A stretch of DNA of 64,000 nucleotides, from positions 859,780-923,779 of the forward strand of contig NZ_LTBL01000001.1 of the NCBI RefSeq assembly GCF_018687785.1, written 5' to 3'. The first letter of the stretch is position 1. Every line of letters begins with the position of its first letter. The position numbers and the translations under genes were made by a program. Under the pieces are notes generated by a model. That model did no database searches and was not told the origin of the DNA. It saw nothing but the letters and a program-made list of their open reading frames with translations. Of this stretch, positions 1 to 64,000 are shown piece by piece. This DNA is from Methanovulcanius yangii. Lineage in GTDB: Archaea > Halobacteriota > Methanomicrobia > Methanomicrobiales > Methanomicrobiaceae.

Positions 1-542
1 TCCGGTTCATCTCGTGGGGGGCATCCCACGATGTCGGACTGAAAGGGATGAAAAACCCTGCGGAAGTCATCACCACCCTCCAAAAATACGGGACGGTCTT
101 CATCAGTTCGGAACGTCCCCTTAAACCCGAATTCGAGAAGTATATTCTTCATATTCCACCAGAAAAATTCCATTCCCTCCTCGCCTATGCATCGCTCTAC
201 ATCGGGGAGGGGGGGACGATAACGACCGAAGCCGCACTTTTGGGGACGCCGGCGATTCATATCGAGGCAAATGCCAGAGGTGAGGCCACGGGGAACTCCA
301 GCGGGAACTTCCGGGAAATACGGGACAGGTACGGGCTCATGTACTTCTTCCCCGATCAGGATGCGGCCCTCGAAGAAGCAGTCAGGATTCTTGATAATCA
401 CGATTCCAAAAATACATGGCGGGATAAACGAGAACGCCTTCTTGCCGACAAAATCAATGTGTCGGCATGGATGACGAGGTTCATCGAAAATTATCCTGAA
501 AGTTACCGTGAGTACCTGAGATGGAGGGATGTCCGAAAATGA
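1..542 (+). CDS. DUF354 family glycosyltransferase-like protein, C-terminal part
   Basis: The reading frame is open from the window edge (RFISWGASHDVG just before the first internal Met at 48), so the gene starts upstream and only its C-terminal ~180 residues are visible. Residues such as YIGEGGTITTEAALLGTPAI match the nucleotide-sugar-binding C-terminal half of DUF354 proteins, which have a GT-B-like fold related to UDP-GlcNAc 2-epimerases and glycosyltransferases. The stop overlaps the next gene's ATG as ATGA, so it is the first visible member of a glycan operon. The exact sugar and acceptor cannot be inferred. The family call is fairly secure; the catalytic role is inference. Confidence 0.8.
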   Translation, partial: RFISWGASHDVGLKGMKNPAEVITTLQKYGTVFISSERPLKPEFEKYILHIPPEKFHSLLAYASLYIGEGGTITTEAALLGTPAIHIEANARGEATGNSSGNFREIRDRYGLMYFFPDQDAALEEAVRILDNHDSKNTWRDKRERLLADKINVSAWMTRFIENYPESYREYLRWRDVRK

Positions 543-2167
543 TCGCTCTCGCCTGTGATACCGACGATCCCGTCTCCCGTTATGGCATTGATCACTTCAT
601 TCGTACCAGCGGGATTCCGGTCCTCCCGGCCGGTGAACCGGACGAAGGTGTCTGCATCGGCTATCAGGCCGAAGGCAAGGGCCGGTTCTCCATCCGTATT
701 GCCCGGAATGCAGCCTTTGAACCGGACGCCGGAATGATAACCATGGACGAACGGGAATGGCCTCTCTTCCAGACACCGGCGGATACCCATGACGCCGGGA
801 GCCGGTGTATGGCAGTCTTCAGGTCGCAGGAACGGACCTATCCCTGCATTTCCGGTTCACCATCGGGCATATTCATCGGATTTGATATTTTCCGGCTGAC
901 CGGGTCTCTCCTGACGGGTTCACTGGAGACACCGGAGTATGGGGTTTCAGGGTCCGAAGACAGATCATCTCCCTTCGTATTGCCGCCCCTCGCTGATCTC
1001 TATGAAGATATTCTCTTCAGGACAATCCTGATGGGGTGCGGCGAAATCAGCCAGCCCCTCGTTCGGAAATCCTGCTGGCCTGCAGGGAAGAGGTTCGCCG
1101 TCTGCCTAACGCATGATGTCGATGAACTCGCCAAGACCTACCAGTGGATAACCCGCCCCCTCAGATGTATGAGAAGGGGGAACATTCATGGGGTAGTCAA
1201 CCAGATGAAGTCCCTTTCCCGCAAGATCGACGGAGATGAACCCTATTGGACATTTGAGGCCATCATGCGAAAGGAGAAAGACCTCGGTGTGTGCTCGACA
1301 TACTTTTTTCTGAAGGAATCCGGTGAAAAGAGCCTGCTTCGACCGCATACCTGGCATTTATACGGGCGGTGCCACTCCCTGCGCACACCGGCGATCATCG
1401 GACTTATGCAAACGCTCTCCGAAGGGGGCCATGAAGTCGGGGTGCATGGTTCTACATATTCCTCTACCAACCCGTCACTTCTCGAAAGCGAAAAGGCGGA
1501 ATTGGAAGAACTTCTCGGCGCACCGGTGGCGGGAATACGCCAGCATCGCCTGAACCTGACAATACCGGACACATGGGTCTCCCAGTCAGGAGCCGGTTTT
1601 TCCTATGACACTTCGCTGGGCTTCACGGCAGCGAAGGGTACGGGATTTCGGGGGGGGACCTGTTTTCCCTTCCATCCCCAAGGGCCCGGGGGGTGTCTTC
1701 CGATTCTGGAGATCCCACTTTCACTCATGGATATCACCCTCCCTGACGGAAAAGAGGGATGGGATATCTGCAAAACGATGATAGACCATGTCAGGACGGT
1801 GGGCGGTGTCCTGACCGTACTATGGCACCCGGCGGTGTTTAACAGCCTGGAATACCCGGGAACCGCAGAATTGTACTGGAAGATTATTGAAACATGCATG
1901 GAGGAGGGTGCATGGGTGGCAACCGGGCGCGACATTGCATCCTGGTGGAAGGCTCGAGAGGAGACAGCCGTCAAATGCCGGTATGCGGATGATGAGGTTT
2001 CGATCTCCTGCAGCGGCAGCGCAGCACCTCCCTTCGACATATACCTGCCGGATAATCGGTCTGCAGAACTGGTATCGCACAATGGGACGCTGTCGAAAAC
2101 GGGGGAGGGGCATTATATTCTCGCCTGCAGGAATCTGCCGGACACCATGGTGGTGCAACTGGTATGA
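539..2167 (+). CDS. Polysaccharide deacetylase-like protein of the surface glycan operon
   Basis: About 542 residues. The central third carries NodB-homology features: LTHDVDEL (TFDD-like metal motif) near residue 200, GGHEVGVHGS with the His pair, and a late VLWHPAVF motif. This domain removes N- or O-acyl groups from sugars. About 190 N-terminal residues and ~90 C-terminal residues lie outside it; the tail looks beta-rich. I prefer the ATG at 539 over 521 because GGAGG lies about 11 bases before it and it gives an ATGA overlap with the upstream gene. Similar deacetylases sit in bacterial exosortase/exopolysaccharide loci. Whether the protein is secreted is unclear, since I see no signal peptide. 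Confidence 0.8.
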   Translation: MIALACDTDDPVSRYGIDHFIRTSGIPVLPAGEPDEGVCIGYQAEGKGRFSIRIARNAAFEPDAGMITMDEREWPLFQTPADTHDAGSRCMAVFRSQERTYPCISGSPSGIFIGFDIFRLTGSLLTGSLETPEYGVSGSEDRSSPFVLPPLADLYEDILFRTILMGCGEISQPLVRKSCWPAGKRFAVCLTHDVDELAKTYQWITRPLRCMRRGNIHGVVNQMKSLSRKIDGDEPYWTFEAIMRKEKDLGVCSTYFFLKESGEKSLLRPHTWHLYGRCHSLRTPAIIGLMQTLSEGGHEVGVHGSTYSSTNPSLLESEKAELEELLGAPVAGIRQHRLNLTIPDTWVSQSGAGFSYDTSLGFTAAKGTGFRGGTCFPFHPQGPGGCLPILEIPLSLMDITLPDGKEGWDICKTMIDHVRTVGGVLTVLWHPAVFNSLEYPGTAELYWKIIETCMEEGAWVATGRDIASWWKAREETAVKCRYADDEVSISCSGSAAPPFDIYLPDNRSAELVSHNGTLSKTGEGHYILACRNLPDTMVVQLV

Positions 2168-3207
2168 AGGTTCAATTGTACAGGGCGGATGCCGGTGATG
2201 CCGCCGAATGGAACAGGATTGCCGATGAATCTCCTCAGGGAACAATTTTTCATTCGTGGCATTGGCTGAATATTGCAGCCAGCTACAGTGGATGTGCCCT
2301 GCACCCTCTCATCGGCTATGTGAAGAATGACCCGGTGGGACTGTTCCCTCTTTTTGCACGGAAACAGTTCGGCGTGAACTTCGTCTTTTCTCCTCCACCC
2401 CACACCGCCCTCCTGTACCTGGGACCCACTCTTCTCTCCGATGCATTACCACTCCAGAGCAGGAGAGAGAAGGTAAATTCTTCGTTTCTGGACGAAGTGA
2501 ACGGGTATATCAGCATGGAACTGAAAGCACAGTACACCCAGTTGTTTCTCCCGCCAAAATTTTCGGATCCCCGCCCCTTCACCTGGTCCGGCTACACGGT
2601 GAGGCCTGAATATAATTACGTGAGTGATTTGAGCCCCGGTGCGGAATCGCTCTACGAAAGCCTTCCGAAAAAGAAGAAGCAGGATATCCAGCGGGCCCGG
2701 AAGCGGGGAATCACGGTTGAAATGGGAGGGAAGGCAGAACTGAATGCAATATATGACCTGATGGTCGAACGATACCGGGAACAGGGCCGTTTGGTACATG
2801 TTCCGAGGGAGTATTTATTCGAAATATTTCAGACGTTTCCTGAAAACCTTAAGATATTCGTCACGTATTTCGAAGGGGATATTGTCACCGGTCTCATCGA
2901 CATCCATGACAGAAATTCCCTGTTGAGCTGGATAGGCAATCCCAAACCCATGATCTCCATCTCTCCCTCTCCCAATGATCTTCTCCAGTGGGAGGAGATC
3001 CAGTATTGCTGTGCAGAGGGAATCACCTCCTATGTTACGATGGGTGCGGCCGGCAATGAGCGGCTCCATACCTACTATTCCTCGAAGTTCAATCCGCATC
3101 TGGACGTACGGTTTTCCGCAAAAAAATGCTCCCGATTTATTAAAGGTCTTGAATACGCATATGTCCATGCCTGCAAACCGGCACGATCATTTCTGAACAA
3201 GTCCTGA
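2164..3207 (+). CDS. FemAB-like GNAT-fold protein (first copy)
   Basis: 347 residues. It opens with a GNAT/FemAB-type core (SPQGTIFHSWHWL near residue 25) and repeats the pattern in the second half (KKKQDIQRARKRG, NDLLQWEEI). FemAB-family proteins transfer aminoacyl or acyl groups onto cell-wall or glycan precursors. It starts with an ATGA overlap on the deacetylase, so the genes are co-translated. It is clearly paralogous to the protein at 4465-5493: both share SPQGTIFH(S/T)W and the same spacing. Methanomicrobiales lack murein and pseudomurein, so the acceptor is probably an exopolysaccharide or glycoprotein glycan, which is inference. Confidence 0.78.
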   Translation: MKVQLYRADAGDAAEWNRIADESPQGTIFHSWHWLNIAASYSGCALHPLIGYVKNDPVGLFPLFARKQFGVNFVFSPPPHTALLYLGPTLLSDALPLQSRREKVNSSFLDEVNGYISMELKAQYTQLFLPPKFSDPRPFTWSGYTVRPEYNYVSDLSPGAESLYESLPKKKKQDIQRARKRGITVEMGGKAELNAIYDLMVERYREQGRLVHVPREYLFEIFQTFPENLKIFVTYFEGDIVTGLIDIHDRNSLLSWIGNPKPMISISPSPNDLLQWEEIQYCCAEGITSYVTMGAAGNERLHTYYSSKFNPHLDVRFSAKKCSRFIKGLEYAYVHACKPARSFLNKS

Positions 3208-3222
3208 GGTCCCGGGAATCTA

Positions 3223-3230
3223 TTTATACT
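3223..3230 (+). promoter_or_regulatory. TATA box before the ATP-grasp gene
   Basis: TTTATACT in the 73-base gap between the first FemAB-like gene and the ATP-grasp gene, about 50 bases before the start. The spacing allows initiation about 25 bases downstream with a leader of 25-30 bases. This suggests the ATP-grasp gene has its own promoter rather than only operon read-through. Confidence 0.4.
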
Positions 3231-3280
3231 GCCTCCTGCCATGCATCATTTGCTCTTTCGATTCATACAGCCGGTGTCGA

Positions 3281-4429
3281 ATGATGAATGCCATTATACC
3301 TTCGGGTACTGGGGACCATGTCGGTCTTGCAGTTGTGCGCTCCCTCGGAAGACGCAGCATACCCACAACCATAGTCTCCAGAGAAAAGAGATCGATGCCG
3401 TGTTATTCGAGATACTGCACGAAGAAGCGGATTTGCGAATATGACGACGAATTTTTCTCTGAGCTGACAGAAGAAGACGTCATTATGCCGAATGGGGAGG
3501 ATGAAATGCTTCTTTTTGCAAAGCATGCCCCCTTGTATGACTATACACCGGCATTTCCGGACTATGCAACACTCGTGGGACTCTATGATAAATCATCCCT
3601 TATGCGAAGGGCCATGAACCATCACATTCCGGTTCCAGAGACTTTTTTTGTCGACGGACCCGATCATCTCATGGAAATTTCAGGGAGTCTTCCCTATCCT
3701 CTGGTGGTAAAGCCAAACCGGGGGAGAGGCGGACGGGGAGTCCTACGGGTAGACCATCCCGATATGATTGAAGAGAGCTATGCATCCATCCTGCGTCAGT
3801 ATGGCCCGGCCATTCTGCAGGAATGTATCCCGTTTACCGAGCGGTATTCTGCTGCGGTTTTGACCGATAAAAATTTCAGGATCCAGAGAATCTGCATTAT
3901 ACAGGAGATTCGGACCTATCCGCTCAGGAGCGGGCCGGGATGTTATGTAAGAACGGTCACGAACGATGAAATCAGGGAACTGACCATTGAGATCATGAAG
4001 GCCCTGAAGATCTGGGGGGTCACCGAACTCGATTTTATCATCGACGAACGTGATGGGAGACCGAAGTTGCTGGAGATAAATCCGCGATTCTGGGGTTCTC
4101 TTCAATGTGCCGTCTCCGCAGGAGTTGATTTTCCCTTTTTACTATATGAAATTGCCACTGACAACGAAGTGTCGCCTTCATTTGAGTATCAGACAGGAAT
4201 CACCGGGAGAAATGTAGTCTGCAATGATCTCCGTCATCTGCTGATGGTCCTCAGAAGCAGGTTTCCGGTAGCGTACAAAATGAAAACAATGAGTGAATTT
4301 GTCAAATTTCATCGTGATGATGCCTATTTTATCTTTTCACTGGACGATCCTGTCCCGTTTCTCTCAATATTCGAATATTACCTCTTAAAAATGGCAGATC
4401 GGGCCCGCCTGAACGTTTCAGAGAAATAG
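3281..4429 (+). CDS. ATP-grasp domain carboxylate-amine ligase-like protein
   Basis: 382 residues with an N-terminal Rossmann-like domain (IIPSGTGDHVGLAVVRSLG) and an ATP-grasp fold: VVKPNRGRGGRGV (ATP-binding loop, near residue 145), LQECI, and the metal-binding ELDFIID...LLEINPRFWGS segment near residues 245-270. ATP-grasp enzymes of this carbamoyl-phosphate-synthetase-like type join a carboxylate to an amine through an acyl-phosphate. Lying between two FemAB-like genes, it may make an aminoacylated or amidated precursor for glycan decoration (inference). Two consecutive ATGs (3281, 3284) are possible starts, with GGTG just upstream. Confidence 0.8.
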   Translation: MMNAIIPSGTGDHVGLAVVRSLGRRSIPTTIVSREKRSMPCYSRYCTKKRICEYDDEFFSELTEEDVIMPNGEDEMLLFAKHAPLYDYTPAFPDYATLVGLYDKSSLMRRAMNHHIPVPETFFVDGPDHLMEISGSLPYPLVVKPNRGRGGRGVLRVDHPDMIEESYASILRQYGPAILQECIPFTERYSAAVLTDKNFRIQRICIIQEIRTYPLRSGPGCYVRTVTNDEIRELTIEIMKALKIWGVTELDFIIDERDGRPKLLEINPRFWGSLQCAVSAGVDFPFLLYEIATDNEVSPSFEYQTGITGRNVVCNDLRHLLMVLRSRFPVAYKMKTMSEFVKFHRDDAYFIFSLDDPVPFLSIFEYYLLKMADRARLNVSEK

Positions 4430-4438
4430 GTATATAGT
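4429..4438 (+). promoter_or_regulatory. TATA box before the second FemAB-like gene
   Basis: GGTATATAGT immediately after the ATP-grasp stop and 27-36 bases before the ATG at 4465. This is the usual distance for an archaeal promoter with little or no leader, and it supports ATG 4465 over the in-frame TTG at 4441. Confidence 0.5.
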
Positions 4439-4464
4439 AGTTGGACTTACTGGTGGTTGAAAAG

Positions 4465-5493
4465 ATGGGGTTTTCCATACGCATTGCGGATAGTCATGCC
4501 CAAAAAGAGTGGGACGATTATATTGAGTCGTCCCCTCAGGGTACCATTTTCCATACCTGGAACTGGTTGAAGATCATGGAAAAGCATACCAATAGTACGC
4601 TCTACCCCCTCCAGATTTTTAAGGGTTCGACACATATCGCCAATTATCCGATTTTTTTTAAAAAGAAAGGTTGTTTGAAGGTTGCACTTTCACCTCCTTA
4701 TACGACTGAAGTGTTGTATCTTGGCCCTGTGCTTTCGGCATACGAATCATATAAGCTATCAAAAATTGAAGAAAATCTCATAGGGATTCAGTCCGCTATA
4801 GACAAGTTCCTCTTTTCCGACCTCAGGTGCAATTTTGTTAATTTGCGTACGGCACCGGGTCTGATTGATTCGCGGCCTTTCCGCTGGGCAGGGTATGATA
4901 TTGAACCTTATTACACCTACCGTATTGACCTGAGTGAAGATATTGAAAAGATATGGTATGGGATGCATAAGACATTGCGAAAAAAAATAAAATCTGAACG
5001 GAAAAATGGCATCGTCATTGAACAGGGAGATGAAGATGACCTTTGGCTCATACATTCAGAAACCCGGAGAAGATTCAGTGAACAGGGGAAAATACGAGAG
5101 GATATCTCTGCATATTTGGATGAAATCTATCAGACATATCATGATCAATTTCTGGATATTTTGGTCGCGAAGTACCAAGGAGAAACTGTGAGTGGCGTCA
5201 TTCGGCTGAACTATAATGGTGTCACATGCCAATGGATTGGACTTGCCAAAACGGAAGTGAAAGGAATCTCGCCAAACGATTTGCTCGGTTGGGAAAGTAT
5301 AAAAATTGCGAAGGAAAGGGGGATGAGATGGTACGAGATTATGGACGGAGGCGACAACCCGAGATTACGGCAATTCAAATCGAAATTCAATCCCGAACTG
5401 TCGATCTGGTATTCCGCAGAGAAGTATTCCCATCCGCTGTACAGGATGGCAAGAACACTCTCCCGAAAGACAGGATATCATGTAAAGATTTGA
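4465..5493 (+). CDS. FemAB-like GNAT-fold protein (second copy)
   Basis: 342 residues, paralogous to the protein at 2164-3207 (SPQGTIFHTWNWLK near the N terminus; NDLLGWESI and FKSKFNPEL near the C terminus). Same inferred role: transfer of an aminoacyl or acyl group onto a glycan precursor. By eye the gene is noticeably AT-rich compared with the rest of the window (long A runs around 4980-5000), suggesting recent acquisition or a different history from its neighbours. I chose ATG 4465 (GGTGG eight bases upstream, TATA box at 4429) rather than TTG 4441. Confidence 0.75.
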   Translation: MGFSIRIADSHAQKEWDDYIESSPQGTIFHTWNWLKIMEKHTNSTLYPLQIFKGSTHIANYPIFFKKKGCLKVALSPPYTTEVLYLGPVLSAYESYKLSKIEENLIGIQSAIDKFLFSDLRCNFVNLRTAPGLIDSRPFRWAGYDIEPYYTYRIDLSEDIEKIWYGMHKTLRKKIKSERKNGIVIEQGDEDDLWLIHSETRRRFSEQGKIREDISAYLDEIYQTYHDQFLDILVAKYQGETVSGVIRLNYNGVTCQWIGLAKTEVKGISPNDLLGWESIKIAKERGMRWYEIMDGGDNPRLRQFKSKFNPELSIWYSAEKYSHPLYRMARTLSRKTGYHVKI

Positions 5494-5557
5494 TCCAGCA
5501 TTGACGGCTATGATGCCGGGTCAGGCAGACAAGCCACACGAAAAGGGAGGGAACGTA

Positions 5558-6112
5558 TTGAGAACAATATCCAACGTATACAAACGGATTCGGTACAGTC
5601 TTCTTGTGAAAGGATTTCTTCATGTCCTTGCCATGAATATCCCGAATGACCGGATACGCAATACCCTCTACCGATGGCGCGGGACAAAAATCGGCACCAA
5701 CGTGGGGATCGGACATGGGGTCTTCATTGAGGAATCACGCCCCAACCTGATAGAGATCGGGGATGGAGTGAATATCGGTCCGCGGGCAGTGATTGTGGCA
5801 CATGATTCGAGTTATCACTGCATCAATCCTGACATTCCGATACTCTTTGGCCGGGTGCAAATCAGGAAGAACGGATATATCGGGGCGAAAGCCATCATCC
5901 TTCCCGGTGTCACCATTGGCGAAGGTGCAATTGTCGCGGCAGGAGCCGTTGTCACGAAGGATGTTGCGCCGGGGGTGATTGTGGCAGGCGTTCCGGCAAA
6001 GGTTCTGACAACCGTTGAAGAGGCGCTCGAACAGCTGGGCGACCCCGATACATTACGTCAGGAAATGCAGGAGCTCATCGCCGGTACCCCCCCTCCGGAG
6101 AAAGGTGGATGA
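5558..6112 (+). CDS. Hexapeptide-repeat (left-handed beta-helix) acyltransferase
   Basis: About 184 residues. It shows repeated [LIV]-G-x4 hexapeptides (IGTNVGIGHGVFIEE, IEIGDGVNIGPRAVI, NGYIGAKAIILPGVTIGEGAIVAAGAVVTKDV split across the middle) ending in the typical VAGVPAKVL. The family includes WbbJ/maltose O-acetyltransferase-like enzymes that use acetyl-CoA to acetylate sugars. Start: a TTG at 5558 has a strong GGGAGGG six bases upstream and begins where conservation should begin. ATG codons at 5510/5513 lack such a site, so a 16-residue N-terminal extension is the alternative. The partner deacetylase in the same locus suggests tuning of glycan acyl groups. Confidence 0.82.
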   Translation: MRTISNVYKRIRYSLLVKGFLHVLAMNIPNDRIRNTLYRWRGTKIGTNVGIGHGVFIEESRPNLIEIGDGVNIGPRAVIVAHDSSYHCINPDIPILFGRVQIRKNGYIGAKAIILPGVTIGEGAIVAAGAVVTKDVAPGVIVAGVPAKVLTTVEEALEQLGDPDTLRQEMQELIAGTPPPEKGG

Positions 6113-6115
6113 AGA

Positions 6116-7549
6116 ATGGAACGAAACCTTTCATTTTACACGCTATTTTACGTCGGGTCACTCGTCCTCATGCGGTTTTGCGGAATCATAACAAAAATTA
6201 TTCTCGCCCGTGCACTCACGCCCTTCGAATATGGAGTCATCATTCTCCTGGTTATTTCCCTGCCGGCCATCTTCCAGCTGGTGACAAATTGTTGTTTGTT
6301 TGATATTCTCGGTCATGCGAGTGAAGGACGACGATACTTCGGGTTTTCCCTTGTGTACGGAACGCTTGCCACCGCAGCCGTCGGACTGGTTCTCTTTGCC
6401 TTTCCGGTTCAGATTTGCACTTTTCTCAACATACCGGCGGACATGTGGCCGTTTTTCTTTTCCACCCTGCTCATCGTGCTGCTTTCCATCACCCTGAGTG
6501 TTGATATCATGGGACTCTTGCGAGGGAAGAAAAACCATTCATTTGCCGCTGCAATCTCCGCGGCGCCGGGTCTTCTCCGGCTGATACTGATATTTTTTGC
6601 CGTTGCTGTCTTTGGAATATACGATTTTGATATCTTATTCGTAATCTTCGCCATCCCGCCGCTGATTGTACTTCTTGCAGCATTCATCTGGAAGGCGAAG
6701 ACAATTTTCGGGTCCATCCAGACTATACAGATCCCTTCAAGGAAAATTATGGTGTTTGGATTTTCCGTATATATCATCGGGATATGGATCACATTATGCC
6801 AAAATCTGAATAAAATCGTCATCAGCCATGACCTGGGAATTGAATATCAGGCATTCTTTGATGTCTCCCTCACGCTGGCAGCAGTCATCACGTTCTTTTC
6901 ATCGGCCCTGTACCTGATCTCGGTTCCTGAATCAACAGGTACTACGGATAAATCCCTTCTGCTGAACCGCCGGGGGGGCCTCGGGGATATTGGGAGGCTC
7001 CTTTTTGCCATGTCCATGTTCTGCGTGCTGATTCTCATATTCTATGCAAAAGAATTGATCATTCTCCTCTTCTCTGCCGATTATGCTCCTGCAGGTGATT
7101 ACATCCTCCTCATCGCAGTCGGGTACGTCTTCATCTATATTCAGCAGTTTATTGCCTATGTGAACGTTTCATTTTACGAAAAATCGACGAAACCCTTCGT
7201 TCTCATCACCATCGTCAGTCTGCTGGTGTTCCCGATTTTCAGCCACGGAATGATTGAAGCGTTTGGATTTATGGGAGCATACCTCGCATTTATCATCATT
7301 CTCATGATCTATTGTATCGCCACAATGTACGTATCACAGGACAACGAACCCCTCCGCGTACTCTTCCACAAATTTTCGCACCTTATCGTTTCATGTGTCG
7401 CCGTCTTTCTCATGCTTTTCATCGGAAGATTCTCTCTGTTCACGGGCATTCTCGCATCTTCGCTCCTCTATGCCGGAATTCTTTTTGTGACGGGCTATCT
7501 GGATATATCCATCATCCGGGACATTGTCACAAGAGCCAAAAAGGAGTGA
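6116..7549 (+). CDS. Wzx-like polysaccharide flippase (MATE/MOP superfamily)
   Basis: 477 residues, almost entirely hydrophobic, with about 12-14 predicted membrane helices and the typical opening of O-antigen/teichoic acid exporters (YVGSLVLMRFCGIITKIILAR). These proteins flip lipid-linked glycans across the membrane. It starts four bases after the acyltransferase stop, with AGGTGG six bases before the ATG, so it belongs to the same operon. It would supply the export step for whatever polymer the upstream genes build and modify. Confidence 0.85.
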   Translation: MERNLSFYTLFYVGSLVLMRFCGIITKIILARALTPFEYGVIILLVISLPAIFQLVTNCCLFDILGHASEGRRYFGFSLVYGTLATAAVGLVLFAFPVQICTFLNIPADMWPFFFSTLLIVLLSITLSVDIMGLLRGKKNHSFAAAISAAPGLLRLILIFFAVAVFGIYDFDILFVIFAIPPLIVLLAAFIWKAKTIFGSIQTIQIPSRKIMVFGFSVYIIGIWITLCQNLNKIVISHDLGIEYQAFFDVSLTLAAVITFFSSALYLISVPESTGTTDKSLLLNRRGGLGDIGRLLFAMSMFCVLILIFYAKELIILLFSADYAPAGDYILLIAVGYVFIYIQQFIAYVNVSFYEKSTKPFVLITIVSLLVFPIFSHGMIEAFGFMGAYLAFIIILMIYCIATMYVSQDNEPLRVLFHKFSHLIVSCVAVFLMLFIGRFSLFTGILASSLLYAGILFVTGYLDISIIRDIVTRAKKE

Positions 7550-7933
7550 ATGTCCGCCGGGGTGGGGAGATTCGGGCGCAGGTAATTTCTCATCCGGGAG
7601 TAGTGCGTCGTATTGACAATTGTCACGAAATGAAATCTTCATCCGGATTTGCCGGCGTTGGAAAGGGAATACTCCTGCAATAACGGTTCATTCTCCTCAG
7701 ACGGCATACATGACTGACGACGATTTAAGTGAGTGGGGCTTTCAGGATTGAATGCGGGAGACTGATCAGAGACAAGAACAAGGGGGTACGGCGGCCGGCA
7801 TCCCATTCAGGGGGGAGACAATTGAATATCCAGACGGAAGAGGCGGGACGAGATGATAATTGTGTGCGACAAATATAAATTCTCTCAGATGTGTTAGTTC
7901 ACCATTACACCGTAATAATTCCCGGGGAAACCA
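7550..7933. other. Intergenic region before the archaeosortase
   Basis: 384 bases without a convincing gene. Only very short open frames occur. A 12-base perfect palindrome TGACAATTGTCA lies at 7614-7625; it could be an operator or chance. The main recognisable signal is the TATA box at 7871-7880. Confidence 0.5.
7871..7880 (+). promoter_or_regulatory. TATA box of the archaeosortase gene
   Basis: AAATATAAAT, a strong archaeal TATA box 54 bases before the ATG at 7934, implying a leader of about 30 bases. It shows the sortase gene can be transcribed separately from the glycan genes. Confidence 0.6.
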
Positions 7934-8833
7934 ATGGAGGATAAACTGGTCTGTGCCATCACTCCGCAAAAGGCTGCGAAGATCTGGGTGACTCTCACGA
8001 TAGCTGCGCTTGCCCTGTTTTTTCTGTTTACGTCCCTTACCTACTCCAAGATTGATGCCATCAGTATCTGGGTGCTGACCTGTATCTCCATGATCTATTT
8101 TTCAAAAAAGGAACAGATGATTCTGGGGAAAAAGGGACAGATACTTGTCATTTTTGCGGGAATCGGGATAGTCGCATTCAGTTTTCTCAACATTCCCCTT
8201 GGCCTCGGCAACCCCCCCTACTCAATCGCCGAATTCTCTCTGCTGATATCAGGAATCAGTGTTTTCGTATTTGGACTTCTGGCATTCCGGACACTGATAG
8301 TTCCGTTGCTGTTTCCCATACTGGCGGTTCTTGGATTCGAATTCTACGAACTCTTTATTCGCCACGAGGACTACCTCATTGCCCCCCTCATCCCTCCGAC
8401 AATCACGCTTACAACGGGCATCATCCGTGTCATGGGGATCGATGCCGAAGTTCATGGCAACATCATATCATTCCTGTCCATTTCAGGCGAACCGGTACGG
8501 CTGGCAGTCGTATCGGACTGTACCGGTATCTGGTCACTCGGGACATTCACCGTTGCATCCATAATCGTCCTGTCAACGTTTCCGGAGGCCATATCAAAAA
8601 AGGGGTGCCTTCTGATTCTCATAGGCTATATCGGGACATATGCATCCAATATTGGAAGGATTGCCATCATTTCACTGAGTGGGTATATCTACGGTCCGGG
8701 AGGGGTGATCGAACAGGTCCACATTCATACGGGCTGGATACTGTTTACCATCTGGATGGTGGTATTCTGGTATTATTTTTTCACCAGGCATCTGGGATTT
8801 TCCTTTTCAACAAAGAAGAAACCTGCCGGATAG
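7934..8833 (+). CDS. Exosortase/archaeosortase family transpeptidase
   Basis: 299 residues with about eight membrane helices. The three conserved catalytic positions of exosortases/archaeosortases are visible: Cys196 in SDCTGIW, Arg242 in SNIGRIAII, and His263/His265 in VHIHTGW. These membrane enzymes cut a C-terminal sorting signal (PGF-, PEF- or VPXXXP-type in archaea) and attach surface proteins to a lipid or glycan. Which subfamily this is cannot be told by eye, and none of the predicted secreted proteins in this window ends in a recognisable CTERM signal. Its position next to glycan synthesis and FemAB-like genes parallels bacterial exosortase/exopolysaccharide loci. Confidence 0.88.
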   Translation: MEDKLVCAITPQKAAKIWVTLTIAALALFFLFTSLTYSKIDAISIWVLTCISMIYFSKKEQMILGKKGQILVIFAGIGIVAFSFLNIPLGLGNPPYSIAEFSLLISGISVFVFGLLAFRTLIVPLLFPILAVLGFEFYELFIRHEDYLIAPLIPPTITLTTGIIRVMGIDAEVHGNIISFLSISGEPVRLAVVSDCTGIWSLGTFTVASIIVLSTFPEAISKKGCLLILIGYIGTYASNIGRIAIISLSGYIYGPGGVIEQVHIHTGWILFTIWMVVFWYYFFTRHLGFSFSTKKKPAG

Positions 8834-8932
8834 CGGCATATTCCCGGATCCTCGCTCTCTGCCATCTACATTTACCAAGTTATCCATTTCCGCCGAACCT
8901 TCACAGGTCCCGCACACCAACCGGAGGAATCA

Positions 8933-11521
8933 TTACCTGAACCGGTACCCACCCTTGGGAATCGGGATCTCGAAGCGGGCACCCTTCCCCTCCGTTCCTG
9001 TCTCGGAGATGGAAATCCCGGTGATGTCAAGTATTTCACGTGTCAGGAAAAGCCCGAACCCGGTGTTCGCACCATACCCGCGTTCGAAGATCTTCTCTTT
9101 TTTGTCATCGGATATGCCCACGCCATCATCCTCGATGACCAGAACACCCATGTCGTCCCGTTCGGAGAAGGAGAGGGTGATCCCGGTCACATGCCCGCCA
9201 TACCGGATTGTGTTCTCAAAAATATTGTAAAATACCTTTGAGAGCATGGGGTCGGCAAAAATTTCCAGCCGACCGGCATCGATCGTTATCTGCAGGTTGT
9301 TGTCCGGCAATCTCGAGAGGACCGTCTTCGCGACCAATTCGACCGGCTGCCATCCAGGGGTTTTCACGCCGAGCTCCTGATATTCTCCGGTGAAGGTGAT
9401 CTGGTCCTGGATCATCTCCGTCGCTTCCATAACCTGCCGGAGATATTCCACGGCCTTTCCACTTCCAATCTCTTCCCGAAGCAGCTCCTCATAGCCCATG
9501 AGGACACTGAGGCGGTTTCTGATATCGTGCCTCGTGATGGAGGAAAGGAGATTGAGTTTCTTGTTCATCACCCGAAGCGCCTTTTCGGATGCTCTGCGTT
9601 CGCTGATGTTTCGTCCGACCGTCAGGATCACCTGCTGGTCGTTGAGCATGAATGTGGTGATATTGTTCTCAACAGGAACCCTCGTGCCGTCCCGGCGTAC
9701 CGCTTCTGTTTCGAAGGTTGCTCTTCCTTTCGTCCTGAACTGGTCGAAAATATTCGCCATCATCTCATCGGAGAGAGGTGGCTCGATGTCACTTATTGAC
9801 ATGCCGATCAGTTCTTCCCGGGTATATTCAACCAAATCGCAGAAGGCATCGTTCGCATCGATGATGCTGCCGGGTCCCCTCTCCGGAATAAATCCGGAGA
9901 GAAAAATGATTTCATCGGTGGCATTGAAGATCTCGCGGTATTTGGTTTCACTTTCAAGAAGCGTTTCCTCAAATTTTTTCCGTCTGGAGATATCTCTTGC
10001 AAAACCGCATTCATACTCCTGACCATCGAAATCCAGGAATACGATGGAAAGTTCGATCAAGACATCCTGACCGTCCTTTTTTGTCACCCGTGCCTCAAAG
10101 GTAAACGATCCCTTCTCCCTTGCAATATCCCAGAACTCGGTAAACCGTCCGGGAGGCATATCCGGTGCAAAATCGGATATTGACATCGTCAGAAGTTCTT
10201 CCTCCGGATAGCCGAACGTCTCGCACGCACTCCTGTTCGCAGAAAAGATTCTTCCCTTCGGATCTGCCCATACGATGGCATCGGGAGCATTGTCTGTTGA
10301 AAACCTGGTAAACCGGAGCTTTCGTTCGGCTTCCCTCTGCGGGGTGATATCGATAACCGAGACAATGCTCTTCCGGGTGCCCGGAATCATTGCAAGAGTG
10401 AGGGAGAGCGTCCGGATTTCACCATCCTTGCGGATGAGCCGACACTCATAGCTGCCCGGTGCCGAGTCGGAATCCTCCCGCCGCAGGCGGTGATATTCCA
10501 GCATCTTCTCACGGTCTTCTTCCACGAAGAAGCTCAGCCATTTCTCAAGAACGTCCGCATCATCGCTGATATCGCTGAAGAGCTTCTTCATCTTTTCATT
10601 GACATACGATATCGAGACATCTTCCTCCAGTACCATCATCGCGGTCCCGGTGTTCTCGAAAACCGTCTTATAAAGCCCTTCGGCCCGCTTATACTCGCGT
10701 ATATCCCGTATGGATTCAATTGCTCCGGTGATCCCACCCTCTGCATCGTAGAGGGGGGATGCGGTGAACCATAGGTGTGCACCATCCTTGCCGCGAAGAT
10801 GCGGCAGGAATACCTCGCCAAATATCTTGCGTTTATCTTCGCAGTTCAGCACAGGATAGACAACCTCTTTACAGAGGTCTTTGTGGAGAACCAAATCGAT
10901 GAGAATCGGACGCCGGTGACCGTAAAAAGGAAGGGCATATTCGTAGTTTCCCCTTCCGAGTATCTGAGATGCGGAAATCCCACTCATCTCCTCCATCGCC
11001 CGGTTCCACGCGATCACCCTCCCCCGGGTATCGATGGCAAAGGTGGCATCGGGAAGAAAATTGATGACGTCCGCCATCCACCGTTCATGTTCAAGGAGGC
11101 GCATCTCCGTTCGCCTCTTCTCAACCGCCCGGCAGATGACATTCCGGAGTTCACTATACTGGACATGAGGGTTTCCTCCTTTCTGGACATAATAGTCCAC
11201 ACCGGCATTCATTGCCTCGATAACAACTTCCTCGCGACCCCTTCCGGTGAAGATGAAAAAGGGAATAGTGTTTCCGGCGGCACGCAGGGCCTGTAAAAAT
11301 TCAATTCCGTTCATCCCCGGCATCTGGTAATCGGACACGACCGCATCATATTCTCCCTCCAGAATCATCCGAATGCCATCTTCGGCAGAGACTGCGGTAT
11401 CCACGGTAAATTTCCCGGTGCGTTCTAGAAATATTTTCGTAATATCAAGAAGGGTTGGTTCATCATCGACGTACAAGAGGGAAATGGCCCCTACCACATC
11501 TATTTGCATATCACATGACAT
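8933..11521 (-). CDS. Hybrid sensor histidine kinase with N-terminal receiver domain and multiple PAS domains
   Basis: 862 residues. Order: receiver domain (residues ~12-130, acidic pair near 19-20, phosphoacceptor Asp64, Thr92, Lys114), four PAS/PAC blocks (~145-275, 285-400, 405-525, 530-650), a phosphoacceptor region with His665 (SSITRHDIRN), and a HATPase_c domain with the N box around Asn770, the DDGVGI G1 box near 798 and GFGLFL. No membrane segment, so it is a cytoplasmic sensor; the ligand cannot be inferred. The receiver at the N terminus suggests it is an intermediate in a phosphorelay. No separate response regulator with an output domain lies beside it. The TATA box at 11629-11638 implies a leader of ~80 bases. 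Confidence 0.93.
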   Translation of the reverse strand: MSCDMQIDVVGAISLLYVDDEPTLLDITKIFLERTGKFTVDTAVSAEDGIRMILEGEYDAVVSDYQMPGMNGIEFLQALRAAGNTIPFFIFTGRGREEVVIEAMNAGVDYYVQKGGNPHVQYSELRNVICRAVEKRRTEMRLLEHERWMADVINFLPDATFAIDTRGRVIAWNRAMEEMSGISASQILGRGNYEYALPFYGHRRPILIDLVLHKDLCKEVVYPVLNCEDKRKIFGEVFLPHLRGKDGAHLWFTASPLYDAEGGITGAIESIRDIREYKRAEGLYKTVFENTGTAMMVLEEDVSISYVNEKMKKLFSDISDDADVLEKWLSFFVEEDREKMLEYHRLRREDSDSAPGSYECRLIRKDGEIRTLSLTLAMIPGTRKSIVSVIDITPQREAERKLRFTRFSTDNAPDAIVWADPKGRIFSANRSACETFGYPEEELLTMSISDFAPDMPPGRFTEFWDIAREKGSFTFEARVTKKDGQDVLIELSIVFLDFDGQEYECGFARDISRRKKFEETLLESETKYREIFNATDEIIFLSGFIPERGPGSIIDANDAFCDLVEYTREELIGMSISDIEPPLSDEMMANIFDQFRTKGRATFETEAVRRDGTRVPVENNITTFMLNDQQVILTVGRNISERRASEKALRVMNKKLNLLSSITRHDIRNRLSVLMGYEELLREEIGSGKAVEYLRQVMEATEMIQDQITFTGEYQELGVKTPGWQPVELVAKTVLSRLPDNNLQITIDAGRLEIFADPMLSKVFYNIFENTIRYGGHVTGITLSFSERDDMGVLVIEDDGVGISDDKKEKIFERGYGANTGFGLFLTREILDITGISISETGTEGKGARFEIPIPKGGYRFR

Positions 11522-11628
11522 TCTCCAATCCCCCCAATATAACCATACCTAATTTAGAATCAAGCGATTATTAAGGATATGCTTATTGCCCCGATAAACG
11601 AAGACGCATCAGACGATGCCCAATTGAC

Positions 11629-11638
11629 ATATAAATCT
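11629..11638 (-). promoter_or_regulatory. Probable TATA box for the histidine kinase gene
   Basis: On the minus strand this reads GATTTATATG. It would start transcription around 11605, giving a leader of about 80 bases that contains the small hairpin GCATC-GTCT-GATGC. The same AT-rich stretch could serve the plus strand, but no plus-strand gene follows. Confidence 0.4.
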
Positions 11639-11721
11639 ATTCATACCATTACAAACGGGATCTACCCACAGTCTGCGACGATTTCAAATGAAGTGTTACT
11701 AAAAAATAGGTAGTGTGACAA

Positions 11722-12234
11722 TCAGGTTCCCCAGTAGGCTTCCCGCACGAGGCCGCGGAATTCCTCCCCGGAGCGGTCGCACTCATCATAGGCCGCGGCA
11801 ACACCGACGGGAGCCCCGAGTTTGATGAGTGCCGCCGCCGTCATGGCACGGCAGCAGTCCGACGGCTCCTCCCGCATGATTACGATCAGCGGCCCGACCG
11901 CCCGTTCGTCGCCTATCTCGGCAAGCGCCCAGATAGCGGGATTTTTGATCGATTCCTCGCGAGCCGCCGCAACCTCAATGAGCGGGTCGACTGATGGTGC
12001 TCCCACGCGGGCGAGTGCCATGGCAGAGCGCCAGCGGACATTGCGATCCGCACCGGTGAGAAGTTCCATCAGCGGCGGCACGGCGGACTCCCCTACTGCG
12101 CCCAGGGAATTCATCGCCGCAAATCCACCGTAGATGGCCCCTTCCTTCACGCGCTGCACGTAAGGCCTAACATCCGTTCCGGGTTTTTGTGGTACCTCGG
12201 TCCGGGGTCTTTGCATTTGAACAACTTCCGGCAT
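11722..12234 (-). CDS. HEAT-repeat protein
   Basis: 170 residues. At least three helical HEAT/PBS-lyase-like repeats are visible (AVPPLMELL...RWRSAMALARVG, SVDPLIEVA...AIWALAEIG, AVGPLIVIM...AAALIKLG), preceded by a short basic, Pro-rich N terminus. Such repeats form scaffolds for protein-protein contacts; no enzymatic motif is present. The start at 12234 is supported by AAGGAGGG seven bases upstream; an in-frame GTG ten codons earlier would place that site inside the gene. It lies between two sensor genes on the same strand, so it may be a regulatory adaptor, but this is only context. Confidence 0.85.
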   Translation of the reverse strand: MPEVVQMQRPRTEVPQKPGTDVRPYVQRVKEGAIYGGFAAMNSLGAVGESAVPPLMELLTGADRNVRWRSAMALARVGAPSVDPLIEVAAAREESIKNPAIWALAEIGDERAVGPLIVIMREEPSDCCRAMTAAALIKLGAPVGVAAAYDECDRSGEEFRGLVREAYWGT

Positions 12235-12366
12235 CTTTTCTCCCTCCTTATATGCATCACTCACGTGGTCTTCTTAAATAGCAGTTTACGAAGCAGAAGA
12301 GCGAGTCGGCTCTGCTGAGCATAGTTTTATTATCCACGTTCGCATGGACCGCCGCCGCTGTACTGC

Positions 12367-14238
12367 CTATGAGATGCCCGGTATGTCGCCAAACCAGCCA
12401 ACCAGCCCGAGCCGTTCACCGTCATCATCCCTGAGAAGTGCGAACGTCCCCTGCACGGAAAATGACGAACGGTCCCGCCGGAGCCCGGTGACGACACCCG
12501 ACCATGGATCCAGTGCCCAATCCATCCCTCCATCTGCCGTCCAGAGCTCCGATGCGTCCATGCCTGCCACATCGTCAAGGGATTCATATCCCCACATCGC
12601 AAGAAACGCCGCGTTTACGTATCGCAGATGCCTGTTTGCATCGGCCACCGCAACGGCGCATGGGAGGGAGGCAAGCGCCATATCCATTATTCTCAGCTCT
12701 TCGCCGACGGCCTTGAGATCTTCGATGTCATCCAGGAGTATTGATTGCGCCCGCCGCAGTTCGGTGACATCTTCGTAGGTGACGTAGTGACTCTGGTCAC
12801 AGAAGAGAATAGGCCGGAAGATCACCGTTTTCCTCTCCCCATTTTTGCAGGTCACCTCGTACATCCGGGGACGAACCTGATTTTCCCCCGCTTTATCGAC
12901 ATCCTTCTTCCAGGTGGCGATCACGTCCCTGCGGACAGCTGCATCGGGAAACGCACGGGCAAACCATTCTTTGCCGGTCGGGATGTCGTCGAGGGTATAC
13001 CCAAACACCTCGATGAATTTGCGGTTTATGAAGGTATAGCGCCCCTCCGCATTGATGATGGCAGCCGGGAAGGGGAAGAGTTCCACCACCTGCCGGAACC
13101 GCTGATTGCTTCGGCGCAGCCGTTCCTCCGTCATCCGTTTGGAGATTGCAATCGATGCCTGCCGGATAAAGGATTCGAGCGCATGAACATCCTCGATCTC
13201 CTCGTCCGCCGCAAGGAATACTCCGACATCCCCGAGAAGCTGACCCTTCCAGACGAGGAAGGTCATGTAGGCCTTGCCGATATTGCACGTCGTGACAACC
13301 TGTTCGCAGACGTCCTCCGGAATCTGTCCGAAGGCGAGGTCATAAAACGAAAATACACCTTTCGCCGGCCGTGCCTCCAGTGGAATCTCACGTACGCCAT
13401 ACTCAATCTCACCAGGATTTTCAAGGAAGGGGGAGAGGAACACCTCGTCGAGTGGAAAGGGCATCCCCACAGGGTCTCGCCCCAGGAGAGAAATCAGCTC
13501 TTGACGGAATAGCTCATCCATCACAGAACGGACGAAGAAGGTATTCTTCGCTTCATCATAAGACTGGACAAACACCTTCCCCTCCGGTATGAACTCGATG
13601 ATGAGTTCGCCAATACGCTGGTACACGTCCGTATCATCCGGGAGGTCGACGAAATCCATCGCAGATTTTGCGAGAAACTCCATGTTTCGCACATATCGTT
13701 TCTTCTCGGTGATGTCCTCCAGAACAATCGTCCTTCCCCGCTCCCCGTGGTCGAAGACGGTTGGGACCACCTGCATCTGGTAGAAGAACTCCTCCCCGTC
13801 GGGGCGGTACCTCACATCGGTGATATACTGTTCCCGCTCCACCCCCTCGATGAGGGCGAGCGTCTCCGGCGTCGATACGACAGGGAGGGCAACCTCCCTG
13901 ACGTTCTCGCCAAGAATCTCTTCCTTTTTCCGCCCGGCGATGCTGAGAAAACGATCGTTGATCTGGAGGATATTGCCACAACGGTCGAGAACGACGATGA
14001 GGTTGCTGGTAAAACAGAGAAACGCAGACATCGGAACCCTCTGGGCGAGCGAATAGACCTTTGCATTGCCGACGGTGCGCATATCGACCTGTCCTCCCAC
14101 CCGCAGCACCTCGAGGTGCTTCGAGACGGAGTTGCGGGTCAGCCCCGTATGTTTCGCAATCTCGGTGATGGTCATCCCCCGCGGCCGGAGCCTGAGAGTC
14201 CGCAGGATGCGGTTGGACGACCCCTGATCCTCATCCAT
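12367..14238 (-). CDS. HTH-PAS-GAF-like one-component sensor regulator
   Basis: 623 residues. An N-terminal winged helix-turn-helix (about residues 7-65, MTITEIAKHTGLTRNSVSKH) is followed by a PAS domain (~72-180), a GAF-like region (~190-370), and two more PAS domains (~385-495 and 520-620). There is no kinase domain, so the protein probably senses a signal and acts directly on DNA. The HTH resembles ArsR/MarR-type DNA-binding domains. It is transcribed divergently from cbiMNQO across a 459-base gap that contains inverted repeats, so that operon or its own promoter are possible targets (inference). TATA box at 14265-14274. Confidence 0.88.
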   Translation of the reverse strand: MDEDQGSSNRILRTLRLRPRGMTITEIAKHTGLTRNSVSKHLEVLRVGGQVDMRTVGNAKVYSLAQRVPMSAFLCFTSNLIVVLDRCGNILQINDRFLSIAGRKKEEILGENVREVALPVVSTPETLALIEGVEREQYITDVRYRPDGEEFFYQMQVVPTVFDHGERGRTIVLEDITEKKRYVRNMEFLAKSAMDFVDLPDDTDVYQRIGELIIEFIPEGKVFVQSYDEAKNTFFVRSVMDELFRQELISLLGRDPVGMPFPLDEVFLSPFLENPGEIEYGVREIPLEARPAKGVFSFYDLAFGQIPEDVCEQVVTTCNIGKAYMTFLVWKGQLLGDVGVFLAADEEIEDVHALESFIRQASIAISKRMTEERLRRSNQRFRQVVELFPFPAAIINAEGRYTFINRKFIEVFGYTLDDIPTGKEWFARAFPDAAVRRDVIATWKKDVDKAGENQVRPRMYEVTCKNGERKTVIFRPILFCDQSHYVTYEDVTELRRAQSILLDDIEDLKAVGEELRIMDMALASLPCAVAVADANRHLRYVNAAFLAMWGYESLDDVAGMDASELWTADGGMDWALDPWSGVVTGLRRDRSSFSVQGTFALLRDDDGERLGLVGWFGDIPGIS

Positions 14239-14264
14239 ATTTAAGAAAGCTCTATACCCACCAT

Positions 14265-14274
14265 TCTATAAAAC
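14265..14274 (-). promoter_or_regulatory. TATA box of the HTH-PAS sensor gene
   Basis: Minus strand GTTTTATAGA, centred about 30 bases before the ATG at 14238, the spacing expected for a nearly leaderless archaeal transcript. Confidence 0.55.
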
Positions 14275-14367
14275 AGTAACATATAGGCAGGAAAATTAAC
14301 AATAAACGCTGAATTTAGCGCATTTTATAAATCTTTGATGACATTTGACGCGCTGTTTTCGTAGGAA

Positions 14368-14394
14368 ACCACCCATTGCAAAAATATGGGTGGT
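14368..14394. repeat. 9-bp inverted repeat with 9-base spacer
   Basis: ACCACCCAT at 14368-14376 and its exact complement ATGGGTGGT at 14386-14394. A related half-site ACCACCC occurs again at 14457-14463. It may be an operator for a dimeric regulator or a hairpin in a transcript starting at the upstream TATA box. Confidence 0.6.
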
Positions 14395-14650
14395 ATAGGC
14401 AGAAGGCAATGTTCAAAGGGTCACTATGGCAAAAAATGGGAATCGATACTCCTGAACCACCCTCGCAGGTGATGAAACCCCTCGGAGATCTCTTGCATCG
14501 GTACGCCACCTTGCGCAGGTGCATTCCCCGGAGGGTTCAACTTTTTAATCGGGCAGATTATCCTGCGTTTCCAATTTTGATAATATATTCAGCCCATTTG
14601 CCTACCGACCAAATAACTAAAATTAAATAGTTTTAATATCAATTCATTTT

Positions 14651-14668
14651 ACTCAAATATATTTGAGT
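14651..14668. promoter_or_regulatory. Perfect 18-bp palindrome covering the cbiMNQO TATA box
   Basis: ACTCAAATATATTTGAGT is perfectly self-complementary and its centre (AAATATATTT) is the only good TATA box before cbiM. It is centred 38 bases before the cbiM ATG at 14698. A regulator bound here would block TBP, so it is a candidate operator for cobalt- or B12-dependent repression. The binding protein is unknown; the sequence is not the GTATGA-N16-TCATAC type used by NikR. Confidence 0.65.
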
Positions 14669-14697
14669 TAGAACAACTGTGTTGGTTTTGATTGCAT

Positions 14698-15408
14698 ATG
14701 CATATTATGGAAGGTTTTCTGCCCAGTCCTTGGTGGCAGATATGGTGGATTCTGGCACTTCCGTGCCTGATCTATGGATTATTCAAATTGAAGAAAATCA
14801 TGAATGAAAACCGTGAAGTGCTCCCTCTCCTTGGTGTTGCGGGCGGATTTATCTTTGTTCTCTCCGCACTGAAACTCCCCTCGGTAACCGGCAGTTGTTC
14901 GCACCCGACCGGAACGGCACTGTCGGCAATCACCTTCGGGCCGTGGATCACCGCCGTCCTGGGATGTATCGTTCTTCTGTTCCAGTCATTGTTCCTGGCC
15001 CATGGCGGTCTGACAACCCTCGGTGCTAACATGTTCTCCATGGCTATCGTCGGGCCATTCGTTGGCTACTATGTCTACAAGGGCCTCGACAAGCTGAATG
15101 TGAACTTCTTTATCTGTGTCTTCATCGCGGCATTCCTCTGCGATCTGGTCACCTACTGCGTGACCGCACTTGAACTGGCCCTTGCATTCCCTGCAACTTC
15201 CGGAGGGCTCCTCCCGTCATTTGCAGCGTTCCTTGGCGTATTTGCCCTAACACAGGTACCCCTTGCGATCATCGAGGGTCTGGTCTTCGTGGTCATCTTC
15301 AAGTACATTGTTATTCTGAAACCCGAACTTCTGGTAAAATTGAATGTGCTCACCGAAGAAAAATGGAAAACAGCAAAGGAGGCATGGAAGAATGAAGTAT
15401 CTTTTTGA
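14698..15408 (+). CDS. cbiM: Cobalt ECF transporter substrate-binding subunit CbiM
   Basis: 236 residues. The protein begins MHIMEGFLP, the invariant metal-coordinating N terminus of CbiM/NikM, so the ATG at 14698 is the real start rather than the TTG at 14692. About seven membrane helices follow, with the conserved SGSCSHPTGT-like segment (TGSCSHPTG) and a His-Gly loop (LAHGGLTTLGAN). CbiM is the metal-selective S component of the energy-coupling-factor importer; in this context the metal is cobalt for B12. It is first in cbiMNQO and overlaps cbiN by 17 bases. Confidence 0.95.
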   Translation: MHIMEGFLPSPWWQIWWILALPCLIYGLFKLKKIMNENREVLPLLGVAGGFIFVLSALKLPSVTGSCSHPTGTALSAITFGPWITAVLGCIVLLFQSLFLAHGGLTTLGANMFSMAIVGPFVGYYVYKGLDKLNVNFFICVFIAAFLCDLVTYCVTALELALAFPATSGGLLPSFAAFLGVFALTQVPLAIIEGLVFVVIFKYIVILKPELLVKLNVLTEEKWKTAKEAWKNEVSF

Positions 15409-15703
15409 AATCATCACCCTGATTGCAATCATCCTCTTTACCGGGGCATTTCTCTATACGGATACGATTGTTCAGGCTTCCGGCGAAGAAGGCTGGGGAG
15501 GAACAGACGGTGTGGGTTCCGAGATGGTTGAAGAACTCGGGTATGAGCCATGGATTGACAATTCGGATTATACCTTCACCCCTCCCTCGGGCGAGATCGA
15601 ATCGTGCCTCTTTGCCCTGCAGGCAGTAATTGGCGGCCTGTTGATCGGATGGATATTCGGCTCCTGGGCAACAGAGAGACGGATAGAGAAAACTTCAAAT
15701 TAA
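15392..15703 (+). CDS. cbiN: Cobalt ECF transporter auxiliary subunit CbiN
   Basis: 103 residues with two membrane helices at the ends and an extracytoplasmic loop containing the typical GTDGVGSEMVEELGYEPW stretch. CbiN is needed with CbiM for cobalt uptake. AGGAGG lies about nine bases before the ATG at 15392, inside the end of cbiM, so translation is coupled. Confidence 0.92.
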   Translation: MKYLFEIITLIAIILFTGAFLYTDTIVQASGEEGWGGTDGVGSEMVEELGYEPWIDNSDYTFTPPSGEIESCLFALQAVIGGLLIGWIFGSWATERRIEKTSN

Positions 15704-15705
15704 AC

Positions 15706-15713
15706 TTTTTTTT
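15706..15713 (+). terminator. T8 run between cbiN and cbiQ
   Basis: Eight consecutive T residues two bases after the cbiN stop. Oligo-T tracts terminate archaeal transcription, so this may attenuate expression of cbiQO relative to cbiMN. The operon otherwise looks continuous. Confidence 0.35.
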
Positions 15714-15721
15714 GAGATTCG

Positions 15722-16525
15722 ATGAATTACGAGTTGTTTGAAAATATCGCTCAGACAAGCGGGCTTAAGGGTGTACACCCTGCTGTAAAGCTGATTGTGG
15801 GGCTGGGATGCATCCTCATCTCCGTCTCCTCAGAAAGTTTTCTCACCCCGTGTATCATCGCCGTTACCATCGGTCTCGTCACGATTGGCCCGGGGCGGAT
15901 CGATTGCCGGTTTTATCTGAGACTGCTGATGATACCTCTTGGATTTGCCCTTCTTAGTGTGTTTGTCATCTTCTTCATCAGAAACAGCGGAGGGGTGATC
16001 TATTGCTGGTCCCCGGCCGGATGGCTGACCCTGACGGTTACCACGGGAAGTGTAAATGAAGGGATGCTCGTATTATCACGAATTTTTGGAGGGATGTGCT
16101 CCCTGTTGTTCATATCCCTTACAACACCGGCGACGGAGATCTTCTCCCTTGCGAAAAAATGCCATGTGCCGGGGTTCTTCATTGAACTTGCCATGCACGT
16201 GTACCGTTGTATTTTTATCCTCATCGAGCAGGCCGAAATGATCTATCTTGCCCAGGCCATGCGCCTGGGGTACATGAAACGGAAGGGTTCCGTTGCAACA
16301 TTCGGGTGCATGGCCGGTACCCTGTTCATTCATTCGTGGGAAGCGGGGGAACGAATCATTGAAGCAATGGATTGCAGGTGCTATAATGGAACATACGCGA
16401 TGCTCGGGGAACAGGGCGTCTTTTTTGGCCCTGCCCTGTATCTGTCGATACTGTATCTTGCATCCCTTCTCGCCCTTTTGATCCTCTCCGGCAATATGCA
16501 ATTTCTTGGTGGTTTGATCACATGA
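15722..16525 (+). CDS. cbiQ: Cobalt ECF transporter transmembrane subunit CbiQ
   Basis: 267 residues, five or more membrane helices, and the EcfT-type coupling motif region (AQAMRLGYMKRKGS, near residue 178; MDCRCYNGTY near 218) through which the ATPase contacts the membrane part. CbiQ is the T component of the importer. Its TGA overlaps the start of cbiO as ATGA. Confidence 0.94.
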   Translation: MNYELFENIAQTSGLKGVHPAVKLIVGLGCILISVSSESFLTPCIIAVTIGLVTIGPGRIDCRFYLRLLMIPLGFALLSVFVIFFIRNSGGVIYCWSPAGWLTLTVTTGSVNEGMLVLSRIFGGMCSLLFISLTTPATEIFSLAKKCHVPGFFIELAMHVYRCIFILIEQAEMIYLAQAMRLGYMKRKGSVATFGCMAGTLFIHSWEAGERIIEAMDCRCYNGTYAMLGEQGVFFGPALYLSILYLASLLALLILSGNMQFLGGLIT

Positions 16526-17700
16526 CCTGTATCCTCGAACTGACAGATATTACCTACCGGTATCCAAACGGACCGGCAGCGCTGGACAAGGTCTCCCTGC
16601 GACTGATGCAGGGCGAAAAAATCGCTCTCGTCGGACCAAACGGAGCGGGAAAGTCGACGCTCCTGCGTATGCTCAACGGAATGCTCAGACCCGATTCCGG
16701 GACCGTCCGGTTTCAGGGAGAACCGGTTTCCTACACGCGCAAAGACCTGAAGACCCTGAGAAGGAAAGTCGGGTTTGTATTCCAGAACCCGGACCACCAG
16801 ATCATCGCTCCCACCGTATTTCAGGACGTGGCATTCGGGCCGGCAAATCTGGACTATACACCGGAGGAAATGAAACGTGCCGTCGATACCGCCCTATCGT
16901 ATGTAGGCCTTTCAGCATTCGGGAGACGTCCGCCCCACCAGCTCTCCGGGGGGGAGAAGAAGAAAGTGGCCATGGCAGGCGTGCTTGCAATGGATCCCGA
17001 TATGCTCGTATTCGATGAACCCACGAGTGCCCTTGACCCGGAAAGCGCCCGCAGCATCATGGATCTGCTGGATGAGCTCCATCAAGCGGGCAAGAGCATC
17101 ATCATTTCAACCCATGATGTCGAACTCGCCTATACCTGGGCCGACCGGATCATCATCATGCACGATGGGAGGATACTGATCGCGAGCAGGCCGGAGGAAG
17201 CATTTTCCGACAAGGGATTGCTGGCGGAGGCTCAATTGTCACAACCCCTTCTCATCGAGCTCTATGAGGCGCTCTGCGAGCTGGAGATGGTGCCGTCGAC
17301 GAACATGCCCCATTCGGTCCTCGATGTCGTGGCAATGCTTGACACGGACCATCGGCGACCCCGCGGCAGTACTCCCAGAGGATTCATTGTCCTAGCAGAT
17401 GCCGGCGGTCCTGATACTGAACGGGTGAAACAAACCATAAATGATGAAACGGTAGCGATTGTCGGGGGGATGGGCACTGTTGCAAAGAACATGGCCGCCA
17501 GGTGGGGGATATCCCTCACCTACACCCACGGGGTCATTGACAAATGCCTTCTGAAAGCAATTTCAGGACACAACAGCCTCATTCTCACAAACGGAGGAAT
17601 GATGACCAGAGTTGTCGACCGTGTTGAAGAATTCAATGCAGAAAGTGGGGATTGTGTTGAAGTCGTCCACTTCGATGATTATCTGCACATCAGACAATAA
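16522..17700 (+). CDS. cbiO: Cobalt ECF transporter ATPase CbiO with unusual C-terminal domain
   Basis: 392 residues. The first ~270 are a standard ABC ATPase: Walker A GPNGAGKST (residues 38-46), Q-loop in VFQNPDHQ, signature LSGGEKKK, Walker B MLVFDEPTSALDP, H-loop STHD. CbiO drives cobalt uptake with CbiMNQ. The last ~115 residues, after a basic linker (RRPRGSTPRG), form an extra alpha/beta domain with two Gly-rich turns (VGGMGTVAKN and LTNGGMMTR). CbiO is usually about 280 residues, so this is an added domain of unknown function. It might sense a ligand; no family could be assigned. Confidence 0.93.
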   Translation: MTCILELTDITYRYPNGPAALDKVSLRLMQGEKIALVGPNGAGKSTLLRMLNGMLRPDSGTVRFQGEPVSYTRKDLKTLRRKVGFVFQNPDHQIIAPTVFQDVAFGPANLDYTPEEMKRAVDTALSYVGLSAFGRRPPHQLSGGEKKKVAMAGVLAMDPDMLVFDEPTSALDPESARSIMDLLDELHQAGKSIIISTHDVELAYTWADRIIIMHDGRILIASRPEEAFSDKGLLAEAQLSQPLLIELYEALCELEMVPSTNMPHSVLDVVAMLDTDHRRPRGSTPRGFIVLADAGGPDTERVKQTINDETVAIVGGMGTVAKNMAARWGISLTYTHGVIDKCLLKAISGHNSLILTNGGMMTRVVDRVEEFNAESGDCVEVVHFDDYLHIRQ

Positions 17701-17763
17701 TGCGTCATTTGCATTGTTCGCATTCCCACTCACAGTACCACACAACCCAACATCATACCATTC

Positions 17764-17769
17764 TTTTTT
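17764..17769 (+). terminator. T-rich terminator after cbiMNQO
   Basis: TTCTTTTTTC at 17761-17770, about 60 bases after the cbiO stop in the convergent gap between cbiO and cbiE. It fits an archaeal oligo-T terminator. A matching T5 run on the minus strand (17829-17833) follows cbiE. Confidence 0.5.
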
Positions 17770-17843
17770 CAAATTGCATTCCGGGATTGGTCCGACCTGC
17801 TCTTGTATCGAGGTCGATTCTTCGAATGATGTAAAAACAGGTG

Positions 17844-18425
17844 CTAAAAATTTCCGACCATGAGCACGAAGAGGCCGGAAACGGGAACGGGCGGCGCATC
17901 CGTATCACCAATGGCAATTCTCTCGTCCGGATACCCCAGGCGTTCACCGACGGCAATCCGGCATGTGATATCACCCTCCTGTAGTCGCTGTGCAAGGGCG
18001 GGAACCTCAAAGCCGGGGTCTGCGATGACAAACGCAGTCTTCCCCCGGCGGAGTTCATCCTTGATCTCCGCGAGGGCCTTTTCATGGTCGGTCGCATGCG
18101 CGTTGACGATCACCGTCTTCGTCATGGGGATCTGCAGTTTCCCACAGACGTACTGGTAGGAGGAGATGCCGGAGATGACATCTCCCCCCAGATACCCGAG
18201 CCCCGCGAGCATGGGATCGCCCGTCGAGAGGAGGACCGCATGCTCCGGCAGTTCCCAGAGTGCCGCATAGTCCGTGATGATGCGGACGACACATCCGCTG
18301 CCGATGTGCGGTGCCGCCCGTTCTATGGCGCTCTGCGAGCCATAGATCAGCGCCGCATCGCGGATGACGGCGATCGCCCTCTCGGTCAGCATGCCCGGCC
18401 CGCAGCCGACACCGACGACCTTCAT
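17844..18425 (-). CDS. cbiE: Cobalt-precorrin-7 C5-methyltransferase
   Basis: 193 residues starting MKVVGVGCGPG, the SAM-binding GxGxGxG-like loop of precorrin methylases, with GDPMLAGLGYL near residue 70. CbiE methylates C5 of cobalt-precorrin-7 in the anaerobic B12 pathway; CbiT, encoded at the other end of this run, does the C15 methylation and decarboxylation. ATG 18425 overlaps the cbiD stop (ATGA). The frame upstream of this Met is not protein-like. It is last in the cbiTLFGHCDE run. Confidence 0.9.
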   Translation of the reverse strand: MKVVGVGCGPGMLTERAIAVIRDAALIYGSQSAIERAAPHIGSGCVVRIITDYAALWELPEHAVLLSTGDPMLAGLGYLGGDVISGISSYQYVCGKLQIPMTKTVIVNAHATDHEKALAEIKDELRRGKTAFVIADPGFEVPALAQRLQEGDITCRIAVGERLGYPDERIAIGDTDAPPVPVSGLFVLMVGNF

Positions 18426-19431
18426 CGTGAGTCCCCCTGCACATGTCCCTCGCGGTCGATGATGACCACCCGCATGGCAGGCATTCGCCGTGTATAGTCG
18501 GCAAGACTCTGTTCCAGAATATGGGGCCATTTCTCTGACATGGTTAACTCCTCCACCGTTGCGTACCCGGTGCCATCGAGGATTCCGGGATTGATATACT
18601 TCAAAATAAGCGCAGGAAGGCCGCAGAGGATAGCAGCCCCTCCCGCCGCCTCGATGCCCCGTTCCATGAATTTGCCCACCAGCACCACCTCATGGGCAGG
18701 AAAGAGCATCCGTGCATAGCGAAGGCCCACCCGCCCGGTGGTCAGCACCGGCAGGTCCGCTCCTCGGATGCGCTCGAAAACGTCCTCCGACAGGTGGTCG
18801 TCCCAAGGCTCGACGAGCCCGGTCGACCCGAGAACGGAGATCCCTCCCTCGACCCCTACCTTCGGGTTGAGCGTCTGTTCTCCGATGGCGGCGCCGTCCG
18901 GGATGGTGAGGGCGACCGTCACCCCCGGCAGGTGCAGGTCGCGTGCCGCCTCCTCCACCGCCCCCCTGATCGTCGCCCATGACGGGGGGCTGATCGCGGC
19001 GTCGCCGATATCATACCGCGCCGTCCTTCGCACGAACCGACCGATGCCTTCGCCCGGATGCACCTCGATGCCGGATGCCGTCTCCGTCGCCTCCGCACAG
19101 AAGAGGAGATTCGCCGTGATATCATCCGTATAGTCGCCGGCATACTTGCGTGCCGACCCGCACCCGTCCCCCCCACAGCCTCGACCTCGCACCGGAGACC
19201 GCAGGGGAGCGTGAGGAACACCGACGACACCGGCCCCCGCAGGGAGTGCACCGCCGCCATGCAGGCGGCAGCTGCGGTCGTCCCGGTGGTAAACCCCCTC
19301 CGAAGGACGGTGCCGTCCGAGGTGAGAACGGCAAGACCGGCTGTGACCTGCTGCCGGGCATCCGCATCCGTGCATGCCCTCACCCACGCGTCGGGATATT
19401 CGTACCCGGTGACGGGATCGCGTATGCTCAT
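18422..19431 (-). CDS. cbiD: Cobalt-precorrin-5B C1-methyltransferase, interrupted by one frameshift
   Basis: The N-terminal part is read from ATG 19431 and contains the CbiD signature RRGFTTGTTAAAA. The rest (KYAGDYTDDIT onward, to the TGA at 18422) is in a different frame. The switch falls at or near a run of seven G on the coding strand (19168-19174): one extra G would join both parts into a ~336-residue CbiD, the family's normal size. CbiD methylates C1 of cobalt-precorrin-5B. The cause may be a homopolymer sequencing error or a true mutation; the pathway needs this step, so an error or programmed slippage is plausible. It starts three bases after the cbiC stop. Confidence 0.85.
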
Positions 19432-19434
19432 GAT

Positions 19435-20067
19435 CTACTGTTGGGTCTCGATGTACATGGTGATGATCTCGTTCATGGCGGCGACCGCGGGCGGCGTCCC
19501 GCCGCGTGTCCCCACATTGGAGATGGACGAAACGTCCTTCGTGCGCAGGAGCTCCTTTGACTCCTTCGCATTGACGAACCCGACGGGGGTGCCGATGACG
19601 AGAGCCGGGCGGACGCCGTCATCCACCATCCTGCATACCGCAAGAAGCGCCGACGGCGCATTGCCGATGACGATGATCGCGCCTTCTACCGTCTCCCGCA
19701 GTGCCTCAAACCCAGCCGAGGCCCGGGTAATCCCATGTTCGCGTGAGATCTCCGCACCGTAATCGAGTGCACAGAGCACTTCGGAATGGTGCTCCGTTTT
19801 CCGGACCCCGGTCTGGACCATCCTGATATCCGTGATGACGGGCGCTCCTGCGGCAAGGGCGGCAAGCCCCGCCGCGATCGGCCCGTTTTTGAATGCCATC
19901 AGGTCGGCCATGACAAAATCCCCGACCGAAATGGCACATCGCTGGCGGATCCGGTCCTCGGGCGTGTCGTCACCGACCACCTGTCGGGCAAGCGTCCGGC
20001 TCGTCATGGATATGCTGTAGCCCTCCTTGGTGTCCGCGCCCGGATCAATATACGTATTTTCGGTCAT
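19435..20067 (-). CDS. cbiC: Cobalt-precorrin-8 methylmutase
   Basis: 210 residues with the hallmark segments of CbiC/CobH: ITDIRMVQTGV, the catalytic-His region RKTEHHSEV, IGNAPSAL and VIGTPVGFVNA. It moves the methyl group from C11 to C12 to make cobyrinate. The start at 20067 overlaps the cbiH end by 23 bases, so the genes are translationally coupled. Confidence 0.94.
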   Translation of the reverse strand: MTENTYIDPGADTKEGYSISMTSRTLARQVVGDDTPEDRIRQRCAISVGDFVMADLMAFKNGPIAAGLAALAAGAPVITDIRMVQTGVRKTEHHSEVLCALDYGAEISREHGITRASAGFEALRETVEGAIIVIGNAPSALLAVCRMVDDGVRPALVIGTPVGFVNAKESKELLRTKDVSSISNVGTRGGTPPAVAAMNEIITMYIETQQ

Positions 20068-20821
20068 AACCCCTCGGCGTAATCATCATCTTGCGGTCCC
20101 CGGCGGTCCCTATCCGGGACTCCTCTCCACCGATGATCACGATGGAGCGCATATCGACGTAGCTGTCATCCGCAAAGAGCGACTCCAGGGTGAAGAACCG
20201 GGCCTCCTGATCGTCCCGGAAGGCGTTTTTGATCACTGTCACCGGCACCTCACCATCCCGGTAGCGGAGCGCCACCGCGAGGGCCTGGGCGAGGTTGTCC
20301 GGCCGCCCCCTGCTCTTCGGATTGTAGACCGCGACCGGCACTCCCATCCGGAATGCACAGTCCATCCGGTGTTCAATCACCTCCCACGGCGTAAGGAGGT
20401 CCGAGAGCGAGAGCGTGACATAGTCCCCGGAGAGGGGCGAGCCGACAATGGAGGCTGCAGCGGTTGCGGCCGTGACCCCCGGCACCACCTCCCAGTCGAT
20501 GGTGGCCCCGTCATGCTCGAGCACTTCGAGGACGATGCCTGCCATCCCGTAGACCCCCGGATCGCCGCCGCTCACCATGCAGACGGTCTTCTCCCTCGCA
20601 AGCGCAACGCACCTTCGTGCCCGTTCCACCTCCTTGCCCATCGAACTTGTTATGACCTCCTTATCCTCCTTCAGGTCCCCGATCAGGCGGAGATAAAAGT
20701 CATTCCCAATGATGATCTCCGATTGGCGGATGGCGTCCTTCGCCCGGCCCGTACACTGGTCATTACTCCCGGGGCCGATGCCCACGATGAAGAGTTTTCC
20801 TCTGTTATCTGATGACGGCAA
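20045..20821 (-). CDS. cbiH: Cobalt-precorrin-3 C17-methyltransferase
   Basis: 258 residues with the precorrin methylase fold: LFIVGIGPGS at the start, VSGGDPGVYGMA near residue 85, VVPGVTAATAAAS near 114, YNPKSRGRP near 167. CbiH methylates C17 and contracts the ring. It overlaps cbiG by 17 bases and cbiC by 23. Confidence 0.93.
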   Translation of the reverse strand: MPSSDNRGKLFIVGIGPGSNDQCTGRAKDAIRQSEIIIGNDFYLRLIGDLKEDKEVITSSMGKEVERARRCVALAREKTVCMVSGGDPGVYGMAGIVLEVLEHDGATIDWEVVPGVTAATAAASIVGSPLSGDYVTLSLSDLLTPWEVIEHRMDCAFRMGVPVAVYNPKSRGRPDNLAQALAVALRYRDGEVPVTVIKNAFRDDQEARFFTLESLFADDSYVDMRSIVIIGGEESRIGTAGDRKMMITPRGYDRKYVY

Positions 20822-21680
20822 CCGTCACTCCTCCGTATGTCTGTTTCTTCATAATGACCTCCTTTCTCTTCGAGAGGGCAAGCGCAGCAGGCTCCGCCAC
20901 CCCCGGCAGCCCCAGTTTGTCGCTGGCGCGGGATGGGGAAGGCGGTGTTTCTGCCCGGATGAATGCATCATCCACGAAGATCAGGGTGCCGCCAAGCTCG
21001 CCGACCGCTGCGATGAGGCCCGCTTCATCCTTCTTGACGTTGGCCGTCGCGTATGCGCAAACATCCTCTCCTGCGATCCCCGTGGCGGCGAAGGCTGCCG
21101 TGAACGCATCAATGATTTCTTGCTTCTCCGTCCCCCTCCGGCACCCGACGCCGACGATATAGTCGCCCTTCTTTAGGAGGACGGCAACCCCCGCCGGGGC
21201 GATGGCAATCGCCGGGGGCTCGATCAGGTGGACGGCGACTTCGCCTTCGAGGATGGCCGCGTTGACCGCCCGCGTCGAGTCCTTGTTGATCACCGCAAGA
21301 CCGCGCTCTTCGGCGACACCTTCCACCGACGGCAGCCCCCGGGTCTCGGTTGCCGTCGTGATCACCGGGTGGATCCCCAGCTCTTCGAGGCGTCGTGCCG
21401 CCTCGTTGCCCCCGTGGTGGCCCCCAAGGAGGGGGATGGCATACCGGAAGTCGGGACTTACGACCACGAGGCAGGGATCGGTCCACTTGTCGCGCAGGTG
21501 GGGCGCCGCCGACCGAACGGCGATGCCCGCCGACATGACCGCGATGATCGTCCGGTAGCTCTCGTACGCCCCGGCAAACGCCTCCTTCGAGTAGAGGACA
21601 ACGTCGGCGCCCATTTCATCTGCCAGTTCCTTCGCCCGTGCTGCCGTCGGTTCCAGGGTGATGATGATGGTACCCTTCAT
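20805..21680 (-). CDS. cbiG: Cobalt-precorrin-5A hydrolase
   Basis: 291 residues. N-terminal domain with IAVMSAGIAVRSAAPHL and LGGHHGGNE, and a C-terminal CbiG domain with VGVGCRRGT and FVDDAFIRAETP. It opens the delta-lactone and releases acetaldehyde from cobalt-precorrin-5A. It begins with an ATGA overlap on cbiF. Confidence 0.93.
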   Translation of the reverse strand: MKGTIIITLEPTAARAKELADEMGADVVLYSKEAFAGAYESYRTIIAVMSAGIAVRSAAPHLRDKWTDPCLVVVSPDFRYAIPLLGGHHGGNEAARRLEELGIHPVITTATETRGLPSVEGVAEERGLAVINKDSTRAVNAAILEGEVAVHLIEPPAIAIAPAGVAVLLKKGDYIVGVGCRRGTEKQEIIDAFTAAFAATGIAGEDVCAYATANVKKDEAGLIAAVGELGGTLIFVDDAFIRAETPPSPSRASDKLGLPGVAEPAALALSKRKEVIMKKQTYGGVTVAVIR

Positions 21681-22402
21681 TCGTAGAGGTGTGAATGGGT
21701 GTAGTCCGGCCCCTCAGGGTTCACCACGTCACCGATGATGATGAGTGCGGTCTTCGTGATGCCCGCGGCCCGTGCCTTCCCCGCGATGTCTGCCACCGTC
21801 CCTCGCACCACCATCTCGTCCTGCCACGTCGCATGATAGACGACCGCCGCCGGGGTCTCGGGGGGGCACTGCACCTTTTCAAAGATCTCTTCCATGTGTT
21901 CCGTGCCGAGAAAGATCACCATGGTCTGCCCGAGCCCGGAAAATTCTGCAATCCGGTCCCGGTCCAGGGTCCTTCCCGCCGGGCGGGTGATGATGACCGA
22001 TTCCGACACCCCTTTCAGCGTGTACTGGATGCCCAGGGAGGCGGCCGCCCCAAAAAAGGACGAGACACCCGGCACCCGGACGACCTTGACTCCCGCTTTT
22101 CGCAGGATATCCCCCTGCTCGATAATCGCCCCGTACAGGGCCGGATCTCCCGAGTGCAGGCGCACGACGGCCTTCCCGTCCCGTGCCGCCGCAATCATGA
22201 TCTCCGTCATCTCGGCGAGGTGCATGCCCCACGAATCGTATTTTTCCGCCGCGGGGCAGGCCGCGACCAGCTCCGGGTTCACGAGAGACCCGGCGTAGAC
22301 GAGGACGTCGGCCCTGTCGAGGAGCTCCTTTCCTTTTACCGTGATGAGGCCCGGATCCCCGCATCCGGCCCCGACGATGTATACTGTTGGCATTTCCTTC
22401 AC
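21677..22402 (-). CDS. cbiF: Cobalt-precorrin-4 C11-methyltransferase
   Basis: 241 residues beginning VYIVGAGCGDPGLITVKG, with LHSGDPALYGA near residue 82 and PGVSSFFGAAASLG near 112. These are the SAM-binding and substrate motifs of the CbiF/CobM methylase. It methylates C11 of cobalt-precorrin-4. ATGA overlaps at both ends with cbiL and cbiG. Confidence 0.94.
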   Translation of the reverse strand: MKEMPTVYIVGAGCGDPGLITVKGKELLDRADVLVYAGSLVNPELVAACPAAEKYDSWGMHLAEMTEIMIAAARDGKAVVRLHSGDPALYGAIIEQGDILRKAGVKVVRVPGVSSFFGAAASLGIQYTLKGVSESVIITRPAGRTLDRDRIAEFSGLGQTMVIFLGTEHMEEIFEKVQCPPETPAAVVYHATWQDEMVVRGTVADIAGKARAAGITKTALIIIGDVVNPEGPDYTHSHLYE

Positions 22403-23007
22403 TTCCCTGCGTAGAGGATACTGAAGTAGGCGCTCTCTTCCGGGAGGTCGTCGGTGCCGTAGATCCTCTGGCCGTCCATGTACATTCTCTCGGCGAGGAG
22501 GAACGTCGAATACCCTGATTTCCTCAGTTCATCCGCAACCTCCTGTGGCCGTCTCACCTTCATTCGGATCTGTGCGGTCAGTTCTGACCCGTCGGTGATC
22601 ACAATGCCCCCCGAAAGGGCGGTCCCGGTGGCGGAGGCAAAGGCGGTAATCGAGCTGACCCCGGGTATGGAGTGATACTCGATCTCCGGATATACCTCAT
22701 CCAGAACTGCACAGAGCCTTCCAAATGTGCCATAAAAATTCGGGTCGCCGAGAATGCAGAAGACCGCAAGGCCGTCCCGGGCAACAGGGGCGATGGTGCG
22801 GGCATTCTCTTCGATGCACCGTTTAATGTAGTCCTCGTCCGCCGTCATAGGAAAGGAGAGAACGACCGGGTCCGTCCGGTACGGTGCGATGATGTCACGG
22901 GCTACTTTTCCCGGCACGAATACCCGGTCCGCAGCCTTGATCAGATTTACTGCCTTTACGGTCAAAAGTTCGGGATCTCCGGGGCCGATGCCAACCGCGA
23001 CGAGCAT
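22399..23007 (-). CDS. cbiL: Cobalt-precorrin-2 C20-methyltransferase
   Basis: 202 residues with AVGIGPGDPELLTVKAV at the start, CILGDPNFYGTF near residue 86 and IPGVSSITAFASATG near 118. It catalyses the first ring methylation after cobalt-precorrin-2. The start abuts the cbiT stop directly and the end overlaps cbiF. Confidence 0.93.
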   Translation of the reverse strand: MLVAVGIGPGDPELLTVKAVNLIKAADRVFVPGKVARDIIAPYRTDPVVLSFPMTADEDYIKRCIEENARTIAPVARDGLAVFCILGDPNFYGTFGRLCAVLDEVYPEIEYHSIPGVSSITAFASATGTALSGGIVITDGSELTAQIRMKVRRPQEVADELRKSGYSTFLLAERMYMDGQRIYGTDDLPEESAYFSILYAGK

Positions 23008-23535
23008 CTACCGTTTCACCTCGCCTACGATGACGAAGACCGGATGAATCGGGGTAAACATCATATCCCCCGCCAATTCATGGGAGCGTGACACCTGCAC
23101 ATGGAGTGCTTCTGCAAAGATGCCGAGCTCCTTCATCGTTCCGACCGCCCGACCAACGGTGTCCAGAAGAACAGCATTCACCACGATTCTTCCCCGCACC
23201 TTTTCAGCCAGTTGCGAAAGGACAGCCTCTATGTTCCCCGAGCCACCGACGAAGGCGCAGTCCAGTGCATCGATATCATCCAGCACTTCTGCCGCATCTC
23301 CATGGATGAGAGCGATGTTCTCCCTGCCGGCTTTGTCTATCTCGCTGCGGGCATACTCGACCGCCTCCGTTCGCCGGTCGATGGCATAGATGCGACTGCA
23401 CCTTCCGGATGCCTGAATGGCAATCTTTCCCGTGCCGCATCCGATATCGGCCATGACATCCCCATCCCGAATCCCGAGTTTGAAAAGAGACACGGCCATG
23501 ATCTCGTCCTGTGTTGGTCCGCCCTTGAGCCCCAT
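23008..23535 (-). CDS. cbiT: Cobalt-precorrin-6B C15-methyltransferase (decarboxylating)
   Basis: 175 residues, a Rossmann SAM methyltransferase with MGLKGGPTQDEI at the N terminus (typical for CbiT) and ADIGCGTGKIAI as motif I. It methylates C15 and decarboxylates the C12 acetate. It is the first gene of the eight-gene run, and the TATA box 18-25 bases upstream implies a leaderless mRNA. Confidence 0.93.
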   Translation of the reverse strand: MGLKGGPTQDEIMAVSLFKLGIRDGDVMADIGCGTGKIAIQASGRCSRIYAIDRRTEAVEYARSEIDKAGRENIALIHGDAAEVLDDIDALDCAFVGGSGNIEAVLSQLAEKVRGRIVVNAVLLDTVGRAVGTMKELGIFAEALHVQVSRSHELAGDMMFTPIHPVFVIVGEVKR

Positions 23536-23855
23536 AATCTAAACATTAGTTGATTTATATCAAATAAAATGATGTTCATTCGATCGGGATGAACGACCCG
23601 CACCTGCGGGTAATGACGACGGTACGAACCCATGCGCTGATTTCCATAAGCCGGTGGGAAATGGATCTCATTCATGGACGTCCGCCATTCCGGGTACGAC
23701 AGCATGGCAGGATAAAAAAGAACACGGTACCAAGGGAGGATCTCTCCCGCGTCCGGCAGCAGGTTCCCGGGAGGCCTGTTCAGGTATGCGACCGTCGCTT
23801 CGGTGGAGAACGGTCTGATCTCCTGCCGGATGACACCCGGCCACAAATCCGCCTC
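23536..23855. other. Intergenic region between cbiT and cbiA
   Basis: 320 bases. The part next to cbiT is AT-rich and holds its promoter. The rest contains open frames on both strands (for example on the minus strand running into cbiT), but none shows a recognisable protein or a ribosome-binding site. cbiA, transcribed towards this region, would end its transcript here; I see no clear T-run for it. Confidence 0.5.
23553..23560 (-). promoter_or_regulatory. TATA box of the cbiTLFGHCDE operon
   Basis: Minus strand ATATAAAT, centred about 22 bases before the cbiT ATG, so the message is probably leaderless. It lies inside the imperfect dyad TTGATATAAATCAA, with TTGA/TCAA arms; this differs from the cbiM palindrome, where the arms are TCAA/TTGA. 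Confidence 0.55.
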
Positions 23856-25181
23856 TCATGCCCGGTGGACGCGGCGTATCGTCTCCACGAGTCCCGATGC
23901 CTGGCGGTCGGTGAAGTAGGCGTGGGTATACCCTGCAAGGACATTGTTCAGGTGGATGCCGTCCTTTCCATCTTCAATACCACTGCCGCGCTCTAGTTCG
24001 AGGGCATAGCGCACGTCCGGGGCGACATTGAGTCTGGTATAGTGGAATTCATGCCCCCTGTACGTCGTTCCTGCGGGAAAGAGACAGTCATGCGCCGTGC
24101 ACCTTGCGTCCACATATCCGAGTGCCTGAAACCGTCCCATCTTCACCGTCTCCGCCGGGATGACCCCGCACATCCGCGTCCGGGTGCCGTCCATCTCGAT
24201 GCTCTCCGTCAGGTAGGTAAGCCCGCCGCATTCCGCATAGATGGGCATCCCTGCATCCGCAGCCCGCGTGACCGCATCCCTGCAGGGCGCCTGTTCCAGT
24301 TCGGCCGTATGAAGTTCGGGATATCCACCGCCGAAGTACAGGGCATCCACCTCGGGCAGGCGATCGGTGAGAGGGCTGAAGAAGACGAGTTCGGCACCCT
24401 GCCTTCGCAACCGCTCGAAGTTGTCGGCATAATAGAAGTTGAATGCCGCATCGTAGGCAACCCCGATGCTGATGGAATCCCCGACAGACCCGCTTTCAGC
24501 GGCCGGTCGCCGTCCCGACACCCTGCTTGCTCCAATGGCCAGTATGGCGTCGATATCGCAGTTATCTTCCAAAATATCCCTGAATTCTTCTATCGCACTG
24601 GATTCATGTGCCATCTGGAGGCCGAGGTGCCTGCTCTCGATGCTTCGTTCCCGCTCCCAGGGGACACACCCGAAGGCAGGTTTGACAAGCGATGCCGAAA
24701 TCATCTCTCCATGGCGCGGGCTGCCGACACGGTTGAAGATGACGCCGCCGAGGGTCACCTCAGGGTCGAAGGTGGCAAACCCCTTCACCATCGCATTGAC
24801 ACTGCGGGACGCCCCCTTTGCATCGACGACGAGGATGACCGGACACCCGAGAATCTTCGCTACATGGGCGGTGCTGCCGGTATCTTCCCCCTCAAGGCCG
24901 TCAAAAAGCCCCATGACACCCTCGATCACGGCAATATCGGCACCGGCAGACGCCCGGGCAAAGGTTGCAATGACGCCGTCCTCGCCCATCATGTACGGGT
25001 CGAGGTTGCGCGACCCTCTCCCGCATATCGCCGTATGGTGGGTGGGGTCGATGAAGTCGGGCCCCACCTTGAACGGCTGGACGGTGAGCCCTCGGTTCAC
25101 CAGAGCAGACATCAGTGCTCCGGCAATCGTGGTCTTGCCGCATCCGCTGTGGGTACCGGCGATGATGATGGCAGGAATCAT
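23856..25181 (-). CDS. cbiA: Cobyrinate a,c-diamide synthase CbiA (or the F430 paralogue CfbB)
   Basis: 441 residues. N-terminal ATPase domain with the P-loop AGTHSGCGKTT, EGVMGLFDG and VVDAKGASRS; C-terminal class I glutamine amidotransferase domain with the nucleophile Cys in YAECGGLTYL. It amidates the a and c side chains using glutamine and ATP. Methanogens carry a close paralogue (CfbB) for nickel-sirohydrochlorin in F430 synthesis; the B12 neighbourhood favours CbiA, but sequence alone does not exclude CfbB. Start 25181 (MIPAIIIAGTHSG) matches the family; the longer frame to 25346 adds non-conserved residues. Confidence 0.88.
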   Translation of the reverse strand: MIPAIIIAGTHSGCGKTTIAGALMSALVNRGLTVQPFKVGPDFIDPTHHTAICGRGSRNLDPYMMGEDGVIATFARASAGADIAVIEGVMGLFDGLEGEDTGSTAHVAKILGCPVILVVDAKGASRSVNAMVKGFATFDPEVTLGGVIFNRVGSPRHGEMISASLVKPAFGCVPWERERSIESRHLGLQMAHESSAIEEFRDILEDNCDIDAILAIGASRVSGRRPAAESGSVGDSISIGVAYDAAFNFYYADNFERLRRQGAELVFFSPLTDRLPEVDALYFGGGYPELHTAELEQAPCRDAVTRAADAGMPIYAECGGLTYLTESIEMDGTRTRMCGVIPAETVKMGRFQALGYVDARCTAHDCLFPAGTTYRGHEFHYTRLNVAPDVRYALELERGSGIEDGKDGIHLNNVLAGYTHAYFTDRQASGLVETIRRVHRA

Positions 25182-25393
25182 TGGTATGGAGGTATTGACA
25201 GGAAGGATAATTTGTTTACCGTTCCCGTTTTTGCCGGATGACATCCGGGGAACACGCCGGGGGTGCACGATACAAATACGGAGAAACAGCAAAGGACAGG
25301 GCTCACATGGGTTTTTGGAAAATGTTCGAATGCAATCGGCACCCAAGGGACTAAGGGACGATAATAATCAGGGAACTGTCCGGGATGGGATGA

Positions 25394-26248
25394 TCAGTAC
25401 ACCCCATCGCCGGTGATGATGACCCCGCGGACAGGATACGTCCCCTCCGCAGGTCCGGTATGTTCGAGGGAGAGCCTTTCCCGGTAGGAATTTCCCTGCC
25501 AGCCGAGGACCCACCACTCGTTTCTCCCCTCGAACAGACATGAGATGGAGAGCACGTTCGCACCTGCGGCATCATACGAGAGGACGAAGGGCACCTCAAC
25601 GAAATATCCGGTACTCCCTTCAGAGAGGTAATAGCCCTCCTCCGTGAGGATACCGGTATCTGCAGTGATGGTCCCGAGAACGGTATACGGCATGAAGAGC
25701 GGCTCGGTACCGAGCGGGCTGCGTGTGTCGATGTCATGATCGACCCCCGACAGGTACATATGCATCTCCATCGCGAGGAGAAGCGGCGTCTCCTCCGAAG
25801 AACGGTTCGAATAGATATGCGTCGGTTCGGGGAGTTCGGACTCGTTCTGCCCCGGCATGATAGGAATCGGTTCGATCCGGTTCTTGTAGAGCGGTTCGAT
25901 GCGGTCCGCAGAGATGTTCAGCATCGGAACGCCGCCGACATCGTCGATGGTAAGCGTCACTTGCTCAGGGTCGATATTGGTACAACTGACCATGGAAAGG
26001 TTGAGGACCGTTTCGTTTCTCCCGGTCGTCTCGTTGTAATATGCAGGGACGGGAAGAAGAAGCACCACATTTTCGATAGGTTCCGTGGTCGAAATCATCA
26101 TCTCGTAGCCATAGACCGAATTGTACGATTCTGCTTCCATCCGGGCCATCTGGTACCCCATCACCACCACGAAGGAGAGGACGAGTATCGCCATCAGGGC
26201 CAACGCCAATACAAGTATTTTCCCCAGCACCCGCGACCGATTTCCCAT
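25394..26248 (-). CDS. Membrane-anchored extracytoplasmic protein of unknown function
   Basis: 284 residues. One N-terminal helix (ILVLALALMAILVLSFVVVMGY) anchors a long outside domain rich in Asn-X-Ser/Thr sites (for example YNETTG, NRSSEE), consistent with an N-glycosylated surface protein. No enzymatic motif or repeat is seen. Start 26248 is preferred because a TATA-like ATCATATTTA sits about 30 bases upstream; a GTG at 26296 in frame would add 16 residues before the membrane segment. Confidence 0.65.
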   Translation of the reverse strand: MGNRSRVLGKILVLALALMAILVLSFVVVMGYQMARMEAESYNSVYGYEMMISTTEPIENVVLLLPVPAYYNETTGRNETVLNLSMVSCTNIDPEQVTLTIDDVGGVPMLNISADRIEPLYKNRIEPIPIMPGQNESELPEPTHIYSNRSSEETPLLLAMEMHMYLSGVDHDIDTRSPLGTEPLFMPYTVLGTITADTGILTEEGYYLSEGSTGYFVEVPFVLSYDAAGANVLSISCLFEGRNEWWVLGWQGNSYRERLSLEHTGPAEGTYPVRGVIITGDGVY

Positions 26249-26333
26249 GGGAAGGGAGTTGTCCGCTGGTGAGGTAAATATGATCCTTTTTTTCACGCCG
26301 GGGGTTCGACCCCCCCATTTTGAGCCGTCCCTC

Positions 26334-27194
26334 TTAATACCGCGAGAAGACGTCGTACTCCATTTCCGTCACCCGGAGCCGGATATAGGAGAAATCACCC
26401 TCGGGAAGATTCCATTCGGCCACAATTTCCATCGGGACGGTGAACCCGTCCTGCTCGCGGTAATCATAAAAATATCCGGTCCACCGGTCGCGACTGTAGG
26501 TATCACCGACGGTCCGGTAGCGCTCGTCCGTCGTGACACTGCTGATCCGGCCCGCTTCGTCAAAGGAGAAGACAACCTTTGCCGAACCAGCCCCGTCTGT
26601 TATGATCGCCCGTGCATGCAACTCGTCGATGGCTTCCCAGGTGACATATTCATCATTCAGGAAGGCCGTGGGAAACCACGGCATCTCGCCGATATAGCGT
26701 TGAAGACTCGACAGGTCCATCTCCGGGCCCTTCGCATCGGCAATGGGAATGGTGGAGAGGGCCTTCACCAGCATATTCCCCTCTCCTCCTGCATATCGGT
26801 CCCTGACATCGATCCAAAAGAGGAAGAGGAACCGGGTATTCGCATGCCAGATAAAGCCGGGCGGTTCAGCCGAGAAATACTGTTCGGCCTTGACCGGCAT
26901 CCATTCACCGTCAGGGTCGGTCCTGAACGCTCCCTCCTGCGTCATCCGGACGAACCGGACGGACTCCGCCTCCCCGGAGATCGCGTATTCCAGATATCGC
27001 CGGACCGGCTCCGGGAGATTTGTGGGCTCCCCGGCGTGAAGTGCTGCCGGTTCCCCCTCCTCTGCTTGTGCGGCAAGGTCGGCAACCTCGCGGTCCACGG
27101 CCCGGTCAAACGAGATACAGCTCAGCGCCACAACGATACCAAACACGATGACGATGATGCAGGCGATGATCACGACAACACTTAGATGCGACAC
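26334..27194 (-). CDS. Membrane-anchored DUF6544/DUF6920-like protein
   Basis: 286 residues: one N-terminal helix (VVVIIACIIVIVFGIVVALSCI), then a domain with PEPVRRYLEYAI, the stretch around MTQEGAFRTDPDGEWMPVKA, and PPGFIWHA, which resemble the DUF6544/DUF6920 family as I remember it. Function unknown. The start is a GTG with GAAGGGTG upstream, and a TATA box at 27256-27268 gives a ~40-base leader. The similarity is recalled, not searched. Confidence 0.65.
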   Translation of the reverse strand: MSHLSVVVIIACIIVIVFGIVVALSCISFDRAVDREVADLAAQAEEGEPAALHAGEPTNLPEPVRRYLEYAISGEAESVRFVRMTQEGAFRTDPDGEWMPVKAEQYFSAEPPGFIWHANTRFLFLFWIDVRDRYAGGEGNMLVKALSTIPIADAKGPEMDLSSLQRYIGEMPWFPTAFLNDEYVTWEAIDELHARAIITDGAGSAKVVFSFDEAGRISSVTTDERYRTVGDTYSRDRWTGYFYDYREQDGFTVPMEIVAEWNLPEGDFSYIRLRVTEMEYDVFSRY

Positions 27195-27255
27195 TTCCTT
27201 TCACCCTTCTCAGGTTCTTTTTTGCAGGTGGACCCTGTACAGGACAATTATTTTG

Positions 27256-27268
27256 GGATATATATAGC
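27256..27268. promoter_or_regulatory. Symmetric TATA element between divergent genes
   Basis: GGATATATATAGC sits 62 bases before the GTG at 27194 (minus strand) and about 105 bases before the ATG at 27372 (plus strand). It can be read as a TATA box either way; it best fits the minus-strand gene. Confidence 0.45.
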
Positions 27269-27371
27269 ATGATGGCTTCCCCTGTGACGTACCCCCCTTT
27301 CGGCACGTTCCAGCGAGTTCACCCGGAGCAATTCTTATCATCCGGCAGGTCTATTCACGTTTCGATGGCGT

Positions 27372-29447
27372 ATGTCGGAAGAAAAATTCACCAACCGTCT
27401 CATTGACGAAAAGAGCCCGTACCTCAGGATGCATGCACACAATCCCGTCGACTGGTACCCGTGGGGAGAGGAGGCGTTTGCCCGGGCAACAGCAGAAGAT
27501 CTCCCCATCTTCCTCTCCATCGGTTACGCCGCCTGCCACTGGTGCCATGTGATGGAGAAGGAGTCCTTCAGCGATGCTGAAGTCGCCGCTCTCCTGAACC
27601 GGCACTTTATCGCGGTCAAGGTCGACCGGGAGGAACGCCCCGACATCGACGCCCTCTATATGATCTACGCTCAGGCACTCTCTGCCAATCCCGGCTGGCC
27701 GCTGACCGTCGTCATGACCCCCGACAAAAAACCGTTCTTTGCAACGAGCTATGTCCCTAAATACAGCAAATTCGGAAGGAAGGGTCTCATGGACATCCTC
27801 CCTGAGATCGACCGTTCCTGGAAGGAGAGAAAAGAGACGGTGATAGACTCCTCCGAACGGCTGCATGACGCCATCGAAACGCTGATGACGGGTGGGGTAA
27901 AAGGCCGCCTCGACGAGGAGGCGGTGCACGGTGCCTATCATGCCCTGAAGGAGAGTTTTGATCCCACCTTCGGGGGATTCGGACACGCACCAAAATTCCC
28001 CATGCCGCACACACTGCTCTTCCTGCTCCGCTACTGGTATCGGTATGGCGAGGACGACGCCCTCTTCATGGCGGAGAAGACCCTTGACTCGATCTTCTTC
28101 GGCGGTATCCATGACCATATCGGGGGAGGGTTCCATCGGTACTCGACCGACCGGGAATGGCTGGTGCCGCACTTCGAAAAGATGCTCTACGATCAGGCCC
28201 TCCTCCTCATCGCGTACACCGAGGCGTGGCAGGCGACGAAGCGACCCCTGTACGAGGAGGCCTCCGTGGATATCGTCGCGTACATGCTGCGGGAACTGCG
28301 CAGTGAGGAGGGGGCATTCTTCGCCGCCGAGGACGCCGACAGCGAGGGCGGGGAGGGCACATACTACCTTTGGACCGACATGCAGTTCAACCATGTTCTC
28401 AAGACAGACGCTGCCCATGCAAAACAGATATTCAACGTCCGGCCTGAAGGCAACTATCTCGATGAGACGACAAAGATGTATAATGGAAAGAACATCCTCT
28501 TCCGCACCCATCCGGACCTGCTCCAGGCCTCGAAGACCCTGATCGCGGAGCAGACCGTCGAGTATCTCGCCGCACGCCTCGAAAGCGCCCGCAGGAAACG
28601 GATACACCCGCTCGTCGACACAAAGATACTCACCGACTGGAACGGGCTTGCCGTCGCCGCTCTTGCGCGGGCGGGTGCAGTGATGGACCGGAAGGGGTGG
28701 GTTGACGATGCCGCGACGGCCTATCACTTCATTGCAACCACGCTTGCCGACACCGACGGCCGTCTCTTCCACCGATACTGCGACGGGGAGGTAGCCATTC
28801 CCGGCATGCTTGAGGACTACGCCTTCCTGCTTTGGGGGCTTCTTGAGCTCTATGATGCGACCTTCGAGGCGCGCTACCTTGATCAGGCTGTCACCCTTGC
28901 AGACACCACACTTGTGCACTTCGCGGGCGAGGACGGGAGCCTGTACCGGACGGCGGACGACACCGATGCCTTCATCCGTCAGCGGCAGGCCTATGACGGG
29001 GCGTTCCCCTCCGGCACCTCGGTGCTCGCCCTCTGCCTGCTTCGCCTTGCCCGGATGACCGCAAACCCGGCCTACGAATCAGCGGCGACCACAGCAATGG
29101 AGTGGTATGCGAAGGAACTTCAGACGTCACCGACCGGGTATACCCACCTTCTTTCCGCCCTCATCTTTGCTGCGGCTCCCCCTCTCGATGCGGTCATCAT
29201 TCCGGGGGCAACGGCGACCGACCAGGATATGATCCGGGCACTGGCGGAGGGGTATACCCCCACCATGACAACAATCCTCCTCGACAGGGACGCCATTATC
29301 CGCCACATCGCCCCGCATACTGCTGACATGACAACCGGAGAGACAGAGGGAACCGTGGTCCATCTCTGTACTGTGGGGGGATGCCACACGCCCCTTACCT
29401 CGGCGGAGGAGGTCAGGACGGCGCTCAGAAAAAAGAAGGAATGCTGA
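27372..29447 (+). CDS. DUF255 thioredoxin-fold protein (YyaL/SPATA20 family)
   Basis: 691 residues. The N-terminal ~160 residues are the DUF255 domain with [13 protein letters not shown] and a redox motif CHWC (Cys55-His-Trp-Cys58). The remainder is an alpha/alpha-toroid like those of glycosidases/N-acylglucosamine epimerases ([26 protein letters not shown]). This architecture is conserved from archaea to human SPATA20 but its substrate is not established. It begins a short redox-flavoured neighbourhood with the genes at 29449-30935. The start has no strong Shine-Dalgarno and may be leaderless. Confidence 0.9.
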
Positions 29448-29448
29448 C

Positions 29449-30075
29449 CTATACACTCCGCTGCCAGAGGATCTCCCGGCATGTGCAGTGGTTGCCAAGG
29501 TGACAGACAGCAAGGGACGAGAACCGGGCAGTCTGCGCAACAGCTGCGTCTTCGAGGGACGTCACATCACCGTGCCCAAGGGTAATATGGGGTGAGTAGC
29601 GATCGTAGGCCGACTGGTCCGCATAGCCGTTCACGTAATTGCAGGTGAAGGGTGCAATCTCCTCCCCGGCGTCCATTGAGAGGTCGCCGGGAGCACACTC
29701 TTCGGCGGGAACGCAGTTCACCTGCGCCATGACACTCCGGTGGAGGATGAGGAGTGGTTCGCTCTTTTCCAGATTGATACCCGAGACGACATCGCCGCTC
29801 TCCGTGGTAACGGCGACAGCGCCTGCAATGCGAAGATCCAAAGGAAGGGATGAAAGGGCGAGCCGGTCGAGGGCTGCCGTCAGGGACGGCAGGGTCCGCC
29901 GCGGAATGCTCCGCATCGCAAGAGATACATGGGGAAGACACCCCGACGGGTCGAGGACAATCGACCGGTCCCCCGTTTGTTCGATGAGTCGCTGGTTAAG
30001 CGCAAGCGCCGCCGCCGCCACCTCCGGGGGCGGGAGCAGCACGACGTCAATTGCTATCGTTTCAAAAAATCCCAT
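29449..30075 (-). CDS. 2H phosphoesterase / 2'-5' RNA ligase-like protein
   Basis: 208 residues with the two His-x-Ser/Thr-x signatures of the 2H superfamily: LPHVSLAM near residue 50 and SPHITLGHG near 165. Members hydrolyse or ligate 2',5' or 2',3'-cyclic phosphodiesters. The C-terminal part carries several Cys/His (VCHLGNHCTCREIL) that might bind metal, which is atypical. The ATG at 30075 is used; a GTG three codons earlier is possible. It converges with the DUF255 gene with only one base between. Confidence 0.75.
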   Translation of the reverse strand: MGFFETIAIDVVLLPPPEVAAAALALNQRLIEQTGDRSIVLDPSGCLPHVSLAMRSIPRRTLPSLTAALDRLALSSLPLDLRIAGAVAVTTESGDVVSGINLEKSEPLLILHRSVMAQVNCVPAEECAPGDLSMDAGEEIAPFTCNYVNGYADQSAYDRYSPHITLGHGDVTSLEDAAVAQTARFSSLAVCHLGNHCTCREILWQRSV

Positions 30076-30113
30076 AATGACCACATGCGGTATTTTTCTT
30101 TCACATTATTTTT

Positions 30114-30644
30114 TCAGATAAATTTCTCAAACCGGTCCTTCTCGGCCCCGCAGATGGGGCACTTCTCGGGCGGTTCCTCACGGGCGCAGAGGTAGCCGCA
30201 TACCCGGCACCGGAAGACCGGATATGGAAGGCTGCCGACGACCGGTCCAGCTGCAGCCGGTTTTGCCGCTCCCCGCGGTGCGACCCCTTCTCCGTGGACG
30301 ACACACTCCGTCGGGGCGGGGCCGCGTCTGTCGGGGATTACCTCGACCGGGCGCTTGCCGCTTGCGACATCGCCCGAGACATACAGGGCACAGTAACAGG
30401 TTCCGTACTCTGCGAGGTCGGAATCGCGGTAGTCGCAGGGGCAGATGATATCGAGGTTCACCTCCCGTGGTCCGACGCACAAGCGGCAGGGGCATGACTC
30501 GAACCCATACCGCTCCCGGTTGGACAGGAGGCCGTGGACAAGTTCCTTGTCAAAGTCCTCGTCGGGGTTCAGGTAGTAGCCGTTCTCCTCCGCTTCCTTT
30601 TTGAGAGCAAGATACCTCCGCTCCACATCAAATCTCGAAATCAT
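30114..30644 (-). CDS. Ferredoxin:disulfide (thioredoxin) reductase catalytic subunit fused to rubredoxin
   Basis: 176 residues. The N-terminal half has the FTR catalytic pattern: CPC at 51-53, CPC at 68-70 and CYC at 83-85, which hold a [4Fe-4S] cluster and an active disulfide. After a Pro/Ala-rich linker, a C-terminal rubredoxin-like domain carries CRVCGYLC and CPICG. This is the architecture of the methanogen ferredoxin disulfide reductase that passes electrons from ferredoxin to a glutaredoxin-like partner. The partner gene lies six bases upstream (30651-30935), so the two act together. Confidence 0.9.
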
Positions 30645-30650
30645 GGTATC

Positions 30651-30935
30651 CTATTTCCCGATTGCGGCCCTGATCTCGTCGAGCCGCTCCCCGATAATCA
30701 CCGTCTCCTCCTCGCCAATGACTATGGTCGGAAACGACCCGCGGGGGTTGTATTTCTTGACGAGATCATAGGCCTCGTCGAATGCCTCCCCGTGCAGCAG
30801 GTCGACCTCGATATAGTCATAGGCAACGCCCAGTTCTCCGAGATACTGCCGGGTCCGCCTGCAATGCCCGCAAGTGCTGAGTGCATAGAGGGTGATGGGT
30901 CCCACATTCTCGCCGTCCACATGTATCAATTCCAT
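30651..30935 (-). CDS. NrdH-like glutaredoxin
   Basis: 94 residues, thioredoxin fold with an N-terminal strand ITLYALSTCGHCRRT carrying the active site Cys22-Gly-His-Cys25, and the cis-Pro region GSFPTIVIG. It should take electrons from the reductase encoded immediately downstream. In Methanosarcina barkeri such a pair supplies electrons to the class III (anaerobic) ribonucleotide reductase; no nrdD is in this window, so that target is inference. Confidence 0.88.
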   Translation of the reverse strand: MELIHVDGENVGPITLYALSTCGHCRRTRQYLGELGVAYDYIEVDLLHGEAFDEAYDLVKKYNPRGSFPTIVIGEEETVIIGERLDEIRAAIGK

Positions 30936-31031
30936 TGGTCTCCTCTCTCACGCTTCATCGGGTTCAAGGATTAAAACAATTTCGCGGCAGGAAAGGTGGG
31001 GAGATGGTGGAGGAAACAGGAGGAGACCGGG

Positions 31032-32855
31032 TCAGCGCCCACCGGCACCGCCGCCACCAAATCCGCCGCCTCCGCCAAAGCCCCCTCCACCACCGAAGCC
31101 TCCGCCACCGCTGGAAGGGGGCGTATAGGCCGCAACCGGAATGAACATGAAATGGACCCCGGAGTAGAGAGGCATCCCCGCCTGACGAATGTCGACATTG
31201 AGCGCCCGCATCGCGGCCTCAACCTTGTCGCCGAGGCCGAGCGCCGTCCCGTAGACGAGCCACTCTCCCCACATCGAGATGTCTTCCGGGGCGTATTTTT
31301 TGATCTGTGCCGAGTCCGAGAGCATGCGGCCGAAGGCATCCCAGCGGAGCTTCTCTGCATAATAATCATCCTTCCACCGGCCGAAGAGGGTGGTGGGGAA
31401 GACCGCCGCAATACCTGCCTGCAGGAGTACGGCGATGCCGAGAGCCGCCGTCTGGACACTCGGGGAGATCGCCTGTGGGGCGATGACCAGAACGAGGATC
31501 GCGAGCAGGAGCACGAATCCGCCGAGGAGGGCGACCGGCACCAGCCGGGTGCGGCCTTCCTCGATGTATTTCGGGATGACCGAAGTGTCGACTGATCCCG
31601 TCAGTGCCGCAATGGACGTCTGGAGGGAGAGGACCCGCTGCTCGGAGGAGAAGCTACCGGACTTCGCCTGCTCGGCAAGGGCGGAGAATGCCCCCGTGTC
31701 GAGAACGCCGTCCGTGCCCGCGTTCCAGAGGAAGTTCAGCACGCGCTGTTCGTAGGCATCGGCGCTCGACTTCTCCAGCACCCGTATCCGGTAGGTGCCG
31801 CCTTCCTGTGCATTCGTGATCTCGATCAGCCGTCGTCGATGGAGGTCGAGAAGCGTTGCATAGAAGCCGTTCTCGTCGAAGTCAACCGCATCCCCCTTGA
31901 AGATCAGGTTCACCGTCCACGGCTTGAGAGCCGGGTCCGGGACGAAACTCAGGTGTTCGGGCACTGATGCGCCCTTCTCCGTGCCGTGCGTCCGGTAGAT
32001 ACGGTAGAAGACAATCGGCACGGCGAGGACGAGTACCATCGCAACGATGCGAAGCACGCCTGCGAAGAGGAGCGGGAGGGTGTAGAGGAAATTCGCCCGC
32101 TCGGTCTGGCCGCGGACATCGTTCATCTTTGTCGGAAATCCGTCGATCTCATCCAGAAACGCCGGGTCGAGAAGCATCTCCACTTCGATTAGTTCGTCCT
32201 CGGCGGCACTGCCGGTGATGCGGTACTCCCCGCCGATCTCTTCGATCGTCATCGACGCCGGCCGGACCCAGATGTCCTGCACGTAGGTGGCAGGCAACGT
32301 GATCGTCACCTGCCGGTACGGGACGTGGTTCCTGGCGAGCTGGAGATTCAGGTGGGCGACGGTGTCGTCATACTCCACGGGGGGATGGACGATGAAGTCA
32401 TACGAAACGGCATGACTCCCCGCGGCGAAGTATGCAGGAGTGTACATTCCGACTTCATTTTGTCCCAAAGAACCAATCGTCGCGATATCGGATGGCGTTG
32501 CGGGTGTGTCCCCGAAGGTCGTCACCCGGTCGAAGTAGTCGACGGCATACCCCACGACCCCCTCCTCCGGGGTCATGCCCGTGATCTCGACCGACGGCGA
32601 CCCGATAGGTGCGGTCACCAGCGGGGCGTCCCATGCCCGAAAGAGGAACCGGTACTGTCCGGTGTTCTCCACCGCGTAAACATACTCCTCGGCGAGGGCC
32701 CCGTCGTGATGCCATTCGGCGGTATAGGTATCAACGACGAGCGGGCCCCCGCTTCCCGACAGGGAGAACGAAAGGACGCCCGCAACGGCGATGACGGCTA
32801 TCACCAGTGCCGCGAGGACCACGACGATGATCTGCTGCTTCTCTTCCACGGCCAC
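31032..32855 (-). CDS. DUF2207 membrane protein with Gly-rich tail
   Basis: 607 residues. N-terminal helix, a beta-rich outside domain of ~240 residues, a helix near residue 265-285, a cytoplasmic segment (DPALKPWTVNLIFKGD...FYATLLDLHRRRLIEI) with a winged-helix-like look, two further helices near 435-490, and a C-terminal run of GGGGGF repeats. This is the DUF2207 layout, often found with LemA, as here (five bases downstream of lemA). Function is unknown; envelope stress or protein quality control has been suggested for such pairs, which I cannot confirm from sequence. Confidence 0.88.
   Translation of the reverse strand: MAVEEKQQIIVVVLAALVIAVIAVAGVLSFSLSGSGGPLVVDTYTAEWHHDGALAEEYVYAVENTGQYRFLFRAWDAPLVTAPIGSPSVEITGMTPEEGVVGYAVDYFDRVTTFGDTPATPSDIATIGSLGQNEVGMYTPAYFAAGSHAVSYDFIVHPPVEYDDTVAHLNLQLARNHVPYRQVTITLPATYVQDIWVRPASMTIEEIGGEYRITGSAAEDELIEVEMLLDPAFLDEIDGFPTKMNDVRGQTERANFLYTLPLLFAGVLRIVAMVLVLAVPIVFYRIYRTHGTEKGASVPEHLSFVPDPALKPWTVNLIFKGDAVDFDENGFYATLLDLHRRRLIEITNAQEGGTYRIRVLEKSSADAYEQRVLNFLWNAGTDGVLDTGAFSALAEQAKSGSFSSEQRVLSLQTSIAALTGSVDTSVIPKYIEEGRTRLVPVALLGGFVLLLAILVLVIAPQAISPSVQTAALGIAVLLQAGIAAVFPTTLFGRWKDDYYAEKLRWDAFGRMLSDSAQIKKYAPEDISMWGEWLVYGTALGLGDKVEAAMRALNVDIRQAGMPLYSGVHFMFIPVAAYTPPSSGGGGFGGGGGFGGGGGFGGGGAGGR
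31035..31109 (-). repeat. Gly-rich in-gene repeat (GGGGGF)
   Basis: The last ~25 codons of the DUF2207 gene encode tandem GGGGGF units, seen in DNA as a repeating 18-base pattern of CCGCC/CCACC triplets on the plus strand. Similar tails occur in many DUF2207 and TPM-domain proteins. It may vary in length between strains. Confidence 0.7.
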
Positions 32856-32860
32856 TCAAC

Positions 32861-33418
32861 TCAAAATTTGATCTCGGGGACTTCTTCGATCTTCTCTTCG
32901 AACTTCAGGTATTCGAGTTTCGTGAAGTGGGAAAACGAGGCGACGAAGTTGGAGGGGATGGTGTCGCACATCGTGTTGTACTGTTCGCTGATATTGTTGT
33001 AGGTATACCGCTGGCGGGCGATCTCGTCCTCTATGCTCTTTACGGACGCCATCAGATCGGCGACGTTTCCCGATGTCTTGAGGTCGGGATAGTTCTCCAC
33101 CACGGCAAGGAGGCGGCCGAGAATCGAGCGGGATTCACGTTCGATCTCGTTCAGGTCTCCGGGGCCCGCCTCTGCAACTCCTGCCCGCATCTTCGTGACC
33201 CCTTCGAGCGTCTCCTTCTCGAAGGTCGCGTAGCTCTTCACCGCACCGAGAAGCTGGTTGATCATATCAAGACGCTTCTTCATCGCCACCCGGATCTGGC
33301 CGAGGGTGGCTTCCGAGGAGTTCTTCAAAGACTGGAACTTGTTGTAGATGCCCACGAACCAGAGCACCAGAACGACAAGGACGAGGAGGACAAGGCCTCC
33401 GATGATCCATTCTATCAT
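32861..33418 (-). CDS. lemA: LemA family membrane protein
   Basis: 185 residues: N-terminal helix ([20 protein letters not shown]), then [18 protein letters not shown] and the helical core with [14 protein letters not shown] and [21 protein letters not shown], all LemA hallmarks. Start MIEWIIGG at 33418. It forms a two-gene operon with the DUF2207 gene. The pair is common in bacteria; the role is unknown. Confidence 0.92.
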
Positions 33419-33540
33419 TGATTCACCTGATGATTCATCAGTCCTTGGAGAAATAAACGTTCTGCAATCGGGGTCTGAGAAGCCGCCGTGGGCGTGACCT
33501 TCGGCATTTGCTCCCGTATCCACCCGGCCGGGAGTGCATC

Positions 33541-33846
33541 TCACAGCCGCATCAGGATGCGCTCGGCAGCCTTCTCCGCGCTGTCGCGGACGGTTTCTAC
33601 AGGATCACGGGCAAGACGGCGGAGGGCGGGAAGGGCGCGTCGGTCGCCGAGCTCCCCAAGCGCCCATGCCGCCTTGAACCGGACCCGCCAGTCATCGTCA
33701 TGGACGGCCTCGAGCAGGGGGTCAAGTGCCCGAAGATCTCCCAGCCGTCCGAGACCTTGGGCCGCCCCCCACCGGTAGGATGCCTCCGGGTGGTGCAGGT
33801 TTGCCATGTAGTACTCGAACCGCTGCCGGTCGCCCGCCTCGCTCAT
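33541..33846 (-). CDS. Small HEAT-repeat protein
   Basis: 101 residues, made of about three HEAT/PBS-lyase repeats ([45 protein letters not shown]). Probably a protein-interaction module. ATG 33846 is preferred (AGGGA seven bases upstream); the longer frame to 33909 adds a non-repeat N terminus. Unrelated by position to lemA, which starts 122 bases further along the same strand. Confidence 0.82.
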
Positions 33847-34019
33847 CTCCCTGTCCCTCGTCACCGGGGATTCGGTCTGTGGGAATGAATACGTTTCGCC
33901 TGCGTCCACCGCTCACCCGGACACTCCGCCCATTCCCCGTTTCATCCCCCTTCACCTCTCTTCGGTATGGCGAAACCTATAACTGGGGGCTCTCCGTAAA
34001 GGTGGAATAAAGGGAGACG

Positions 34020-35366
34020 ATGCGTTACTACAACCCCGATATCGAGACGATGCCCCGTGAAGACCTCGACGCCCTCATCGACGAACGGGTCCGCTACACA
34101 GTGGCCTACGCAGCCGCAAACTCCCCGTTCTACCGGAAATGGTTCGACGACAACCGCATCAACCCGGCGGATGTCAGGGAACACGAAAATCTCCTCGACC
34201 TGCCGGTGATATCCGGGGCAACGATACGGGAAAATCAGCCGCCCGTCGCCGACCGCTACCTCTTCAAGAGCGCCCCTTGCGAGGATATATTCACCATCCA
34301 TGAAACAAGCGGGACGTCAGGGACCCCGAAGGCGTTCTTTCTCATGTGGAACGACTGGCAGCGGTACGCGGCGAAGTACGCGAGGAGCTTCGTTGCGCAG
34401 GGCTTTGCAAAAGGCGACCGGGTGGCCGTCTGTGCCAGTTACGGGATGAACGTCGGAGCGAACACGATGACGCTCGCCGCACAAAGCATCGGGTTTACGA
34501 TCATCCCGGAGGGGAAGTGTACCTTCCCCGTCCGGGTGATGAAACACCTGCAGCCGACCGCCATCGTGGGCTCGGTCTTCAAGCTCTTGCGGCTCGCCCG
34601 GCGGATGGAAGAGGAGGGACTCGATCCGCAGGAGAGCTCGATTACGAAACTCATCGTCGGCGGCGAGAGCTTTGCAGAGGAGTCGCGCCGGTACCTTGAT
34701 GAGGTCTGGGGGGTCCCGTGTTACAACACCTACGGGAGCACGGAGGGGACGATGTGCGGGGAGTGCACCGAGCTGGCGGGACTCCACGTCCCGGAAGACC
34801 TCGTGCATATGGACCTCTATAACCCGAAGCTTCAGGATTTCGTGAAAGACGGGGAACAGGGGCGAATTGTCCTGACCACGCTCCTGCCGGTGGGAGAGCG
34901 GACCGGCAATCTCCTCATCAACTACGACACCGACGATGTAACGACCGTCCTCACCCGTGAGCAGTGCCCGTGCGGGCGGACGCACATGCGCATCGACAAC
35001 CCACACCGGGAAGCGGAGACAATCTACATCGCCGATGTCCCGGTCAACCGTGTCGACATCGAAAAGGGCGTCTTCCAGCGGGAGAATATGGAGTATCTCT
35101 CCGGCGAGTACGAGGCATTCGTCTACTTCGACCCGGACGAGGGCAGGGCGATTCTCAGGGTGAGCCTCGAGTCGCACGATCCCGACCGATGCAACAGGAA
35201 CCTTGTCAAGGAGAACTTCATGCAGGCACTCTTTCGGGAGAAACCGGCGCTCGCCCGGCTGCACAGCGAAGGTGAGCTGGAGTTCGTCTACAACTTCTCC
35301 AATGAAGGTGACCTCGAACTCTACCGCCTGAAGGGGCGGCCGAAGCGGTTGGTGGACCGGCGATAA
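34020..35366 (+). CDS. Coenzyme F390 synthetase-like / PaaK-type adenylate-forming enzyme
   Basis: 448 residues of the ANL superfamily: the AMP/phosphate loop TSGTSGTPKAF near residue 98, YGSTEGTMCGE near 240 and the hinge-like DTDDVT near 305, followed by a CPCGRTHMRI Cys motif typical of the PaaK/FtsA group. F390 synthetase adenylylates or guanylylates coenzyme F420 when methanogens meet oxygen; PaaK makes phenylacetyl-CoA. Methanogens carry several paralogues, so F420 as substrate is likely but not proven. GGGAG precedes the ATG, with a TATA-like CTATAACT 35-45 bases upstream. Confidence 0.82.
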   Translation: MRYYNPDIETMPREDLDALIDERVRYTVAYAAANSPFYRKWFDDNRINPADVREHENLLDLPVISGATIRENQPPVADRYLFKSAPCEDIFTIHETSGTSGTPKAFFLMWNDWQRYAAKYARSFVAQGFAKGDRVAVCASYGMNVGANTMTLAAQSIGFTIIPEGKCTFPVRVMKHLQPTAIVGSVFKLLRLARRMEEEGLDPQESSITKLIVGGESFAEESRRYLDEVWGVPCYNTYGSTEGTMCGECTELAGLHVPEDLVHMDLYNPKLQDFVKDGEQGRIVLTTLLPVGERTGNLLINYDTDDVTTVLTREQCPCGRTHMRIDNPHREAETIYIADVPVNRVDIEKGVFQRENMEYLSGEYEAFVYFDPDEGRAILRVSLESHDPDRCNRNLVKENFMQALFREKPALARLHSEGELEFVYNFSNEGDLELYRLKGRPKRLVDRR

Positions 35367-35381
35367 GAGATAAAAAAATGG

Positions 35382-36005
35382 TTATGCAAGGGCAGCGATG
35401 CCCGCATAATCGATCTGGTTATTGAATACGGTCATGTATTCGGGTTTTCCGTTCTCGGTACTCACCCAGACGAAGAACCGGTCGTCGATGTTGACGAGCT
35501 GGGTGTAGGTGTTCTCCGCCTTGTCATTCATGATCCAGGCGGGGTGGCCCGCGACGGTGGTCGTATAATACTGCATATCCGGCGTCTCGAAAGCTACCAT
35601 GGTGTCCCACATCTGGGCGTACCCGGCACCCTCGACGTCCCCTACGTCCTGTATGAAGACCGTCACGGTTATGGACGGGTCGGTCTTGAGTTCATACACC
35701 GCGTAGGCCTGACTGTACGACTGTCCGTCGAAGGTCAGTGTCCCTGCATCGTCCTCGACCGGTACCCAGTTGTTGGTCATGGTCGGGAGGAATGCCTGAA
35801 GCTCAGTATAGTGCACGACCTCGCCGGTTACGCCGCCCACCGGAGGGGCTACATCCCCGCCGGATGCGACGGGCGTTGTGGCTGCCGGGGAGACGGACAT
35901 ATCATCCGTACCGGCGTCGGTACATCCGCACACCCCACATATGGCAACAAGGATAAGGAGCAAAGCAGCGCCCCATCCGAAAATTTTCACGGTAGAATCA
36001 CTCAT
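35382..36005 (-). CDS. Predicted lipoprotein of unknown function
   Basis: 207 residues. The N terminus is a lipoprotein-type signal (GWGAALLLILVAICGVCGC) with Cys after a small residue, followed by a Thr/Ser/Pro-rich linker (SPAATTPVASGG) and a compact beta-rich domain (VHYTELQAFLP, GQSYSQAYAVYEL, VAGHPAWIMND). The domain is similar in feel to secreted proteins common in Methanomicrobiales, but I recognise no named family. The start at 36005 places the signal at the N terminus; upstream frame to 36173 is a shadow of the M1 gene. Confidence 0.78.
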   Translation of the reverse strand: MSDSTVKIFGWGAALLLILVAICGVCGCTDAGTDDMSVSPAATTPVASGGDVAPPVGGVTGEVVHYTELQAFLPTMTNNWVPVEDDAGTLTFDGQSYSQAYAVYELKTDPSITVTVFIQDVGDVEGAGYAQMWDTMVAFETPDMQYYTTTVAGHPAWIMNDKAENTYTQLVNIDDRFFVWVSTENGKPEYMTVFNNQIDYAGIAALA

Positions 36006-36104
36006 AATCACACCATCGGGATGGTATTCATTCATCCGCATAAACACTTTCGAATCATAGGAAATCCCATCTCTTTTTATCCACGGAGCGGGATACGTCC
36101 ATGA

Positions 36105-38930
36105 ATGACTTCTCAACGGCTGTTCCGGTACCTGCGCTCGGATTTCGGGGAGATCCCCGTGCGGGTGCTCCATATGGACCTCACGTTCGACGTGGAGGAC
36201 GAGACGACGACGGTCCGCTCAAAGCTGCATCTGGAATCGGGGGACGCCCCGCTTGCCTCTCTCACCCTGAATGCCAATACCCTCGAAATCCTCGCCGTTT
36301 CCTGTGCATCCTATCCTGTGACCTACGAATACGACCAGGGCAACGCCTTCCTGCACCTGACCTTCGCCACCCCCGTCCCGCCGGAGACACGGTTCGTGGT
36401 TCAGACGACGACCCTCTGTCGGCCGACAGCCAATATCCTGGAAGGTCTTTACTATGATGCGACGCCTGAGGGCGCCCCGCCCCAGCAGATCACACAGTGC
36501 CAGCAATGGGGGTTCCAGCGCATCGTCCCCTGCATCGACGACATGACCGCGAAGTGCACTTATACGACGACGATCATCGCAGATGCCGCCTATACGAATC
36601 TCATCAGCAACGGGGATGTGGATGTCGAGCGCCACCCCGCCTGCAGGGGCAGGGATTCGATCACCTACCACAACTGCACAACGCCGATGGCCCCATACCT
36701 CTTCTTCCTCGGTGTCGGGACCTACGACACCTTCACCCGACCGTTGGAGTATCCCGACGGGACGACCTTCACCCTCGAACTCCTCGTCCCGCCGGGGACG
36801 GATCCCGCCCTTGCAGAAGAGTCACTCGGGATACTTGCCGACTCGATCCTCTGGGTCTATCTCTATACCGGCCCGGAGACCTACGAAAAGCGGGCCATTC
36901 GTGACGACCTCTACCGCCTCTGCCGGGAACGGGACGAACTCATCAGGAGCGGTGCTGCCGAGGAAGAAATCTGGGCACTCCGGGTAGTCCTCGCCGAGAT
37001 GGTCGCGTCCATCGAACCCGGGTACAGGTATACCGGGTCGGTGTACCGCGAGATCGGCATGCAGAACTCCGACTTCGGCGGGATGGAAAACGTCGGCAAC
37101 ACGACGATTACGACAAACCGCATCCTTCCCTTCCCGCAGGCGCCGGACGGTGCGTTCGATTACCTCATCCGGGTGAAGGTGCACGAGTTCTACCACAACC
37201 TGAATGGCTCGGAAGTTACCGGGGCGACGCCCTTCGAGCTCTGGCTCAACGAGGCGGTCACCGTCCACATCGAACAGCAGTATCACGCCTTCCTCTTCGG
37301 GGAAGACTACTCACGCCTCCAGACCGTCCTCACACTTCTCTCTCCGGACGGCGGAACGTTCTACTATGACCGCGGTGCGACATCGATCCCCATCGAACCG
37401 GACGGCTTCAACGACCCGAACGACCTTATCACAGGGGTCACCTACGTGAAGGCCCCTGAAGTGGTGAAGATGATCGAGACGATCGTAGGCCCTAAGACCT
37501 TTGTGAAGGGTCTCGACCTCTACCACACGCGCTACCGCCACGGGAACGCAACGACCGCAGACTGGCTCGCGGCAATGGAGGAGGCATCGGGTGTTCCCCT
37601 TACGGCCTTTGCCGAACCATGGATGAAGAAGACCGGGTTTCCGGTGGTGGCGGTCACCTCCGCCTATGACGCCGGTTCGGGGGTGCTTACCATCACCTTC
37701 GCCAAAACCGAAGGAAGTGAAAAATGGACGTTTCCGTTTGCCTATGCAGCCGTCGGCGAGGACGGAAAAATCCTTGCGGAGGATACGGTCCTCCTGGAGG
37801 ACGAGGCGACGGTCGTCCGGCATGAAGGTATCGATGCCCCGGCGTTTCTCTCCCTCAACCGGGGGTACAGCTTCTATGGGAAGGTCGTGCATTCGGCAAC
37901 CGACGAAGAGCTCCTCCGCCAGGTCAGGGAGGATGACGATATCAGCACCAGGTACGTCGCCTTCGCAACCCTCCTCGACCGGGAGAAGACCCGCCTCATG
38001 GGCGACCCTACAGCTCCGGTGAGCGATCATATCACCACGCTTCTCCCGTCGCTCCTCGCCGATGCCGACCTGATGGCACGGGCCGGCGGGCAGTTCCTGA
38101 CCATCTTCGAGTCGGTCGACGACGAGGCATACGCCCACCGGTACCGGGCGCTCTACGATGCCCGCAGGACGATCCTCAGGGCGACCGCGGAAGCCCACAC
38201 AGACGCCCTTATGGCGGTCTATCACACTCAGCAATCGAAGATCTCCGGCGGAAAGACCCTCCAGGCAAAGATTGCGGATATCAAACACCGGCAGGCGAAG
38301 AACACGGCGCTCGGGATGCTGGCAACGCTCGATACGCCGGAGATCCACGAACTCCTGAAGAGAGCCTTTGTGGAAGCGGCGAACGCCTCCGATCGGCTGA
38401 CGGCATTTACGGCGATCATCAACAGCACCTCCCGTGAGCGGATGCACATCCTCTGGGACTACATGCGCACCGCCCGGGAGCACCCCGTCATGTGGGAGGG
38501 GTTCCTTGCGGCGGTGGCATCCCTTGCAACGGAGGACGCGACGACCGTCGTGCGCGAGGTGATGGCCTCCTGTGCATTCTCTATCGAACAGGCCAATGAT
38601 CAGCGGGCCCTTCTGGGGCGGTTCGCCCAGAACAAGAAGGTCTCGCTCCAGACGGCAGAGGGTCGGCGGTTCCTCTTCGAGATCATAACAACACTCGCGC
38701 CGGTGAACGAGTACAGCACTGTGGGCATCCTTTCGGTCCTCGGCAACATCGACCGGATGGAGGTGGAGTATCACCTGCCCCTCATCGACCTCCTTCTCGA
38801 TGTCCTCAAAGAGGTCCCCCCAGAGACGGCTCCCTCGGTGCACAACACCGCCCGGCGTCTCCTCCAGGGGTCACCAGGAGCGCGGGCACATTTTGAACGG
38901 GTGCGGAAGAGGACCTTTCCCCACTTCTGA
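36105..38930 (+). CDS. M1 family metallopeptidase (aminopeptidase N-like)
   Basis: 941 residues. The M1 exopeptidase motif GGMEN is at 325-329 and the zinc site HEFYH at 360-364 with the third ligand Glu383 (18 residues between His364 and Glu383). An N-terminal beta domain, the catalytic domain, a beta segment and a long helical C-terminal domain (~600-940) follow the ERAP/PepN plan. A helical insertion of ~50 residues (RLCRERDELIRSGAAEEEIW) sits before GGMEN. No signal peptide, so it is cytosolic and removes N-terminal amino acids from peptides. A TATA-like TTTTTATCC lies about 30 bases upstream. Confidence 0.93.
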   Translation: MTSQRLFRYLRSDFGEIPVRVLHMDLTFDVEDETTTVRSKLHLESGDAPLASLTLNANTLEILAVSCASYPVTYEYDQGNAFLHLTFATPVPPETRFVVQTTTLCRPTANILEGLYYDATPEGAPPQQITQCQQWGFQRIVPCIDDMTAKCTYTTTIIADAAYTNLISNGDVDVERHPACRGRDSITYHNCTTPMAPYLFFLGVGTYDTFTRPLEYPDGTTFTLELLVPPGTDPALAEESLGILADSILWVYLYTGPETYEKRAIRDDLYRLCRERDELIRSGAAEEEIWALRVVLAEMVASIEPGYRYTGSVYREIGMQNSDFGGMENVGNTTITTNRILPFPQAPDGAFDYLIRVKVHEFYHNLNGSEVTGATPFELWLNEAVTVHIEQQYHAFLFGEDYSRLQTVLTLLSPDGGTFYYDRGATSIPIEPDGFNDPNDLITGVTYVKAPEVVKMIETIVGPKTFVKGLDLYHTRYRHGNATTADWLAAMEEASGVPLTAFAEPWMKKTGFPVVAVTSAYDAGSGVLTITFAKTEGSEKWTFPFAYAAVGEDGKILAEDTVLLEDEATVVRHEGIDAPAFLSLNRGYSFYGKVVHSATDEELLRQVREDDDISTRYVAFATLLDREKTRLMGDPTAPVSDHITTLLPSLLADADLMARAGGQFLTIFESVDDEAYAHRYRALYDARRTILRATAEAHTDALMAVYHTQQSKISGGKTLQAKIADIKHRQAKNTALGMLATLDTPEIHELLKRAFVEAANASDRLTAFTAIINSTSRERMHILWDYMRTAREHPVMWEGFLAAVASLATEDATTVVREVMASCAFSIEQANDQRALLGRFAQNKKVSLQTAEGRRFLFEIITTLAPVNEYSTVGILSVLGNIDRMEVEYHLPLIDLLLDVLKEVPPETAPSVHNTARRLLQGSPGARAHFERVRKRTFPHF

Positions 38931-39038
38931 AGATCTTCGGGCAATATAAGCACCTGCCCTTTCCCCTCCCGAACAGTTCCATTTTTCCCGAAGCTCCCGG
39001 GGAGGATGACGGGCTCCTGACCACCCTGTCTGGTAACA

Positions 39039-39049
39039 CATAAATATCC
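39039..39049 (+). promoter_or_regulatory. TATA box of the aldolase gene
   Basis: CATAAATATCC, ending 21 bases before the ATG at 39070. The spacing points to a nearly leaderless transcript. Confidence 0.55.
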
Positions 39050-39069
39050 ACTTACTGAAAGGATTGGGT

Positions 39070-39987
39070 ATGACAGAGGAGCTTGAAATCATCATCCCCC
39101 TCGATGTGCCCGAGTCCGCAAAAGCGGCATATCTGGAGAACTATCTCACCATCACGCAGGATTCCGGTCACCTGATGCTCTTTGCCGGCGACCAGAAATT
39201 CGAGCATATGAACGACGACTTCTACGGCGAGGGCATCGCCGAAGACGACGCCGACCCCGAACACCTCTTCCGTATCGCAGACGAGAGCAGAATAGGGGTC
39301 TTCGCGACACAGATCGGTCTCATCAACCGCTACGGGATGGACTACCCGGACGTCCCCTACCTTGTGAAGATGAACTCGAAGACGCATCTCGTCAAGACCG
39401 CCCAGAAGGACCCGCTCTCCCAGCAGCTCTACACGGTCGACCAGATCATGGACATCAGGGAACGCACCGCCCTCGACATTGCAGGCATCGGGTATACCAT
39501 CTACCTCGGCAGCGAGTACGAGCCCCAGATGCTTACCGAGGCGGCCCAGCTGATCTACGACGCCCACCAGGCGGGCCTCGTGACGGTGCTCTGGATCTAC
39601 CCCCGCGGAACAGCCGTGAAGGACGAGAAGGACCCGCACCTCATCGCTGGCGCCGCAGGTGTCGCCGCATCGCTCGGGAGCGACTTCGTGAAGGTCAACG
39701 CCCCGAAAAAGGACGGCAAATCCTCAGCCGACCAGCTTATCGAAGCGACGAAGGCTGCCGGCAGGACGAAGGTCGTCTGTGCGGGCGGCTCCTCCACCAC
39801 GCCCGAGGCGTTCCTCCAGCAGCTCTACGACCAGATCCACATCGGCGGCTGCGCCGGAAATGCAACCGGCAGAAACATCCACCAGAAGCCCCTCGACGAA
39901 GCGGTCCGCATGTGCAACGCCATCTCGGCTATCACCGTGGACGATGCATCGGTCGAAGAAGCCGTCGCGATTTACAAAGGGGAATAA
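39070..39987 (+). CDS. Class I fructose-bisphosphate aldolase, archaeal (DhnA-like)
   Basis: 305 residues, TIM-barrel aldolase. LFAGDQKFEH near residue 40 and the Schiff-base lysine in DFVKVNAPKK near 210 match archaeal class I aldolases; GGSSTTPEAFLQ and CAGNATGRNIHQ form the phosphate-binding end. It would interconvert fructose 1,6-bisphosphate and triose phosphates, mainly gluconeogenic in methanogens. The related shikimate-pathway enzyme (ADTH synthase) is shorter (~265) and lacks the ~30-residue N-terminal extension. ATG 39070 is chosen over the TTG at 39064. Confidence 0.85.
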   Translation: MTEELEIIIPLDVPESAKAAYLENYLTITQDSGHLMLFAGDQKFEHMNDDFYGEGIAEDDADPEHLFRIADESRIGVFATQIGLINRYGMDYPDVPYLVKMNSKTHLVKTAQKDPLSQQLYTVDQIMDIRERTALDIAGIGYTIYLGSEYEPQMLTEAAQLIYDAHQAGLVTVLWIYPRGTAVKDEKDPHLIAGAAGVAASLGSDFVKVNAPKKDGKSSADQLIEATKAAGRTKVVCAGGSSTTPEAFLQQLYDQIHIGGCAGNATGRNIHQKPLDEAVRMCNAISAITVDDASVEEAVAIYKGE

Positions 39988-40220
39988 AAGAACAATATCA
40001 AAAGGGCCCGTCCGGCGGATACGGCAGGCGCTCAGCACCTGCCGGCATGCCCGGACGGGCCACAATTATTTGTAATACGTATCCTTCCCGTTCTGCGGGT
40101 GGAAGACACCGGGGAAGGACTACATAATTTGTCCGGAAAAATGGGAGCTTCGACGTTTTCCGTTGCATTTACACCAGAGGGGTCTCTCAAAGTCACTTCG
40201 TCTGTTTGACCCCCCCATAT
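39988..40220. other. Hairpin-rich convergent intergenic region
   Basis: 233 bases between the aldolase and rsgA, which face each other. It holds the large nested hairpin at 40005-40061, a second pairing TCCTTCCC (40082-40089) with GGGAAGGA further on, and an imperfect dyad GGTCTCTCAAA...TTTGACC close to the end of rsgA. Some of this must be transcript ends; no coding frame is convincing. Confidence 0.6.
40005..40061 (+). terminator. Nested stem-loop after the aldolase gene
   Basis: Outer arms GGCCCGTCCGG (40005-40015) and CCGGACGGGCC (40051-40061) pair perfectly over 11 bp; inside, CGGCAGG (40022-40028) pairs with CCTGCCG (40038-40044). It starts 18 bases after the stop. It is followed by AT-rich sequence but not a long T run, so it may stabilise the mRNA end or belong to a small RNA rather than be an intrinsic terminator. 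Confidence 0.55.
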
Positions 40221-41315
40221 TCAATACCTCTTGTCCTTCCGAAACTCCTTTGCGGCCTTTCCAATCCATTTATACTTCTTCTTCTCGATGCGTTTGAGGC
40301 CGATCTCGTTCTTTTCTGCCTGGAAGTCGAGTTCCTTACTCAGCCGAAGGAAACTATCGAGCCGTTTTTCGGAGAGAGTGCCAGCCTCGACCGCCTCCCT
40401 GACCGCACAACCGGGTTCGCTTTCATGGCGGCAGTCGGGATACCGGCAACCCGCCGCAAGTTCGATTATGTCGGCGAAGGTCTCTCCGATACCCGCGGCG
40501 GCGTTTCCCAGCTGGATCTCCCGGATGCCGGGATTGTCGATGATCATCGCCCCGCCGGGGAGGGAAAAGAGCTGACGGACGGTGGTGGTGTGCCGCCCCT
40601 TCTCGTCGCGGCTTCGCACCCTTCCGGTCTCCTGCACGTCAGCGTCGAGAAGGGCGTTGATGAGCGTCGACTTGCCCACCCCTGACGACCCGACGAGAAC
40701 GACGGTCGTCCCGGATTCGAGGAACGGGTCCAGGGCCGAAAGGCCGGCCCCTTCGCGGGCGCTCACCGTCACCACCGGCACCGTCCCTGCCACTTCCGCG
40801 GCCTCGGCGGCCACGCCGGCGGGGTCATCCGTCAGATCAGATTTGTTGATCACGATCACCGGCCGTGCACCGGCGGCATGGACAACCGCAAGATAGCGCT
40901 CGAGCCGACGGAGATTGAAGTCGGAACCGGCTGCCGTGACGATGAAGACAATGTCGACATTCGCCGCAATCGCCTGTTCCGCACCGCCCTCACCCGGCGC
41001 CCCGCGTGAGAGCATGCTCCGCCGGGGAAGAACATCGACGATCATCCGCGATCCCGTATCGGGCTGGTCCAGCAGCACCACAAAATCCCCCACGGCAGGC
41101 ACCTTCCCGAGGCGTCGCAGGGCCCCGGAAATACCGACCCGCAGCGAGCCCTGCGGGATAAGGACATCGAAGACGGTCTTGTGCCGGCATGCTACCCTCC
41201 CGGCGGCATACGGGCCGCTGTACCGGGAAAACGCCGCTTCAAGCTCTTCATCCCACCCGAGCTCTTCAAGCGTTGCGGGGCCGTTTAGCCCACAGGAATC
41301 TGCCGTTGTGGTCAT
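40221..41315 (-). CDS. rsgA: Ribosome small subunit-dependent GTPase A
   Basis: 364 residues with the circularly permuted G motifs of RsgA/YjeQ in order: G4 INKSD, G5 TVSARE, G1 [10 protein letters not shown]3 DNPGIRE, after an N-terminal OB-fold. A zinc site [14 protein letters not shown] follows. RsgA helps mature the bacterial 30S subunit; it is rare in archaea, so lateral transfer from bacteria is likely. ATG 41315 is chosen; an in-frame GTG at 41342 lies in a probable promoter (AGATATATTG on the coding strand). Confidence 0.93.
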
Positions 41316-41391
41316 GATCAAATCCCTTACAATATATCTCACGGATCATCAAATGCTTTCCCCGACCACGCTGGAGGGGAGGTATGAAAGA

Positions 41392-42174
41392 CTATTCCTC
41401 GAGTTCCAGCACAATCGGACAATGATCCGACCCGTAGACATCCGTCATCATGTACGATGCCGCTACCTTCTCCGCGAGTCCCTCGTTTACGAAGAAGTAG
41501 TCGATCCTCCAGCCGACATTACGCTCCCTCGCCCTCGTCTTCAAATCCCACCACGAATAGTGACCGCCCTCTGCCTCGAACATACGGAAGGTGTCGATGA
41601 AGCCCGCGGCGATGAGGCGGTCGATCCATTCCCGCTCGACGGGGAGGAATCCCGATATCTTCTCGTTCTCCTTCGGGCGGGTGAGGTCGAGGTCGGTGTG
41701 GGCGGTGTTTACGTCACCGCAGATGACGACGTTGTTGCCGTCCTCGACAAGGGCGGTGACATAGTCGAGGCACTCCTCGTAGAAGTCGAGCTTGTACTGG
41801 AGCCGCTCCTTTGACGCCTTGCCGTTGGGAAAGTAGATATTGCAGAGGTAAAAGCCCGGGTGCCCGGTCACCATCACCCGTCCCTCACCGTCGAAGCGGC
41901 CGGTTGCAAACCCGGGCCCTTCCGAGAGCGGCTCCTTTCGGCTGTAGGTGACGACACCGCTATAGCCCTTCCGCTCCGCCCAGGCAAATGAGGAGAAGTA
42001 CCCCGGCGGATGGCGGATGAGGGCAGGGAGCTGGTCAGGGTGGGCCTTCGTTTCCTGTATGCAGACGATGTCGGTCTCCTCGTCGAAGACCTCGGTAAAA
42101 TTGCCCTTCTTTGCGACCGCCCTGATACCGTTCACATTCCAGGAGATGATCCGCGTCGTCGATGTCTTTGCCAT
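41392..42174 (-). CDS. xthA: Exodeoxyribonuclease III / AP endonuclease
   Basis: 260 residues, exonuclease III fold: ISWNVNGIRA at the N terminus, IQETKAH (metal Glu), CGDVNTAHTDLD (Asp/Asn), and SDHCPIVLEL at the C terminus with the catalytic Asp-His. It cuts at abasic sites and removes 3' blocking groups. It lies head to head with the carotenoid operon across ~190 bases. Confidence 0.95.
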   Translation of the reverse strand: MAKTSTTRIISWNVNGIRAVAKKGNFTEVFDEETDIVCIQETKAHPDQLPALIRHPPGYFSSFAWAERKGYSGVVTYSRKEPLSEGPGFATGRFDGEGRVMVTGHPGFYLCNIYFPNGKASKERLQYKLDFYEECLDYVTALVEDGNNVVICGDVNTAHTDLDLTRPKENEKISGFLPVEREWIDRLIAAGFIDTFRMFEAEGGHYSWWDLKTRARERNVGWRIDYFFVNEGLAEKVAASYMMTDVYGSDHCPIVLELEE

Positions 42175-42308
42175 GTATCCGCACCCGTCCGAGTCGTTCA
42201 GGGCTGCACATCAGCCCTCTATTTTTTCATTATGCCTCTCATTCCTTAAAATCTGCCCGACCGGAGGGGGCGGCGTCCAGGTATCTCGAGAATGCGCCTG
42301 CCGGGGAA

Positions 42309-42319
42309 AGATATATGAG
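42309..42319 (+). promoter_or_regulatory. TATA box of the carotenoid operon
   Basis: AGATATATGAG, centred about 49 bases before the crtI ATG at 42363, implying a ~25-base leader that contains the GGGGGTG ribosome-binding site. Confidence 0.55.
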
Positions 42320-42362
42320 GGCGTCTGCTATAGGTAGCGCAACGACACATTGGGGGTGTCAG

Positions 42363-43844
42363 ATGAAAATTGGGATTATTGGGGCAGGATTTGGGGGACT
42401 TTCAGCCGGTGCGCTCCTTGCACAGGCGGGATACGACGTCACCATATTTGAGAAGAACGAGTGTATCGGCGGACGGGCGAGCATCTACAGCGAGGGAGGC
42501 TACACCTTTGACATGGGGCCGTCGTGGTACCTCATGCCGGATGTCTACGAGCGCTTCTATGCGGCTTTCGGCAAGCGGCCGCAGGACTACTTCGACCTTC
42601 CGCGGCTCGACCCGTCGTACCGTATCTATTTCGGCGATGAAAAGGTCGTCGACATCGCCGCCGACCTCAGGAAGAACTACGAACTCTTCGATTCATTCGA
42701 GGACGGCGGGGCGGAGAAGCTGAAGGCCTACCTCGCCTCGGCAAAGGAGAAATACGAGCTCTCCACCGACATCCTCTACAAGGACTACCGCTCGGTCCTC
42801 GACTTCTTCGACGGCAGACTCATCATGGAAGGGCGAAAAATGCACCCCTTCGAACACCTCGACACCTTCGTTGCAAAGTACTTCACGAGCAGCGAGGCCA
42901 GAAAGATCGTCGAGTACTCGATAGGGTTTCTCGGCGGGGCACCCGACAATACCCCATCCTTCTACCACATCATGTCCCACATCGATCTAACCATGGGCGT
43001 CTTCTATCCTGAGGGCGGGATGCGAACCGTCGCCCGGTCGATCGAAGCGATCGCGGCATCCCACGGGACAAAGGTCCGCCTGAACGAACCGGTGACGGCA
43101 ATTGAGGTCGAGGACGGAAGAGCAAGGGCCGTCGTCACCGAACAGGGGCGCTACGACTGCGACATCGTCCTCGTCAACGCCGACTACGCCTTCTGCGAGC
43201 TCGAACTGCTGGAAAGAGAGCACCGGACCTACGACGAACACTACTGGGAGAAGCGCGTCATGGCGCCCTCCGCGATGGTCGCCTACCTCGGGGTGAACAG
43301 GCAGTTCGAAAGCCTCGCCCACCACACGCTCTTTCTCGACAAGGACTGGGAGGACGGCTTCGACGTGATCTTCGACCCCTCGAAGGCCGCCTGGCCGGAG
43401 CACCCGTCCTACTACGTAAACGTTCCCTCCCGGACCGACCCGACGGCTGCCCCGGAGGGCAAGGACACCCTTTTCATCCTCATTCCGCTCGCACCGGGGC
43501 TGGAGGACACCCCCGAACGGCGGCAGGCGTTTTTGGATGAGATCCTGAACGATCTGGAGGCAAAGACCGGCGACGACATACGCGGCGCCATCGAGGTGCA
43601 GCGGATCTTCGCCCTCGGTGACTTTGCGGACCGGTACAACGCCTACAAGGGTACCGCCCTCGGCCTCTCGCACACGCTCTTCCAGACAGCGCTCTGGCGT
43701 CCGGCGCACAAAAGCAAAAAAGTGGAGAACCTCTATTACACCGGGCACTACACCCACCCGGGTATCGGGGTCCCGATGGTGCTCATCTCATCACATATCG
43801 TGGCAGAGGAGATCCGGGACGCATTTCCGCCGGAGGAGGGGTGA
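42363..43844 (+). CDS. crtI: Phytoene desaturase-type carotenoid oxidoreductase
   Basis: 493 residues. FAD-binding dinucleotide motif IGIIGAGFGGLSAGALLAQ at the start, GGRASIYSEGGYTFDMGPSW, and the C-terminal signature YYTGHYTHPGIGVPMVL typical of CrtI-family desaturases. It would convert phytoene to lycopene or a related polyene. The ATG at 42363 has GGGGGTG nearby; the frame open further upstream is not conserved. First gene of a four-gene operon with crtB, a UbiA-family gene and cruF. Whether this one enzyme also makes the later 3,4-desaturation, done by CrtD in haloarchaea, is unknown. Confidence 0.9.
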   Translation: MKIGIIGAGFGGLSAGALLAQAGYDVTIFEKNECIGGRASIYSEGGYTFDMGPSWYLMPDVYERFYAAFGKRPQDYFDLPRLDPSYRIYFGDEKVVDIAADLRKNYELFDSFEDGGAEKLKAYLASAKEKYELSTDILYKDYRSVLDFFDGRLIMEGRKMHPFEHLDTFVAKYFTSSEARKIVEYSIGFLGGAPDNTPSFYHIMSHIDLTMGVFYPEGGMRTVARSIEAIAASHGTKVRLNEPVTAIEVEDGRARAVVTEQGRYDCDIVLVNADYAFCELELLEREHRTYDEHYWEKRVMAPSAMVAYLGVNRQFESLAHHTLFLDKDWEDGFDVIFDPSKAAWPEHPSYYVNVPSRTDPTAAPEGKDTLFILIPLAPGLEDTPERRQAFLDEILNDLEAKTGDDIRGAIEVQRIFALGDFADRYNAYKGTALGLSHTLFQTALWRPAHKSKKVENLYYTGHYTHPGIGVPMVLISSHIVAEEIRDAFPPEEG

Positions 43845-43853
43845 ACCGCCCTC

Positions 43854-44714
43854 ATGGTGCACCGGAAGCTCTTTTCGATCTTCAGGCAGGGGAGCACGAC
43901 ATACTTCTACAGTACGCTCTTCTTCCCCCGGGGGATTCGTGAGAAGGTCTTCGTCCTCTACAGCTTCGTCCGGGTCGCAGACGACTACGTCGACGCCATC
44001 CCCCAGCATGCTGACGAATTTTATGCCTTTCGGGATGCTTACCGGCAGGCCTGTGCCGGAACACCCGCAGACAACGTAGTCATCGACTCATTCGTGGAGC
44101 TGATGTCGACCTGCCGCTTCGACCCCGGGTGGGTGGAGGCATTCCTCGCCTCGATGGAGGCAGACCTCACCCATACCCCATACAGCACCATCGAAGACCT
44201 CGAAACCTACCTGTACGGCTCGTCCGAGGTGATCGGCCTCATGATGGCACGGATCCTGGACCTCCCCGAGGCCTCATGGGGAGCCGCCAGGGCGCTCGGC
44301 AAGGCAATGCAGCTCATCAACTTCATCCGTGACATCGAGGAGGACTGCCATATGGGGCGAACCTATCTCCCTGCCGAGGAGTATGAGGCCTGCGGCCTTG
44401 CCGGGATAACGGAGGCAGACGCCCGCCGCGACCCGGAGGCATTCGGGATGTTTCTCCACGGTCAGATCGACCGGTACGAGGAGTGGCGGGACATGGGCGA
44501 AGACGGGTACCGGTATATCCCGTTCCGGTACCTGATCCCCATCCGCACCGCCTCGGACATGTACTCATGGACAGCACGGGTGATCGCCCGCGATCCTATG
44601 GCGGTCTTCCGGGAAAAAGTGAAGCCGACGCCACTGCGGGTCGTCTCCGGGGTGGCACGAAATATCGCACGCCCGCCCGGCAGGGGGCGAACCGACTCCC
44701 ATGTCCTTCGCTGA
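43854..44714 (+). CDS. crtB: Phytoene/squalene synthase family protein
   Basis: 286 residues. Both Asp-rich motifs are present: DDYVD near residue 43 and DIEED near 163 (LINFIRDIEED), plus YLYGSSEVIGLMM typical of phytoene synthases. It condenses two prenyl diphosphates head to head: geranylgeranyl for C40 phytoene, or farnesyl for C30 dehydrosqualene. The neighbours point to C40. Starts nine bases after crtI and overlaps the next gene by 14 bases. Confidence 0.9.
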   Translation: MVHRKLFSIFRQGSTTYFYSTLFFPRGIREKVFVLYSFVRVADDYVDAIPQHADEFYAFRDAYRQACAGTPADNVVIDSFVELMSTCRFDPGWVEAFLASMEADLTHTPYSTIEDLETYLYGSSEVIGLMMARILDLPEASWGAARALGKAMQLINFIRDIEEDCHMGRTYLPAEEYEACGLAGITEADARRDPEAFGMFLHGQIDRYEEWRDMGEDGYRYIPFRYLIPIRTASDMYSWTARVIARDPMAVFREKVKPTPLRVVSGVARNIARPPGRGRTDSHVLR

Positions 44715-45582
44715 AGCGACCGCACGGGAACGGGTGCACGCCTCCCTGCACCTCGCCCTCGCGGTCTCGCGGTTCCGGTTCTGGATCTATACCGGGGGGA
44801 CCTATGTCGTCGGAGTGGCCCTCGGGATGAACGACTGGGGGATATTCTTCACCCCCGCCTACTACCTCTACCTCCTCTACTTCTTCATCCCGGCAAACAT
44901 CTTCATTTACGGCATAAACGACCTCTGGGACGGTGCGACCGACGGCATCAACTCCAAAAAACAGGAAAAGGAGCACCTCCTCATCGACGGGGAACGCCGC
45001 GACCTCGTCGTCCTCCTCGCCGTCGTCGCCGCGTTATCGGCAGGCCTCCTCCTCGTGCAGGACTGGATCGGGCGGACCCTCTTCCTCGCCTTCCTCTTCC
45101 TTGCCTACTTCTACAGCGCCCCCCCGCTCCGATTCAAGGAGGTCCCCGTCCTCGACTTCTCCTCGAACATGCTCTACATCCTGCCGGGGATCTTCGGGTT
45201 CTACCTCGCGGCAGGCGCCCTCCCCTCATCGCTCCTCATCGCGGCGGGATTCTGCCATATCGCCGCGATGCACATCTTCTCGGCCATCCCCGATATCGAC
45301 TGCGACCGGAAGGCCGGCATCACCACGACCGCGGTATGGGCGGGCTATCGTCCGGCGCTCCTCCTCTGCCTCGTCTTCTGGACACTCTTTGCCGCCATCG
45401 TCCTTTGGCTGGCGGGCGGTCACCCGCTCGCCCTTCCGGTGCTCATCTACCCGGCACTCCCCGCTATCCTGCTCCAGTGTGAGAGCGTCTCCATCGACCA
45501 TGTCTACTGGTATCTGCCGTTCATCAACACCGCTCTCGGGGGACTCGCGTTTGGGGTCCTCGTGTACCTGAAGATGTGGTAA
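44701..45582 (+). CDS. UbiA family prenyltransferase, probable lycopene elongase
   Basis: 293 residues, about eight to nine membrane helices, with the two UbiA Asp motifs NDLWDGATD near residue 77 and DIDCD near 198. In haloarchaea and actinobacteria UbiA-type elongases add C5 units to both ends of lycopene to give C50 carotenoids; this gene's place between crtB and cruF supports that role. A quinone or lipid prenyltransferase is the alternative, but nothing in the operon fits. Overlaps crtB by 14 bases. Confidence 0.8.
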   Translation: MSFAEATARERVHASLHLALAVSRFRFWIYTGGTYVVGVALGMNDWGIFFTPAYYLYLLYFFIPANIFIYGINDLWDGATDGINSKKQEKEHLLIDGERRDLVVLLAVVAALSAGLLLVQDWIGRTLFLAFLFLAYFYSAPPLRFKEVPVLDFSSNMLYILPGIFGFYLAAGALPSSLLIAAGFCHIAAMHIFSAIPDIDCDRKAGITTTAVWAGYRPALLLCLVFWTLFAAIVLWLAGGHPLALPVLIYPALPAILLQCESVSIDHVYWYLPFINTALGGLAFGVLVYLKMW

Positions 45583-45661
45583 CCATGAGAGGCAAGGGGG
45601 AGGGAACACAAAATACGGAGACGAGACGAGAAGGGAAAGCAATGAAAGCAGGGACAGGACC

Positions 45662-46459
45662 ATGAAAAAATCGATAAGAACCCTACACCGTCCGGAGACC
45701 ACCACCATCGTGCTCTTCGCAGGCGTCGCCCTCTTCCTTGCCGGGCTTGCCGTCGTCCGGTTCGGGGAGGGGCCTGCCTACCCGGCAGTCTCGACGGTCT
45801 TCATCCTCGCAATCGCCCTTCCTCCATATGCGGCCATCGTCCACTGGCTTTCATGGCGAAAAGGGCTAGCCCTCGTCGCCCTCCTCTCACTACTCCCGGC
45901 GGCGGTCGAGGGGCTTGCGGTCCTCACCGGCATCCCGTACGGCCATTTCAGCTACTCGGCTGCGCTCGGAAAACTGATCGCTGGCGTCGTCCCAAGAACG
46001 GTTCTTCTGGCATATCCTCCCATCCTCTTTGCAGCGGCGACCATCGCGTCACGGACCGTCCGCTCTGGTCCTGCGCGGGTCCTGCTCGCAGGAGCCATCG
46101 GGCTTGTCATCGATCTCGTCTTCGACCCGGCGGCCGTCCATGCAGGGTTCTGGGCATGGGACGTGCCGGGAGCGTATTACGGTGTTCCCCTGCAAAACTT
46201 CATTGGATGGGCGGTGACCGGCACCATATATGCGGCGATCTTCTTCCTTGTTGCAAAAAAAGAACTTGCACGGGACGGGTGCATCCCGGTGATGGCCCTT
46301 GCGGGGGGATTCTGGACCGTATGCCTCTGGACCGGGTACCTCATCGCGCACGGCCTCTACCTGCCGGTCGTCCCCGGCATCCTGTTGATGATCATGATGA
46401 GCTATATTCTCATCGCCCCATCCTGCCCGTGGGGGGAGGAGGCAGTCAGCGCCGGATGA
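45662..46459 (+). CDS. cruF: CruF-like carotenoid hydratase (bisanhydrobacterioruberin hydratase type)
   Basis: 265 residues with seven or so membrane helices and the CruF-type segments GIPYGHFSYSAALG, DLVFDPAAVHAGFWAWD and YYGVPLQNFIGWAVTG. CruF adds water to the C-1,2 double bonds of the terminal groups, the last step to bacterioruberin. It is separated from the UbiA gene by 79 bases and ends overlapping the converging aldehyde dehydrogenase by 14 bases. Confidence 0.85.
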   Translation: MKKSIRTLHRPETTTIVLFAGVALFLAGLAVVRFGEGPAYPAVSTVFILAIALPPYAAIVHWLSWRKGLALVALLSLLPAAVEGLAVLTGIPYGHFSYSAALGKLIAGVVPRTVLLAYPPILFAAATIASRTVRSGPARVLLAGAIGLVIDLVFDPAAVHAGFWAWDVPGAYYGVPLQNFIGWAVTGTIYAAIFFLVAKKELARDGCIPVMALAGGFWTVCLWTGYLIAHGLYLPVVPGILLMIMMSYILIAPSCPWGEEAVSAG

Positions 46460-47876
46460 GAATGCTCTTCGTTCGGGTGTACTGCTCCAGTGCATCAGCG
46501 CCGTTTTCCCGGCCCACCCCGCTCTTCTTCACCCCGCCGAACGGGACATCAGGAGGGAGGCGGAGGTGCTGGTTGACCCAGACGACACCCGCTTCAAGGG
46601 ACTCCGCCGCCTGAAACGCGGTGTCGAGATCCCTCGTCCAGACTGAGGCACCGAGGCCGTACTCGCTCGCATTTGCGATTGTAACGGCATCATCGAAGGA
46701 GTCCGTCCGCATTACGGGGAGGACCGGGCCGAAGATTTCCTCGCACCAGACCGGTGCCTCGGGGGCGACGTCCGCCATCAGCGTCGGTTCGAAGAACCAG
46801 CCATCCGCACATGCCGCACCACGGGGCGCATCGCCGCCCATAACGATCCGTCCCGCCCCGCACGCCTCGGTCTCACGGACCGCCGATGCGATCCGCTCTC
46901 TCCCTTCAGGGCTGTTCAGGGGACCCATGGTAACCCCCTTCTCCGTGCCGGGTCCCGTGACGATGGCGGCGACCCGTCCCTTCAGGAGCTCCATGAACGG
47001 GACATAGACTGCATCGTCGACGATGAGCCGTTTGACCGCGGTGCAGGTCTGCCCGCAGTTGTAGAACCGGTTCGCTGCGGCGGCTGCGGCGGCGGCCCCG
47101 AGGTCGGCATCCGCACAGACGATCATCGCATCGCTCCCGCCGAGTTCGAGGGTGAGGGGCGTCGCGTGCCGCCCGGCCCGTGCCGCGACCTCCATCCCCG
47201 TTGCGGTGTCGCCGGTGAAGGAGAGATGCCCAAGGTCCGGATGGCACGAGAGGGCGGCCCCCGCCGCAGTCCCGCTCCCCGTCACCACATTGAGGACGCC
47301 CGGCGGGAGGCCTGCACTCTCCATCAGGGCGGCAATCCGCAGCGTCGTTACGGGCGTCGAACTGGCGGGTTTGAGGATCATCGTATTGCCCGCACAGAGG
47401 GCGGGCCCCATCTTCCACGCCGCAATCAGGACCGGCATATTCCATGGGATGATGGCGCCGCATACCCCGACCGGCTCTTTCCGGACGAGGGCATAGCCAT
47501 AGGAGGCAAGCGGCATCGACTCGCCACGGAGAGACCCTGAGATGGAGTGGTAATACTCAAGCACATTCGCACAGCCCTGCACCTCGTTTCGTGCCTCGTG
47601 GAGGGGTTTTCCCTGTTCCTCCGTGAGGGACCGGGCAAGGTCGTCGAGCTGCCCACGTATCAGCCGGGCCGCTTCGCCCAGTATCTTTCCCCGCTGCCGC
47701 GGGTCCATCCTGCCCCATGCGTCCCCTGCTCCCGTCGCCGCATCGAACGCATGGTCGATATCCTCCGCGGTGCCTGCCGGGACATCATCCACGGCTGCGC
47801 CGGTCGCGGGGTTGAGAACCGAAATCCTCCCGCCGCCCGCCGCATCCACCGCTCTGCCGCCCACTCGCATCTGCAT
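46446..47876 (-). CDS. NAD(P)-dependent aldehyde dehydrogenase
   Basis: 476 residues of the ALDH superfamily: GAIIPWNMPVLI, the cofactor loop FTGDTATGMEVA, catalytic Glu in LELGGSD, and the nucleophilic Cys in NCGQTCTAVKR. It is closest in appearance to succinate-semialdehyde/lactaldehyde dehydrogenases, but the substrate cannot be set by eye. In methanogens such enzymes act in lactaldehyde oxidation for F420 or in detoxification. It lies opposite the carotenoid operon. Confidence 0.9.
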   Translation of the reverse strand: MQMRVGGRAVDAAGGGRISVLNPATGAAVDDVPAGTAEDIDHAFDAATGAGDAWGRMDPRQRGKILGEAARLIRGQLDDLARSLTEEQGKPLHEARNEVQGCANVLEYYHSISGSLRGESMPLASYGYALVRKEPVGVCGAIIPWNMPVLIAAWKMGPALCAGNTMILKPASSTPVTTLRIAALMESAGLPPGVLNVVTGSGTAAGAALSCHPDLGHLSFTGDTATGMEVAARAGRHATPLTLELGGSDAMIVCADADLGAAAAAAAANRFYNCGQTCTAVKRLIVDDAVYVPFMELLKGRVAAIVTGPGTEKGVTMGPLNSPEGRERIASAVRETEACGAGRIVMGGDAPRGAACADGWFFEPTLMADVAPEAPVWCEEIFGPVLPVMRTDSFDDAVTIANASEYGLGASVWTRDLDTAFQAAESLEAGVVWVNQHLRLPPDVPFGGVKKSGVGRENGADALEQYTRTKSILIRR

Positions 47877-47988
47877 ACCTGATGCGTATCGCTGTTCAGC
47901 GTGGTAAAATTACCGGCACCGTGCCCGTACGGCGAGGAAAACACTACATGCATCCGGAGGTGGGCGTTCCCGGGATAAAAAAAATAGA

Positions 47989-48423
47989 TCAGGACAGGTA
48001 GGTGCCTTCCGGCTCCTTGTCGAAATCGATCTCGTCCAGGAAGGGCATCAGACATTTCACATAGGGAAGCTTCTTTCCCCCGACTTCCCGTTCCCCTACA
48101 GAGAGAACCGTCACATACAGCGGGAACTCCTCCAGACGCCCGAGAAATGACGGGTCGCTCTCTGATGCGAATTTGATGAAGGAGGTGACGAGCACGAAGG
48201 GACGACAGTCTTCGGGATCGTCAGCATAGGTGGTGAGGTCCGCTTCGTAGGTGGAGGTCTCCGCCAGATCCTTCTCGAAGTAGAGAACCGCCTCAAAACC
48301 ATAACTCTTTGATAATGACCGCAATTCCCGGATATCCTCTTTCTCCCCGGGAACGATACCAAGCGATCCGAACTTCTCCTCTGTGGACTCCCCCGCGATT
48401 CCGTCAAATGATCTTCTCTTCAT
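47989..48423 (-). CDS. Conserved hypothetical protein
   Basis: About 144 residues from ATG 48423 (GAGAGG four bases upstream): a soluble alpha/beta protein with SKSYGFEAVLYFEKD, FVLVTSFIKFA and LPYVKCLMPFLDEIDFD. I recognise no family. In-frame ATGs at 48435 and 48528 would add up to 35 residues, but that stretch overlaps an AT-rich promoter shared with the divergent ferritin-like gene. Function unknown. Confidence 0.65.
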   Translation of the reverse strand: MKRRSFDGIAGESTEEKFGSLGIVPGEKEDIRELRSLSKSYGFEAVLYFEKDLAETSTYEADLTTYADDPEDCRPFVLVTSFIKFASESDPSFLGRLEEFPLYVTVLSVGEREVGGKKLPYVKCLMPFLDEIDFDKEPEGTYLS

Positions 48424-48497
48424 GAAACCTCTCATTTTCAGGTACGGGAGCAGACCTTTTAATGCCTGCCCATTGAGCCTGCCATCATGACACGTGG

Positions 48498-48507
48498 TTA
48501 TAATATT
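48498..48507. promoter_or_regulatory. Bidirectional TATA element
   Basis: TTATAATATT reads as a TATA box on both strands, about 70 bases before the ferritin-like ATG (48574) and about 75 before ATG 48423 on the minus strand. It may drive both divergent genes. Confidence 0.4.
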
Positions 48508-48573
48508 GCTTCCGACAGGTAATTTCATGTAGTTGAACGACAACGCAGAGATGTAATAGGAGGAATAATAAAA

Positions 48574-48876
48574 ATGCCAGAATTTGGATCACCCTTTTCC
48601 GGAATGAAAGCCGACCGCAAACTCACCGACGACGAACTCATCCGTGCGATTCGTTTCATGGTCGCCGCGGAGTACGAGGCCATCCAGTTGTATGTGCAAC
48701 TTGCGGAGTCCACCGACAACAAGCTGGCCCAGGAGGTCCTCCGGGACATCGCAGACGAGGAGAAGGTCCACGCAGGCGAGTTCCTGCGCCTCCTCCACCA
48801 CCTCGCCCCCGACGAGCAGGGCTTCTATGACGAGGGGTACGAGGAAGTCGAAGAAGAGATTGAAAAGATCAAATAA
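48574..48876 (+). CDS. Encapsulated-ferritin-like (EncFtn/demi-ferritin) protein
   Basis: 100 residues, a two-helix half-ferritin. The metal ligands of the Rhodospirillum rubrum encapsulated ferritin (Glu32, Glu62, His65) have exact counterparts at Glu33, Glu63 and His66, in AAEYEAIQLY and DEEKVHAGEF, with the STDN turn between. Such proteins dimerise to make a ferroxidase site and are usually housed in an encapsulin shell. No encapsulin gene is in this window and the acidic C terminus shows no obvious targeting peptide. AGGAGG lies 10 bases before the ATG. Likely role: iron or oxidative-stress protection. A rubrerythrin-like label would also be used by automated pipelines. Confidence 0.85.
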   Translation: MPEFGSPFSGMKADRKLTDDELIRAIRFMVAAEYEAIQLYVQLAESTDNKLAQEVLRDIADEEKVHAGEFLRLLHHLAPDEQGFYDEGYEEVEEEIEKIK

Positions 48877-48893
48877 CTATAAATTTCCTTTTT

Positions 48894-49688
48894 TCAGGAA
48901 GTTTTCAACCGCCGCACCGACAGGTCGAGGTAGGCCGCATCGGTATCGACGCCGATATACTCCCGCCCGAGCGCAAGGGCGGCAAGGCCGGTCGTCGAAC
49001 TGCCGGCAAACGGATCGAGCACCACATCGCCGGGATTGGTGCATGCACTCAGAATCCGGGTCAGAAGGGCAATCGGCTTTTGGGTCGGGTGGCTCCCAAA
49101 GACCTTCTCCGAGCGCTTCGGTGCGGGGATGGACCAGACCGAGCGCATCTGTCGGCCCTCTCGCTTCATCGGGTCGTTCTCATGCCACGAGCCGTGCTTC
49201 ATCTCCTCGTAGTTGAAGGTGTGGCGGGCATCGGGAGATTTGCGGGCCCAGAGAAGGGTCTCGTGGCTGGCGGTGAAGTAGCGTCGCGAGAGATTGGGGG
49301 GAGCGTTCGGCTTGAACCAGCAGATATCGTTGAGGAGATGGAAGCCAGCCTCCTGCAGGGCAAACCCGCAGGCATAGACTGAGTGGTACGTCCCGCTGAT
49401 CCAGATCGTCCCCTCGTCCTTCAGGACCCTCCTGCAGGCGGCGATCCACTCCTCATGGAAGGCGTAGTCCGTCGCAAGCCCCCGGCTCTCATCCCATGCT
49501 CCCTTGTCCACCGGCGCCCGCTTCCCGGATTTGCAGGTGAACCCGCCGTTCGAGAGATTGTAGGGCGGGTCGGCAAAGATCATATCCACGCACCCTTCGG
49601 GCATGCTGTCCATCAGGACGACGCAGTCCGCATGGTAGAGCGTACATCCGTCTGATGCGTAATATGGCTCAAAGGGGGAAAGGGGCAT
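48894..49688 (-). CDS. Beta-class DNA adenine methyltransferase, orphan
   Basis: 264 residues. Motif IV DPPYNLS near residue 41 precedes motif I (VLDPFAGSSTTG near 230), the order of beta-class N6-adenine or N4-cytosine methylases; FGSHPTQKP is also present. The DPPY variant and PPNLSRRYFTASHE resemble DpnA/M.DpnIIB-like enzymes, so a GATC-like target is possible but only a guess. No restriction endonuclease or specificity gene is adjacent, so it is probably an orphan methylase. It converges with the ferritin-like gene. Confidence 0.9.
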   Translation of the reverse strand: MPLSPFEPYYASDGCTLYHADCVVLMDSMPEGCVDMIFADPPYNLSNGGFTCKSGKRAPVDKGAWDESRGLATDYAFHEEWIAACRRVLKDEGTIWISGTYHSVYACGFALQEAGFHLLNDICWFKPNAPPNLSRRYFTASHETLLWARKSPDARHTFNYEEMKHGSWHENDPMKREGRQMRSVWSIPAPKRSEKVFGSHPTQKPIALLTRILSACTNPGDVVLDPFAGSSTTGLAALALGREYIGVDTDAAYLDLSVRRLKTS

Positions 49689-49907
49689 TCACATGAATAT
49701 CTCTGTCATGAGGTTATAAGGGTACGGGAAGATGAAAAACCGGCCGGAAGTCGTTTTGAAAGGCATCTTCCTTCTATTTTCGGTACCGGTTCTTTAAGTG
49801 GCCTCACAAATCGGACTTCCTGTTCATTGCCGCGACCGTACGGCCAAACCTTCCAGGCCCCGGTATTCGTAAGCATCATGTAGTTTCCTTCGAATAGGTA
49901 TGGTGCT

Positions 49908-50516
49908 ATGAATGATCGCAAATCGAACAATGTGCAGGACAAGATGAAGCTGATGGCATCGACCATCACTGCCACGGCAAACGTCATCTCCGACGACGAG
50001 GTGAATGCCTTCATCAGGGAACTGCTCGGCGCAGAACGCCTCTATGTACTTGGAGCGGGACGGTCGGGACTGGTGGCGAAAGCCTTTGCGATGCGCCTGA
50101 TGCACCTCGGTCTCAAATCCTACGTGGTCGGCGAGACGATCACCCCCGCCATGAAGGAGGGAGACACGATCGTCGCGTACTCCGGGTCAGGCGAGACGAA
50201 ATCCATCGCAGAGCTCTGCGAGACCGCAAAGCGAATCGGCGGAAAAATATGCCTGATCACCTCCAACAAGGACTCCCGGATCGGGAGGATCGCCGACTCC
50301 GTCGTCGTTATCGAGAGCCATCGCGATGCGGTGAACGACGAATCGGCTGAGTATGAAGTTCGCCAGATGATGGGCGAACACCGGTCATTCGCCCCACTGG
50401 GAACGATCTTCGAGACAACCGCCATGGTCTTTTCGGATGCCGTCATCTCCGCCATCATGGAGATCATCCATGTTGAAGAGAAGGACCTGAAGGGCCGCCA
50501 CGCAAATATCGAGTAG
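49908..50516 (+). CDS. hxlB: 6-phospho-3-hexuloisomerase
   Basis: 202 residues, a single SIS domain: RLYVLGAGRSGLVAKAFAMR split around the phosphate loop, VAYSGSGETKS near residue 88, and TSNKDSRIG. It interconverts 3-hexulose 6-phosphate and fructose 6-phosphate in the reverse ribulose monophosphate route that archaea use to make ribulose 5-phosphate. The partner synthase is not in this window; a fused Fae-Hps may supply it elsewhere. First of a three-gene run with the aminotransferase and M42 peptidase. Confidence 0.9.
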   Translation: MNDRKSNNVQDKMKLMASTITATANVISDDEVNAFIRELLGAERLYVLGAGRSGLVAKAFAMRLMHLGLKSYVVGETITPAMKEGDTIVAYSGSGETKSIAELCETAKRIGGKICLITSNKDSRIGRIADSVVVIESHRDAVNDESAEYEVRQMMGEHRSFAPLGTIFETTAMVFSDAVISAIMEIIHVEEKDLKGRHANIE

Positions 50517-50528
50517 GAGAGACACACC

Positions 50529-51641
50529 ATGGACACATCACCCCGGATATCCCAGCGTGTGCAGGATGTCGAGATGTCGGGCATCCGCAAGTTCTTCCAG
50601 GAGGCACGACCGGACGCCATCAACCTCGGCATCGGGCAGCCGGACTTCCCCACCCCCGACCATATCAAGGACGCAGCCATCGATGCGATACACCGGAACC
50701 TGACCGGATACACCTTCAACACCGGCGTCTATGAACTCCGCGAGGCCATCTGCGCCAAGTTCGAACGCGAGAACGCCATTGCCTACACCCCCGAACAGGT
50801 GATCGTGACGGCGGGAGCGGGCGAGGCACTCTTCATTGCGATGACGACCCTCGTCGACGAAGGCGACCGGGTCCTCTTCCCGGACCCCGGCTTCGTGAGC
50901 TACGAGGCATGTGCCGTCCTTGCCGGCGGTCGGCCCGAGGGCGTCGCCCTCGACGAGACCCTCCACCTCGATGTCGAGGCCTGCAAGGAACAGATGGACG
51001 GGGCGAAGGTCTTCATCCTCAATTCCCCCGGCAACCCGACAGGCACGGTAGAGGACGCGGAGACCATCCGGGCTATCGTGGAATACGCCGACGATGCCGG
51101 GGTCACGGTCATCTCGGACGAGGTCTACGAGCACTTCATCTATGGAAAGGAACATGCAAGTGCCGCACGGTACGGGGAGAACGTCGTCACCGTCAATGCC
51201 ACCTCAAAGACCTACGCGATGACCGGATGGCGTCTTGGGTACATGGCAGGCCCGGCAGAGGTCGTCAGTCAGGCGGTCAAGGTGCACCAGTACTGCCAGA
51301 CCTGTGCAACCTCCATCTCCCAGTATGCCGCCCTTGCGGCCTATACTGGAGGAAACAACTGCGTACAGGTCATGAAGGACGAATATGCGAAGCGCAGGGA
51401 GATCCTCTACGATGGCCTCAAACGGCTTGGATTCGACTTCCCGAAGCCCGAGGGGGCATTTTACATGTTCGTCCCGATGAGCAGGGAAATGTTTCGGGCG
51501 ATCATCGACGCGGGCGTCGTGATCATCCCCGGCGACGCCTTTGGCAACAACGCCGACAATTACGGCCGCTTCAGCTACGCGGCGTCCCGTGAGCATATCA
51601 ACGAGGCGCTGAACAGGATTTCATCCGTCACACGGGTGTGA
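50529..51641 (+). CDS. Class I/II pyridoxal-phosphate aminotransferase
   Basis: 370 residues, fold-type I aminotransferase: INLGIGQPDFPTP, SPGNPTGTV, the Tyr/Asp pair in VISDEVYEHFIY, and the PLP lysine in NATSKTYAMTGWRLGY near residue 225. Probably an aspartate or aromatic aminotransferase; the exact amino acid cannot be fixed by eye. GGAGAG precedes the ATG, 12 bases after hxlB. Confidence 0.92.
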   Translation: MDTSPRISQRVQDVEMSGIRKFFQEARPDAINLGIGQPDFPTPDHIKDAAIDAIHRNLTGYTFNTGVYELREAICAKFERENAIAYTPEQVIVTAGAGEALFIAMTTLVDEGDRVLFPDPGFVSYEACAVLAGGRPEGVALDETLHLDVEACKEQMDGAKVFILNSPGNPTGTVEDAETIRAIVEYADDAGVTVISDEVYEHFIYGKEHASAARYGENVVTVNATSKTYAMTGWRLGYMAGPAEVVSQAVKVHQYCQTCATSISQYAALAAYTGGNNCVQVMKDEYAKRREILYDGLKRLGFDFPKPEGAFYMFVPMSREMFRAIIDAGVVIIPGDAFGNNADNYGRFSYAASREHINEALNRISSVTRV

Positions 51642-51664
51642 ACAAGGAACAGGAATGTGAGAAT

Positions 51665-52705
51665 ATGGTTCAGGAACTATTACAGAAACTTTCGGATGCG
51701 CACGGGCTGTCCAGCTATGAGGGGAACATCCGGTCAATTATAAAAGAAGAGCTGAAAGGGCACGTCGACGAGTTCACCGAGGACAGTATGGGCAACCTCG
51801 TCGCCATCAAACGCGGCGGCGACTTCAGGGTGATGATCGCCGCCCACATGGACGAGATCGGCCTGATGGTCCAGTACATCGACGAGAACGGCTTCATCCG
51901 GTTCGTCCCCATCGGCGGCTGGTTCGCCCCGGTGCTCTACACCCAGCGGGTCGTCCTCCACGGGAAAAAGGGCGATGTGACCGGTGTCATCGGCGCAAAA
52001 CCGCCGCACGTGATGACACCCGAGGAGCGCAAGAAGGAACTCAAGCTCGAGGACTTCTTCATCGACATCGGGGCATCATCGGCAGAGGGAGTCGCAGAAC
52101 TCGGTATCGAGATCGGCACGCCGGTCACCATCGACCGCGAATACACCCGGCTCGCCGGGACCAGGGTCACCGGCAAGGCCCTCGACAACCGCGTCGGCGT
52201 CGCCATGCTCATCAAGACCCTGAAAGAAGTGAAGACCCCACACACCATCTACGGCGTCTTCACCGTCCAGGAAGAGGTCGGCCTGAAGGGCGCGAAGGTC
52301 AGCGCCTTCACTCTCGACCCCGACTGTGCCATCGCAACCGACGTTACCATCCCCGGCGACCACCCCGGCGTCACCAAAAAGGAAGCCAGCCCGGAGATGG
52401 GGAAGGGGCCGGTCCTCGTCCTCGTGAGCGCCCAGGGGCGCGGCCTCCTTGCCGACTGGCGCATGGCCGACTGGCTCCGCGACACCGGCGAGCGCTGCAG
52501 GATTCCATACCAGCTCGAGGTCGGAACCGGCGGCAACACCGATGCAACGATCATTCATCTCGTGAGAGGCGGCATCCCCAGCATCCCGCTCTCCATCCCG
52601 TCGCGCTACATCCACTCGCCCGTGGAGGTCGTCGACACCGCAGATATTGAGGCTGGCGTCCGCCTCCTTACCGGGGCGCTCGCCTCAAAGCCGGACTTCT
52701 CCTGA
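51665..52705 (+). CDS. M42 family metallopeptidase (deblocking/TET aminopeptidase)
   Basis: 346 residues. Zinc ligands and catalytic Glu are in IAAHMDEIGL, ALDNRVGVAM, and QEEVGLKGA; GTGGNTDATI and RYIHSPVEVV complete the family pattern. These enzymes form dodecameric tetrahedra that trim peptides. ATG 51665 (VQELLQKLSDAHGLSSYEGN) matches the family start; a GTG at 51638 overlapping the aminotransferase stop would add nine residues. Confidence 0.92.
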   Translation: MVQELLQKLSDAHGLSSYEGNIRSIIKEELKGHVDEFTEDSMGNLVAIKRGGDFRVMIAAHMDEIGLMVQYIDENGFIRFVPIGGWFAPVLYTQRVVLHGKKGDVTGVIGAKPPHVMTPEERKKELKLEDFFIDIGASSAEGVAELGIEIGTPVTIDREYTRLAGTRVTGKALDNRVGVAMLIKTLKEVKTPHTIYGVFTVQEEVGLKGAKVSAFTLDPDCAIATDVTIPGDHPGVTKKEASPEMGKGPVLVLVSAQGRGLLADWRMADWLRDTGERCRIPYQLEVGTGGNTDATIIHLVRGGIPSIPLSIPSRYIHSPVEVVDTADIEAGVRLLTGALASKPDFS

Positions 52706-52855
52706 AGTTGCGGCGCATACCCCCATTCAATACACCCCTTTTTCAGAGACGATGCATCTCCCCACCAGCAGGAGTCTTTCCACACTTCCGGTTCACCAGT
52801 TTCGCCCCCTGCACACCGCCGGGTTATCATCGCATCCGCCGCACGCATGCCCACC

Positions 52856-53401
52856 ATGACCCATGCCGCCCTCAGGAATATCTTCAGTCCCGACGGGGAG
52901 ACGCAGGGAGGCTTTGCCGTCGTAATCGCGCCCCGGCCCGCCCTCGTCGCCGCGGCCACTGGCTGCCTCCGCATTCACGGCGACCGGCTCCTCTATGTCA
53001 GCGGCAACTATCCGCCGGTCCTCACCTCCCTCGACCGTGGGGGACGGACATTTCGCGTCCGCCGGGCACTGACCGCCTACCAGCTCCTCTCGATCCTCGA
53101 TGAGGCATGGGCGGAGGAGACGATCATCATCGAACACGACCGCGGCCTCTTCGACGACGCCCCGGAGACGGCCGCGGCCATCGGGCGCGCCTGTGCCGAC
53201 CGTGCATCGGCGGCGACGGTGATCCTCATCGCCCGCCGTCCGGACGAGTATCTCCGCCAGATGATGGTGCGGGCCGCGGCCATCGTCCACCTCCCGCAGA
53301 GGGAGGAGAAGTGCGGTGGTGCACCCGGACGCGATACCGGCCATGCTGCCCGCCGAGTGGCAACACAGAGGAGACAGAACCATGCGCCCCTGGATCTTTG
53401 A
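52856..53401 (+). CDS. RecA-fold-like protein lacking a P-loop, partner of the PolB-like polymerase
   Basis: 181 residues. The predicted secondary structure follows a RecA/RadA core: DRLLYVSGNYP, ALTAYQLLSILDEA, a Walker-B-like strand ETIIIEHDRGLFDD, a helix, then ATVILIARRPDEYLRQMM and AAAIVHLP. The place of the Walker A loop reads APRPALVAAATG, without GKT/S, so ATP binding is probably lost. It overlaps the following polymerase gene (start 53382) by 20 bases. I would not call it an enzyme; a structural partner of the polymerase is the best inference. ATG 52847 is an alternative start. Confidence 0.65.
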   Translation: MTHAALRNIFSPDGETQGGFAVVIAPRPALVAAATGCLRIHGDRLLYVSGNYPPVLTSLDRGGRTFRVRRALTAYQLLSILDEAWAEETIIIEHDRGLFDDAPETAAAIGRACADRASAATVILIARRPDEYLRQMMVRAAAIVHLPQREEKCGGAPGRDTGHAARRVATQRRQNHAPLDL

Positions 53402-55469
53402 CTGCGGCGTCGCCGGAGGAACCATCACCCTCTGGGCAAAGGAGGGTGACACGACTATCAGGCTCCGGCAGCCATTCGCCCACACATTCATCGCCGCCTT
53501 CGACGATCCGACCCGACACGATACCGTCATCAATGACCTCGCCGACCGATACGGCGCCGCACCATATCGGTTCAGGACGGTCTACGGCGAGGAGGAGGGC
53601 TATCGTATCCGTGCAGGCATCTCCGTCGCCGAAGCGCTCGAAGAGCAGGTGGGCTACGGCGTCCGCCTCTACAACGTCGACGTCCGGACCGAACAGCTCT
53701 ACTTTTCCGAAAACGGACGGATGCCGTGCAGTGCAGGCGGGGACACCCCCTTCTCCACCGAACGGGGCCACCCGCTCACCTCCCTGTGGGTGAAACCGGC
53801 CGGGCGGCCGGACCGGGGCGGGGGACTCGATGCGGTGACCGTCACCGGTGCAAGGGAGCAGGAGATCAAGAGTAGGGACGAGGTCCGGGTCGTCGAAGAC
53901 CTCTTCGCCGTCATCGCAGACGAGGACCCCGACCTCCTCCTCTTCCACGGAGTGGACACGTGGGCGGACACCCTCCTTCGGGCCTGCGAAAAGGCCGGCA
54001 TCCCGCCGGGACTGGGAAGGACAGACCGGTACCGCACCCTCGGCGAGAAGTCCTACATCAGCTACGGCCAGATGATGCACCGGCCGGGGGCAATCATCCC
54101 TGAGGGCCGCATCCTCATCGACACCGATGCGAGCTTCATCTACCGGGAGGGAGGGCTTGAGGGCGTCTTTCTCGCCTCCCGCCTCACCGGACTCTCCCCG
54201 AATCTGACCAGCCGGTTCTCCCCCGGCACCATCGTCTCGCGCTACGAGATCGCCCGGGCACTCGCGCAGGGGATCGCCGTCCCCTTTCGCAAGGCCGATG
54301 CCGAGGCGCCGCGCCGCTGCGAGGACGTGCGCCTCGACTACCGCGGCGGCACCATCCTCCAGCCCGAACCCGGCATCCACGGGGCGGTGACGCAGATCGA
54401 CTTCACCTCCTTCTACCCCTCCATCATCGTCCGGTACAACATCTCACCCGAGACTCTCGCCCACCCGGAGCGGGCCGGATTTCTGCCCTCCGTCATCGAA
54501 CCGCTGCTCCACTTCCGGTACCTCATCAAGCAGATGAAGAAGACCGAACCCGCGTATGCCGGAATGGACGCGATCCTCAAGTGGATGCTCGTCACCTGCT
54601 TCGGGTACACCGGGTACAAAAATGCAAAGTTCGGGAGGATCGAGATGCACGAGCGGATCACCTCGCTCTCGTCGGAGATTCTCATGTCGGTGATGGACAT
54701 GGCAGAGGCAATGGGGTACCCCGTCCTTCACGGTATCGTCGACTGCCTCTGGGTCAAAGGGAGGAGCGCCGCCGACCTGAAGGCCACCATCGAGGAGGCG
54801 ACGCAGATCCCGACCGAGGCGGAGGTCTACGACTGGATCGTCTTTCTCCCCCAGAATGACGGAAGCGGGGCGTACGCGAACTATTACGGACGGCTTGCCG
54901 GCGGCCGGATGAAGATGCGGGGCGTAATGGCACGCCGCAAAGACGCCCCGCCGTATGTAAAAGAGATGCAGGAGGCGTGCTTTGCCGTGATGGAGCGTGC
55001 AGAAGGGCCAGCCGCCCTTGTCGCCTGCCGGGACGAGGTGACAGAGGTGTACCGCCGGTACCGCGAGGGGCTGGTTTTTGCACCGGCGGAGGCGTTTGTC
55101 ATACGCCGGCGCCTCTCAAAGGTCCGGTACGGGAAGGCGTGCCTCTCCGCGGGGGCAGTTGCAGCCTACCGGGACGCGGGCATTGCACTCTCACCGGGGA
55201 TGGAGATCGAGTACGTCGTCCGGGACGCGAAGTCCCATGCCGTCGATCCGGCATGGCGGGCGAACTCCCCGGACCGTGCCTACTACGCCCGCCTGCTCGC
55301 AAAGGCTTGGAAAGAGGTTGATTTTGCCTTCTCGTGCCAGGATAGGGGGAAAAAAGAAAACGTGGTTAGTCGAGAAGGAGGCCCGACCCGCCCCCGTAGT
55401 TATCAGGATACGTGGACTGAACAAGCGGAACTGTCCCGATTCGCTCGTCCGGTGCGGCAAGGTCGCTGA
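53382..55469 (+). CDS. Diverged family B DNA polymerase (PolB2-like)
   Basis: 695 residues. Motif A is QIDFTSFYPSII with Asp340; the motif B region is LKWMLVTCFGYTGYKN; motif C is HGIVDCLW, where Asp454 is kept but the usual first Asp of DTD is Ile452. The exonuclease motifs are not clearly intact (a PDLLLFHG segment remains). It is shorter than the replicative PolB and resembles the archaeal PolB2 group thought to act in repair or lesion bypass, or to be inactive. ATG 53382 follows GAGGAG; a GTG at 53316 with GGGAGGAG is a real alternative. Its 3' end overlaps the converging beta-propeller gene by 104 bases. Confidence 0.82.
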   Translation: MRPWIFDCGVAGGTITLWAKEGDTTIRLRQPFAHTFIAAFDDPTRHDTVINDLADRYGAAPYRFRTVYGEEEGYRIRAGISVAEALEEQVGYGVRLYNVDVRTEQLYFSENGRMPCSAGGDTPFSTERGHPLTSLWVKPAGRPDRGGGLDAVTVTGAREQEIKSRDEVRVVEDLFAVIADEDPDLLLFHGVDTWADTLLRACEKAGIPPGLGRTDRYRTLGEKSYISYGQMMHRPGAIIPEGRILIDTDASFIYREGGLEGVFLASRLTGLSPNLTSRFSPGTIVSRYEIARALAQGIAVPFRKADAEAPRRCEDVRLDYRGGTILQPEPGIHGAVTQIDFTSFYPSIIVRYNISPETLAHPERAGFLPSVIEPLLHFRYLIKQMKKTEPAYAGMDAILKWMLVTCFGYTGYKNAKFGRIEMHERITSLSSEILMSVMDMAEAMGYPVLHGIVDCLWVKGRSAADLKATIEEATQIPTEAEVYDWIVFLPQNDGSGAYANYYGRLAGGRMKMRGVMARRKDAPPYVKEMQEACFAVMERAEGPAALVACRDEVTEVYRRYREGLVFAPAEAFVIRRRLSKVRYGKACLSAGAVAAYRDAGIALSPGMEIEYVVRDAKSHAVDPAWRANSPDRAYYARLLAKAWKEVDFAFSCQDRGKKENVVSREGGPTRPRSYQDTWTEQAELSRFARPVRQGR

Positions 55470-57348
55470 TCACTATCCGGGACGGGGATATGGTATACAG
55501 GGCGTCCTTGATGAAGAGGGAGCGCCGGACGTTGTCGCGGTACCAGTAGGATCCTCCCTTGGTATCGTCTGCGTCCCCCTGCCACACCCGGCCATCCAGG
55601 ATAAATCCGTTCTCCGGTGTCACGGTGAAGACGTACGCGCCTTCCCAGTAGTCCGTGGTATACGACTCGTATCCCCTGCCATAGACCGGCACCTTCACGA
55701 CTTCGCTCACCGGAATGACGAGGAGGTGGCGGGCGTAGTCGAAGAGGAAGGCCCGGTGGTCGCGCAGTGCCTCCGAATCGGTGCCCGCCATGCCGATCTC
55801 CACCTTGTCGAGCTGACGCGGGTTGTTCACGTCAGAAACATCAAAGAGCGCAATCTTGAGACCCTGGGTTGTCACACCGCCCCAGTCGTTCACCTCCGTC
55901 TCCTTGCCGATCCCGATGATGTGCGTTGCATCGTACGGATGGAGGTAGTCGGAGTAGCCGGGGATCTTCAGTTCGCCGAGGACGGCAGGGGTCGTCGGGT
56001 CGGTGAGGTCGACGACGAAGAAGGGGTCCATCTGTTTGAAGGTGACCATGTAGAGGCGATCCCCCACGAAACGGGTGGAGTAGATGCGTTCGCCTGCGGC
56101 AAGACGTTCCAGCTTCCCCTTCAGTTTGAGGTCGCCGTCCAGCACATATACATTGTTGTATGTTGTCCATCCGGGAGGCTCTGCGATACCGAATGTGGTC
56201 GCCACCCGGAGGTTGCCGTCATACTCGTCGAGGGAGAACTGGTTGAGGAGGGCCCCCGGAACGTCGCCCGTCGCTTTGTAGGCAATCTCCCCGCCGTCGA
56301 TGCTGAAACGGTGGATGATCGTCTCTTCGGTGGGAACCCCTCCCATCGGGCCTGAGGAGCGGACCGCACCATAGTCGATGCCCTTCGTGTAGGCGAGGAA
56401 CATATTCTCCTGCGAGGCGTACAGGTTGGTGTCATACCCCAGCAGGAAAGACTCGGCATCCAGCGGTTCGCCGTCGCGGATATCAAATGAGGTTGCGGTG
56501 TGGTAGACATACGACCAGCGGGGCGGCACTTCCGGTGCATTGACCGCGGGTGAGAAGACAACATCCTCACCGTCCATGACAAGCGGCATCGGAACCGGGT
56601 CGTCATGGTAGGAGACCGATTCGCTGGTAATCAGGTACACGATGGTGCCTATCATCCTGCCGTCATAATAGTTCCCGCTCACCGAGAGCGTGCGCATAAG
56701 GTCGGGACTCGTTCGGTCACGGACGTCGTAGACGAGGACACGGGTGAGGTCACGCCCGCAGGGGACCGGCGCCACACTCCCTTCGGGAGTGTAGTAGACG
56801 TTGTCGTGGACACGGGTGAAGACGGCGAGGCGGTTGCCGCTGAGGAAGAGCTCGGAGGGGGTTCCCTCAACCGCAGTCCGCGAGATTACCCCGGCATCCT
56901 CCGCGGGGTAGGCATCGACGATCACAAGATCTCCACCATCGATGAGGTAGAGGTACTTCCCGTCATTTTTGATGAAGTCCGACTCATCGACGCCCGCCAC
57001 CTGAACATTCGTGGTCGAGTAGTCCATGTCGCCAAGACCGTTCGTCATGCCGGTAAAGTCTTTCGTCACCCGCGTGGCGGGAAGCGGTGCCGGTGCAGCC
57101 GTGCCGGCCGCTTCATAGACAACCTGCCCGCTGACCGCGTCCTCCACCACCATCACCGGATATTCATACCATGCCGGTTCGGACTGGCCGAGATACGCAT
57201 GCACCTCGCCCGCGGACGAGAGAACGAGCATCCCCGGAATCTCGCCCGGTTCGCCGGGTTGTTCTGACGTATAAATGGAATAACCGATGACGGCGGCGAG
57301 GAGAATTCCGCATGCCGCAACGGCTATCACCAGAGTGTTGTTCTGCAT
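55366..57348 (-). CDS. Secreted beta-propeller domain protein
   Basis: 660 residues with an N-terminal membrane anchor (IAVAACGILLAAVIGYSIY) and a long repeat-rich domain of the Beta_propel type (PF09826-like): TNVQVAGVDESDFIKNDG, YLIDGGDLVIVDAYP, and repeated blades such as RLYMVTFKQMDPFFVVDL. These are extracytoplasmic proteins of unknown role in bacteria and archaea. The C-terminal blade (RIVISDLAAPDERIG) is protein-like, so the frame is real even where it overlaps the polymerase gene. Confidence 0.88.
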   Translation of the reverse strand: MQNNTLVIAVAACGILLAAVIGYSIYTSEQPGEPGEIPGMLVLSSAGEVHAYLGQSEPAWYEYPVMVVEDAVSGQVVYEAAGTAAPAPLPATRVTKDFTGMTNGLGDMDYSTTNVQVAGVDESDFIKNDGKYLYLIDGGDLVIVDAYPAEDAGVISRTAVEGTPSELFLSGNRLAVFTRVHDNVYYTPEGSVAPVPCGRDLTRVLVYDVRDRTSPDLMRTLSVSGNYYDGRMIGTIVYLITSESVSYHDDPVPMPLVMDGEDVVFSPAVNAPEVPPRWSYVYHTATSFDIRDGEPLDAESFLLGYDTNLYASQENMFLAYTKGIDYGAVRSSGPMGGVPTEETIIHRFSIDGGEIAYKATGDVPGALLNQFSLDEYDGNLRVATTFGIAEPPGWTTYNNVYVLDGDLKLKGKLERLAAGERIYSTRFVGDRLYMVTFKQMDPFFVVDLTDPTTPAVLGELKIPGYSDYLHPYDATHIIGIGKETEVNDWGGVTTQGLKIALFDVSDVNNPRQLDKVEIGMAGTDSEALRDHRAFLFDYARHLLVIPVSEVVKVPVYGRGYESYTTDYWEGAYVFTVTPENGFILDGRVWQGDADDTKGGSYWYRDNVRRSLFIKDALYTISPSRIVISDLAAPDERIGTVPLVQSTYPDNYGGGSGLLLD

Positions 57349-57516
57349 TGTTCACCATCCGATGGGCGACCCATCAATGAAGATAGATGCATCTGAAACC
57401 GTAATTAATTATCTTTGACTTCGAATATTTTTGAAGTCATACAAAATAGACGGGTTCCTGACGGATATCATTCGATAGAGCAGTGCCAAAATCCCGTTCC
57501 ATCCCCAAATGGAACT

Positions 57517-57708
57517 TTAAACTTCGATCTCGATAACCTCGGCATCCGGCGCATTCTTCCGAATGCTTGCAATCCCCTTCATGCACGATGCCTTGGAGGA
57601 ATACCCCTGCCCAATTGCGATCGTCTGTCCATTTGCCGCTTTTAACCTGAATCGATACTCCCCAGACCTGTCCCGATAGATTTCAAACTTCCCATGAGGC
57701 ATTCCCAT
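57517..57708 (-). CDS. DUF1508 (YegP-like) small protein
   Basis: 63 residues with one DUF1508 unit: KFEIYRDRSGEYRFRLKAANG followed by the GYSSKASCMKGIASIRKNA helix. Family members often have two units and sometimes associate with stress responses; the function is not known. Start ATG 57708 has GGGG upstream; GTG 57711 and ATG 57702 are alternatives. Confidence 0.88.
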   Translation of the reverse strand: MGMPHGKFEIYRDRSGEYRFRLKAANGQTIAIGQGYSSKASCMKGIASIRKNAPDAEVIEIEV

Positions 57709-57711
57709 CAC

Positions 57712-58039
57712 TACCCCAAATACGAAATACCACTATTTAATGGATTCGTTTATCCGGCCGAAATATGCTCATCGATTCCATGATCCCATAAAATGAGGTA
57801 CTCAATGAGAAGGGGAATATGAAAAAGGGGATATTCACTGATATCAGGCGGTTTCCGGTCATCCACCCGTAGCCGCCCCGGTTTGAGATTTTACCGCCGA
57901 ATATGAGGGCGCCCATTACCGTCTCCCTGCGATGGCCGTTCCCAGGAATCAATCGGTGGTATCGCTGCCCGGTTCCCCCGTGCGGCACCGCATCCCCGTG
58001 ACCCAAAAAAAGAATAGGTCTCTGTCGCTATGCTAGAGC
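57712..58039. other. Intergenic region before the flavin reductase gene
   Basis: 328 bases. A minus-strand open frame of 89 codons spans most of it but has no recognisable sequence or ribosome-binding site and I do not accept it as a gene. Short self-complementary GC stretches (TGCGG-CA-CCGCA near 57981-57992) are present. I see no clear promoter beyond AT-rich patches near 57720-57810. Confidence 0.45.
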
Positions 58040-58627
58040 ATGAAAAAAATCATAGGTACATCACCCGTTCTCTCCCCTCTGCCACTCCTTGTAATCGGCA
58101 CATATGATGAGGATGAACGGGCCGATATGATGACGGCCGCCTGGGGAGGGGTCTGCTCTTCATCTCCACCCAGCGTGGCCTTCTCCGTGCGGGAATCGCG
58201 CTATACCTACGAGAACCTGCTCCAGACGGAGGAGTTTACGATCAACATCCCCTCCGCTGCGTATGTGGACGAGGTGGACTATTTCGGCATCGCCTCGGGC
58301 CGCAAGACGGACAAACCAAAGGTTTGTGGCCTGACCGTGGAACCGGCACCCGACGTGCATGCCCCGATGATTGCGGAGTTCCCGCTCGTCGTCGAGTGCA
58401 GAATGGTCAAGACCGTCCCCCTCGGATCCCATCTCCAGGTCATCGGTGAGATCGTACAGATCCTTGCTGAGGAGGATGTCCTCGACGAGAACGACAACCC
58501 GCTTCCAGAGCGGGTGGACCCGATACTCTACGACCCGCGGGGAAGGACCTACCACAGAGTCGGGGAGGAGATTGGCCAGGCGTTCAATGCCGGCAAAAAA
58601 TTCCAGACCACCGTCTACCAGATATAA
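58040..58627 (+). CDS. Flavin reductase family protein (FMN-binding split barrel)
   Basis: 195 residues with the flavin reductase-like core: the NADH/FMN segment [22 protein letters not shown] split over residues 31-52, [18 protein letters not shown], and [11 protein letters not shown]. Methanogen members reduce FMN or form flavoredoxin-like electron carriers. Single gene with a T7 run after the stop. Confidence 0.88.
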
Positions 58628-58636
58628 TCCCTTCTC

Positions 58637-58643
58637 TTTTTTT
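58637..58643 (+). terminator. T7 terminator after the flavin reductase gene
   Basis: Seven T residues ten bases after the stop (TCTTTTTTTCC), a likely archaeal oligo-T terminator. Confidence 0.55.
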
Positions 58644-58735
58644 CCGGGTGAATACGCTCCCGCCCGACGGGAATCGGTTACACCGGGCGATCACCAAAAT
58701 GAACAGGCGTATCTATTTATTGCATTTCCCCACCC

Positions 58736-58744
58736 CATATATAG
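58736..58744 (+). promoter_or_regulatory. TATA box of argG
   Basis: CATATATAG, centred 36 bases before the ATG at 58776. It implies a leader of about ten bases that includes GAGGAG. Confidence 0.6.
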
Positions 58745-58775
58745 CATCACACTCATCACATCTGAGGAGAGCAAC

Positions 58776-59954
58776 ATGGGAAAAGGGAAAGTCGTACTTG
58801 CCTTCTCCGGAGGACTGGATACATCCATCTGCGTCCCCCTGCTGAAGGAACACTATGGTTTTGATGAAGTCGTTACGGTGGCTGTGGACGTAGGTCAGCC
58901 TGCCACCGATATCGAGGAAGCGACCAGGAAGGGAGAACTGATCGGGGATACCCACTACACCATCGATATCCGGGAACGGTTTGTCGAGGAGCAGCTCTTC
59001 CCCTCTATCAAGGCAAATGGGTCCTACGAGGGCTACCCGATGGGGACGGCCCTTGCCCGCCCGCTGATTGCAGAAGAGATCGTCGCAATCGCACGAAAGG
59101 AAGGCGCAAATGCAGTAGCCCACGGGTGCACCGGAAAGGGCAACGACCAATTGCGCTTCGATTTCATCTTCCGCAAGGCCGGGCTCGAGATCGTCGCCCC
59201 GATGCGCGAGATGAACCTGACCCGTGAGTGGGAGATGGAATACGCAGCCGAGCATGGCATTCCCGTGCCCGTCGTCAAGGAGAAGCCGTACAGCATCGAT
59301 GAAAACTGCTGGAGCCGTTCCATCGAGGGCGGCCGCCTGGAAGACCCCGCGTTCCACCCTCCGGGCGACATTTATGCCTGGACCGTCTCTCCCGCAGAGG
59401 CACCCGACACCCCCGAGGAGATCACCATCGGGTTTGCCGGGGGCGTGCCGGTCTCGCTGAACGGTGCAGAGCTTTCGGGCTACGAACTGATCCGCACGCT
59501 CAACGAGATCGCCGGACGAAACGGCGTCGGCAGAAACGACATGATAGAAGACCGCATCCTCGGTCTCAAGGCACGAGAGATCTATGAACACCCCGCAGCA
59601 ACGGTCCTCCTTGCAGCGCATGCCGACCTTGAACGGCTGGTCCTGACACGCCAGGAACTCCATTTCAAGAAGATCGTCGACGACAAGTGGTCCGAACTGG
59701 GGTATATGGGGCTCGTCGACGAACCGCTCTTCTGGGCGCTCTCGGCATTCATCGACAAAACCCAGGAGCGGGTCACCGGGTTCGTGGATGTGATTCTCTA
59801 CAAGGGCAGTGTCACCGTCGCCGGCAGGCGCTCGGATGAGGCGCTCTACTCCGATGACCTCGTCTCCTTCGAGAGCACGACCATCGACCAGAACGATGCG
59901 GTCGGGTTCTCCGCCTACTATGGATTCCAGGCCCGCCTGTATCACAAAAAATAA
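58776..59954 (+). CDS. argG: Argininosuccinate synthase
   Basis: 392 residues. The ATP-pyrophosphatase P-loop SGGLDTS is at residues 10-16, with [14 protein letters not shown] near 110 and [20 protein letters not shown] near 250. It joins citrulline and aspartate in arginine synthesis; argF, which makes citrulline, lies 2.3 kb downstream on the other strand. The start is fixed by GAGGAG six bases before the ATG; the open frame upstream overlaps the flavin reductase gene and is not real. Confidence 0.96.
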
Positions 59955-59958
59955 TTCC

Positions 59959-59966
59959 TTTTTTTT
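59959..59966 (+). terminator. T8 terminator after argG
   Basis: Eight T residues five bases after the argG stop; typical archaeal termination signal. Confidence 0.6.
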
Positions 59967-60076
59967 CCGTCTGAAGGGCGGTTCCGGTATTGTTCCTCGT
60001 GCTTCCGCTTCTGCCGGAATGAAAAGAAAAATGCCCGAATCTCTCCTGTCACAGGGGAAGGGGTCCAAAAAGAAAA

Positions 60077-60085
60077 GCTATAACT
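60077..60085 (+). promoter_or_regulatory. TATA box of the marker 14 gene
   Basis: GCTATAACT, centred 28 bases before the ATG at 60109, consistent with a leaderless message. Confidence 0.55.
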
Positions 60086-60108
60086 TGCACTGATGAATAT
60101 CGACTATT

Positions 60109-61602
60109 ATGTGTGCATTTTTTGACAGGTTCAAAAAACCGTCACCAAATATCGTGGAAAGTCCTCCGCCACCGACGGTCGGCCAGGGTGCAGGACTCCA
60201 GAAACCCGAATACCGGTCAGTCCCCTATTTCATTGTTGCTTCCGTCGAGATGGGAAATACAACAACAAAATGCATCCTTACCGGCACGAACCTCGAGACC
60301 GGCCGGTCGTATGTGATTAACAAGTCCGTCAGCATGAGCCGTGACGTGAGGCTTCCGAAAGAGGGCGAGGAGGTCTTCGGGGCAACCCTCGTCGGGACAC
60401 CCATCACCAAGGAGTCAGTCTCCGAACTTGTACGGGACACCCTCATCAAATGCCACAAGGACGCAGGCCTCTCCATCCAGGATGATCTGGACTTCGTCGT
60501 GCGGTCCACGGGTGTGGTGGCTGCAATGGACTCTCCCGACCAGATCGGTGATTTTGTCAAGGCACTGGCTAACGGCTGTCTCATGGCGGGCGTTCCCCCG
60601 AAAAAGATGACGCCTCCCATGTCCAAGGAAAACCTTCCCCCAAAACTCCAGAAATTCAGCTTCGCCGACAAGGTGACCTTCTGCGGAACGGTGGCGGGCG
60701 TCACCCCGCCGATCGGCTCCTCCGGCGTCGAGATGGTTGCAAACGAGATGGAAGGCGAACTTGCGATGGCGGGCATAAAGGAAGGAGCGAAGTGGACCAC
60801 AGTGGATTTCAGGAACCCCTGTCTCTCCATTGATTTCGGAACAACCCTCGACGGGCGGATCACCTCAGACGTCGACCCGAAGGCGGAGTATCCGTTCGCA
60901 CGGACCGTCGGTAACTTCTGCGGACTGGCAGGCGCCATCCCCGATGCAATTGTCCGGGGTACGGGCCTCGTCCAGGAAGGGAAAGGCACCGCTCTCGACC
61001 TCTTCGGCGAGCGGAGCATCGTCGGAGGGCTCTCGAGGAAGAAGACCGGCCGGGTGAAGGAGTTCGAAGACCAGATCCATGAGATCGTCGATATTCGTAT
61101 CGTCCCCTCGGACCGCCGGCACTTCGGAAGGGTGCCGGTGATGGCCGACATTGCAGTGGAGTCCGGCATCGCGATGATCGGCTGCGACGCCGGGGTCAAC
61201 TTCGATGCTGAGCGCGATCTGAACGAAATCGGACATGATATCTATAAGAATCACGGAAAAGATGTACTTACACAGGTGATCGACCACGTCTGCGCCCGGA
61301 TGGCCCTTCGTCTTATCGATGTTGCCGCCGGCGAGGGACTGGTCCCGGCCAACGCATCAATTGGATTTACCGGCCGTGCGGCAATCTCCGGGCGAAAACC
61401 CGAGATTATCCTGGAAGGCGTACGTGAGAGGGGTCTGTTCGACAATCCGGACGACCATATCCTCTTCGTCGATGACGGCCTCGCCCGCGGGGCTGCCCTG
61501 ATGGGCAGATGCATGCTCTCCCTCGGAAAGCCGAAAGAACCCATCGGCGGCGTTCGGGGCGGACCGTGCATCATGGCAAGAAGAATCAAGATAGGCAAAT
61601 GA
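60109..61602 (+). CDS. Methanogenesis marker protein 14
   Basis: 497 residues with an actin/Hsp70-type nucleotide-binding look: VASVEMGNTTTKCILTG (phosphate 1), LSIDFGTTLDGRITSD, and GFTGRAAISGRKPEIILEG. The protein is found almost only in methanogens and its role is not known to me; related ASKHA proteins act in activating metalloenzymes such as methyl-coenzyme M reductase or corrinoid proteins. The ~40-residue N terminus is Pro-rich and variable. It is followed after nine bases by a small gene. Confidence 0.9.
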   Translation: MCAFFDRFKKPSPNIVESPPPPTVGQGAGLQKPEYRSVPYFIVASVEMGNTTTKCILTGTNLETGRSYVINKSVSMSRDVRLPKEGEEVFGATLVGTPITKESVSELVRDTLIKCHKDAGLSIQDDLDFVVRSTGVVAAMDSPDQIGDFVKALANGCLMAGVPPKKMTPPMSKENLPPKLQKFSFADKVTFCGTVAGVTPPIGSSGVEMVANEMEGELAMAGIKEGAKWTTVDFRNPCLSIDFGTTLDGRITSDVDPKAEYPFARTVGNFCGLAGAIPDAIVRGTGLVQEGKGTALDLFGERSIVGGLSRKKTGRVKEFEDQIHEIVDIRIVPSDRRHFGRVPVMADIAVESGIAMIGCDAGVNFDAERDLNEIGHDIYKNHGKDVLTQVIDHVCARMALRLIDVAAGEGLVPANASIGFTGRAAISGRKPEIILEGVRERGLFDNPDDHILFVDDGLARGAALMGRCMLSLGKPKEPIGGVRGGPCIMARRIKIGK

Positions 61603-61611
61603 AGGATACCC

Positions 61612-61872
61612 ATGACAGACAATACAGAGGAAAAATTTGACCTCCTGGTCCCCCCGGGAGTGCCACGCAAAATCATCTACGAGATAAACGAGAAGTTCGA
61701 TGTAGAGATCGTCCACCGGCCGCAGAGAATGTATTTTGCCAACATGGAAGGAGATGCACGCGAACTCCTCGCATTCCGGGGAGACCTTGAAACCGTACAA
61801 AAAGTGGAAGAGTATTTATTCAGCCGTCTCGAGGATTTTATCGCCGATACCGGGGCGGAAGAGGAATCTTAA
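61612..61872 (+). CDS. Small conserved protein downstream of marker 14
   Basis: 86 residues: FDLLVPPGVPRKIIYEINEKFDVEIVHRPQRMYFANMEG is split here over residues 9-47, a small alpha/beta domain ending in an acidic tail. It starts nine bases after marker 14, with AAGGATA upstream, so they are co-transcribed and may work together. I recognise no family with confidence. Confidence 0.75.
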   Translation: MTDNTEEKFDLLVPPGVPRKIIYEINEKFDVEIVHRPQRMYFANMEGDARELLAFRGDLETVQKVEEYLFSRLEDFIADTGAEEES

Positions 61873-61926
61873 CCTTTTCGCATCAATCCAACAGATTGAT
61901 AACTCTTTTTGCAGAAGTATTCACCA

Positions 61927-62208
61927 ATGGTGTGGATACGGTCAACGGAGGACAATTATGTCAATGTTGATAACATAATTTCCCTGACGTTTGACAACAA
62001 GTGCAATTCATTCGTTGCGGTCGTCGGGCACCGGGATGTCCGTCTCCAGCATAAGATATACCACTACAAGCCACTGGGAAGCCTCCTTCAGGGAACACAG
62101 CCCCCGACAGAAAACGAGATCCTCGAAGAGATCATCGCTGCAATCGAGACGGCACGGCGGGCAAACGCCCCGGACATCCTCGATTTCAATAAAATTCTGG
62201 ATTATTAG
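61927..62208 (+). CDS. Small hypothetical protein
   Basis: 93 residues from ATG 61927: a beta-rich first half (NVDNIISLTFDNKCNSFVA, VRLQHKIYHYKPL) and a helical second half (ENEILEEIIAAIETARR). No recognised family. It lies 54 bases after the previous small gene on the same strand and converges with argF. A TTG at 61909 would add six residues. Confidence 0.65.
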   Translation: MVWIRSTEDNYVNVDNIISLTFDNKCNSFVAVVGHRDVRLQHKIYHYKPLGSLLQGTQPPTENEILEEIIAAIETARRANAPDILDFNKILDY

Positions 62209-62241
62209 GAAAAAAAGGATTCTTTTGTGAGAATATCCCGC

Positions 62242-63156
62242 TTATCGTTCGAGCAGCAGTGACAGGAGTGCCTTCTGGGCGTGCAGCCGGTTCTCTGCCT
62301 GATCAAAGACGACGCTCTTTTCGCCGTCGATGACGGCGGGAGATATCTCCTCGCCCCGGTGAGCCGGAAGGCAGTGCATGACAATCGCCCGGCCGGCCGC
62401 CAGAGCAAGAAGCTCCTCATCCACACAGTAGCCCGCAAACGCCCTGAGCCGCTCTTCCTTCTCCGCCTCGTCACCCATCGATATCCACGTATCGGTATAG
62501 ACGACATCGGCGCCCGTCACCGCCTCAGCAGGCGTTGCGCAGATGGTATAGGTGGCTCCGATGGCATCTGCCTTCGCGAGGACGGACGCATCAGGAGCAT
62601 AGACCCCGCCGGGCGTTGCGACACGGATGTGGTAGCCGGCGAGAGCCGATGCGAGGATCAGGGAGTTGCAGACATTGTTGCCATCGCCGACCCATGCGAT
62701 CTCGAGCCCCTCAAGAACCCCGAACTTCTCCCGCATCGTCATGACGTCCGCGAGAATCTGGCAGGGATGCTCGAGGTCGGAGAGGCCGTTGATGACGGGT
62801 ATCGTTGCATGCTCTGCAAGCTCCATAACGGTTGCATGGCTCTTCGAGCGAATCATGACCGCGGAGAGATACCGTGAGAGGACCTTTGCGGTATCCTCTA
62901 CAATCTCCCCCCTCCCGAGCTGCATGTCGTTCGGGTTTAAGAAGAGGGCATGCCCTCCCAGTTCGAACATGCCGACCTCAAAAGAGATTCTTGTTCGGGT
63001 CGACGCCTTCTCGAAGATCATGCCGAGTGTGTAGCGTTTTTCGAGGGAGTGGTCTTCGCCCCGTGCCCTCTGGTCCTTGAGGAGAAGGGCAAGGTCGATC
63101 ACCTGCACAAATTCGTCCGCCGTCAGATCCAAAATAGAGATGACATCCTTCTTCAT
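62242..63156 (-). CDS. argF: Ornithine carbamoyltransferase
   Basis: 304 residues. The carbamoyl-phosphate loop [13 protein letters not shown] is at about residue 49, with the ornithine-binding region around [11 protein letters not shown] and [11 protein letters not shown] near 262. It makes citrulline from ornithine. Its ATG overlaps the purD stop (ATGA), so it is co-transcribed behind purD. Confidence 0.96.
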
Positions 63157-64000
63157 CGGATCTCCCTCATGTGCTGCATGCGGCGCTCGAGCACCTTCCG
63201 GGTGCCGATGTCGGTGCGGTGCCTGACTGCACCGGTGACAGATGCGGCTGCCCGTTCGGCCTTCTCCTCGGCCTCTTCAAGGGTGTCGCCAAGACCAACG
63301 AAGGCAAGGGTCCGCGAGGTCTGCGTATAGAGGGCACCATTCTCCTCCGTGACATTTGCATAGTAGAGGACCGCATCCCCGTAGTTGCCGACGTCGATCC
63401 TCTCTCCTTTCTGCGGATTCCCGGGATAACCTTCGGGAACGAGATATTTGCAGACAGACGCCTTGTGCAGGAAGGAGACATCCTCCGCTGCAAGCGTGCC
63501 CTCCGCAATCTTCCTGACGATCACACCGAAGTCCGACGAGAGGAGGGTGAGAAGATTCATGGCCTCGGGATCTCCGAAGCGTGCATTGAATTCGATGACC
63601 ATGGGGCCGTTCGCGGTGACCATGAACTGACCGTATAAAAAGCCCTTATAGACGAGCCCCTCCGTCCGCATGGCAGCAAGCACCCCTTCCATGATAGCAA
63701 CCGCCTCTGCGTAATCATCCTCCGTCACAAAGGGCAGCATGTGATCCGGCATGGAGTATGATCCCATCCCGCCGGTATTGGGCCCTTCATCGCCCTCATA
63801 CGCGCGTTTGTGATCCTGGACGAGGGGCATGGGCACCACATGTTCGCCGTCGACGAAGGTCATCAGTGTAAACTCCTCACCGATGAGGCGTTCCTCAAGG
63901 ACCACCTCGCCGCCGATCTCACGGATGTACTCCTTTGCGCCTTCGACATCCACGTGCTCACCCATGATCTTAACACCTTTGCCGCCGGTCAGGCCGATCG
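63153..64000 (-). CDS. purD: Phosphoribosylamine-glycine ligase, C-terminal part
   Basis: The frame runs off the window edge: the last visible residues before the first internal Met are [11 protein letters not shown], the ATP-grasp loop of PurD. About 282 C-terminal residues are visible, including [40 protein letters not shown] and the C-terminal domain. It joins phosphoribosylamine with glycine in purine synthesis. Purine and arginine genes share an operon here, an uncommon pairing. Confidence 0.95.

Follow-up and report, generated by a model that had tools for sequence, protein, structure and literature searches.

In bacteria, the cobalamin riboswitch places cbi and btu genes under the control of B12. 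Methanogens depend on cobalt-corrinoid chemistry, and a question of interest is which protein senses cobalt or B12 in them in place of a riboswitch. For some archaea a CBL-box, the site of a hypothetical B12 regulator, was reportedly predicted by Rodionov et al. in 2003, when the genome collections, as far as we know, probably included no Methanomicrobiales. The other described system closest to the present one is the NikR operator of archaeal nikMNQO, an inverted repeat near the operon start for which we take GTAATAC-N14-GTATTAC to be the consensus; NikR sites are characterized by a two-turn spacing.

The locus considered here lies in the window, the whole 64-kb stretch of DNA that was analysed, from an archaeal genome of 2.29 Mb, and consists of a perfect palindrome before a cluster with the gene order cbiM-cbiN-cbiQ-cbiO. 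Unlike the cobalamin riboswitch, which is an RNA element, the cbiM site is a short DNA motif; a search of positions 14200-15000 with Rfam covariance models, to E=5, gave no match, in agreement with the preliminary description of this DNA, which had set B12 riboswitches aside as not usual in archaea. Like the NikR operator it is an inverted repeat situated near where a Nik/CbiMNQO operon begins, but it differs from it in sequence, the NikR-type element of this genome being found at a nikM-like paralogue, not at cbiM. With the reported archaeal CBL-box it shares the character of a DNA site for a hypothetical B12 regulator before archaeal cobalamin or cobalt genes, to which the present analysis adds a candidate regulator. 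From sequence comparison we consider it probable, with good though incomplete confidence, that the palindrome is the operator of a transcription factor of a cobalt/B12 regulon, through which cbiMNQO would be controlled.

The palindrome and the cbiM promoter

The features of the locus are as follows.

14618..14631, + strand: TATA-like element TAAAATTAAATAGT, conserved in orthologues, with a putative TATA role; it also scores as a weak box, 21 bp ahead of the one at 14639
14639..14652, + strand: TCAATTCATTTTAC, a second, weak box immediately 5' of the palindrome (6.9 bits, 11th of 63,987 window positions)
14650..14656, + strand: predicted transcription start zone, placed by the usual archaeal promoter spacing
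14651..14668, no strand: perfect 18-bp palindrome, the putative operator box for a predicted regulator of cobalt/B12 genes, placed where transcription should start (core 14653-14666, 14.8 bits with the box matrix from other families)
14698..15408, + strand: cbiM, S component of a cobalt ECF transporter (PF01891; TIGR00123, 296 bits)
15392..15703, + strand: cbiN (PF02553)
15722..16525, + strand: cbiQ (PF02361)
16522..17700, + strand: cbiO (PF00005); its C-terminal extension (about 17284-17697) is similar to DUF7839

A direct check of the window sequence shows that the 18 bp at 14651-14668, ACTCAAATATATTTGAGT, are fully self-complementary and that their centre and the cbiM ATG (14698) are 38 nt apart, both as originally described; the naming of the downstream gene as cbiM likewise holds, on the strength of PF01891 and TIGR00123 (296 bits). 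Within the window and the whole 2.29-Mb genome the palindrome is single-copy at up to 3 mismatches. Its length by itself is weak evidence, as one perfect palindrome of at least 18 bp is observed in the 64-kb window against 0.23 expected from Markov windows; the probability of such a palindrome within the 459-bp intergenic stretch before cbiM is 0.002.

The preliminary description, which was right about the palindrome itself, went on to take its AT core for the TATA box and proposed repression by blocking of TBP. The core AAATATATTT is indeed TATA-like, and if it were the TATA box, its symmetry being incidental or serving a TBP-blocking repressor, the mRNA would have some 12 nt of 5' leader. 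However, promoter conservation, read from the orthologue promoters of the family in an alignment of nine, places the conserved TATA-like sequence not at the palindrome but at 14618-14630. This sequence, TAAAAWTAAATAG, ends 20 nt upstream of the palindrome and is found exactly in nine of the 12 close orthologous cbiM promoters (our own counted), with differences of a few bases in the other three (G018, G023 and G025), whereas the core at the palindrome position drifts among the orthologues through CAATATTATTTG, ACAATTGAATTTGT, CCAATTTAATTGG and ACAAGTTTACTTGT, forms unlike a TATA box. On this conservation we rejected the TATA reading of the core, to which we would give about one chance in ten; the palindrome is probably not the TATA box. 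As the TATA centre of archaeal promoters lies about 26-27 nt before the transcription start, we infer that cbiM transcription starts at about 14652, within the palindrome, and it is because the conserved TATA-like element sits upstream that the palindrome should overlap the start.

A shared putative operator motif at cbiM promoters

The cbiM promoter set consisted of 92 promoters, a subset of those in the 199 genomes of the order, 19 of them from the own family. A promoter on a contig ending inside cbiM (G026), one with only 58 bp of upstream sequence (L083 of G193) and one with a misplaced gene start (L090 of G196) were left out, and G006 was counted once; own-family genomes lacking a listed cbiM orthologue (e.g. 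G027, G024, G009 and G011) contribute nothing, so that same-genus promoters are absent from the comparison. Expectation maximization on the 92 promoters gave one motif, TCAAATTAAATTGagTTAAAtCAAATAAATTT, a tandem in which two near-palindromic CAAATWWAWTTG boxes, spaced by 20 bp, enclose TTAA. Its log-likelihood was 1054, against 108-128 in eight randomized sets, and when each genus was represented once (n=34) it was 405, against 90-104 in the randomized counterparts.

Of the 73 promoters from other families, 69 then went into a symmetric 14-bp box matrix. The full motif by which their sites were placed had been derived with the own promoter included, but its best match in that promoter is at 14618 and not the palindrome, so that no circularity arises for the latter. 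With this matrix, which provides the strong test of the palindrome, the core TCAAATATATTTGA (14653-14666) scores 14.8 bits, the highest value among the 63,987 positions of the window, the next position reaching 9.0, and none of 30 simulated 64-kb windows attains its score. Comparison across the order shows the palindrome to match the putative operator box of cbiM promoters, CAAATWWATTTG, which usually occurs as two boxes 20 bp apart; judged as a CAAATWWAWTTG box it is the top site of the window. In the own cbiM promoter no further strong box was found at the 20-bp distance with intervening TTAA, and the tandem pattern has no match at 3 mismatches anywhere in the own genome; what accompanies the palindrome are the weak boxes at 14618 and 14639, which rank 9th and 11th in the window and lie 35 and 14 bp upstream of the palindrome box. 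The predicted operator of this genome is therefore atypical, comprising one strong extended box and two weak ones upstream of it.

Within the own family, the outside matrix finds a box at p<0.05 in 11 of 19 promoters (Fisher 2e-12, uncorrected for relatedness); the other eight have no significant box, and those of G019 and G021 are essentially boxless. The preliminary description had staked its reading on the presence of the motif before cbiM in close relatives, and here the outcome is mixed. The exact 18-mer ACTCAAATATATTTGAGT was not seen among the other cbiM promoters compared, but in G010, whose CbiM is 94% identical and which is the closest relative to have a usable promoter, the arms ACTCAA...TTGAGT are retained, and other relatives retain the box.

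The predicted regulon and alternative explanations

At up to 3 mismatches the tandem pattern occurs in 70 of the 199 genomes of the order, with no matches in a reversed control, and has no match in the other 129; a hand comparison of coordinates puts roughly two thirds of these places just upstream of a cbiM. In the phylum set it occurs in 39 of 294 genomes, the control giving matches in two. We examined 20 regions of the order in which the pattern lies away from a listed cbiM, a subset of all such places. In most of them a pair of archaeal pilin-like genes follows it, in several cases adjacent to transporter genes of the FecCD/BtuF type; Pfam was run on a BtuF-type gene (L186) and on pilin (Pilin_N) and FecCD genes (L189), the remaining pilin and transporter genes being judged by eye from their N-terminal sequences. 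The pattern also stands before a CobN-like gene in G010 (L188), the nearest relative with a full promoter, and before a gene for a DUF7839 winged-helix protein (L195). Two of the regions (L189, L201) begin a cbiM or a cbiM remnant, and three (L185, L187, L204) have no evident connection with cobalt and may be chance matches. Outside the order the pattern precedes an adenosylcobalamin-dependent ribonucleotide reductase (NrdJ, L298), BtuF-like genes with CbiZ alongside (L300, L302), a B12-binding (corrinoid) protein (L316) and a pilin pair (L296). Given these targets, namely cbiM, CobN, BtuF/CbiZ, the ribonucleotide reductase, the B12-binding protein and the pilin/BtuCDF loci, the motif marks cobalt and B12 genes. 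The pilin-like pairs sharing the predicted cobalt/B12 operator (L186, L192, L193, L198, L271, L296), several of them beside FecCD/BtuF-type transporters, are an observation of their own, suggesting that surface pilin-like proteins take part in the uptake of cobalt or corrinoids.

In the own genome no cobalt or B12 gene other than cbiM was found with a clear box. Sites matching the box at 1 mismatch lie inside genes or away from recognizable cobalt genes; at 2 mismatches there are 72 sites, of which those with a locus were looked at, and the two FecCD loci have no box above 8 bits. The regulon of this organism may thus be cbiMNQO alone. The search for the palindrome before other cobalt and B12 genes that had originally been suggested succeeds for related boxes across the order and the phylum, and in the own genome for cbiM only. 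These related boxes support the proposal that the palindrome is the site of a cobalt or B12 regulator; of the interpretation as first offered, this much stands, together with the view that it is neither a NikR-type site nor a riboswitch, and repression by covering of the TATA box does not.

It is less certain that the regulator of such a site is, as had been suggested, undescribed, because of the CBL-box of 2003. The conserved site upstream of archaeal cobalamin and cobalt genes by which the CBL-box is reportedly characterized is what we find at cbiM, CobN, BtuF with CbiZ, NrdJ and the corrinoid protein, and the present motif may be the CBL-box. If so, the operator class is known and the palindrome is a new member of it, while the proposal concerning DUF7839 given below remains. 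Our literature search, which covered the motif and the CBL-box and did not extend to DUF7839 by name, found no description of the cbiM motif.

For the predicted operator we propose the following mechanism. While cobalt or corrinoid is abundant, a dimeric winged-helix regulator would bind the palindrome, over the transcription start, and would keep RNA polymerase off the cbiM promoter; upon cobalt scarcity it would leave the palindrome and cbiMNQO would be expressed. With a defined operator, a phylum-wide predicted regulon and a named candidate gene, the question of cobalt/B12 sensing becomes open to experiment.

Other explanations have to be set against this. The same operator might be read by NikR or a cobalt-sensing NikR paralogue, as NikR paralogues and frames with NikR_C alone lie near some motif loci (L189, L192, L193, L272) and the box spacing of 20-21 bp resembles the two-turn spacing of NikR sites. 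But the own genome has a single NikR gene, and its nikM-like paralogue, the second CbiM/NikM (L270 2440-2680), has an operator of another sequence, GTAATAC-N14-GTATTAC, whose end lies 13 nt ahead of the gene start. At cbiM this NikR-type repeat has no match at 3 mismatches, the one match in the window, at 26334, being at chance level, which upholds the earlier statement that the palindrome is unlike the NikR operator. The cbiM motif is found at NikR genes in only two of 30 loci, both from near relatives (G015, G016). Co-occurrence was dropped as an argument for NikR as the regulator; it is uninformative because 287 of the 294 phylum genomes have NikR. All told, NikR is an improbable regulator of this site, though the least improbable of the alternatives. 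A hairpin formed in the cbiM transcript near its 5' end, acting as a stability element or a leader switch, would be in keeping with the different inverted repeats that several relatives carry in the same zone (ATGATTG...CAATCAT, GATAA...TTATC), and the folding energy of the last 60 nt is slightly better than that of shuffled sequences (Fisher p=0.026, 19 promoters). Yet the signal of the DNA box (the Fisher value of 2e-12 above) is far stronger than that of the dyads (0.02) or of folding (0.026), folding of the own leader is ordinary (p=0.34), and Rfam again offers nothing in its favor; on these weak folding and dyad statistics we rejected the hairpin, which we hold to be very unlikely. Least likely of all, in our estimate, is a chance palindrome in an AT-rich promoter: 0.23 palindromes of such length are expected per window, and this one is unique in the genome, but an independent matrix puts it first, and it stands where the box is found in relatives.

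Apart from this question, we noted, next to the motif-bearing operons, short frames encoding the NikR C-terminal metal domain alone, with no ribbon-helix-helix seen (L189 2141-2395, L193 2149-2436), which could be truncated genes or metal-binding proteins.

A winged-helix DUF7839 protein as candidate regulator

For the regulator of the predicted cobalt/B12 operator the likeliest candidate is a winged-helix protein with a DUF7839 domain, a proposal weaker than that of the operator and somewhat short of an even chance. Its winged helix is weakly similar to the SloR, MarR and ArsR/SmtB families, which recalls metal regulators of the DtxR/MntR/ArsR type, but the domain joined to it is DUF7839 rather than a metal site of the DtxR or ArsR kind. 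The own-genome protein has this DUF7839 domain at C1:1413824-1414126. DUF7839 proteins occur in 193 of the 199 order genomes, in Methanosarcina acetivorans, which served as a control, and in all 39 motif-bearing genomes against 230 of 294 in the phylum (hypergeometric 3e-5, uncorrected for phylogeny); NikR is likewise present in all 39, which we count against the candidacy of DUF7839. Some genomes of one genus have extra DUF7839 genes beside cbiM, cation-efflux or pilin/BtuCDF genes (G041, G081, G127, G133, G173), and the operator pattern lies upstream of a DUF7839 gene in G081, G153 and G173. It also counts against the candidate that no sign of autoregulation was seen, the motif not being found before the single-copy core DUF7839 gene; in about 14 of the 60 rows of the upstream check of NikR and DUF7839 genes the frame taken was visibly another gene than the one meant, and the absence of the motif rests on the remaining rows.

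A connection to the transporter itself is provided by the C-terminal extension of CbiO (17284-17697, about 130 residues), which resembles DUF7839, the second domain of the winged-helix family. In isolation, the own extension has DUF7839 as its sole Pfam match (E 0.13) and that of a relative matches it at E 3.7e-5; hhalign aligns extension and domain with a probability of 84 and E 7e-6. A structural model of the extension (pLDDT 80, five-sequence input) has corrin methyltransferases as its best matches (CbiL with Z 8.7 over 95 residues at 2.9 A; best Foldseek E 5e-3), a modelled likeness near the level of unspecific matches. No sequence link was found by hhalign between the extension or DUF7839 and the corrin methyltransferases CbiE/CbiH of the window, and a PDB sequence search with the extension profile had no match. 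It is conceivable, if rather doubtful, that the DUF7839 protein is the cobalt/B12 regulator and that the domain it shares with the CbiO extension, with its predicted corrin-methyltransferase-like fold, is one type of sensor, of a cobalt-corrin intermediate or of cobalt, which could control transcription via the palindrome as well as the activity of the importer.

The intergenic region also serves a gene for an HTH-PAS regulator, divergent from cbiM and starting at 14238. Before it, ACCACCC/GGGTGGT elements are repeated at 14252-14264, 14368-14376, 14386-14394 and 14456-14462 and include a perfect 9-bp inverted repeat, ACCACCCAT-N9-ATGGGTGGT; these elements are possibly that gene's own operator. 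A terminator-like hairpin lies between the two genes at 14307-14320.
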